From the IMG/VR virus record IMGVR_UViG_3300033148_002472, positions 1 through 31,403 of that record: DNA of 31,403 nt; one strand, written 5' to 3'. The stretch comes from a virus. This document shows positions 1 to 31,403 of this stretch, in pieces. The first letter of the stretch is position 1. Every line of letters begins with the position of its first letter. The position numbers and the translations under genes were made by a program. The notes beneath the pieces were generated by a model. That model ran no database searches, had not been told where the DNA came from, and saw nothing but the letters and a program-made list of their open reading frames with translations.

Positions 1-171
1 CTCTTCAAGCTTAGGGAACCAATTTTCTTTGTGCTCCTTTTCTTTCTTGGCCCGTGCCTCTTCCGATTTGGCATTGCCGTAGGCTACTTTAGATGGGTCG
101 TAAGGATAAATCTCTCTTACGGCCTGCGTGTCTGGTTTAGTTTCTAGGTCGAATGATGTTATATTACTCAT
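1..171 (-). CDS. DnaQ/RNase H-fold 3'-5' exonuclease, N-terminal part (cut by window edge)
   Basis: Only the first 57 codons are visible, reading leftward from the ATG at 171 and open at base 1. The protein begins MSNITSFDLETKP, where FDLET is the DxE exonuclease motif I of DnaQ-like 3'-5' exonucleases. It continues with PYDPSKVAYGNAKSEEARAK, an insertion typical of phage-encoded RNase H-like exonucleases that sit next to recombination and polymerase genes. It would act on DNA 3' ends in phage replication or recombination. It is the downstream gene of the leftward operon, separated from the annealing protein by 31 bp that contain an AAGCTTATCAC element 22 nt before the start codon. The motif is seen directly; the family call rests on memory of similar phage proteins, and the other catalytic motifs lie outside the window. 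Confidence 0.7.
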   Translation of the reverse strand, partial: MSNITSFDLETKPDTQAVREIYPYDPSKVAYGNAKSEEARAKKEKEHKENWFPKLEE

Positions 172-204
172 TGTGGTATGTTTTTGTGTTTATGTGATAA
201 GCTT
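172..204 (-). promoter_or_regulatory. AAGCTTATCAC element, copy 1 (before the exonuclease)
   Basis: On the minus strand AAGCTTATCAC (204-194) is followed by an A-rich stretch and ATACCAC, then the ATG at 171. The gap from the 11-mer to the ATG is 22 nt, as in the copy at 4096. The box overlaps the stop codon of the upstream gene. No convincing sigma70 hexamers precede this copy because the upstream sequence is coding. Confidence 0.55.
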
Positions 205-982
205 AAAAGGGGACATCGTCTTCTTCCTGATCCTGTGAATCAGGTGTCGCTTGCGGGATGTCAGACTCTACAGCCTTATCCTGTTTATTGGATTCTAAGG
301 CCATTTTGCAGTCCTCGATGCATGCAAGGTTATCGGCAGCATATTTACTATTGGGGTCATAGTTATTCTCTAGCCACTTTAATGTGCCCTCAAGCTGCTC
401 TGAGAGCCCTTCATCTAGGATCTGTTGAAGACTCTTACCTTTGTTCTTTCCTACCTTTAGCACACGATCCTGCCATTTCCCCGTATTTTTAGGTGCAGGG
501 CTAGACGCTGCCTGTGGCTTCGCTTTGGCTGGCTTCGGCTGGCTGGTGCTCTCGCTTGATTCCTCGCCATCTGGTAGGTCTTCACCCGCATAGATGTATA
601 ATCCTAGGCCGTGGCGTGCTATAGCCTTTGTGAGACTGCGCTGAATGGCCTTGTTTACGTCAAATGATGTGATGTTCTCAAGTGGAATGGACTCATTCTT
701 GTAGTTCATCACTGGAAGATATTCGATAAGTTCCTTACCCTCGACTGTAACGCCTGTCTTTACCCAAGCGGTCTTATCGTCGTGGAAGTAGTTTGAGTAT
801 AGCCCACGGCTTTCATTGATATACTCATATATCGTATATGTGCTGTCAGGGTAGTGTTTTAGTAGCTCTGCCCACGCCCACGCCCATGATAGGTAGGTAA
901 GGCCGTTCTTGGCTTCTGTGTGCTCGTTTACATTAACTTTAGATAGCGTCTCGTAGACACTAGGTTTGTCTTGATCTGGCAT
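203..982 (-). CDS. Single-strand annealing protein, DUF1071 (Sak3-like), with SSB-like acidic C-terminus
   Basis: The 259-residue protein has the features of the DUF1071 phage annealing family. Its N-terminal part contains YLSWAWAWAELLKHYPD (about residues 31-47) and the block DVNKAIQRSLTKAIARHGLGLYIY (about 109-132), both hallmarks of that family. Such proteins anneal complementary single strands during phage recombination and replication, like RecT or Red-beta. Residues 145-165 form a low-complexity Ser/Pro/Lys linker. A second small domain follows around GKNKGKSLQQIL and LKWLENN (about 178-207). The extreme C-terminus is DQEEDDVPF, very close to the acidic tip with which bacterial SSB recruits partners. 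The gene lies upstream of the exonuclease in the leftward operon. Family membership is recognised from memory; the role of the SSB-like tip is inference. Confidence 0.8.
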   Translation of the reverse strand: MPDQDKPSVYETLSKVNVNEHTEAKNGLTYLSWAWAWAELLKHYPDSTYTIYEYINESRGLYSNYFHDDKTAWVKTGVTVEGKELIEYLPVMNYKNESIPLENITSFDVNKAIQRSLTKAIARHGLGLYIYAGEDLPDGEESSESTSQPKPAKAKPQAASSPAPKNTGKWQDRVLKVGKNKGKSLQQILDEGLSEQLEGTLKWLENNYDPNSKYAADNLACIEDCKMALESNKQDKAVESDIPQATPDSQDQEEDDVPF

Positions 983-1051
983 GATTTATAGTTATTATAA
1001 TGATTATTGCGGCGAGTGGTATCCCGTGATAAGCTTGCCCCTGGTAGCTAT
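983..1051 (-). promoter_or_regulatory. AAGCTTATCAC element, copy 2 (before the annealing protein)
   Basis: On the minus strand ATAGCTACC (1051-1043) is followed after 6 nt by AAGCTTATCAC (1036-1026), then GGG and ATACCAC, and an AT-rich spacer of 25 nt before the ATG at 982. The order of boxes (ATAGCTACC, AAGCTTATCAC, ATACCAC) matches the copies at 1690 and 4096, but the spacing is compressed and the ATG is 43 nt from the 11-mer instead of 21-22. Confidence 0.5.
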
Positions 1052-1254
1052 TTGCTGCTGGGGGTATTTCTTATCTGGGCTCGAAAGTCTCTAGCTAGTT
1101 CCCAATCAACCTCGATTTCTAGGCCTAGTGATGAGCCATTCTGCTTGGCTCTCTTTTTTAGGTCTTTAGCTATGTGTGGTGGAACGTATGGGCCGTTTCC
1201 ACCTAATCTGACCTTATTCTCCTTGTTTGCGTCTTTTTTCATGATCTTGGGCAT
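1048..1254 (-). CDS. Small basic protein, possible ribbon-helix-helix regulator
   Basis: The gene encodes 68 residues. The centre, PHIAKDLKKRAKQNGSSLGLEI, resembles the helix-turn-helix half of Arc/CopG-type ribbon-helix-helix repressors, where a Leu-Lys-Lys-Arg-Ala helix is followed by Asn-Gly-x-Ser-Leu and a second helix ending in Glu-Ile. If so it would dimerise and bind DNA as a phage regulator. It overlaps the end of the upstream gene by 41 bp in another frame, as coupled phage genes often do. No Shine-Dalgarno sequence is evident before the ATG; MKK four codons later is an alternative start. The resemblance is short, so the regulatory role is tentative. Confidence 0.5.
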   Translation of the reverse strand: MPKIMKKDANKENKVRLGGNGPYVPPHIAKDLKKRAKQNGSSLGLEIEVDWELARDFRAQIRNTPSSK

Positions 1255-1486
1255 CTACTAGTTTAAATTTAGAAAATATTAAAAGTTTCCCTGGTGTGCT
1301 GACAGACTGAACACACCGAAGTATAGCAGATAGCTGGTTCCCTGTGAGGCGGAACTTTGAGACTCGTATATCTCGCCATGCGTTAAGGTGCTTGTGCACG
1401 AGTATATATTCCTCATTGGATAGCTCATAAACGCTATATCGTTCGTTGCGGCCCTTGTGATAGTAGAAGGCTTTGACATTATTCAT
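1214..1486 (-). CDS. Hypothetical protein of the leftward operon
   Basis: The gene encodes 90 residues beginning MNNVKAFYYHKGRNERYSVYEL. It is mixed alpha/beta in character with no membrane segment and a strongly basic, polar C-terminus (KLVDAQDHEKRRKQGE). The ATG overlaps the stop codon of the preceding gene (ctATGA) and is preceded by GAGGAA, so translation is probably coupled. I do not recognise the family. Its position between two other small genes ahead of the annealing protein suggests an early gene. Confidence 0.6.
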   Translation of the reverse strand: MNNVKAFYYHKGRNERYSVYELSNEEYILVHKHLNAWRDIRVSKFRLTGNQLSAILRCVQSVSTPGKLLIFSKFKLVDAQDHEKRRKQGE

Positions 1487-1668
1487 AGTTCCTCAGTGGT
1501 GCGATTCTCGCCATTTTCGAAGCGTCTCATATTCTCTTCGTTCTCACGCTCCAAGTCTTCAAGGTAGCAGTGGTGCTGCATAAGAAGAGACTCTTCAGGG
1601 TTAAGCTCTAGGCTGCGTTGGGCGATTAAGCTACGTTGTTCTGCTACGATTAAGTCGATTGAGTTCAT
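1483..1668 (-). CDS. Small acidic protein, first gene of the leftward operon
   Basis: I place the start at the ATG at 1668, giving 61 residues (MNSIDLIVAEQRSLIAQRSL onward). A longer reading from a TTG at 1734 is possible, but that TTG is the first base of a perfect TTGACA promoter hexamer, so the extra codons are probably untranslated. The protein is largely helical and acidic (LEDLERENEENMRRFENGEN), suggesting a coiled coil or protein-protein contact. Its family is unknown. It is the first gene after the promoter and the AAGCTTATCAC element, 21 nt downstream of the latter. Confidence 0.55.
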   Translation of the reverse strand: MNSIDLIVAEQRSLIAQRSLELNPEESLLMQHHCYLEDLERENEENMRRFENGENRTTEEL

Positions 1669-1700
1669 GTGGTATCTGTTATGGTTTAAGTGATAAGCTT
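1669..1700 (-). promoter_or_regulatory. AAGCTTATCAC element, copy 3 (start of leftward operon)
   Basis: On the minus strand AAGCTTATCAC (1700-1690) is followed by TTAAACCATAACAG, ATACCAC and the ATG at 1668, a gap of 21 nt. Exactly 14 nt upstream of the 11-mer lies GTAGCGGTAG (1724-1715), the precise reverse complement of the CTACCGCTAC found at the same distance from the copy at 4096; CAATAG precedes both. The box begins 5 nt after a candidate -10 hexamer, so it would cover the transcription start. Confidence 0.65.
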
Positions 1701-1705
1701 CGACC

Positions 1706-1734
1706 ACTATTGCGCTACCGCTACCTATTGTCAA
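1706..1734 (-). promoter_or_regulatory. Candidate sigma70-type promoter for the leftward operon
   Basis: On the minus strand there is a perfect -35 TTGACA (1734-1729), a 17-nt spacer, and AATAGT (1711-1706), which matches four of six bases of TATAAT. Transcription would start near 1700-1697, at the edge of the AAGCTTATCAC box. It is the only good promoter ahead of the leftward genes and lies back to back with the rightward non-coding region. Confidence 0.55.
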
Positions 1735-1934
1735 ATATAAATATTAATTTTTTCAAAAAAGTTTTTGATTGAAGTTTTTAGCAACATACATAGGATGCTT
1801 ATTAATGATTAAGACAAGACAGCGAAACCACGTAAAACCGAATAACATTTCGGCGGGTTTGCTGTAGTCTAATAGTTCTTTTACATAGATTTTTACCAAG
1901 CCCACTTCTTAACTGAGTGGGCTTTTTGTTTTAT
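1735..1934 (+). ncRNA. Structured leader or small RNA ending in a terminator
   Basis: This 200-nt stretch holds no gene. From 1821 a nested hairpin can be drawn: AGC and AAACC (1821-1823, 1825-1829, one bulged G) pair with GGTTT and GCT (1856-1863), and inside it CCGAA (1838-1842) pairs with TTCGG (1849-1853) across a six-base loop. It is followed by the terminator at 1898-1927. A weak promoter (TTGATT at 1765, 16 nt, TACATA at 1787) could start a transcript of about 130 nt. Whether it is a separate small RNA or a leader for the tRNA cluster cannot be told by eye. Confidence 0.35.
1898..1927 (+). terminator. Rho-independent terminator before the tRNA cluster
   Basis: The 9-bp stem AAGCCCACT (1898-1906) / AGTGGGCTT (1916-1924) with a nine-base loop is followed by a T run to 1927. 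It points rightward and would end a transcript begun in the 1760-1890 region just before the first tRNA. Confidence 0.75.
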
Positions 1935-2006
1935 TGGCAAGTGCACCATAGGCAGGTGGGCGACCTGTTAAGTCGTTGTATGCTGGTTCGAATCCAGCCT
2001 TGCCAG
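1935..2006 (+). tRNA. tRNA-Asn (anticodon GTT)
   Basis: A complete cloverleaf: acceptor TGGCAAG/CTTGCCA, D-stem CACC/GGTG, anticodon stem GCGAC/GTCGT with loop CTGTTAA, and T-arm GCTGG-TTCGAAT-CCAGC. The discriminator is G, as expected for Asn. CCA is not encoded. First gene of the cluster. Confidence 0.93.
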
Positions 2007-2012
2007 CCTTTT

Positions 2013-2084
2013 ACGCTGGAAGCTCAAAGGACGAGCACCGGATTACGAATCCGTAGGTTATAGGTTCGACTCCTATCCAGCGTA
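2013..2084 (+). tRNA. tRNA-Arg (anticodon ACG)
   Basis: Acceptor ACGCTGG/CCAGCGT, D-stem GCTC/GAGC, anticodon loop TTACGAA, and T-loop TTCGACT on a perfect 5-bp stem. The discriminator is A; CCA is not encoded. The outermost anticodon-stem pair is mismatched. It reads CGN codons, which are the only Arg codons in the major capsid gene of this window. Confidence 0.93.
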
Positions 2085-2090
2085 CTTTAT

Positions 2091-2166
2091 TGCCTCAAAG
2101 TGTTAGGGATGTGCACAGTCGGTTTTGATCCGATTAGTCTGGGTTCGATTCCCAGTGAGGCTACCA
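2091..2166 (+). tRNA. tRNA-Gln (anticodon TTG)
   Basis: Acceptor TGCCTCA/TGAGGCT, where positions 2-7 pair and 1-72 is T opposite T; D-stem GTGT/GCAC; anticodon stem GTCGG/CCGAT with loop TTTTGAT; T-arm CTGGG-TTCGATT-CCCAG. Discriminator A and CCA are encoded. A weak 1-72 pair is normal for Gln tRNAs. Confidence 0.92.
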
Positions 2167-2172
2167 ATTTAT

Positions 2173-2249
2173 ATGGCGGTAGTTCAGTCTGGTAGAACGC
2201 TGGCTTTGGGAGTCAGTTGTCGGGGGTTCGAATCCCTCTCGCCATACCA
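2173..2249 (+). tRNA. tRNA-Pro (anticodon TGG)
   Basis: Acceptor ATGGCGG/TCGCCAT, D-stem GTTC/GAAC, anticodon stem CTGGC/GTCAG with loop TTTGGGA, and T-loop TTCGAAT. Discriminator A and CCA are encoded. All arms are canonical, with one G-T pair each in acceptor, anticodon and T stems. Confidence 0.93.
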
Positions 2250-2253
2250 TTTA

Positions 2254-2331
2254 TCAGGTGCGCGGCCTAAGTGGTAGAGGCACCAGCCTGTGAAGCTGGG
2301 GAAGTGGGTTCGACTCCCACCCACCTGACCA
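2254..2331 (+). tRNA. tRNA-His (anticodon GTG), without the G-1:C73 identity pair
   Basis: Anticodon stem CCAGC/GCTGG with loop CTGTGAA and T-arm GTGGG-TTCGACT-CCCAC are clear. The acceptor is CAGGTG/CACCTG with position 7 C opposite C at 66. The base before position 1 is T (2254) and the discriminator is A (2328), forming a T-1:A73 pair in place of the nearly universal G-1:C73. Position 8 is G, not the usual T. CCA is encoded (2329-2331). Loss of G-1 with A73 is known from a clade of Alphaproteobacteria. Confidence 0.88.
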
Positions 2332-2335
2332 TTTT

Positions 2336-2409
2336 GGGGGTATAACTCAATTGGATAGAGTAATCGGCTTTTAACCGATGAGTTGGGGGTTCGAGTCCCT
2401 CTGCCCCTA
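2336..2409 (+). tRNA. tRNA-Lys (anticodon TTT)
   Basis: Acceptor GGGGGTA/TGCCCCT (G1-T72 wobble), D-stem ACTC/GAGT, anticodon stem ATCGG/CCGAT with loop CTTTTAA, and T-loop TTCGAGT. Discriminator A; CCA is not encoded. Confidence 0.94.
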
Positions 2410-2414
2410 TTTTT

Positions 2415-2498
2415 GCTCCCTGTTCGCGACATGGTTCTTCTAAAGCCATCCCTAAGAGTTGTGTGGAAGGGCATGAGGTTCGATTCCTCCAGGGAGTA
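2415..2498 (+). tRNA. Aberrant tRNA-Arg (anticodon TCT): no D-arm, long variable region
   Basis: The acceptor GCTCCCT/AGGGAGT, the anticodon arm TGGTT-CTTCTAA-AGCCA and the T-arm GAGG-TTCGATT-CCTC are convincing, giving 84 nt. Only ten bases (2422-2431, containing TCGCGA) separate acceptor from anticodon arm, too few for a D-arm. The variable region is 25 nt with a CCCT/AGGG stem (2450-2453, 2468-2471). An extra T-A pair could lengthen the acceptor to 8 bp while the T-stem has 4 good pairs, an 8/4 layout. It may be a decayed gene or a non-canonical tRNA that reads AGA/AGG. Confidence 0.6.
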
Positions 2499-2646
2499 TT
2501 TCCGTTTGACAGCCATCGACTCAGCGAGTATTCGTATATTCATGCTTTATATTTGGACGACAGCCTTATGGATAGACACATGTGATTTTACTTGTGTGAT
2601 CGGTGGGCTACGTCTGAAGTAATAGCATAGACATACACTTTAAACG
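2499..2646 (+). promoter_or_regulatory. Candidate promoter and leader with antiterminator segment
   Basis: No gene is visible in this 148-nt gap. A perfect TTGACA (2506-2511) is followed 17 nt later by TATTCG (2529) and further on by TATATT (2535), so promoter activity is possible but weakly supported. In the putative leader, GGTGGGCT (2602-2609) is an exact complement of AGCCCACC (2649-2656), the left arm of the following terminator. The two pairings are mutually exclusive, as in a transcription attenuator. Confidence 0.45.
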
Positions 2647-2680
2647 AAAGCCCACCATGAGAAATCTAGGTGGGTTTTTT
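2647..2680 (+). terminator. Rho-independent terminator inside the tRNA cluster
   Basis: CCCACC (2651-2656) pairs with GGTGGG (2669-2674) across a 12-base loop. Flanking AAAG pairs with the first T residues of a six-T run. It splits the tRNA cluster into two halves and can be blocked by the upstream GGTGGGCT segment at 2602. Confidence 0.75.
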
Positions 2681-2706
2681 GTTTTAGATCTTTGACAGTA
2701 TTTTAC

Positions 2707-2781
2707 GGGAACCTGATGTAAGTAGAGGCATGGCAGATTGAAACCCTGCACGTGAAGGGGCAGCACCTTCGGTTCCCACCA
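2707..2781 (+). tRNA. tRNA-Phe-like (anticodon GAA) lacking both elbow loops
   Basis: The geometry is that of a tRNA: acceptor GGGAACC/GGTTCCC (7 of 7), D-stem ATGT/GCAT, anticodon arm GCAG/CTGC with loop TTGAAAC (anticodon GAA, A37), and T-stem GAAGG/CCTTC directly abutting the acceptor. Discriminator A and CCA are encoded. The T-loop is GGCAGCA instead of TTCRANY and the eight-base D-loop has no GG, so the usual D-loop/T-loop contact cannot form. Intact stems with both loops altered suggest an unusual functional RNA or a tRNA mimic rather than random decay. Confidence 0.6.
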
Positions 2782-2786
2782 TTTGT

Positions 2787-2861
2787 ATTGGGGTAGCTCA
2801 ACGGCAGAGCAGCGGCTTCCAAATCCGCCGGTTGTGAGTTCGAATCTCACCCCCTTTGCCA
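2787..2861 (+). tRNA. tRNA-Trp (anticodon CCA), two T-T mismatches in the acceptor
   Basis: D-arm GCTC/GAGC with TA at positions 8-9, anticodon loop TTCCAAA (CCA) on a GCGG/CCGC stem, T-arm GTGAG-TTCGAAT-CTCAC, discriminator G and encoded CCA all fit tRNA-Trp. The acceptor ATTGGGG/CCCCTTT has T opposite T at 2-71 and 3-70. If the loop were shifted by one base the anticodon would be TCC (Gly), but the stem then fails to pair. Confidence 0.82.
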
Positions 2862-2866
2862 TTTAT

Positions 2867-2939
2867 GCCCCTATCATACAGCGGTCTAGTATGCTGGTCT
2901 GTCGAACCGGTCACGCGGGTTCAAATCCCGCTGGGGGCG
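2867..2939 (+). tRNA. tRNA-Asp (anticodon GTC)
   Basis: Acceptor GCCCCTA/TGGGGGC, D-stem ATAC/GTAT, anticodon stem CTGGT/ACCGG with loop CTGTCGA, T-arm GCGGG-TTCAAAT-CCCGC, and discriminator G as expected for Asp. CCA is not encoded. Confidence 0.93.
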
Positions 2940-2945
2940 CTTTCT

Positions 2946-3019
2946 GCGGGTATATCCCAACTGGTAGAGGAATGCGGTTTAAACCCGCTTCAGTGTAGGT
3001 TCGAATCCTGCTACCCGTA
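2946..3019 (+). tRNA. tRNA-Leu-type (anticodon TAA) with a short variable loop
   Basis: Acceptor GCGGGTA/TACCCGT, D-stem TCC/GGA with GG in the loop, anticodon stem GCGG/CCGC (outer pair T opposite T) with loop TTTAAAC, and T-arm GTAGG-TTCGAAT-CCTGC. Discriminator A; CCA is not encoded. The anticodon TAA reads TTA (Leu), yet bacterial Leu tRNAs normally have a long variable arm and this one has only five bases there, so its charging identity is uncertain. Confidence 0.85.
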
Positions 3020-3022
3020 TAT

Positions 3023-3097
3023 GGCTCATTAGTTTAAGCGGTAAAACACTTGCCTTGTAAGCTTGAGAACTCGGTTCGATTCCGAGATGAGCCTCCA
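3023..3097 (+). tRNA. tRNA-Thr (anticodon TGT), two T-T mismatches in the anticodon stem
   Basis: Acceptor GGCTCAT/ATGAGCC, D-stem GTTT/AAAC, loop CTTGTAA (anticodon TGT), T-arm CTCGG-TTCGATT-CCGAG, and encoded CCA are clear. The anticodon stem CTTGC/GCTTG has T opposite T at 28-42 and 29-41, leaving three pairs. The discriminator is T. Confidence 0.85.
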
Positions 3098-3103
3098 CTT
3101 TCT

Positions 3104-3174
3104 AGGCCTATAGCTTATTGGTAAAGCGTCCGTCTCATAAACGGGTGAAGAGGGTTCAATCCCCTCTAGGCCCA
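3104..3174 (+). tRNA. tRNA with anticodon CAT (elongator Met or Ile2)
   Basis: D-stem GCTT/AAGC, anticodon stem TCCGT/ACGGG with loop CTCATAA, T-arm GAGGG-TTCAATC-CCCTC, discriminator A. The acceptor AGGCCTA/TAGGCCC has A1 opposite C72. The three G-C pairs that mark initiator tRNA are absent from the anticodon stem, so it is Met elongator or lysidine-modified Ile. CCA is not encoded; a run of seven T follows. Confidence 0.9.
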
Positions 3175-3253
3175 TTTTTTTAAGAAAGTGCTTGCATGCA
3201 CATGCATTCACCTGCATTAATGTGCACTGAAAAGTCGAGTCTGCATATAGTTT
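3175..3253 (+). other. Gene-free spacer with a TGCA-rich hairpin
   Basis: After the tRNA the sequence contains several TGCA/ATGCAT units and an inverted repeat TGCACAT (3197-3203) / ATGTGCA (3220-3226). CTGCATATAGTT (3241-3252) is the left arm of a 12-bp inverted repeat whose right arm is at 3329-3340. No coding sequence is supported here. Confidence 0.4.
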
Positions 3254-3340
3254 AATTAGGGCCTCTAGGAATAGGGGCCTTAATTTTTTACTTGATTCAA
3301 AAGCCGCAATGAGTATGTTCCTGCCAACAACTATATGCAG
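3241..3340. repeat. 12-bp perfect inverted repeat around the terminator
   Basis: CTGCATATAGTT at 3241-3252 is the exact reverse complement of AACTATATGCAG at 3329-3340, enclosing the terminator hairpin in between. The right arm overlaps the alternative stem CCTGC (3320-3324)/GCAGG (3337-3341), so the two foldings compete. Confidence 0.6.
3254..3289 (+). terminator. Strong terminator at the end of the main tRNA cluster
   Basis: A 12-bp stem (3254-3265 with 3274-3285, including two G-T pairs) with the eight-base loop TAGGAATA is followed by further T residues to 3289. It ends the transcript of tRNAs Phe to CAT and separates it from the structured region that follows. Confidence 0.8.
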
Positions 3341-3557
3341 GGAAGCGGATACCCTCGATAACAACCGTATGACACTCCAGAGCTGAACAAGTCTGGCCCC
3401 AAGGGATAAAAAAAGAGGTCTAGCAGTGTGTGAAATACATGAAGCCCCCCGATAACCGTTGAGTCTGTGTGCGATAGAATGTTATGCTGGAATATTAAAT
3501 CGAGAAACACCGACATGCAGGCAACATGGCGGGTAAGCAGGGCTTCATATATTTCAT

Positions 3558-3644
3558 TTTATGCAGGGTATATCAGTGGTTAGATTGTCGGCCTCATAAG
3601 CCGAAGGCCGCCGGTTCGAGTCCGGCCCCTGCAACTTTATGCAG
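3558..3644. repeat. 9-bp direct repeat flanking the embedded tRNA
   Basis: TTTATGCAG occurs at 3558-3566, overlapping the tRNA 5' end, and again at 3636-3644 just after its 3' end. The repeat may mark insertion of the tRNA into the surrounding RNA or simply reflect a shared stem sequence. Confidence 0.4.
3562..3634 (+). tRNA. Second tRNA with anticodon CAT, inside the structured region
   Basis: Acceptor TGCAGGG/CCCTGCA (7 of 7), anticodon stem TCGGC/GCCGA with loop CTCATAA, T-arm GCCGG-TTCGAGT-CCGGC, discriminator A, no CCA. It starts 5 nt after the 17-bp helix that ends at 3556, about 390 nt from the other tRNAs. With two CAT tRNAs in the phage, one is probably Ile2 and the other Met; T1-A72 is a weak pair, so an initiator role cannot be excluded. 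Confidence 0.92.
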
Positions 3645-4062
3645 TGAAAAATGGACTAGAGCCGAACCCCGAAAGGGAAGTAGCTGCACCTTTCGAATTT
3701 TTCCATCTTGCTGGGTGCAACCCAACTCGCCTTGGTCGCGCAAGGCGGGGGCAGATGGAGCTTTATTTTCATTATTTCACACTGATACAGGCAATGAGAA
3801 TCAGGGGCCGGTAACCCATAATTTACCCTCAACCTGTAGAGACATACCAAATATAAGAACCCACTTAAAAGGCTAAGGGAGCTGGCAATACTGCGGTGGC
3901 ATGGTATGAGCGATACGATCTAAGACCCAATGGCGATAGGCATATCCTCTCAAGGCTTTCCTTAGTATGCGATAGCTGCGTACTAAGGGAGCTTCGAGAA
4001 CGCTTAACTCCCAACCGAGCCCATAACGATAATCATATCGCAAAAATAATTTAATAATCTGC

Positions 4063-4090
4063 TTGCAATAGCTACCGCTACTTGTAGAGT
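4063..4090 (+). promoter_or_regulatory. Candidate sigma70-type promoter for the rightward operon
   Basis: TTGCAA (4063-4068, four of six), a 16-nt spacer and TAGAGT (4085-4090, four of six) would start transcription near 4096-4098, on the AAGCTTATCAC box. The gap between -10 and box is 5 nt, the same as at the leftward promoter. Confidence 0.4.
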
Positions 4091-4128
4091 AGTTCAAGCT
4101 TATCACTATAACCATAAAATACCGCATT
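4066..4128 (+). promoter_or_regulatory. AAGCTTATCAC element, copy 4 (start of rightward operon)
   Basis: CAATAG and CTACCGCTAC (4066-4081), 14 nt, AAGCTTATCAC (4096-4106), TATAACCATAAAATACCGC, then ATG at 4129. The arrangement mirrors the leftward copy at 1669-1730 base for base in spacing, with the decamer inverted. The stretch TCACTATA is also reminiscent of single-subunit phage RNA polymerase promoters, but the other copies do not share it. Confidence 0.65.
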
Positions 4129-4392
4129 ATGAGCAGTAAAATCACAGAGGCAGTAAAAACCGCCACATTCAAAACATCGGACGGACTAAAAGTGACCGCA
4201 TCATACACAGCTGAGGTAATAACCTCGCAAGATGGATGCAGGGAAGGAAAAGAAGCCGTATCCGTCCTATCACATTTAGAGCTTCACAGCTTCCTAGTCA
4301 TAGAAAACCCCACAGGGGATGATAGCTATGAAAACGAGTTTTACATCCACGACGAGCTATTCAAGCACGTAGACGATAACCAGCTGTATTAA
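4129..4392 (+). CDS. Hypothetical protein, first gene of the rightward operon
   Basis: The gene encodes 87 residues (MSSKITEAVKTATFKTSDGLKV onward). It looks like a compact soluble beta-rich protein with an acidic C-terminal half (DDSYENEFYIHDELFKHVDDNQ). There is no membrane segment or recognised motif. The ATG lies 22 nt after the AAGCTTATCAC box and lacks an obvious Shine-Dalgarno sequence, like the other genes that follow this element. I do not recognise the family. Confidence 0.65.
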   Translation: MSSKITEAVKTATFKTSDGLKVTASYTAEVITSQDGCREGKEAVSVLSHLELHSFLVIENPTGDDSYENEFYIHDELFKHVDDNQLY

Positions 4393-4396
4393 GATT

Positions 4397-4708
4397 ATGA
4401 GCGACGAATTAGACACAAAACTATTACACGCAGAAGGATCTAGGACGGTCAGCGAGTATAACCTACTAAGGATAGCCACCAAAGAGTGCCACCTTGAGAT
4501 AATAAAAGTAGGGGAGGCTGTAGCTAATGCATCTAACGCTGGTAAATTCTCATGCGAGGTAAGGCTTGAGAATATGCCAGATAAGAAGAAAATCCCATTC
4601 GAGCGCTATTTAGTGCATAAAGGATACATTATTAGGAGCTGTAAGCAGGCTCACCCAGAGTCGGTTCAGATCCCATACACCTATTTCATCAGCTGGGGAG
4701 TGGAATAA
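4397..4708 (+). CDS. Hypothetical protein upstream of the small terminase
   Basis: The gene encodes 103 residues beginning MSDELDTKLLHAEGSRTVSEYN. Starts 4 nt after the previous stop and ends 1 nt before the small terminase gene, so it belongs to the same transcript. It is predicted soluble with mixed charge and an aromatic C-terminus (YTYFISWGVE). I recognise no family. Placement next to the small terminase is the only functional hint. Confidence 0.65.
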   Translation: MSDELDTKLLHAEGSRTVSEYNLLRIATKECHLEIIKVGEAVANASNAGKFSCEVRLENMPDKKKIPFERYLVHKGYIIRSCKQAHPESVQIPYTYFISWGVE

Positions 4709-4709
4709 T

Positions 4710-5165
4710 ATGCCTAAAAAGCTAAAACTACAACACAGGCAATTCGCCATCCTAATGGCCCCTGGCAATATTCCAGCGGTAAAAGCATACATGGAATGCT
4801 ACCCAGATACTTCATATGATTCAGCCAGATCCAGTAGCGCCGATCTCCTAGCAAATCCTAGCATACAGGAGGAAATAAAGCGCATCAGAGGCCTTGTAGA
4901 ACAGGATGCTGTGCTTTCAGTAGAAGAAAAGAGGAAGTTCCTAGCTAGTGCTGTGAGGACTCCACTATCAGAAATGGACACAGATAACCCTCTGGCTACT
5001 GAATACACTATTACAAAGGACGGGATAAAGGTTAAGGCCTTCTCTAAGGAAAAGGCTATTGAGATTGATAACAAGATGGCTGGGCATAATGAGGCTGAGG
5101 TCGTTAAACATGAATATAACCTCGTTTGGGGCGAGGAAGAGCAGGAAGAGGAAAAGAATGATTGA
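4710..5165 (+). CDS. terS: Small terminase subunit
   Basis: The gene encodes 151 residues. The N-terminal half has the layout of the small terminase (Terminase_2-like) DNA-binding region: LQHRQFAILMAPGNIPAVKAYMECYPD, then SYDSARSSSADLLANPSIQEEIKRI, which is the phage version of the 'new cell, resize, repeat vector' helix-turn-helix. The middle is helical (oligomerisation) and the C-terminus is acidic (WGEEEQEEEKND), as usual for the portal- and large-subunit-contacting tail. It would recognise the packaging site and load the large terminase. Unlike most phages, the large subunit is not the next gene but lies about 3.1 kb further on. Confidence 0.8.
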   Translation: MPKKLKLQHRQFAILMAPGNIPAVKAYMECYPDTSYDSARSSSADLLANPSIQEEIKRIRGLVEQDAVLSVEEKRKFLASAVRTPLSEMDTDNPLATEYTITKDGIKVKAFSKEKAIEIDNKMAGHNEAEVVKHEYNLVWGEEEQEEEKND

Positions 5166-5427
5166 AGCGTTTTTAATTGGTGTAATTTGCCTGCTTTTGT
5201 GGGCTCTGTTTATTAAGAATCTCCGATCTAGTCACCCAATATCAGAGCCGGAGCCTCCAAAGCCACCCGAGTTTAGACTTAGACCTAGGCCATATGGAGG
5301 GTATTACATCGAAAGGTGGGATACTCTCGTATCTATGTATCTTGTAGAGGGTGTTTCTGATAGCGAAGAAGAGGCACACCGGATAATGAAAAGACTAAAG
5401 CAACCGATAATTGAAGTTAAAGACTAA
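5158..5427 (+). CDS. Small single-pass membrane protein with Pro-rich stalk
   Basis: I start at the ATG at 5158, which overlaps the small terminase stop by 8 bp and is preceded by GGAAGAGGAAA; the frame is open further upstream but that part overlaps the terminase gene. The 89-residue product begins with a hydrophobic helix (residues 2-20), then a Pro-rich stretch (PEPPKPPEFRLRPRP, about 31-45) and a charged, probably helical C-terminus. The layout (N-terminal anchor, extended Pro-rich segment) fits a lysis accessory or spanin-like protein at the inner membrane, but no family is recognised. Confidence 0.6.
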   Translation: MIEAFLIGVICLLLWALFIKNLRSSHPISEPEPPKPPEFRLRPRPYGGYYIERWDTLVSMYLVEGVSDSEEEAHRIMKRLKQPIIEVKD

Positions 5428-5431
5428 GACC

Positions 5432-5686
5432 ATGAACATTGAAGCAATAAGACTACACGCCCAGAACAAGGGTGATCTCAAGCTATTGAAGCTTATCGAG
5501 GGTGCAGTAAATAAGCGGAATACATTCGACTATAACAAAGAATATGAGTTACACCTAGAATCAGGCATACATAAGGCTGAGTTTCAGGGCTACTGCTTTG
5601 CTAATGATGGCGGCACATTCTGTGTGGGTATTGAGTGTGTGAAGCCAAGCCCAGCAATGAGCGCAAGCAATGAGCGCAAGCAGTGA
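5432..5686 (+). CDS. Hypothetical protein
   Basis: The gene encodes 84 residues from the ATG at 5432 (MNIEAIRLHAQNKGDLKLLKLI). A TTG start at 5411 would add seven residues but would overlap the previous gene. The protein has an N-terminal helical part and a later Cys-containing beta-like part (YCFANDGGTFCVGIECV). The last nine codons fall in a 13-bp tandem repeat, which may have altered the C-terminus by frameshift. Not recognised; the start is uncertain. Confidence 0.5.
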   Translation: MNIEAIRLHAQNKGDLKLLKLIEGAVNKRNTFDYNKEYELHLESGIHKAEFQGYCFANDGGTFCVGIECVKPSPAMSASNERKQ

Positions 5687-5690
5687 GCAG
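5654..5690. repeat. Short tandem repeat, 13-bp unit
   Basis: GCAATGAGCGCAA occurs twice in direct succession (5654-5666, 5667-5679), followed by a partial GCAGTGAGCAG. Because 13 is not a multiple of three, each added copy changes the reading frame and C-terminus of the gene it lies in. Confidence 0.7.
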
Positions 5691-5703
5691 GGGGAGGTGA
5701 GCG

Positions 5704-5904
5704 ATGCCGATTGAGGAAATATGCGGGAATTGCATTTGGTTCTATGATGTGAAACAGCACTTGCCAAAGCTAAGGGTTGGAAGGTGTATGCAATATCAAG
5801 GAATCAAAAAATCAGAACGGGATACTTGCGAAAGGCTTGTATTTATAAAGAAATCAGCCCCACCCCAGCAGCAGAATGCGACAACAGGAGAAGGGAGGGA
5901 ATAG
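5704..5904 (+). CDS. Small Cys-rich protein, possible zinc-binding (first of two)
   Basis: The gene encodes 66 residues with the pattern C7-x2-C10-x17-C28-x13-C42 (CGNCIWF, GRCMQYQ, DTCERLVF), which suits a four-Cys metal site. A strong Shine-Dalgarno GGGGAGGTGA sits just before the ATG. The C-terminus is a Gln/Ala/Thr-rich tail overlapping the region upstream of the hydrolase. The 55-residue protein at 7612 has a similar four-Cys layout. Function unknown. Confidence 0.65.
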   Translation: MPIEEICGNCIWFYDVKQHLPKLRVGRCMQYQGIKKSERDTCERLVFIKKSAPPQQQNATTGEGRE

Positions 5905-5912
5905 GAAGCCCA

Positions 5913-6353
5913 ATGAAAACAGCCCTGATATTCTGCCTGCTCACAACCACAGCCCTAGCCTCATTAGAGGAAAAGGTCGTAACCCTGACACTCCTAGCCG
6001 AAGCCCGCTCAGAGTCAGCCAACAACTACGAGGGAATGAAGGCCGTAGGGCAGGTAATCCTGAACCGTAGCCGTAACCGTGGGCTAACCCCTAGGATGGT
6101 ATGCCTACAGCCAAAGCAGTTCACATGCTGGAATAGCCCTAGAAAGCTCCTGAGTAGCTCAGAATCCATTAGATGCGAGTCATACGAGGCTACAGCTATG
6201 GCTGAGACGATAGCCATCTTTGTGTGCAATGGGATTGACGTTTACCCAGGATTCAGTGCTAATCACTACTTCGACCCTGATAAGGTGCTGCCAGAATGGG
6301 CGATGGGCGTACAAGGCAGCAGGATTGGGGCACATCTATTTATTGAGCTATGA
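5913..6353 (+). CDS. Sec-exported cell-wall hydrolase of the SleB family (endolysin)
   Basis: From the ATG at 5913 the product is 146 residues and starts with a textbook signal peptide: MKTALIFCLLTTTALA then S17. The mature part has the SleB/Hydrolase_2 hallmarks: LLAEARSE with the probable catalytic Glu at residue 30, the AVGQVILNRSRNRGL block after the YEG segment, and near the end NHYFDPDKVLPEWA with IGAHLFI. SleB-type enzymes cleave peptidoglycan as lytic transglycosylases. Here it should be the phage endolysin, exported by the host Sec system rather than released only through a holin. The frame is open upstream to 5784, but those codons overlap the Cys-rich gene and would bury the signal peptide. 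Confidence 0.85.
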   Translation: MKTALIFCLLTTTALASLEEKVVTLTLLAEARSESANNYEGMKAVGQVILNRSRNRGLTPRMVCLQPKQFTCWNSPRKLLSSSESIRCESYEATAMAETIAIFVCNGIDVYPGFSANHYFDPDKVLPEWAMGVQGSRIGAHLFIEL

Positions 6354-6820
6354 GCATAGAGCAGGACAATATAACTATCAATTACTCGATAGGAGCCGCA
6401 AGGATGAACCCTGAGAAGGTTGTCCATATTGAGGAAATCGACACCACCCCCACTATAAGGGACAGGGTTGGGAGGATAAACCCAGTTATTTGCATAATTG
6501 CTGCCTTTATCGTGATACCTTTAGGTCTGACCGTCTTTAAGGCTATATCTGGCCCCAGCTTCAACTCGGGCGAGATAGTGAGTAAGAAGTATGAGCCGCG
6601 CAGAAAATGGGTCAGCATGAGCCCTGTATCCACCGGAAAGACAACAACCATGGTTCCCATCACCCATGTAGACGACGAAGACTATATTCTCGTAGTTAAG
6701 GGAAATGAATCTAGGGGGAGGACGGCCACAGAGAAGTGGTATGTTTCTAAATATAAATACAACTCCTACAATGTGGGCGATCTAGTCACATACGAAAAGG
6801 GAGATAGCGTCATAGACTAA
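6350..6820 (+). CDS. Single-pass membrane protein with an exported beta-type domain
   Basis: The gene encodes 156 residues, ATG overlapping the hydrolase stop (ATGA). About 42 cytoplasmic residues precede a hydrophobic helix (PVICIIAAFIVIPLGLTVF, about 45-63). The remaining 90 residues contain GEIVSKKYEPRRKWVS, a Thr/Ser-rich turn, THVDDEDYILVVKGNESRGR and KWYVSKYKYNSYNVGDLVTYEKG. I have the impression of a small domain common in phage and bacterial membrane proteins that binds extracytoplasmic ligands, but cannot name it. Its place after the endolysin suggests a lysis or envelope role, for example holin or lysis regulator. Confidence 0.65.
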   Translation: MSIEQDNITINYSIGAARMNPEKVVHIEEIDTTPTIRDRVGRINPVICIIAAFIVIPLGLTVFKAISGPSFNSGEIVSKKYEPRRKWVSMSPVSTGKTTTMVPITHVDDEDYILVVKGNESRGRTATEKWYVSKYKYNSYNVGDLVTYEKGDSVID

Positions 6821-7035
6821 TGAGCGAACCAGCTACAGAGCTAAAGGCCAGACAGGCCACACGTAGGCAGCAGGCCAAGGTCAAAGCCTTCTGGGATGCG
6901 ATAAAGGACTCAAATATGGTTGATAGTGCCTACCAGTCCACCGATTGGGATAACCTGCCTCTCCACACGGAGAAAGAGATCGAGCGCATGTATCACGACG
7001 CCGTCAGAATATTTCTAATGAAAAACATCAAATAA
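6820..7035 (+). CDS. Hypothetical protein
   Basis: The gene encodes 71 residues; the ATG overlaps the preceding stop (TAATG). It is highly charged and helical, with an Arg/Gln-rich N-terminus (LKARQATRRQQAKVKAFWDAI), no membrane segment, and no recognised motif. Translation is probably coupled to the gene before it. Confidence 0.6.
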   Translation: MSEPATELKARQATRRQQAKVKAFWDAIKDSNMVDSAYQSTDWDNLPLHTEKEIERMYHDAVRIFLMKNIK

Positions 7036-7042
7036 CTGAGCT

Positions 7043-7480
7043 ATGGGAAAATATCAGACTAAATCAATTCAAGTAGACGCAATACAATGGAGGCCAGACC
7101 CAGGGAGTGACCTAAAGGATTCACCGCCCCCATGCTCTCCAGGCTTCTGCAAACGAAACCCATTCACAGGTCAATGGAAGGTCCTTACCGTAACTGGATG
7201 GTGTAAAATAAACCCATTGGACTACATCGTCAACGATGGTGGAGGTGACTATTACTTGTCTGAACGCGAGGTATTCGAGAAATACTTTGAAAAAGCCAAA
7301 GAGGGCGAGATGCAGGAGGCCTACATAAATAAGAAGGTGAGGGACGCATGCTCTCTGAGGTTCCCTGGAAAGGAGATGCTTTGCTGGCATGCCCCAAAGC
7401 CTGGGGTTATCGTAATCGAATTTATCGGCGGCGGAAAAGGTGAGTTGACGGGAGCCGACGCTGTTGCTATATTTTCATAA
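7043..7480 (+). CDS. Phage accessory protein with a 'P-x-D-Y-I-V' beta domain
   Basis: The gene encodes 145 residues. The N-terminus YQTKSIQVDAIQW and the later VTGWCKINPLDYIVNDGGGDYYLSEREVFEKYFE match a small domain very widespread in tailed phages, in which an AIQW-type start is followed by a PGDWI-like turn and a C-terminal helix ending FE-x-x-Y. Its role is unknown. A second segment of about 60 residues follows, ending VIVIEFIGGGKGELTGADAVAIF, which I do not recognise. It lies in the block of small genes between the terminase subunits. Confidence 0.65.
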   Translation: MGKYQTKSIQVDAIQWRPDPGSDLKDSPPPCSPGFCKRNPFTGQWKVLTVTGWCKINPLDYIVNDGGGDYYLSEREVFEKYFEKAKEGEMQEAYINKKVRDACSLRFPGKEMLCWHAPKPGVIVIEFIGGGKGELTGADAVAIFS

Positions 7481-7596
7481 TGCCACGCACTAAAGCCAAA
7501 GCGAAACTCACATCCAGACGCAGCCGACCAAGGAAGCGTGATAAGGATAAGGACATTAAGCGGGCTACAGGTGGCAAGACTAAGAGCGATTACTAA
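7480..7596 (+). CDS. Very basic 38-residue protein
   Basis: The ATG overlaps the preceding stop (TAATG) and the frame runs to TAA at 7596. The product (MPRTKAKAKLTSRRSRPRKR, then DKDKDIKRATGGKTKSDY) has about 15 Lys/Arg in 38 residues and is predicted disordered. It could bind nucleic acid. It is shorter than usual annotation cut-offs, but the overlap with its neighbour and the absence of any other gene here support it. Confidence 0.5.
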   Translation: MPRTKAKAKLTSRRSRPRKRDKDKDIKRATGGKTKSDY

Positions 7597-7611
7597 ACAA
7601 AAAGGGACTAG

Positions 7612-7779
7612 ATGCCTAAGAAGCGTAAACCCATATCAGAGCTACTAAAGCGGATTGTTCCACATGGAACAACTTGTGAGGGCTGCAAGTATCAAGGCGA
7701 GGATAATTTCTGTAAGCTTCTAGGGCCCAATACAGAGCCCAAGGCCTGCAAGATAAATACGGATGAAACCGAGTCTTAG
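7612..7779 (+). CDS. Small Cys-rich protein, possible zinc-binding (second of two)
   Basis: The gene encodes 55 residues with a basic N-terminus (MPKKRKP) and the pattern C22-x2-C25-x8-C34-x11-C46 (TCEGCKYQ, NFCKLL, KACKIN). This resembles the four-Cys layout of the protein at 5704 and suggests a metal-binding knuckle. GGGACTAG before the ATG is a weak ribosome site. It overlaps the following membrane gene by 17 bp in another frame. Function unknown; the paired occurrence may reflect duplication. Confidence 0.6.
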   Translation: MPKKRKPISELLKRIVPHGTTCEGCKYQGEDNFCKLLGPNTEPKACKINTDETES

Positions 7780-7918
7780 TTGGCTCATAGCCCACGTTCT
7801 ACTGGTTCTCGTGGGCCTTATTTTGGCATTGCTCACAGGTTGGCTGTGGGTTATTCCATTTGCAGTGATTGCGGCATACATCGTGCCGCCATTGCTGTAT
7901 TTAAAGCGAAAGGGATAA
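7763..7918 (+). CDS. Holin candidate: 51 residues, two membrane helices
   Basis: The ATG at 7763 opens a 51-residue frame almost wholly hydrophobic: helix 1 SWLIAHVLLVLVGLILALL (about residues 6-24), a short turn TGWLW, helix 2 VIPFAVIAAYIVPPLLYL (about 30-47), and a basic end KRKG. Two helices with both ends inside is the class II holin layout. It lies in the lysis block after the SleB endolysin and would form the membrane lesion that times lysis. It overlaps the Cys-rich gene by 17 bp, and its stop is adjacent to the next ATG. A frame in another phase at 7780 is a shadow. Confidence 0.65.
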   Translation: MKPSLSWLIAHVLLVLVGLILALLTGWLWVIPFAVIAAYIVPPLLYLKRKG

Positions 7919-7919
7919 T

Positions 7920-8306
7920 ATGGACGAAAGATGCGTCAAAACGGTTCAGCTTGAAAAGATTAAGCTAGAATGCGCTAGAGTTGTAAGCGATCACTTGCTC
8001 GGGGTTAAGGCACGAGTTGATCTAATGCACGAAATACCAAACCATTTCCGTGTGTCGGTAAAAGGGCACCTATGGGGCGATAAGCACCCAGATAAGGTTG
8101 TAAGGTATCCTGCGAGCTGGTGGGATCATTTCAAGTTTTCAAAGTTTCCCGAGTGGGCGAAAAGAAGATGGCCACCCAAATTCACCTACGAGAAATTTTC
8201 ATTCAACACACTTTACCCAGACTTTAAGCCTTCGCTTCCAGACGAAAAATCTAGCTTTATCCATACATGCGAACACTACACCCTAAGTGAGCGATTGAAG
8301 CCGTAA
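7920..8306 (+). CDS. Conserved-type phage protein upstream of the large terminase
   Basis: The gene encodes 128 residues. The part YPASWWDHFKFSKFPEWAKRRWPPKFT (about 62-88) followed by a tyrosine/phenylalanine-rich segment and LYPDF is a pattern I associate with a small protein found near terminase genes in many tailed phages, of unknown role. It is soluble, basic and rich in Trp/Phe. It starts 2 nt after the holin-candidate stop and ends 7 nt before the large terminase start. Confidence 0.65.
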   Translation: MDERCVKTVQLEKIKLECARVVSDHLLGVKARVDLMHEIPNHFRVSVKGHLWGDKHPDKVVRYPASWWDHFKFSKFPEWAKRRWPPKFTYEKFSFNTLYPDFKPSLPDEKSSFIHTCEHYTLSERLKP

Positions 8307-8313
8307 TACTGTA

Positions 8314-9669
8314 GTGGCACAGATAAACATAAAGATTAATGCCCGTGAGGCATTTAAGGAGTTCCTAAAGTCTGAGAAGCGCTATTCCTGCCTAGTAGTC
8401 CACCGACGCGCTGGAAAGACATTCGCCTGTATTCAAAAGATAGGTATAGCTGCTCTTACCCATAAGCGCCGAAACATGGACGTAGCGCCCCTCCGTTACG
8501 CCTTCATAGCCCCTACGAGGGATCAGGCGGAGGATGTTACATGGTTATACATGGAGAACTTCTTTGGAGAGATACCAGGGGCAAAGCTTAATAAAAGCAA
8601 GCTATCGGTAACACTACCCAATGGCGCCTATATCCGCCTCTACTCAGGTGAGAACTACGAGCGTATGCGCGGAACCTACTTCGATGGAGTAGTGATGGAC
8701 GAATACGCCGACCTTCCTCCAGAGGCATGGTCGCTTGTCGTTCGCCCTTGCTTGTCGGATTACGGGGGATGGGCTGTATTTATCGGAACCCCGAAAGGGA
8801 AGAATGCATTTTATCACGCATATACAAAGGCCGTAGAGAACCCAGATTGGTTTGATATGAAGCTTAAAGCATCTGAATCGGGGATTATACCACCTGAAGA
8901 GCTTGAAGAGATCAAGAATGATGAAAATATAACAGCAGACCAATTTGAGCAGGAATACGAATGTAACTTCGATATATCCCCAGAGGGCGCTATTTACCTC
9001 AAGGATGTTATCAAGGCATACGCTGAAGGGCGAATCTCTGAGGATGTGGGGCTACACCATGAAGGCCTACCGGTCTACACAGCTGGGGATATCGGTAAAG
9101 ACATCAATACCAAGTTCTGGTATTTCCAAGTGGTAGGGGATAAGATCAATATCCTCATGGCTGTATCTGGGGGCCCAGAGCTTAACACACCATCCAAATG
9201 GGCAGCTCTCCACACCAGAATGGCTAATGAGCGTGGCTACAGCTATGGTATGCACTTCCTCCCGCATGACGGTGAGACCGTATGGCTACCCGCATTCAAG
9301 GAGGCAGGGCTTGATAATGTCGAGGTGCTCAAGCGTCCACAGAACACATGGGACGATATCAACGAATCTTTACGCATGTTTGGACGGGTCTACATCAATG
9401 AGCCTGAATGTTCCAGCGGTATCCGAGCGCTCGAAGCTTGGGAAACCAAGGAAATCAAGAAGAAGTCCTACTGGACCAACGAGCCAGAGCACAACTGGGC
9501 CTCTCACTGGGGCAAGGGCTTTGCTCAGGTATTCTGGGCTATTGCCTGTGGCCGCACCGTAAACAAGGCTGGAAAGTCCCTCAAGGCAGGAAGAGGGCGG
9601 AAAATCAACGTAGAATTAGCTGGGTCTGGTGATGTTAGAAAACGATCAAGAATCAACGTTATTATGTAA
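8314..9669 (+). CDS. terL: Large terminase subunit (packaging ATPase/nuclease)
   Basis: The gene encodes 451 residues from a GTG start at 8314. ATPase motifs are visible: Walker A HRRAGKT (30-36), Walker B VVMDEYADL (126-134) with the catalytic Glu at 130, and the coupling motif IGTPKG (157-162). The nuclease half begins near YTAGDIGKD, where Asp 259 is a likely metal ligand. The enzyme cuts concatemeric DNA and drives it into the prohead with ATP, docking on the portal. It is close to the usual length for podophage terminases. The next gene overlaps its last 38 bp. It is separated from the small subunit by lysis and accessory genes. Confidence 0.92.
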   Translation: MAQINIKINAREAFKEFLKSEKRYSCLVVHRRAGKTFACIQKIGIAALTHKRRNMDVAPLRYAFIAPTRDQAEDVTWLYMENFFGEIPGAKLNKSKLSVTLPNGAYIRLYSGENYERMRGTYFDGVVMDEYADLPPEAWSLVVRPCLSDYGGWAVFIGTPKGKNAFYHAYTKAVENPDWFDMKLKASESGIIPPEELEEIKNDENITADQFEQEYECNFDISPEGAIYLKDVIKAYAEGRISEDVGLHHEGLPVYTAGDIGKDINTKFWYFQVVGDKINILMAVSGGPELNTPSKWAALHTRMANERGYSYGMHFLPHDGETVWLPAFKEAGLDNVEVLKRPQNTWDDINESLRMFGRVYINEPECSSGIRALEAWETKEIKKKSYWTNEPEHNWASHWGKGFAQVFWAIACGRTVNKAGKSLKAGRGRKINVELAGSGDVRKRSRINVIM

Positions 9670-10048
9670 TCGCCCCATCGTTAAGGAGGCATACGACTTC
9701 TACCACGATTGGCCAGAGAACCCATTCTTCCGGTATGTGGGGATTCACCGCTTCAATAATGGCTACATTTTCTGTGATCCAGAATACTTTATTATGGGCC
9801 GTCCAGTGGATAGCCACGCCCCAAAACACCAGATTGTAGACCCAGAGTTCACCTTCGAGCGGTGCGAATCTGATTGCTGGTTCATATGGTTATATGCAGG
9901 TGACTTAACTAAAGCCTTTACAATCGTCCCATATTGGCTACCTTATGTAGCATATGAGCGACGGGACCGACTTCAAATCAGAGAAACAAGTAAGATAATG
10001 AAACTCTTAATGAAAGATCAGTCCAATGGGAAGTGGCGGAAAAGTTAG
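9632..10048 (+). CDS. Hypothetical protein between terminase and portal
   Basis: Starting at the ATG at 9632, the product is 138 residues, rich in aromatic residues (YDFYHDWPENPFFRYVGIHRFNNGY). The middle includes CDPEYFIMGRPVDSHAPKH and the C-terminal part is helical and basic (YERRDRLQIRETSKIMKLLMK). No membrane helix is certain. It overlaps the terminase gene by 38 bp and the following small gene by 23 bp. It may be an acyltransferase-like or packaging accessory protein, but I do not recognise it. Confidence 0.6.
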   Translation: MLENDQESTLLCNRPIVKEAYDFYHDWPENPFFRYVGIHRFNNGYIFCDPEYFIMGRPVDSHAPKHQIVDPEFTFERCESDCWFIWLYAGDLTKAFTIVPYWLPYVAYERRDRLQIRETSKIMKLLMKDQSNGKWRKS

Positions 10049-10250
10049 AGAGCCCAAAGCAGCACCACCCCCAGCTAGAGCACCACGCCCAGGAGATGCA
10101 GGAGAATCTGGTAGCCCTTCAAGGCGTCAGCGTCTAATAGCGGCATCCCGTAAAGGGTTTCAGCAAAGCATACTAGCTGGCGAAACAGGCGGATTCCAAT
10201 CAGCTCAAGGCGCAGCAGTGGCCAGAGCAGGAAAGAGCATCTTAGGATAG
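10026..10250 (+). CDS. Small Gly/Ala/Arg-rich phage protein upstream of the portal
   Basis: The gene encodes 74 residues: a disordered Pro/Ala/Arg-rich N-terminus followed by RRQRLIAASRKGFQQSILAGETGG, which resembles the Arg-rich 'SR-G-x-x-x-T-I-L-x-G' tail of small proteins often found between terminase and portal in podophages. Their role is unclear. Its stop codon shares one base with the GTG start of the portal gene. Confidence 0.6.
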   Translation: MGSGGKVREPKAAPPPARAPRPGDAGESGSPSRRQRLIAASRKGFQQSILAGETGGFQSAQGAAVARAGKSILG

Positions 10251-11986
10251 TGGCAGACTCAGAAAAAGCGCTACAACGTGAAGGTGATGGAGACAAGGCC
10301 AAGATGGTTGTCTCCGATTATCGCGTCGGCAGAGCAGACCAAGAACCGTGGAAATCCGAGGTATGGCAGCGTATATCTGAGTATGTGATCCCTCGTAAAT
10401 CTGAGATCAACACCAAGAAGACTAAGAGCATAGACGGCTATACAGACAACGTCTACGACACCACAGCAATCCATGCAAATACCACCCTAGCGGCTGGACA
10501 GATGGATTTCCTAGTAGGTGGGAACTGGTTTGAGAATGAAGCCCCATTTGATGATGCAAGCGATGAAGCCAAGCTCTGGTACAAGAAAACCGGCGAGAAA
10601 ATGCGCGATGTTATCAATGCATCCAACTTTGATATGGAGGTCCATTCCTTCTTTGTTATGCGCGGTGGCTTCGGAACTAGCCATTTCCACGTAGAAGAGG
10701 ATGAGGAAAAGGTTATTGCCTGTAAGTCTGAGGATATAGGCGATTACATTATTTTTGAGAATGCCCGTGGTATCGTTGATAAGGTCATAGTTATTAAGGA
10801 ATACACCCCACGCCAGATCATGCAAATGTATGGCACAGTGGGCGAGAAGGGCAATCGAGGTGTTCCACAGAATATCGTGGAGATGGCAGAACAGACCAAC
10901 AAGGACCAGAAGGATAACAAAATCCAGGTGCTTATATGGGTAGGCCCACGCGAAGATACCAAGCGAGACAGCAGAAAGCTGGATGCTGCTAATATGCCAG
11001 TAATGACTCTCCATGTTGTCCTAGATAGCTCAGATGCTAATAAAGAGGGCACACTACTGCGCGAATCAGGCTTTGAGGAAATGCCAACTATGGTAAGCCG
11101 CTTTGCAGAATGGGGCAACGAGGTATACGGATACTGCCCATCTGTGGAGGTTCTACCACTAATTTTACAGCTGAACGTCATAGAGCAAAACCAGGACATG
11201 CTGGCAGAGCTTATGGTAAACCCACGCCTACTGCTTCCAGACAACATGGAAGGAGATGTCAGCCTACGCGCTGGTGGTGTTACTATCTATGATTCCAGCA
11301 CACCGACGGCCAAGCCAGAGGAATGGGCTACTAGTGGGCGCTACGACATCGGACAGGATCGCCTGAACTTCAAGCGCTCTCAGGTTGACCAAGCCTACTT
11401 TGTTGACCTATTCCAGCTACTTACCAGCATGCAGGAGCGTAAGCGCGAGAAGACAGCCTTCGAAGTGAGCGAGATGCTATTTGAGAAGGTAGGCCGATTC
11501 CATCCTACATTCACACGATTTAACTCTGAGTTCTCCGAGCCATTCCTTAACCGCGTATTCTCTATCTGCTTCCGTGCTGGTCTATTCCCAGATCCGCCAG
11601 AAGATGTTATCCGCCAGAATAATCTAGGTGAAGATGTCATTGAAACGCCTAAAGTGAAGTTCACAGGCAAGATGGCTATGCTAATGAAGGCACGGGAGAA
11701 CAACGACTTTATGGCATTCCTCCGTATGTCTATGCCTCTATTCGAGCAAGATCCATCAGCATTCCAGCGCACAATCAACGTTGAGCGATCAGTCGAGAAG
11801 CTTGCTGATAACCAAGGAGTGCATACAGATTTCTTTAACACGCCAGAAGAGCGTGAAGCAATCGAAGTTCAGCAGAACGAACAAGCAGCCCGCCAGCAGC
11901 AGCTAGAAGCAGCAAGCACAATGGCTAAGGCAGCAGGTGACCTGGGACGGGCACCAGAGGGCGTTCAGCAGGCTATCGACATCTAA
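10250..11986 (+). CDS. Portal (head-tail connector) protein, podophage type
   Basis: The gene encodes 578 residues from a GTG at 10250. The N-terminal YRVGRADQEPWKSEVWQRISEYVIPRK and DGYTDNVYDTTAIHANTTLAAGQMDFLV (about 60-88) match the 'head-to-tail connecting protein' family of podophages. The middle and C-terminal half carry the stem and crown helices (QDMLAELMVNPRLLLPD; RKREKTAFEVSEMLFEKVGRF, about 395-415). The C-terminus is Gln/Ala-rich and helical (barrel). Twelve copies would form the ring at one vertex through which DNA enters and leaves. Confidence 0.9.
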   Translation: MADSEKALQREGDGDKAKMVVSDYRVGRADQEPWKSEVWQRISEYVIPRKSEINTKKTKSIDGYTDNVYDTTAIHANTTLAAGQMDFLVGGNWFENEAPFDDASDEAKLWYKKTGEKMRDVINASNFDMEVHSFFVMRGGFGTSHFHVEEDEEKVIACKSEDIGDYIIFENARGIVDKVIVIKEYTPRQIMQMYGTVGEKGNRGVPQNIVEMAEQTNKDQKDNKIQVLIWVGPREDTKRDSRKLDAANMPVMTLHVVLDSSDANKEGTLLRESGFEEMPTMVSRFAEWGNEVYGYCPSVEVLPLILQLNVIEQNQDMLAELMVNPRLLLPDNMEGDVSLRAGGVTIYDSSTPTAKPEEWATSGRYDIGQDRLNFKRSQVDQAYFVDLFQLLTSMQERKREKTAFEVSEMLFEKVGRFHPTFTRFNSEFSEPFLNRVFSICFRAGLFPDPPEDVIRQNNLGEDVIETPKVKFTGKMAMLMKARENNDFMAFLRMSMPLFEQDPSAFQRTINVERSVEKLADNQGVHTDFFNTPEEREAIEVQQNEQAARQQQLEAASTMAKAAGDLGRAPEGVQQAIDI

Positions 11987-11989
11987 TTT

Positions 11990-12307
11990 ATGAGCAGTGA
12001 GTTAACGGACCATCAGAAAAAACTACAAATCGAGAATGAGAAACTAAACCAAGCATATCGCGATCTATTCAAGGTTAAGGGCATTTCTAAGACCAGATTA
12101 GAAGCAGCCCGCAAGCGAGTGCTAAAGGATTTAGAGGACATAGTTTTTCAGCAAACCCATTATCCGGATGAGAAGGGTCACTATTGCCCGTACAAGGCAG
12201 CTATCGAGGATGGCGGCAGACGTATGGCCAAGGACATGCGTAAGCGTATTTTCTCAAGTCCTAGAGAGGATTTGAACCAAAAGAAACCTAAAGTAAATAA
12301 AGCATAA
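11990..12307 (+). CDS. Bbp19-like phage protein
   Basis: The gene encodes 105 residues, basic and helical. The core YRDLFKVKGISKTRLEAARKRVLKDLEDIVFQQTHY followed by AAIEDGGRRMAKDMRKRI resembles the Bbp19 family, small proteins placed after the portal in podophages, in which a VL-x-DL segment is followed by a Gly-Arg-Arg helix. Function is unproven. Starts 3 nt after the portal stop and its stop overlaps the scaffold ATG (TAATG). Confidence 0.65.
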   Translation: MSSELTDHQKKLQIENEKLNQAYRDLFKVKGISKTRLEAARKRVLKDLEDIVFQQTHYPDEKGHYCPYKAAIEDGGRRMAKDMRKRIFSSPREDLNQKKPKVNKA

Positions 12308-13236
12308 TGAGCGACGATCCATCACTATTGGGGGGCGGAGATCCAGCCCCAGCAGATCCTAATCCAGCAGATCCGAATCCTTCGGACCCGCAGCCAGCAC
12401 CCGCAGGCATTAGCTTCTATGGGGAAGACGGGCAGCTCCATTCATCTATTACTGAGCAGATCGGTGATATGAAGGGAACCCAGAACTTCTTCCAGAAGTA
12501 TTCAGGGGCAGAGAATCCAACGCTAGAGGCCCTGAAGGGCATCGAGAACCTTACCGCTATGGTAGGTCAGAAGACCCAAGGGCTGACACGCCCAGCCGAG
12601 GATGCCTCAGATGCCGAGAAACAGGCATATGTGGACCAGATCCGTAAGCTGAATGGCACACCTGATAACGCGGATGATTACGGCTACGTGCGCCCAGAGG
12701 ACCTAGACGAGTCTATCCCGTTCGAGGTAGACGAGGCCAAGGCATTTGCAGATGTTCTGCATCAGCACCACGCCTCACCGGAGCTGGCTAAGGCACTATT
12801 TGATGTCTACACAGAGCAGCTAAAAGGTGTTCCAGAGGCTATTGCCCGAGAGGAAGCAGCCTACAAGCAGGAGCAAGTCACTGCTCTACGTGATGAGTTC
12901 GGAGCAGCAGCGGATAAAACCATTCAGCAAGCTAAGGACAATGCTGCCACATTCGGGGTAAGTGAAGACCTTATGAAGCAAATCGGTATGTCTGCTGAGG
13001 GTGTGAAGTTCCTAGCTGGCCTATCAAAGTATATCGGTGCTGATTCTATCCCATCTGGCAACGGAGAGGGAGCTATGAATAATGGCAAGAACTACGAGCA
13101 AATGGCGATGGAAGCAGGCCAAAAGGCGATGGAGGCCAATTCCAAGGGTGATAATGTTGGCTATCAGCGACACCGAGCGGAGCAGCAAAAATACCAGCAA
13201 TTAATGATTAACCAGCAAAACCGTGGCAATAGATAA
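12307..13236 (+). CDS. Head scaffolding protein
   Basis: The gene encodes 309 residues, acidic and largely helical. It begins with a low-complexity Asp/Pro/Ala repeat (DPNPADPNPSDPQPAP, residues about 17-32), continues with a helical core containing LNGTPDNADDYGYVRPEDLDE (typical of phage scaffolds) and ends in a Gln/Asn/Lys-rich basic helix (YQRHRAEQQKYQQLMINQQN). Placement between portal and major capsid is that of T7 gene 9. It guides assembly of the prohead and leaves before or during packaging. The call rests on position and sequence character. Confidence 0.82.
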   Translation: MSDDPSLLGGGDPAPADPNPADPNPSDPQPAPAGISFYGEDGQLHSSITEQIGDMKGTQNFFQKYSGAENPTLEALKGIENLTAMVGQKTQGLTRPAEDASDAEKQAYVDQIRKLNGTPDNADDYGYVRPEDLDESIPFEVDEAKAFADVLHQHHASPELAKALFDVYTEQLKGVPEAIAREEAAYKQEQVTALRDEFGAAADKTIQQAKDNAATFGVSEDLMKQIGMSAEGVKFLAGLSKYIGADSIPSGNGEGAMNNGKNYEQMAMEAGQKAMEANSKGDNVGYQRHRAEQQKYQQLMINQQNRGNR

Positions 13237-13501
13237 GAAACAAGAGCCAGTGGATGAGAAGAATCCACCCGTAAAGATAAAGAAGAAGACGCCTGGAAAG
13301 CCTCTTAGCGACTGGAAGACCCTGCATAAAGGGGTCAAGTATCGCATCCTAGAGGCCGATCCATCTAGGCGTGTTATCTCTACCCATGCATACACTCTGG
13401 AGTTTAAGACCGATGAGCGTATTACCAAATTTGGGCTTGAAACTAAGCCCGATCTAAAAGAGATTAGATCCCTCTTCAGAGGTATTAACCCAAAGAAGTA
13501 G
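13223..13501 (+). CDS. Hypothetical protein before the capsid terminator
   Basis: The gene encodes 92 residues from a GTG that overlaps the end of the scaffold gene by 14 bp. Lys/Pro-rich N-terminus (KKQEPVDEKNPPVKIKKKTPGKP) followed by a compact domain KTLHKGVKYRILEADPSRRVISTHAYTLEFKTDERITKFGL. It is not recognised. It is the last gene before the terminator at 13526, so part of the packaging and prohead transcript. Confidence 0.6.
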   Translation: MAIDKKQEPVDEKNPPVKIKKKTPGKPLSDWKTLHKGVKYRILEADPSRRVISTHAYTLEFKTDERITKFGLETKPDLKEIRSLFRGINPKK

Positions 13502-13525
13502 CAGGAAAAAGTTCATAGATCAAAG

Positions 13526-13563
13526 AGCCCCTAGTCGTTGGCATGTTCGGCTAGGGGTTTTTT
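13526..13563 (+). terminator. Terminator between scaffold and capsid transcripts
   Basis: CCCCTAG (13528-13534) pairs with CTAGGGG (13551-13557), extended by A-T and G-T pairs, and is followed by six T residues. The loop is 16 nt. Confidence 0.85.
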
Positions 13564-13761
13564 GTTGACTCGCTCAGGAAGTGAGCTAAATTACCCCTAT
13601 AGTCTGATACCTCTCAGACGCGGAAAGCCACCGTAGTGTGACACCTTTCTAAAGAGAGCCAGACCCTAGCAGATCGAAAGTCTAAGCGTAGACCCCATCA
13701 GGGACACTCGAAGCAGGGCAGCCAAACAACAACTCTCATTTAAATTAGAAAGGGAAGGACA
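13564..13761 (+). promoter_or_regulatory. Capsid promoter candidate and hairpin-rich 5' leader
   Basis: About 200 nt with no gene. TTGACT (13565-13570), 16 nt, TAAATT (13587-13592) is a possible promoter. The leader can form successive small hairpins: GCTCA/TGAGC (13572-13586), GTCTGA/TCAGAC with a six-base loop (13602-13619), and GTCTA-AGCG-TAGAC further on, then CCC-ATCA-GGG. The capsid ATG has a good ribosome site (GAAAGGGAAGGA). Such a leader could stabilise or process the abundant capsid mRNA. Confidence 0.5.
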
Positions 13762-14688
13762 ATGTCCACTCCACAACTACCAGAACACTACACAATCGAC
13801 TACAAGCAAAACTGGTTTCACCGCATCCAGCAGTTTCCTTCATTGCTTGCAGATACAGTAACGAATGACACCGTAGACGGTTTCATTAAACGCTACTCAC
13901 AGCTAGAGCGCCAAGTAATGGGCGACATCACTGTGCGTCACGGCACAACTAACCGCCAAAGCGCTGAAATGTTCATCCGCTGGCTGAAGACACGTAAGCA
14001 CGATATCGCCAACGTCATTGACGAATGGGACGATAAGGAGCTTGGCGAGTTGATCAGCCCTAAAGGTGCAATCATCGAAAACCAAGGTTTTGCTTATAAC
14101 ACTAAGAAAGACCGCACAATCATCGAAGCCGCTGAAGGCTCTGCAACAACTGGTGAGGATGCCGACGTACTTGTCCCGCTTCCTGCAAGCCAGATCGTTC
14201 CAGTTTCCTTCAATCCAGGTGGTGCTCCAGCCGACTCAGGCATGACATTTGCCAAGGTTGCTCGTGCGCGTCGTATCTTCCAAGACAACGTGCTTCCGCT
14301 TAACAACGGTATGGCATTCGCTATTATCTCTCCAGAAGCGGATGAAGCTCTCGTGCGCGACGTTGAAGAAGCCCGCAACAAGGATTACACTCAAATCTCT
14401 CCAATTGCTGACGGCACAGTCGATGGCAAAATGTGGATGGGCTTCAAGTGGATCGTTCACACAGACCTTACTACAGGCGACGTAACAGGCGCAGGTGGCA
14501 CAGTACAAGGAACTAACTGCCTATTCTGGCACAAACAGTTCATGTATTTTGGTGACGGCGAAAAGCGCTCAAACGTTGATATTCTTCCTGAAAATAGCCA
14601 CGGCGTTCAATGCCGCACACGTACTCGTATGGGTGCAATGCGCTTTGAAGAAAAGGCCGTTGTTAAGGTCGAAACTCTCGCTTCATAA
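13762..14688 (+). CDS. Major capsid protein
   Basis: The gene encodes 308 residues, preceded by a strong ribosome site. It has the character of podophage HK97-fold capsid proteins: N-terminal WFHRIQQFPSLLADTV, a central domain with GEDADVLVPLPASQIVPVSF and MTFAKVARARRIFQDNVLP, and C-terminal FWHKQFMYFGDGEKRSNVDILPE followed by CRTRTRMGAMRFEEKAVVKVE, a usual ending. The gene stands in its own transcription unit between a terminator and a leader. Its Arg codons are only CGC and CGT, unlike neighbours that use AGG and AGA freely, a sign of selection for high expression. Identification rests on position, size and these motifs. Confidence 0.85.
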   Translation: MSTPQLPEHYTIDYKQNWFHRIQQFPSLLADTVTNDTVDGFIKRYSQLERQVMGDITVRHGTTNRQSAEMFIRWLKTRKHDIANVIDEWDDKELGELISPKGAIIENQGFAYNTKKDRTIIEAAEGSATTGEDADVLVPLPASQIVPVSFNPGGAPADSGMTFAKVARARRIFQDNVLPLNNGMAFAIISPEADEALVRDVEEARNKDYTQISPIADGTVDGKMWMGFKWIVHTDLTTGDVTGAGGTVQGTNCLFWHKQFMYFGDGEKRSNVDILPENSHGVQCRTRTRMGAMRFEEKAVVKVETLAS

Positions 14689-14725
14689 GCATTAACTTAA
14701 AATAGTCAGAAAGGTATAAAACACC

Positions 14726-15187
14726 ATGGCAACATTCAATTCAGACGTAGCAGCCAAGCAGGTTGACCCTACAGCTAAAAACCTAGAAGATGCGGATCGC
14801 GTAGAAGCGTCAGTAGTCAGCTCAGATTGTGAGATCTTAGTTGACTCTGCGCTGGCAGCAGCCCTCGCTCAAGGTGATAACTTCAGACTCTTCCGAGTTC
14901 CTGAAGGTTACCGCCCGATCCCAGCAGACTTCACCATCGACACCGATGGATTAGGAGCTACAACCTCCGAGGCTGAAATCGGAACCCTAGCCGACCCAGA
15001 CAGCATCCTTGCATCTACAAATGTAAATGCTGCTGCTCACGTTGCTGCCGCTGGCAGTGGCGCAGAGGCTCTAGCCCCTGCAACTCGCACCGAGTCAGAG
15101 TTCTTGTATCTTACACTTCCAGTGTATACAGGAACAGCTACCGTCGGTCGCAAGTTGGTCGTGCGCGGCAAGTTCCAAAAAGCTTAG
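14726..15187 (+). CDS. Capsid decoration or head-stabilising protein (probable)
   Basis: The gene encodes 153 residues, Ala-rich, acidic, beta-type (MATFNSDVAAKQVDPTAKNLED, then LAQGDNFRLFRVPEGYRPIPADFTID and a C-terminal LVVRGKFQKA). The LAxGD-x-x-x-L-x-x-xP-xG pattern is typical of small phage structural proteins cotranscribed with the capsid. Ribosome site AGAAAGG precedes the ATG. It shares the capsid transcript and terminates just before a strong terminator. The precise role is inferred from location. Confidence 0.65.
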   Translation: MATFNSDVAAKQVDPTAKNLEDADRVEASVVSSDCEILVDSALAAALAQGDNFRLFRVPEGYRPIPADFTIDTDGLGATTSEAEIGTLADPDSILASTNVNAAAHVAAAGSGAEALAPATRTESEFLYLTLPVYTGTATVGRKLVVRGKFQKA

Positions 15188-15205
15188 TCCCGAACGCTCA
15201 TAAAT

Positions 15206-15249
15206 AGGCCGGTGGTAGGTGTAATGTCTGCCACCGGTCTTATTTTTTA
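15206..15249 (+). terminator. Terminator after the capsid unit
   Basis: GGCCGGTGG (15207-15215) pairs with CCACCGGTC (15231-15239) with one G-T pair, followed by TTATTTTTTAA. It closes the capsid/decoration transcript. Confidence 0.88.
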
Positions 15250-15262
15250 ACATCAAATCACT

Positions 15263-15889
15263 ATGTCAGTAAGTAGAACAGATATTGCAAATCTAGCCCT
15301 AAACCACGTAGGGGAGCCACCGATCACCAATTTACTGGATGATCAGAACGCAACGGCCCGCATAGTGAAGGTTGTATTCGATCCTACTATCAGGGAAATG
15401 GGAAGGGATCACGAATGGAACTGTCTACGCACCAGAGCAGATATCCCAAGGGATGGCACTAACCCGCCATTTGGATATGCTTACCGGTATCAGCTTCCTT
15501 TAGACTTTATCAGGTTATTCCGCTTAAATGGCCGTGATGTCCAAAAGCGTAAAGACCTATTCGATATAGAGGGCAGGTTCCTTCTAACAGACGCAGAGAC
15601 AGCGCAGATCCAATATTCGAAGTTCGAGCGCGATTCTACTGTATACGATTCCAAGTTCGTAGAGGCACTAGCCCTGCTTATTGGATCAAAGATTGCTATC
15701 CAAATCAGGCAGGATGAGGCCTTAAAGGGCTTCCTGAAACAAGAATATAACAGGGCACTATCATCAGCTAGGAAGGTAGACGGCAACGAAACCAACCAAG
15801 CCCCATATGATGGCCGCTCAGAATCAGGGTGGATAGCAGCCCGCCGAGTAGGCACACGCAACGGATCACTGAATAACGACGCATTCTAA
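15263..15889 (+). CDS. Tail tubular protein A (head-tail adaptor)
   Basis: The gene encodes 208 residues. The start SRTDIANLALNHVGEPPITNLLDDQNATARIV and DPTIREMGRDHEWNCLRTRADIP (about 40-62) are diagnostic for the T7 gp11-like tail tubular A family. The rest includes YRYQLPLDFIRLFRLNG and the helical YDSKFVEALALLIGSKIAIQI. Twelve copies bind below the portal and form the upper tail. It stands next to the nozzle gene, with the TAATG overlap of coupled genes. Confidence 0.9.
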   Translation: MSVSRTDIANLALNHVGEPPITNLLDDQNATARIVKVVFDPTIREMGRDHEWNCLRTRADIPRDGTNPPFGYAYRYQLPLDFIRLFRLNGRDVQKRKDLFDIEGRFLLTDAETAQIQYSKFERDSTVYDSKFVEALALLIGSKIAIQIRQDEALKGFLKQEYNRALSSARKVDGNETNQAPYDGRSESGWIAARRVGTRNGSLNNDAF

Positions 15890-18405
15890 TGCCACCATCT
15901 CTAGTAAAAGGACTCGGCCAGAAGAATATCGTATCCTTTAACGGTGGCGAATGGTCGCCCCTAATGGACGCCCGCGTAGATCATCAAAAGTATGATAGCG
16001 CATGCCGAACACTCTCTAATTTCAAGGTATTGCCATATGGCGGTATCGAGCGACGCCCTGGCCTTCAATACATCAACCCTACCAAGGATAATGGCCAAGC
16101 TAGGCTAATTGGGTATGACTTCTCTACGACAACCAGCTTCGTAATAGAGATAGGCGAGGCCTATATGCGATTCTACTCCAATGGGGTTCAGGTCACATCT
16201 GGTGGGAACCCAGACGCCGTATTGACTGGCACACCGCCTTGGCTGGCATCTGAGCTATACGAGATCCAGTATTTGCCTATCAATGACATCATTTACATGG
16301 TTCACCCGAATCATCCCCCCCAGAAGCTCTCACGCTTCGCTGACGATGATTTCAGGATAGAGGCGGTAGACTTTGACGAGACAGCGTTCCTAGACCTGAA
16401 TATCACCACTACGACGCTCTCAACCACTGTTACCACTGGTAGCGGCCTAATGAATGCGTCTACTGGCATATTCACAGCTGACCACGTAGGGAGCTTCTGG
16501 AAGCTCACACATCCGCGTGCAGCCAGCAGCATAAACCTTTCTCTGGGCGGGACAGGAACATCTGGCAGTATTACAGTAGAGGGAACATGGCTCCTACGCA
16601 CCACAGGCACATGGAGTGGAACGCTTCGATTGCAGGAGTTTAATTCCGCTACAGGGCTATGGGACAATATCCGAGAGTTCAATAGCACCAGCGATAGCAA
16701 TTTCAACACCGAGGAAATCCAACCAATAGAGGCACTGTTCCGCCTAGACTACACATCTGTGGGCGGATCTGGTGAGGCATACCTAGAACTGAGCGACACC
16801 ACAAGGGATGGAATCGTAAAGGTTACAGGCTTCGTAAGTAGCACTCAGGTAAATATTGACGTAATCAAGGACCTAGAAAGCACCAACGCAACAGACGTAT
16901 GGCGTGAAGGTGCATGGAGCGATGAGCAAGGATACCCACGAGCTGTGGGCATATTTGAGCAGCGCGTAGTCCTTGCCGGCACTAAGAAACGCCCTCAGAC
17001 CATTTGGCTATCCAGAACAGGAGATTTCGAAGATTTTGAGCTTGGATCACTAGATGATGATGCTCTCCAGTACACAATAGCCTCTACTGAGCAGAACCAG
17101 ATTCAGTGGGTTCAGGGGCAAACTAAGTTACTTATTGGCACAGCTGGGGCAGAATGGACACTCAGCGGGGATGCTGAGAAGCCAGTCACTCCTAGCAATG
17201 TTACTATCCTTCGCCAGTCCAGCTACGGATCTAAGCATATCCAAGGTGTGATGGTAAATGATGTGGTTCTATACGTGCAGCGTAATGGCCGAAAGGTCCG
17301 TGAAATGGTAGAGTCTGAAACCTCTGTCACTGCTAAGTATGTATCTCCAGACCTTACAATCCTAGCCGAGCACATAACCGAGGGTGAGATTATCCAGACT
17401 GCATATAGCCAGCAGCCTGATAATGTCTATTATGCTGTAACCGGAAATGGGACACTTTCAGGAATGACCTACGAGCGCGACCAGCAAGTCATAGGATGGT
17501 CAAGGAGCCTAACACCTGGAGCTAGTGGCAATTTCGAATCGGTGGCCGTGATCTACGGAGATACAGGCGACGAGGTTTGGACTATCGTAAATCGCACCAT
17601 AGGGAACGATACGAAGCGATATATCGAGCGATTCAACCCAGTTAAGTGGGAAGACAAGGAAGACGCTTTCTACGTGGATTCAGGCATATCTGTGTGCCTC
17701 CCTGACAACATCAACAGCGGCAATCTGACTGCCGGTAAGTTCTACCGAGTTATCAGTAATGAGGGAATGGATATGTCAGCGGTGGGCGGTCCTGCAAGCC
17801 CTCGCAATTTCCAGACATTCGAAGCCACGATTACAGCCACACCAGTATATGGCCAAGGCTCAGTGAGGGAGGTATCGGACGTATTTACAGGCCTAGACCA
17901 CCTTGAGGGCGAAACAGTGGACGTTCTAGGTGATGGCGGGGTATACGAAAACCTTACCGTAACAGGCGGTCAAGTAACACTACCTAACCCACAATCAGTG
18001 ATTTTAGATAATAAGGTCACTAAAGCCCATATCGGCCTACGCTACGAATCTGTGGCACAGCCTATGAAGCTAGAGGCAGATCCTAAGCTGGGCGCATTCA
18101 TGGCCACAGAGCTAAAGCTACGCCAGATCGTTGTGCGATTTGTTAAGAGCCTTGGGCTTACATACAGCACCAATGTGGAAGCCTTGGGAACAGGAACACT
18201 GGATCAGATATTCGAAGAGATTAAACACCCAATGCGCGACACTTCTCACCGTATGGACGAATCACCGCCACTATTCACAGGTGATCGTAGAATCGCTGTT
18301 CAGTCTCGACATGATTATGATGGTAATTTAGTAGTAAAACAGACACAGCCATTGCCAACACTGATTTTAGCTATTATCAAGAAATACGAAGTTACCGGAA
18401 GATGA
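15889..18405 (+). CDS. Tail tubular protein B (nozzle)
   Basis: The gene encodes 838 residues, mostly beta. Begins with FNGGEWSPLMDARVDHQKYDSACRTLSNFKVLPYGGIERRPG, the signature of the podophage nozzle family, and continues with PWLASELYEIQYLPINDIIYMVHPNHPPQKLSR. Later YPRAVGIFEQRVVLAGTKKRPQTIWLSRTGDFEDFE and the WTLSGDAEKPVTPSNVTILRQSSYGS region are also conserved in the family. Six copies form the tapering tail end through which DNA passes; fibres attach at its junction with the adaptor. Confidence 0.9.
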   Translation: MPPSLVKGLGQKNIVSFNGGEWSPLMDARVDHQKYDSACRTLSNFKVLPYGGIERRPGLQYINPTKDNGQARLIGYDFSTTTSFVIEIGEAYMRFYSNGVQVTSGGNPDAVLTGTPPWLASELYEIQYLPINDIIYMVHPNHPPQKLSRFADDDFRIEAVDFDETAFLDLNITTTTLSTTVTTGSGLMNASTGIFTADHVGSFWKLTHPRAASSINLSLGGTGTSGSITVEGTWLLRTTGTWSGTLRLQEFNSATGLWDNIREFNSTSDSNFNTEEIQPIEALFRLDYTSVGGSGEAYLELSDTTRDGIVKVTGFVSSTQVNIDVIKDLESTNATDVWREGAWSDEQGYPRAVGIFEQRVVLAGTKKRPQTIWLSRTGDFEDFELGSLDDDALQYTIASTEQNQIQWVQGQTKLLIGTAGAEWTLSGDAEKPVTPSNVTILRQSSYGSKHIQGVMVNDVVLYVQRNGRKVREMVESETSVTAKYVSPDLTILAEHITEGEIIQTAYSQQPDNVYYAVTGNGTLSGMTYERDQQVIGWSRSLTPGASGNFESVAVIYGDTGDEVWTIVNRTIGNDTKRYIERFNPVKWEDKEDAFYVDSGISVCLPDNINSGNLTAGKFYRVISNEGMDMSAVGGPASPRNFQTFEATITATPVYGQGSVREVSDVFTGLDHLEGETVDVLGDGGVYENLTVTGGQVTLPNPQSVILDNKVTKAHIGLRYESVAQPMKLEADPKLGAFMATELKLRQIVVRFVKSLGLTYSTNVEALGTGTLDQIFEEIKHPMRDTSHRMDESPPLFTGDRRIAVQSRHDYDGNLVVKQTQPLPTLILAIIKKYEVTGR

Positions 18406-18818
18406 TTAAGTTAAGGACATATGAAGAGGGCGACTATGAGAAGATTGCTGCATGGTGGAAAGGCCACGGCCTGCCGCCTATCTCTGAAGGTGCGCTTCCT
18501 GGTATATCATACTTCGGCTTTGATGATGAGCACGGCGATATTGCTGTCGGGTTCATGGATACTTCCACTTTCGGCAATATTTGCTATTTCTATGGCATTA
18601 TATCTAATCCAGATGCTCCAGCTAGGAAGGTTAATGAGGCATACGACACCGTATTAGATGCTCTAATTCAGTGTGCCGAGGTAATGGGATATGGCCTAAT
18701 GATGGCTCACCCCTTCCAAAGCTCAATGAAGTTTAAAGCGAAACAGCATGGATTCGTAGAAAACCACGACTCAGTAGCCCAGATGTATTTAATCCTTAAA
18801 CCAGAGGTTCCGGTCTAA
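18402..18818 (+). CDS. GNAT-like protein in the T7 gp13 position
   Basis: The gene encodes 138 residues, ATG overlapping the nozzle stop (ATGA). It begins MIKLRTYEEGDYEKIAAWWKGHG, like acetyltransferase-fold proteins. The middle has ISNPDAPARKVNEAYDTVLDALIQCAEVMGYG and the end HPFQSSMKFKAKQHGFVE, which corresponds to the last GNAT helix-strand (K-x-x-x-x-GF). T7 gp13 and relatives occupy the same place after the nozzle and are needed for virion assembly. The acetyl-CoA loop (Q/R-x-x-G-x-G/A) is not evident, so catalysis is doubtful. Confidence 0.7.
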   Translation: MIKLRTYEEGDYEKIAAWWKGHGLPPISEGALPGISYFGFDDEHGDIAVGFMDTSTFGNICYFYGIISNPDAPARKVNEAYDTVLDALIQCAEVMGYGLMMAHPFQSSMKFKAKQHGFVENHDSVAQMYLILKPEVPV

Positions 18819-19270
18819 TGCCACAAGCAGCAGTAGTAGCAGTCACAGTAGCAGCGACAGCTGTATCCGTAGCTGGACAGATGCAGCAAGCCAAAGCGAC
18901 AAAGCGGGCAGCAGAGCACAATGCCAAGGTTGCCGAGGTTGAAGCGGTCAATACAGAGCGTGCAAGGGAGGAAAACGCCCGCCGCCTCCGCATCCAGAAC
19001 CGCCGATTGCTTGCCTCTCAGCGTACAGCACTAGCCAAGTCTGGTGTTACCGAGACAGGGTCACCATTAGAATTGCAGTCAGATACAGCAGCAGACCTTG
19101 AAACACGAGTGCTTGATCTTAATCAGCAGGCAGAAGCTAAAAAGCAGAAGCTAAAGTCTCAGGCTGCTATAACACGATTTGAGGGCAATCAGTTGGCCTC
19201 AGCCTCAAGGTTCGGTGCAGCTGAATCAGGATTGTCTGGAGCATCTAGAACAGCGTCATTACTTAATTAA
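18818..19270 (+). CDS. Internal virion protein, gp14-like
   Basis: The gene encodes 150 residues. An Ala/Val-rich hydrophobic N-terminal helix (QAAVVAVTVAATAVSVAGQ, residues 3-21) is followed by long Ala/Glu/Arg helices with coiled-coil character. Later come RTALAKSGVTETGSPLELQSDTAAD and the terminal RFGAAESGLSGASRTASLL. This matches the small internal core protein of T7-like phages, ejected first and inserted into the outer membrane. It is TAATG-coupled to the gene before it. Confidence 0.82.
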   Translation: MPQAAVVAVTVAATAVSVAGQMQQAKATKRAAEHNAKVAEVEAVNTERAREENARRLRIQNRRLLASQRTALAKSGVTETGSPLELQSDTAADLETRVLDLNQQAEAKKQKLKSQAAITRFEGNQLASASRFGAAESGLSGASRTASLLN

Positions 19271-19271
19271 T

Positions 19272-21719
19272 ATGGGCCAAATACCAATATCGAGAGCACC
19301 AGGGCTAGTTCAGCAAACAAGTTCAGCTGCCCCTGTCAGCGCACAAGCATTGAGAGCTAGAGGTCAGGCAGTATCTAGGCTAGGCGAATCAGTTGCCCAA
19401 GCGGGTGAAGCAATGAACCAGTTCAAGAAGCGTAGGCAGCAAGCAGACGATCTTGAGAAGGTGCAAAAACTGGAGAACCTATACAACCAGTCAGATATTG
19501 ATTTCGAGGAAACAAAGAAGAATCTCGGGCATGCCGATTGGGTAAAGGCTCGTGAGGACTCATTCAACGGCCTAGGTGCCGATATTGAGAAGACTTTAAG
19601 CCCAGAGGCCCGCACACGTTGGGATAGTATCAAGAATGACCGTATTAGCCGCTCTGTGCTAAATATCACAAAGCAGGCCAATAGAGAGGATGTTCGGGAG
19701 AAATTCGCTACGGCGGATGTGAATATCAATAGCCGTATTGATAATAGAGACTATCAGGGAGCATTAGAGCAGGTAAGCTTGCTTGAGGATGCAAGAACCT
19801 ACAGCAAGGCGCAGGCACAGGCAAAGCGCGATCAGATCAATCAGGCACGCATAGAGAACGATGCTAATATCATGCTACAGGAAAACCCTGCAAAGCTTGA
19901 GCAGGATCTACTGGAAACTGAGACAGTAAACGGCCAGAAGGTGCCTAAGAACTTTAAGAGCCTATCAGATGCCCAGCGCAGAACCCTACTTTCTCAGGCT
20001 CAGAGCCAGCAAAAGGCAGACAATGCCGTGGCCCTGTCCCAGCTAAAAGATGATACTTTCGCCTCCATGAATGAGGCACAGACCAACCCAGATGCAGAGC
20101 CATTGACTGAGGAAGAGTTCATGGACGTAATGGGTGATGGCCGAGGAAAAGTAGCCCATAAGGAGTATGAGAGGCGCTTTAAGGCTGTAGCGGCCACAGG
20201 TCAGATTCTACGGGAATCCAAGCAGATGAACCCGACATCTGCTCTTACGCATGCCCAGGAGCAGCTAGAGAAGATCCCAGACACCCCAGAGTCGGCACCT
20301 ATCAAGGCAGCGATGATTAAGCAGATTGCCGCAGAGAACCAGCAAAAGCTGGATAACCGCGCTACATGGGCGTCACAGATGGACGAGGTCAAGGAATATG
20401 ACATCGACCTAGATGCCATGAAGGATGAAGAGGGGAATATTTTAGAGGGGATGGAAGAGCAGTTTAAGTCTGCATTCAGTGAGCGCACAGAGATGCTTAT
20501 CGCTATGCAGGGCCGTGCCCCTCAAGACCCAGAAGGAGAGCAGCTGAACCCAGATAGATACCTCGGCTTGCCACGCGGAGCAGCTAATATAGTTGATTCA
20601 GCGCAGGCAAAGCAGAAGGTATCACAGTTTAACGATATGAACTCTCAGGAGTTCGTAGAGTCGATCCAGAGCGAATTGTCCCTGTATGAGAATCCAGACC
20701 ATCAGGCTATATTGATGAAAGACTATGTAGAGGCAGGCCTGGATCAGCGCTATCAGGTAGTAGCAGCTCTAAGCACTCTCAGCCCATCTGATGCTACAAC
20801 TCTAGCCCAAGCAATCGAGCAAGACGGCGAGAATAGCGACGCTATTGGGAAGGATCGAGCCATGGAGCTTAAAGACCTACTAGATTCCAATGAATCTATG
20901 TATGAGTTCCAGTCAGCCCTCACAGGGAGCCTAGGCGAAAATTTCGGAACCGTGGCAGGGTTCGGTAAAGCTGTCGAGTCACAGGCCAAATTCTTTATGG
21001 CAAAATTCCCATCTTTAAGCGCACAGGAGGCATTAGATCTATCTATGGATCGCATAATCAATAGTCAGGTGGGCACAACCATAATTAATGGCCAAGCCGT
21101 CAGCGTATCCCGTCAGAACGAGGACGGGGTAGAGAGAACCGACGATGAGATCAACGACATCGGGCGCCGCCTGAATGTCCTTATGGAGCGCATTGACGTA
21201 AGAGGATTAGACCTATCCCCGTTCTTTGATATTCCAGAAGGCACAGAGGATCATATCGGATTCGTATCTCAGCAGCTTGGATTAGACGAGCGGGATCTTG
21301 CCCAGCAGATCCGCACAGAGATTACAGGCAGCGGCGTATGGCGTGGCTATCCGGATGGGCAAGGCTCCTATTTGGAGATAACAACCGGACCAGGGGAAAG
21401 CCGAGCCCTACAGTCTAAGGATGGGAAATACCTGTTTGCTAGGTATAGCCAGCTTCCAGATTTCATGAGAACTGTAGATGTTCCAGCATTTCAGGGCAAA
21501 TTCGCTTCACGCCCAGCAACAACAAGGCAGGAGGCAATCCAGCCAGGGGATGATTTCGAGAAAATCAGGCAGGTTACAGGAGGCACAAGCAGTGTAGGTT
21601 CTACCCTGCGAAACCAGTTGTCGTTCTTCCTTTCCCCGTTTGTGGAGTTTCAGCCAGCAGTTGAAACCACTAACTGGCCTACAATGGACCCATCTATCGA
21701 GTTTATAGACGAAATCTAA
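19272..21719 (+). CDS. Internal virion protein, gp15-like
   Basis: From the ATG at 19272 the product is 815 residues; the frame is open further upstream but overlaps the gp14-like gene. The first 400 residues are almost wholly helical and charged (KRRQQADDLEKVQKLENLYN; RAREDSF-like DWVKAREDSFNGLGADIEKTL). Beyond 500 come helical stretches with WRGYPDGQGSYLEIT near residue 715. Position, size and composition match the internal core protein that forms part of the ejected channel in T7-like phages. The sequence itself has no catalytic signature I recognise. Confidence 0.78.
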   Translation: MGQIPISRAPGLVQQTSSAAPVSAQALRARGQAVSRLGESVAQAGEAMNQFKKRRQQADDLEKVQKLENLYNQSDIDFEETKKNLGHADWVKAREDSFNGLGADIEKTLSPEARTRWDSIKNDRISRSVLNITKQANREDVREKFATADVNINSRIDNRDYQGALEQVSLLEDARTYSKAQAQAKRDQINQARIENDANIMLQENPAKLEQDLLETETVNGQKVPKNFKSLSDAQRRTLLSQAQSQQKADNAVALSQLKDDTFASMNEAQTNPDAEPLTEEEFMDVMGDGRGKVAHKEYERRFKAVAATGQILRESKQMNPTSALTHAQEQLEKIPDTPESAPIKAAMIKQIAAENQQKLDNRATWASQMDEVKEYDIDLDAMKDEEGNILEGMEEQFKSAFSERTEMLIAMQGRAPQDPEGEQLNPDRYLGLPRGAANIVDSAQAKQKVSQFNDMNSQEFVESIQSELSLYENPDHQAILMKDYVEAGLDQRYQVVAALSTLSPSDATTLAQAIEQDGENSDAIGKDRAMELKDLLDSNESMYEFQSALTGSLGENFGTVAGFGKAVESQAKFFMAKFPSLSAQEALDLSMDRIINSQVGTTIINGQAVSVSRQNEDGVERTDDEINDIGRRLNVLMERIDVRGLDLSPFFDIPEGTEDHIGFVSQQLGLDERDLAQQIRTEITGSGVWRGYPDGQGSYLEITTGPGESRALQSKDGKYLFARYSQLPDFMRTVDVPAFQGKFASRPATTRQEAIQPGDDFEKIRQVTGGTSSVGSTLRNQLSFFLSPFVEFQPAVETTNWPTMDPSIEFIDEI

Positions 21720-21720
21720 A

Positions 21721-23454
21721 ATGTCGCTATTGATGCACAAACCGGCCCCACGGACAACGGGCCAGATAGAAGACTTCAATATCCCAATGGGTCAACTATT
21801 GGAGAATGCTTGGGGCCAGGGCGTACATGACAGCATGCTAGACTCCATGGCTCGCATCGGTGAGCTTTACGCTGAGAGGAACGAGTCAGCATTCTTCGGC
21901 CTGTTGAAATGGAACAATGGGAATAAGGTATCCAAGGATGAAGCTAACCATCGTGTGAGCGAAGCAGGCCTGGATCTTCAGTTTGACGATGATGTTTTCG
22001 AGGGTGAGCTTAAAATGCTTATGGAGCGCAAGCGTAAGGAGAACTTCCGTAATTTCGTATTTGCCAATGGGCAGAAGGGCATAGGCCGTAATATCGCCAG
22101 CATCGGAACCCAAATGATTGCCTCAGTGTCTAACCCTGTAGATTTTGCAACTATGTTCGTTCCCGTGGTAGGAAGCGGAGCAAAGGCCAGAGGCCTAGCC
22201 ATGGCAGGCAAGGGAATGGGCCGTCGCCGTATCGCTAAAGGTCTTATTACCGAGGAATCACTAGCTAAGGCTGTCCCATTTCCAAAGCTGACAGGTGCAG
22301 TAATTGAGGGCACAGTAGGTGCTGGTATTGCTGAAATACCTCTAGCTATCGCAAATTTCCAAGATCAGACACAATATGACGCTAGCGACTTCCTTATCAA
22401 TATTGGAGCAGGTGGCGCATTTGCCGGAACTATGCGTGCTATTGGATCTGCCACATCTAAGATCATCAGAGGTCTAAGCAGGGAAACAACCCAACGCATG
22501 ACCCAGCGAGCTATTGATCAGATAGCCAAGGGCGATGATATCAACGTCGCACACTATGCCCATATCGACACTCACAAGCTACGCCTAGAGGCAGAGTTTG
22601 ACGAGAAGATGGCAAGGGACTCAGCTAATCAGCGATTCCAAGCAGAACAGGCCGCTAAGGGCGTAAGCATTGGATCATCTCCAGACTTGAACCACCCAAG
22701 CACAGTAACCCTAGCTAAAGGAAAAAAGCCAGATGAGGGATTCGTAAAGGTAGGAGAGCAGGGCGGTAAGAATATTTATCAATCAGTCAGTGGCGTGCAG
22801 CAGCAAATCACAGCCCGCCAGAAGGATCTCTTAAACCCAGCTAGGTATGAGGATATCAAGCGAATCATCGACAGGGACCGAGCTAAGGGCGAGATCTCAA
22901 GGAAAGGGAAGCAAGATCCAGACGGCCTAGGCTCTGCCGCAAAGCCGTGGATGCTTGACGATTCTCCAGATTATAACCGATTCCTCTACACCGAGGCTAT
23001 GCGTAAAGAGCTTGCCGATGCCGGCCATGATGGTTATCTAGGTTTCAATGAAACTCCAGATAGACCAGCAGGGACAGAAAGCCCTTCAGCTATACTTAGA
23101 TTCGATGAATCCACATCCAATGCCGCTGAGTCGGCCCGCATCGAGTCTACGAAAGAGTCACGCATTCAGGATTTCATCGAGGAAGAACGCCGACTGCAAG
23201 ACCCAGAAGAGCGCTATCGTAAGCTGCTACGGGCTGAAGTCGAAGCGGCGCAGGCCGAGGGTAAAATACTCTCTACCAGAGAATCTGACAGCATAGACGA
23301 TGTAGAGAGCATAATCGAGTCTGACGATCCGCTCCTAGATGCTGATATTAAGACTTTACGCGATGAGCTTGGAGATGATGCCAAGTCTATCAAGAAGCCT
23401 CAAACCAATGAAGATGGCATTGATTCTGCCGTCAAATGCCTATTAGGTCTGTAG
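21721..23454 (+). CDS. Large internal/ejected protein, first part
   Basis: The gene encodes 577 residues. About 130-240 is rich in Gly/Ala and hydrophobic (SVSNPVDFATMFVPVVGSGAK; AVIEGTVGAGIAEIPLAIANF; LINIGAGGAFAGTMRAIG), the type of segment internal virion proteins use to cross the inner membrane. At about 425-460 AGHDGYLGFNETPD and AILRFDES recall the C-terminal end of ADP-ribosyltransferase-like 'polyvalent' modules (GyDG ... F-D), but the rest of that fold is not seen. The C-terminus is acidic. It probably works with the next gene as the gp16 counterpart; in many podophages one giant protein occupies this place. Confidence 0.7.
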   Translation: MSLLMHKPAPRTTGQIEDFNIPMGQLLENAWGQGVHDSMLDSMARIGELYAERNESAFFGLLKWNNGNKVSKDEANHRVSEAGLDLQFDDDVFEGELKMLMERKRKENFRNFVFANGQKGIGRNIASIGTQMIASVSNPVDFATMFVPVVGSGAKARGLAMAGKGMGRRRIAKGLITEESLAKAVPFPKLTGAVIEGTVGAGIAEIPLAIANFQDQTQYDASDFLINIGAGGAFAGTMRAIGSATSKIIRGLSRETTQRMTQRAIDQIAKGDDINVAHYAHIDTHKLRLEAEFDEKMARDSANQRFQAEQAAKGVSIGSSPDLNHPSTVTLAKGKKPDEGFVKVGEQGGKNIYQSVSGVQQQITARQKDLLNPARYEDIKRIIDRDRAKGEISRKGKQDPDGLGSAAKPWMLDDSPDYNRFLYTEAMRKELADAGHDGYLGFNETPDRPAGTESPSAILRFDESTSNAAESARIESTKESRIQDFIEEERRLQDPEERYRKLLRAEVEAAQAEGKILSTRESDSIDDVESIIESDDPLLDADIKTLRDELGDDAKSIKKPQTNEDGIDSAVKCLLGL

Positions 23455-23455
23455 T

Positions 23456-26077
23456 ATGCCAAGCAAAGTAAACAGATCCGCCTCAGACTGTGTAACCGCT
23501 ATTAAGCAAACCGCACAGGAAGGCACAATCTCTGATGCCGACGCACAGGACCTATTGGCCAGAATTGACCGTCTGGCCAAGCAGCGCCAGAAGAAGAACA
23601 ATATCAGCAGGGAACAGGCTCTTAATGAGATTGCAGGCGAGTTCAAAGCAGAAGAGCTAACCAGTGCTAGGGTGCAGGAGCGCAATGCCCTGCTTGCCCT
23701 ACAGAAGCGAAATGAGGTAGTAAACTTTGCCCGCCAGTATGTGGCCGACACAGGGGCAACCTACGGTGAAGCGCTACAGGCCATGCTAGAGGGCAGCGCA
23801 AAGCTATCGGATGGTAGCCGGTTCCACGTTGACCGCCGCATGCAGGAAACCTTCAAAAAGTATTTTGGTGAGCTAGTAGTAGAGCTAGACGAAAACGAAC
23901 TCTTCAAGGCCTTCCGTAATGGTGAGCACGAGGAAGACGTTTACAGGGAGCTATACGAGCTTACACGCCCAGCGGATCAGCGCAATGTAGGTGTATCCAA
24001 GAATAAGAAAGCCCAGCAAATAGCCGAGGCAGTGCATCGTGTGCGCGAAAAGATGCGAACTCGTGTAAATGAGGCAGGCGCCTACATCCTCCCATTAGAA
24101 GGATATGTAACCCGCCAAATGCATAGCGTGCGCCGTATCCGTCAGCTAGGAGAGGGTGACACCCCAGCGGCCAGAAAGAAGGATAGCTTTAATAAGTGGT
24201 CCTCATTCGTCCTTCCATTGTTGGACGTAGATCGAACATTCAGGGACGGCCAAGACCCAGAGAAGATGCTACGCTCTGTGCATAATGATTTCTATAATGG
24301 CAACCATCTGAAGCTGAAGCAGGAAGAGGAACTCGATCTATACCATGTTAAGGGCGGGGGCAACCTAGCTAAAAAAGTATCATCCCACAGAAAGCTACAT
24401 TTCAGGGATGCAGACAGCGCATTAGCGTATAATAAGCAATTCGGTGACAAGGGATACTCTACCTCGATTATGGATGAGTTCCAAAGTATGTCCCGTAATA
24501 TCGCCATGATGGAGGCATTTGGGCCCAATGCTCAGGATAATTTCGATAAGATCGTTAAGGAACTTACAGTGCTGGCTCAGGACGCAGACGGCGAGGAAGG
24601 ATTCCCAGCCAAGGCCAGAGACTCCGTAAAGCAGATTGAATCACTTACAGACCGCCGCAGGCTCAAGGCAGCGTGGGAAACGGTCAACGGCAATAATGAC
24701 ATTCCAGCCAATGTGACAGGGGCAAAGATCGGCCAGACGATCAGATCCTTGCAGCGCATGGCAAAGCTGGGCGGTGTCGTTATCTCAGCTATCGGTGATA
24801 AGGCATTTATCCAAACAGCAATGGCACGCCAGGGCATGAATCAGCTGGACATTATGGCCAAGCAGATTACTGGCATGAAGCTTAGAACCAAGGAAGAAAA
24901 GCGCATGCTCCGCCTAATGGGCACCACAGTGGATAGCCTAATGGGCAATGTGGCCTATCGCTACGACATGCACACCAAAACCAAGGGCATGCTTGATAAA
25001 ATGGAAGAGTTTTTCTTCCACGCCAACGGTATGAATTGGTGGAATAATACCCAGAAGTCGATAGCCTCAGAGCTACAGGCTGGCCATTTGGGCGTGTATG
25101 CAGATGCCAAATTCGAGGCATTGCCGCAGGAACTTTCGAATACTCTTCGTTCGTATGGTGTAACGACAAAGGAATGGGATGTTGTTCGCTCCACTGTCTA
25201 TGACATGGAAGGCAACTCCTATGTGACCCCTGATAGGGTGGGAGAACTCCCCGACTCCGCCTTTAAGGGGTTGCTAAAGGATCAGGGCAAACAGGCCACT
25301 ACGGCCAATGTAAACCGCGTCAGAAACGATTTAGAGCTAAAGATCAGGTCTTATATAGGCGACCAAGCCGATATTGCCGTACCCACACCAGGGGCAGCAG
25401 AGCGCAAATATGCCACCCTGAACACGCAGGCCGGCACTGTGAAGGGTGAGGCCGCTAGGCTAATGATGATGTTTAAGAGCTTCCCTATCACTGTATGGAC
25501 TAAGGTAATGCCCAATGTTTTCTACTCTCAGGGTGCAAACACCTTTGGCGAGTTCATGGCCCACGACAAAAAGGGCAAGCTGCTCCTAATACAGATGGCT
25601 GCACTTACCACGATTGGGGGCTACTTATCAGCCACTATCAAGGATCGCCTCAAGGGTAAGACCAGAAAGCCGCTCATCAGTAAGGATGGTAGTATCAACT
25701 GGAAGGTGTGGACAGACGCCTTTATCCGTGGTGGAGGTGCTGGTATCTACGGGGATCTGCTTTTCAGTGAGTATAACCGCCACTATCAGACCGTGCTAGG
25801 AACAATGGCTGGACCTGTATTCGGTCAGCTAGACCAAGCTGGTGTGATATGGTCAAGGACACTCAGGGGAGAGGATGCCAGCTATCAGGCCATGAAGATG
25901 GTAAAAGGCAATCTTCCATTCGCAAATCTTCCGGTAGTCCAGACAGCGCTGGATTATCACCTATGGTATCAGTTCCAAGAGATGCTAAATCCTGGTAGCC
26001 TCCGAAGAATGGAGCGCACCCTGAAGAGGGAAGATCAGCAGGAGTTTTTGGTATCGCCTTCGCGCTTCGTAAAATAA
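23456..26077 (+). CDS. Large internal/ejected protein, second part (gp16-like)
   Basis: The gene encodes 873 residues, ATG one base after the preceding stop and in the +1 frame. The N-terminal half is helical and charged. The C-terminal half has RLMMMFKSFPITVWTKVMPNVFY (about 664-686), LIQMAALTTIGGYLSATIKDRLKG and GGGAGIYGDLLFSEYNRHYQTVLGTMAGPVFGQ (about 760-792), a run of amphipathic or membrane-active helices typical of podophage ejection proteins (the LPD38-like C-terminal region, from memory). No lytic transglycosylase motif is visible. It would be packaged in the head core and ejected to form the trans-envelope DNA channel. Confidence 0.75.
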   Translation: MPSKVNRSASDCVTAIKQTAQEGTISDADAQDLLARIDRLAKQRQKKNNISREQALNEIAGEFKAEELTSARVQERNALLALQKRNEVVNFARQYVADTGATYGEALQAMLEGSAKLSDGSRFHVDRRMQETFKKYFGELVVELDENELFKAFRNGEHEEDVYRELYELTRPADQRNVGVSKNKKAQQIAEAVHRVREKMRTRVNEAGAYILPLEGYVTRQMHSVRRIRQLGEGDTPAARKKDSFNKWSSFVLPLLDVDRTFRDGQDPEKMLRSVHNDFYNGNHLKLKQEEELDLYHVKGGGNLAKKVSSHRKLHFRDADSALAYNKQFGDKGYSTSIMDEFQSMSRNIAMMEAFGPNAQDNFDKIVKELTVLAQDADGEEGFPAKARDSVKQIESLTDRRRLKAAWETVNGNNDIPANVTGAKIGQTIRSLQRMAKLGGVVISAIGDKAFIQTAMARQGMNQLDIMAKQITGMKLRTKEEKRMLRLMGTTVDSLMGNVAYRYDMHTKTKGMLDKMEEFFFHANGMNWWNNTQKSIASELQAGHLGVYADAKFEALPQELSNTLRSYGVTTKEWDVVRSTVYDMEGNSYVTPDRVGELPDSAFKGLLKDQGKQATTANVNRVRNDLELKIRSYIGDQADIAVPTPGAAERKYATLNTQAGTVKGEAARLMMMFKSFPITVWTKVMPNVFYSQGANTFGEFMAHDKKGKLLLIQMAALTTIGGYLSATIKDRLKGKTRKPLISKDGSINWKVWTDAFIRGGGAGIYGDLLFSEYNRHYQTVLGTMAGPVFGQLDQAGVIWSRTLRGEDASYQAMKMVKGNLPFANLPVVQTALDYHLWYQFQEMLNPGSLRRMERTLKREDQQEFLVSPSRFVK

Positions 26078-26116
26078 TGTAGCAATTTTCCTAAAACCGT
26101 GTAATTCTATAGAAAA

Positions 26117-27721
26117 ATGACCGTCCCGAACGAAAATACAGAAACCCAAGCAGTCCTGACCGCACTAGGTCAGACAATCGCAACTACCTTCACATTCCGT
26201 GAGGCTGGAGAGTTGAAGGTTACAAAGACCCCGCAGGACGGTAGCGCGGATGTGCTTCTTGTTCTGAATAGTAATTACTCTGTAACCCTCCCCGCTCAAG
26301 TGGGGCAATTCGGCTCAGTCACCCTAGAGGATGATGCCGCTATCGTCGGTGACACTATTACAATTGAATTTGCAGCTCCATGTGACCAGCAAACAGACCT
26401 AGAGGAAAACGACAGGTTGCCAGCTAACGTGCTTGAGATCACATATGATAAGGTTTATCAGCTGGTTTGTAAGGTATCTAATTCCATATTCGGGCCAACG
26501 TCCCGAGTGCTTAAATACCCAGATACAGAGCTAGGCACCCCGAATACTACGCCCAGCAAGGCCGACCGTATGGCGGGAGGAAATGGAACTATAGCGGCTT
26601 TCAGAGGTTCAGACGGTGGTATAGATGTTATTTCTAAGGGATCAGTCCTCCCTGGCCTTACACTATCTAATGACTCATCAATGGGCGGAGGCTCGCCAGA
26701 CGCCGTAAATGGTGCGACTCAGGCAGCTATCAATACTTTCGTAACCAACCTAATTAACAGTGTAGAGGATAAGATCGAGCTACCGGTTAATGAGGTATCG
26801 CATACCAGATCTGTTGGTGAGGTTGTTCGAGTCGATGGTAGCTTTAATATTGTTCTAGCTCAGGCTGACACAGTAGCCAATGCCCAAGCAATAGGCATCA
26901 TATCCGAGATTATAGACAGCGACAACTACAGGATTAAGACCGGAGGCGGAGAGGTCAATATCCCAGCCCACGGCTTTGCAGCAGGGCCGCTCTATCTTAG
27001 TGATACCGTAGCAGGCGGATTAACTTCAACTGCCCCTGGTATCAAGAACCAGATAGCACAAGTTAAGAACGCTAATACTATAATCGTTACGGATACTATC
27101 ACTCTTACCGAAGAGGATCAATCTGGACTACCTGAAAATTTACAACTCATCACGGCCTCTGGAAACTTCTTAGTTCCTGCTGGTGTCACGAAAATACGAG
27201 TCAAGGCCGTAGCTGGCGGCGGCGGTGGCGGCGGTGCCTCATCTAATGGAGGCGCACCATTCGGAGGAAACCCTGGGACTGGAACCTCTGGAGGTGCCGG
27301 CGAAACCAGAGAAGGGATATTTAGCGTAACCCCAGGTCAGAATATAGCAATAACTATTGGTGCTGGCGGCGCTGGCGGTGCTGGTAATGCAGCAGGTGCG
27401 GGCTCTAATGGATCTCCAGGCGGAAATACTATTATCGGTGCCCCTGTTAATATGACCGCAAATGGAGGTTCTAACGGAACAGCCACAGGTGGCGCTGGTA
27501 CTGGTGGCTCTGGCGGCTCTGGTGGATCTTACTCTATCACTGGTGAGAATGGACATTCTGGCCACGTAGGAGCAGCCCCAACTATCCCGCAGACGGAAAG
27601 GCCAAAATCAGGGTTCCCAACTCATGGCTTAGGTGGCAATGGTTCCGCAGGTGGTGGCTTTTTTGGATGGAATGCCGGCGGCGGAGCTGGCGGGAATGGA
27701 GCAGTTTTAATCACTTGGTAA
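26117..27721 (+). CDS. Tail fibre with glycine-rich adhesin-like tip
   Basis: The gene encodes 534 residues. Residues 1-125 resemble the anchor domain of T7-type fibres (FTFREAGELKVTKT, LVLNSNYSVTLP, ITIEFAAPCDQQTDLEENDRLPANVLEITYDKV). Residues about 230-340 form a beta module (VGEVVRVDGSFNIVLAQADTVANAQAIG ... GPLYLSDTVAGGLT) common in phage tail and decoration proteins. From about 362 to the end the sequence is strongly Gly-rich (AGGGGGGGASSNGG, IGAGGAGGAGNAAGAGSNGSPGG, AGTGGSGGSGGSYS, GGGFFGWNAGGGAGG). That matches Gly-rich fibre tips and T-even-type adhesins in which polyglycine strands pack and variable loops bind the receptor. Confidence 0.8.
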   Translation: MTVPNENTETQAVLTALGQTIATTFTFREAGELKVTKTPQDGSADVLLVLNSNYSVTLPAQVGQFGSVTLEDDAAIVGDTITIEFAAPCDQQTDLEENDRLPANVLEITYDKVYQLVCKVSNSIFGPTSRVLKYPDTELGTPNTTPSKADRMAGGNGTIAAFRGSDGGIDVISKGSVLPGLTLSNDSSMGGGSPDAVNGATQAAINTFVTNLINSVEDKIELPVNEVSHTRSVGEVVRVDGSFNIVLAQADTVANAQAIGIISEIIDSDNYRIKTGGGEVNIPAHGFAAGPLYLSDTVAGGLTSTAPGIKNQIAQVKNANTIIVTDTITLTEEDQSGLPENLQLITASGNFLVPAGVTKIRVKAVAGGGGGGGASSNGGAPFGGNPGTGTSGGAGETREGIFSVTPGQNIAITIGAGGAGGAGNAAGAGSNGSPGGNTIIGAPVNMTANGGSNGTATGGAGTGGSGGSGGSYSITGENGHSGHVGAAPTIPQTERPKSGFPTHGLGGNGSAGGGFFGWNAGGGAGGNGAVLITW

Positions 27722-27722
27722 G

Positions 27723-27920
27723 ATGTCAGATTTAAAAAGATACGCTATTTTGGATGAAAGCGGCAATGTGGCCAATATTGTGGCTGCACTGTCTGAAGAC
27801 GATTGCACGCTTCCAGAAGGCTGCACCATACAGGAGCTTACCAAAACCACCCAGACAATGGGCAATGGTGACATAGAAACAATTTATCAGAGCGCTGTAA
27901 TAGGACAGCCTCTAATTTAA
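27723..27920 (+). CDS. Small tail-associated protein
   Basis: The gene encodes 65 residues, starting 1 nt after the fibre stop. LKRYAILDESGNVANIVAALSEDDCTLPEGCTIQEL has the 'yaild-x-x-g-x-v-x-n-i-v' beginning common in small proteins encoded next to fibre genes in many phages. It may be a fibre chaperone or minor tail component; the role is inferred from location. Confidence 0.6.
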   Translation: MSDLKRYAILDESGNVANIVAALSEDDCTLPEGCTIQELTKTTQTMGNGDIETIYQSAVIGQPLI

Positions 27921-27957
27921 TCCTTGAAATTTATCATAAACTAAACAAATTAAAATC

Positions 27958-28296
27958 ATGGCTGATTTACCAAATGACGGATTGATCACTACAAATGGTG
28001 ACTACGATGTAGTACTTCAGTCACCACATACCGAAGTTATCATTGTCGGAGATACGAGCGGCTCCAATAATGGATTTGATGGCGGGACTATTGACATTAA
28101 GGCGGTGCACCCCCTTGACGGCACAGATGAAGTAAATGGAGATGCCCTAGCGGCTCCTACATCTGCTACCGGAATTACGTCAGATTTCACTGACATATAC
28201 AAGGGACAGAAAGGGAGAAAGCTACGCTTTACCCTGTCTGGCGCTGGCGGCAATACAGCAATCAGAATCCATACAGGAGCTACTACAAGTGGGTGA
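27958..28296 (+). CDS. Probable small virion or fibre-associated protein
   Basis: The gene encodes 112 residues, beta-type and Gly/Asp/Thr-rich (TTNGDYDVVLQSPHTEVIIVGDTSGSNNGFDGGTIDI; LRFTLSGAGGNTAIRIHTG), a composition usual for phage surface proteins. It lies between fibre and spike genes and overlaps the spike start by 8 bp. The upstream 37-nt gap contains TTATCA and an A-rich stretch that faintly recalls the AAGCTTATCAC element. No family recognised. Confidence 0.55.
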   Translation: MADLPNDGLITTNGDYDVVLQSPHTEVIIVGDTSGSNNGFDGGTIDIKAVHPLDGTDEVNGDALAAPTSATGITSDFTDIYKGQKGRKLRFTLSGAGGNTAIRIHTGATTSG

Positions 28297-30928
28297 GTTT
28301 TTAAATTCAGGACAGGATAGTGCGGGAATTGCCGACGAACAGGCAATGAAGCAGGCGGGAAGGGTCGCCAGCACAGCATCAGTAGATTTAACGTCGGCGC
28401 CATCAGCTATTGATGGTGTCACTTTAGTTTCGGGTGACCGAGTTCTGATAAAGAACGGATCAACGGCAAACCCTGGAGCCACATCAATCGACAACGGCGT
28501 CTATGTCTTTAATGGCACAGGCTCCGCAATGACGCGATCTCCTGACGCTGACGAGGATGTAGAGATAGCCAACGGGCTACGTGTTAAGATCCTTGAGGGT
28601 AACCAGAATGGAGGATGCCAATTCGATCTTATCGAAACAGACGTTCAGGTAGGGGTCGATGTAATGACCTTTGAGAAGTTCCCACCTCCAACATTTTCGA
28701 ATAACACATTGTTTGTGGATGCAGTCTACGGAGATAATGCTACCGCACAGGCAGATAACCCGAATCGTCCATATCAAACGATTGGCGCAGCCGAAACAGC
28801 CGCAGGTGCATTCGATAAGCTATCTATAGCACCTGCCAATTACCCAGAGGCATTTGCCCCTACTAAAGATCTATTCGTAGATGGGGCAGGGGCCACAGGG
28901 CTTACGAGCATTAATCTTTCTTCGGGTTCCCTAGATGGAAGGATTGGACAGTATATTTACACTGAGCGCAGCGTAGATGTTATTCCAGTAAATAACTCGA
29001 ATAACCAAAACGGTGATAACCTTATTTTCGCATACAACTCTGGTGCAACAGCAATGCCAGCGGCAGCGGCACTTTCCAATACAAACCGATTTACAGTAAC
29101 CCCACTCGATGGTATTTATAATATCGTAAACACAAAACAGATCTCTATTTCTGACTTTGTGGATATTGTCGGTGATGATGTACCTTCATTTAAACCGCTG
29201 TTATCTTTAGATTCAATATCAGGTTTAGATTCTGTATACAGGCCAGGGGCGATAATCCAAGGCCCAGCAGATGGCACGCTCTCACTTCTTCTAGGTGACG
29301 GAACTACAGATTTCCGCATGAAGAATGTTTCTGTATTTACTACAAGGACAACGGGAACAGGGAGAGAGGCGATAAGATTTGAAAATACTGCTTCGGCAAC
29401 TACTGAGAACATCTTACTTGATGGCGTTCATTTTATATCAAACGCTGGAACGGGCCACACTATCCTTAACTTTGTTAATTCTGGATTTAATGGTTTGATC
29501 AATAATTGCGCCAGTTATCGTAACGGAACTCTTGGTAGTTCAGCCACAATAATACAGTTTAACGGTGATTCAGATGTAGACATTATTGAGAGCTTTATAG
29601 GTCAGGTTTCTAATACGGGCCACACTCATACTGGTAGAATAAAGAGATCTTATTTAATCGGCACATCCAATAATTGGGGCGGCTGGACAATGGCAGGCGT
29701 GTATGAGGACACACGAACAAGTATTATTGCTGGTCAGTTTACAGGCCGAGCAGTGAATTGCACATTCGGCACCCAAACATTTGGTGGAACTGGATTCATT
29801 AATTCTGGGTTATGGATCGGTTGCAATTTTGAGGGTACGTTACAGGGTGTCGGAACATTGAACGGAACCTTTATGGGCAATTGTGATGTATCTAATAGCG
29901 TATCTGTTTCTATGGTTAATTCTGCGGTTTACCAGGATTGCAAAATATCTGGAAACCACCAGACAAACTTAAAATCAACGGACGCAGGGAGCAACTCAGC
30001 TCGATACTACAAATGTATCCATGACACCTATCCGACAACCACGAACTCAAACCCATCAGTGCCCACGGGCCTCTTGAGCGGTGAACTCGTTGACTGTATT
30101 ATTTTAAATAATAACAACATACCTGCTAGAACAAACGCCAAGCATATCAGGTGTCATTTCCGTGGGTCAGGCATCGTTGGAACTGATAGCGCATCTTTCA
30201 ATGGATGCACATTCGATTCTCTTGGCTTATCTAAATCTTTAGCAGCTGGTCTAGGTAACTTCAGGATGCGTCCGATTGAAAGGAGCAAACTACTTGCTGG
30301 GACTGAATGCACCCTCGTATTTAACTTAAATGGAGTTAATGCTGGCGTAGACGAAGGAACCACTAACTTCTCTGATTACTTCCAGGTTGGTGACGGAATT
30401 GATGTTATTAATGTTGGCTCTGAGTATGACGGAGAGTTTACAATCGCATCGGTTGTTTACACATCGAGTAATCGAATCAGTGTTACGTATGTTAATGCTG
30501 CTGTAACTGTAGATGAGTCCACAATAGGAACGTCAGGAACTTGCCATAATACAACAAGGCTCTCAGGCAGACCAGAGGTTCTTTCATGCGTCTTTAATGG
30601 CGATAATGACGACGATGCTTATGTCCTTAGTAAATGGATGCAGTTAAATGGACGAAATAATTCATTTGATGGAGCACTGGTCAGAGATGTATCGGCTGAC
30701 TACACAGCAATTCCTAGGGACACTCACATAAGCGCGGATTCAACATCGGGAGATGTAGATGTAACACTTCTACCAGAGGATCGTCAGCAGGAGATAACGA
30801 TCCGAAAGAGCGTGGCGGCAAACTCTGTTCTAGTAAAAGATGATTCAGGTTCCACCGTATTTACTATGACCGCATCGAATGAATCTGTGGCGCTTTACTC
30901 GGATGGAACTAACCTATTAATTAAATAG
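28289..30928 (+). CDS. Tail spike with right-handed beta-helix
   Basis: The gene encodes 879 residues from a GTG overlapping the previous gene. Residues about 25-130 are a common phage tail module (VASTASVDLTSAPSAIDGVTL, SGDRVLIKNGS, DNGVYVFNGTGSAMTRSPDAD). At about 140, FVDAVYGDNATAQADNPNRPYQTIGAA is the usual lead into a parallel beta-helix. From there to about 690 the sequence shows short degenerate turns (FVNSGFNGLINNCASY, SFIGQVSNTGHTHTGRIKRSYLIG, LWIGCNFEGTLQGVG). A C-terminal beta domain (DVDVTLLPEDRQQEITIRKS onward) closes it. Such spikes bind or degrade surface polysaccharide; active residues cannot be assigned by eye. Confidence 0.8.
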   Translation: MGEFLNSGQDSAGIADEQAMKQAGRVASTASVDLTSAPSAIDGVTLVSGDRVLIKNGSTANPGATSIDNGVYVFNGTGSAMTRSPDADEDVEIANGLRVKILEGNQNGGCQFDLIETDVQVGVDVMTFEKFPPPTFSNNTLFVDAVYGDNATAQADNPNRPYQTIGAAETAAGAFDKLSIAPANYPEAFAPTKDLFVDGAGATGLTSINLSSGSLDGRIGQYIYTERSVDVIPVNNSNNQNGDNLIFAYNSGATAMPAAAALSNTNRFTVTPLDGIYNIVNTKQISISDFVDIVGDDVPSFKPLLSLDSISGLDSVYRPGAIIQGPADGTLSLLLGDGTTDFRMKNVSVFTTRTTGTGREAIRFENTASATTENILLDGVHFISNAGTGHTILNFVNSGFNGLINNCASYRNGTLGSSATIIQFNGDSDVDIIESFIGQVSNTGHTHTGRIKRSYLIGTSNNWGGWTMAGVYEDTRTSIIAGQFTGRAVNCTFGTQTFGGTGFINSGLWIGCNFEGTLQGVGTLNGTFMGNCDVSNSVSVSMVNSAVYQDCKISGNHQTNLKSTDAGSNSARYYKCIHDTYPTTTNSNPSVPTGLLSGELVDCIILNNNNIPARTNAKHIRCHFRGSGIVGTDSASFNGCTFDSLGLSKSLAAGLGNFRMRPIERSKLLAGTECTLVFNLNGVNAGVDEGTTNFSDYFQVGDGIDVINVGSEYDGEFTIASVVYTSSNRISVTYVNAAVTVDESTIGTSGTCHNTTRLSGRPEVLSCVFNGDNDDDAYVLSKWMQLNGRNNSFDGALVRDVSADYTAIPRDTHISADSTSGDVDVTLLPEDRQQEITIRKSVAANSVLVKDDSGSTVFTMTASNESVALYSDGTNLLIK

Positions 30929-30930
30929 CT

Positions 30931-31212
30931 ATGAATTGTATAAAAGTAGAATCAGATTGGAAGGCCCAAGAGTGGGATCAGGCTAATAATGTAATGAACG
31001 AAATACCCCTAAGCTCTTCCGATATACAGAAGTTAGAGGATGAATACCAGTCAGTCACTAATGGTATTGAAGGGTTCTGCCATTCATGCGAAGTCCTAAG
31101 TTTCACACTCCACTCGGCAAATCTTGAGGGTCAGAGCGTATCATATAATTCTGGTTTGTTTAATTACCGAGAAGCCAATGGTCAGCATAGGCAGCACCCA
31201 TTTAAACAATGA
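30931..31212 (+). CDS. Hypothetical protein between spike and fibre
   Basis: The gene encodes 93 residues with four Cys (NCIKVE, FCHSCEV), otherwise soluble and acidic-to-neutral. Starts 2 nt after the spike stop. No recognised motif. It may be a chaperone or minor tail component; function unknown. Confidence 0.55.
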   Translation: MNCIKVESDWKAQEWDQANNVMNEIPLSSSDIQKLEDEYQSVTNGIEGFCHSCEVLSFTLHSANLEGQSVSYNSGLFNYREANGQHRQHPFKQ

Positions 31213-31403
31213 GTCATTCATCAAACACACCTGGGGAGCAAAAAGAAAGTAGCTTCATACAAAATGTAGTCACTGCTCCTACTCTGACTGGTGACGTAGA
31301 TAACTACAATCCTACTGGTCTATTTGATAGTATGGTGAGGGTTAATCCAGATGCAGATAACCATGAAATATCGGGGTTTCAGGCTCCACCTGCTGGCGTA
31401 AAT
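31209..31403 (+). CDS. Fibre or adhesin protein, N-terminal part (cut by window edge)
   Basis: The ATG at 31209 overlaps the preceding stop (ATGA) and the frame is open to the last base: 65 codons. After a polar start (MSHSSNTPGEQKESSF) comes TGDVDNYNPTGLFDSMVRVNPDAD and EISGFQAPPAGVN. The 'L-x-G-D-V-x-N-Y-x-P-T-G-L ... I-x-G-x-x-A-P-x-x-G' layout is a module I associate with phage fibre and structural proteins. It probably encodes another receptor-binding protein, completed outside the window. Confidence 0.6.
   Translation, partial: MSHSSNTPGEQKESSFIQNVVTAPTLTGDVDNYNPTGLFDSMVRVNPDADNHEISGFQAPPAGVN

Follow-up and report, generated by a model that had tools for sequence, protein, structure and literature searches.

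GOLLD and ROOL are phage RNAs that have recently been shown to form RNA-only cages, the GOLLD cage being a 14-mer. GOLLD combines conserved domains with a variable linker, which sometimes holds tRNAs and which faces the interior of the RNA cage, and in the 3′ region of GOLLD env-38 (421-833) about 76 nt precede the linker (497-538) and about 295 nt follow it (PMC12286853). Vibrio phage ICP1, which has no tRNAs, has an abundant non-coding RNA of ~800 nt in a gene-free interval (PMC7567579).

A preliminary description of a virus record from IMG/VR, 31,403 nt in length (hereafter the window), had singled out a gene-free stretch of about 800 nt and proposed that it encodes GOLLD, ROOL or a new class of RNA occupying the same niche. 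The window phage has a podovirus-like gene set and no close relative among isolates, its portal and tail proteins matching those of isolates at only ~27-37%. A gene for a Sak annealing protein occupies 203-982 (− strand), and ARAGORN identified 12 tRNAs, 11 of them upstream of the structured RNA and one within it. The array of the first 11 is closed by an intrinsic-terminator-like hairpin of 14 pairs with a T tail (3254-3289). We propose that the structured RNA extends from 3320 to 4045 on the + strand, as do all of its features given below, based on homology to two viral contigs, with the 5′ end placed after the terminator and the 3′ end at a final hairpin, H11. No clear promoter for this RNA was found in the window. 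Downstream lie two small genes (4129-4392 and 4397-4708) and the gene for the small terminase subunit (4710-5165), all on the + strand, followed by those for the large terminase subunit (from 8314) and the portal/head-tail adaptor (from 10250) and then by head and tail genes.

Several other features were apparent in and beside the tRNA array. Between the array and the large RNA, a separate small transcript (3190-3289) may end in the terminator at 3254-3285; Rfam gave only a chance-level match to RyhB there (E 1.3). A tRNA-like stretch at 2414-2498, missed by ARAGORN, aligned over its full length with the Rfam tRNA-Sec model below threshold (23.8 bits, E 0.017) and, by eye, has a long acceptor stem and an apparent UCU anticodon; this stretch could represent a tRNA of selenocysteine or 'allo' type, or one in decay. 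A second such stretch at 2707-2782 (GGGAACC...GGTTCCCACCA, with a CCA end) was called by neither ARAGORN nor Rfam and is preceded by a terminator-like hairpin, GCCCACC/GGTGGGTTTTTT, at ~2649-2682.

Homologues of the RNA were found among viral contigs reached by portal alignment, namely L086 (64% identical), L087 (61%) and L090 (44%). Blastn aligned positions 3310-3427 of the window with L090 766-881 (119 nt, 75% identical, E 2e-14), and an nhmmer profile of this pair matched L087 83-156 (E 2e-4), where inspection revealed a full homologue that is backed by an independent 3′ block. The homologous spans are ~60-626 in L087 and ~760-1170 in L090, giving RNAs of ~410 nt (L090), ~565 nt (L087) and ~720 nt (window). 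In all three phages the RNA lies after a terminator-like hairpin, read off the sequence at ~23-57 in L087 and ~710-743 in L090, and upstream of packaging genes; for L087 this refers to the large terminase identified downstream, the small terminase not having been sought. Just past the L087 RNA and before the next genes is a perfect inverted repeat, AAGGTGT-TG-ACACCTT (636-651), which resembles an operator site. An alternative alignment of the window and L090 through TAGCTACCGCT (window ~4066, L090 ~1080) was rejected because this sequence is absent from L087 and its order conflicts.

Further searches indicated that the RNA is confined to few of the phages examined. A covariance model built on helices H7 and H8 of the 3′ block (R1) recovered the window, L087 and L090 (E ~1e-13), and no other match in the 1.25 Mb of related contigs searched rose above chance; L087 and L090 were the sole matches in 34 whole records of portal relatives. 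R1 had no match in 404 bacterial genomes (6, then 398), a search made with the host not identified and without a positive control, and it gave only chance-level scores in ICP1 (best E 0.35) and phage K. When the regions from all three contigs were used as blastn queries, isolate phages gave only the tRNA or chance matches. Other pattern-scan matches in viral contigs and species genomes were judged unrelated from their flanking sequence. L086, the closest phage by portal, had no match across its whole 23-kb contig, implying that the RNA is dispensable or located elsewhere; the distribution among relatives is patchy, subject to possible incompleteness of the L086 contig. Two members of the same portal clade, L006 and L091, carry a lone tRNA-Met(CAT) (1976-2048 and 1498-1570, respectively) and no other tRNA in the stretches examined; these tRNAs were considered as counterparts of the RNA and discarded, since R1 finds no RNA there.

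Comparison of the three RNAs revealed two common blocks, one of ~90 nt at the 5′ side (window 3340-3430) and one of ~260 nt at the 3′ side (~3785-4045). The 5′ block, defined by the blastn and nhmmer matches and by pair tables, contains H1 (3345-3348/3365-3368), H2 (3371-3373/3418-3420) and H3 (3377-3380/3393-3396), and its invariant elements are a loop, GGATACNNTCG(N)ATAACNACC, and GGATANAAAAA. The 3′ block opens with H5 (3787-3791/3833-3837), which encloses H6 (3811-3814/3823-3826), and continues with a core at 3843-3908 that was recovered by both pair tables and RNAalifold. This core comprises H7 (3843-3848/3903-3908), H8 (3861-3865/3895-3899) and the inner H9 (3872-3875/3883-3886), with ATAAGAACC and TAAGGGA as invariant elements. 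Further downstream, the position of H10 (3960-3967/3981-3988) is taken in each homologue by a hairpin that differs from it (alignment A6). The 3′-terminal hairpin H11 (CGATA/TATCG, 4027-4040) has the counterpart GGATA/TATCC in L087, whose 3′ end reads as a hairpin with a T run, GGATAAGAATGTATCC...GTTTTT; H11 was not seen in L090. The motif CGATA occurs seven times on the + strand of 3345-4030, versus 0.8 expected, and the homologues do not retain most of these copies.

The eight helices present in all three RNAs, H1-H3 and H5-H9, vary in sequence in a manner that preserves pairing. Relative to the window, 31 of the 75 pair cells compared differ and 30 of these 31 still pair, in a total that includes H11, common to the window and L087 only, and with helix registers set by hand or eye. 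In the window, L087 and L090 set, H5 reads ACAGG/CCTGT, GCCGG/CCGGC and ACCAG/CTGGT; across the three RNAs H7 reads CATACC/GGTATG, CATGAG/CTCATG and CTAATC/GGTTAG, and H8 reads CCACT/GGTGG, CACCG/CGGTG and CTCAT/GTGAG. In a MAFFT alignment (A7), all nine pairs of H7 and H8 formed in all three RNAs (27 of 27 cells), and seven of the nine had changed on both sides. The H7 and H8 score was not reached in any of 500 shuffles, and sliding the register by one to three columns reduced pairing to 25-43%; the signals of H5 and H1 taken singly were weaker, being matched in 13 and 32 of 500 shuffles, respectively. RNAalifold, given no prior helices, recovered H7, H8 and the inner H9, and its energies for two overlapping alignments of the three sequences on which the covariation rests, A5 (z −4.4) and A7 (z −6.4), were better than those of 1000 of 1000 shuffled alignments. 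Alignment A6 surpassed 997 of 1000. The result for the 5′ block (A4; 90/1000) was not significant, because this block barely varies. Two of the hairpins in the preliminary description belong to this conserved part. Its nested hairpin at 3786-3838, which corresponds to H5 and H6 and had been proposed from the window alone, later held in both homologues with compensatory changes, and its hairpin at 3961-3987 has a hairpin in its place in all three RNAs.

The homologues also bear on whether the region is free of genes. No protein frame was conserved when the three + strand frames were compared with both homologues (best tblastn E 0.94), and the frames at 3526-3876 (+) and 3873-4208 (−) belonged to no PHROG family; the stretch does, however, include a complete tRNA-Met(CAT) gene at 3562-3635 (ARAGORN; Rfam RF00005, 65.9 bits), so that only the absence of a protein-coding gene stands.

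This tRNA lies within an arm (3429-3781), delimited by the alignments with L087 and L090, that separates the two blocks and differs among the three phages. Between the blocks the window has ~350 nt, L087 has ~185 nt of different sequence in which ARAGORN found no tRNA, and L090 has only about ten nt and no arm. The arm is closed by H4 (3429-3437/3773-3781), a helix of 9 bp both in the window (TGTGAAATA/TATTTCACA) and in L087 (TGAAAATAA/TTATTTTCA). The sequence TTTATGCAG occurs on both sides of the embedded tRNA-Met (3555-3647), and these repeats are possibly a trace of the entry of the tRNA into the arm.

The more conspicuous structures of the preliminary description all map to the window arm. 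The helix pairing 16 of 17 positions (3431-3447/3540-3556) is real, in that such a helix never arose in 200 dinucleotide-shuffled versions of the region, and the CCCC-GAAA-GGG loop and the three-way junction at 3703-3758 are likewise present, as are the two hairpins described above. These arm structures are not conserved: the 16-of-17 helix was not seen in L087 or L090, and the three-way junction is specific to the window phage, having no counterpart in the alignments with either homologue. Within the 16-of-17 helix, TGAAATA (3431-3437) has two possible partners, one in that helix and one at 3773-3779 in H4, and the other half of the helix, ATGAAGCCC/GGGCTTCAT, is compatible with H4. The proposal of a structured RNA is supported for the core, whose helices are kept with compensatory changes; the 16-of-17 helix, the junction and the GAAA loop belong to an arm that differs in L087 and is absent from L090.

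Folding energies separated the two parts in a complementary way. The flagged region folded better than its shuffles (z −3.2), and the proposed RNA (3320-4045) gave z −3.9, or −3.2 without the tRNA, compared with +0.5 to −2.4 for coding stretches of 700 nt. The arm alone gave −4.3 in the window and −4.5 in L087. Without arm and tRNA, the core had an ordinary energy in the window (z −0.65) and in L090 (z −0.68), indicating that the evidence for the core is its covariation and that the stability comes from the arm. Comparison of the three sequences establishes a predicted RNA fold that is conserved and that carries a modular arm, containing a tRNA in one phage.

We consider it probable that the product of the region is a structured non-coding RNA that stands alone and belongs to an uncatalogued class. 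The main rival, because the place upstream of the packaging genes is common to all three phages and the tRNAs are not, holds that the RNA forms the 5′ portion of the terminase transcript and acts in cis as the leader of the packaging (late) operon. It would control that transcript, for instance, through RNA antitermination of the kind seen at the put sites of phage HK022, or at the level of processing or translation. In the window and L090 the RNA immediately precedes small genes and that of the small terminase subunit on the same strand, with no strong terminator after it, and in L087 it is upstream of genes leading, again on the same strand, to the large terminase. However, the L087 RNA finishes with its hairpin and T run, and L086 has the small terminase and its upstream genes without the RNA. 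Known antiterminator RNAs are far smaller than an RNA of several hundred nt with an optional, tRNA-bearing arm. We regard a leader as unlikely.

That the RNA is instead a highly diverged or trimmed GOLLD, its core representing the conserved 3′ region and its arm the linker, appears improbable. The layout of ~90 nt, arm and ~260 nt does resemble the ~76 nt, linker and ~295 nt of env-38, and tRNAs sometimes occur in the GOLLD linker (PMC12286853). Nevertheless, the GOLLD model (RF02032) had no match at E<=10 in the window, in L087 or even in L090, where the alignment cannot be disturbed by an arm, in a search that relied on Infernal's general sensitivity without a positive control. No GOLLD turned up in 398 genomes, in phage K or in six tRNA-bearing phage regions. 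The ROOL model (RF03087), likewise run without a positive control, had no match in the three RNAs at E<=10. More broadly, Rfam returned no family but tRNA above chance in the window and no large-RNA family at E<=5 (3150-4150), and in L087 and L090 it gave only chance matches, with no large-RNA family at E<=10. Of the initial assignment to GOLLD, ROOL or a new class, the structured RNA is upheld by covariation in the homologues, and membership in either named family found no support. It is highly improbable that there is no single RNA but only the tail of a tRNA array with stray hairpins, the homology deriving from DNA sites or a cryptic peptide, since this reading, while compatible with the ordinary folding energy of the core and with the tRNA gene inside the region, is largely refuted by compensatory changes in many helices and faces the absence of a conserved frame in the homologues.

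We propose that the stand-alone RNA consists of a fixed core, formed by the 5′ and 3′ blocks, with an optional, phage-specific arm between them. It would be a discrete RNA of ~400-720 nt, transcribed from after the tRNA-array terminator to H11. By analogy with GOLLD and ROOL, which are thought to act as scaffolds, it would function in trans as a scaffold on which the arm would be the site that displays cargo. The embedded tRNA would either be released by the standard tRNA-processing enzymes or be kept on the scaffold. A bolder version of this analogy, which we put forward only tentatively and think doubtful, is that the RNA could represent a third, independent family of self-assembling large phage RNAs, in which two conserved domains flank a modular arm that carries exchangeable cargo, in this phage a tRNA. 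An unrelated-looking RNA with a layout like that of GOLLD and ROOL would suggest that phages reached this design more than once. With a smallest homologue of ~410 nt and an arm that is present, different or absent, the three RNAs offer a simple set for testing the role of the arm and the tRNA.

Comparison with the known systems shows both shared and distinguishing features. Like GOLLD, a large, intricately folded RNA of phages and prophages that is often near tRNAs, the window RNA has a tRNA neighbourhood, with an adjoining array and a tRNA inside; the suggestion of a common niche fits this phage but not L087 or L090, in which ARAGORN found no tRNA. The arrangement in the window, where the conserved blocks flank a variable, tRNA-bearing arm, may also parallel that of GOLLD, whose 5′ region is less conserved and whose 3′ region is conserved; this comparison was made at the level of block layout rather than of helices P1-P27. 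In contrast, the new RNAs are shorter (~410, 565 and 720 nt) than many GOLLD RNAs, which exceed 800 nt, and the covariance model does not match them. The ICP1 RNA is similarly a long phage RNA in a gene-free interval, but it comes from a phage without tRNAs in which R1 matches are at chance level. ROOL differs in that its model matches none of the three RNAs; what it has in common with them is a comparable size, an origin in phages or prophages, a location close to tRNA islands and a linker (PMC12286853). The RNA class described here is probably new and of a known general kind, that of large phage RNAs near tRNAs such as GOLLD and ROOL.
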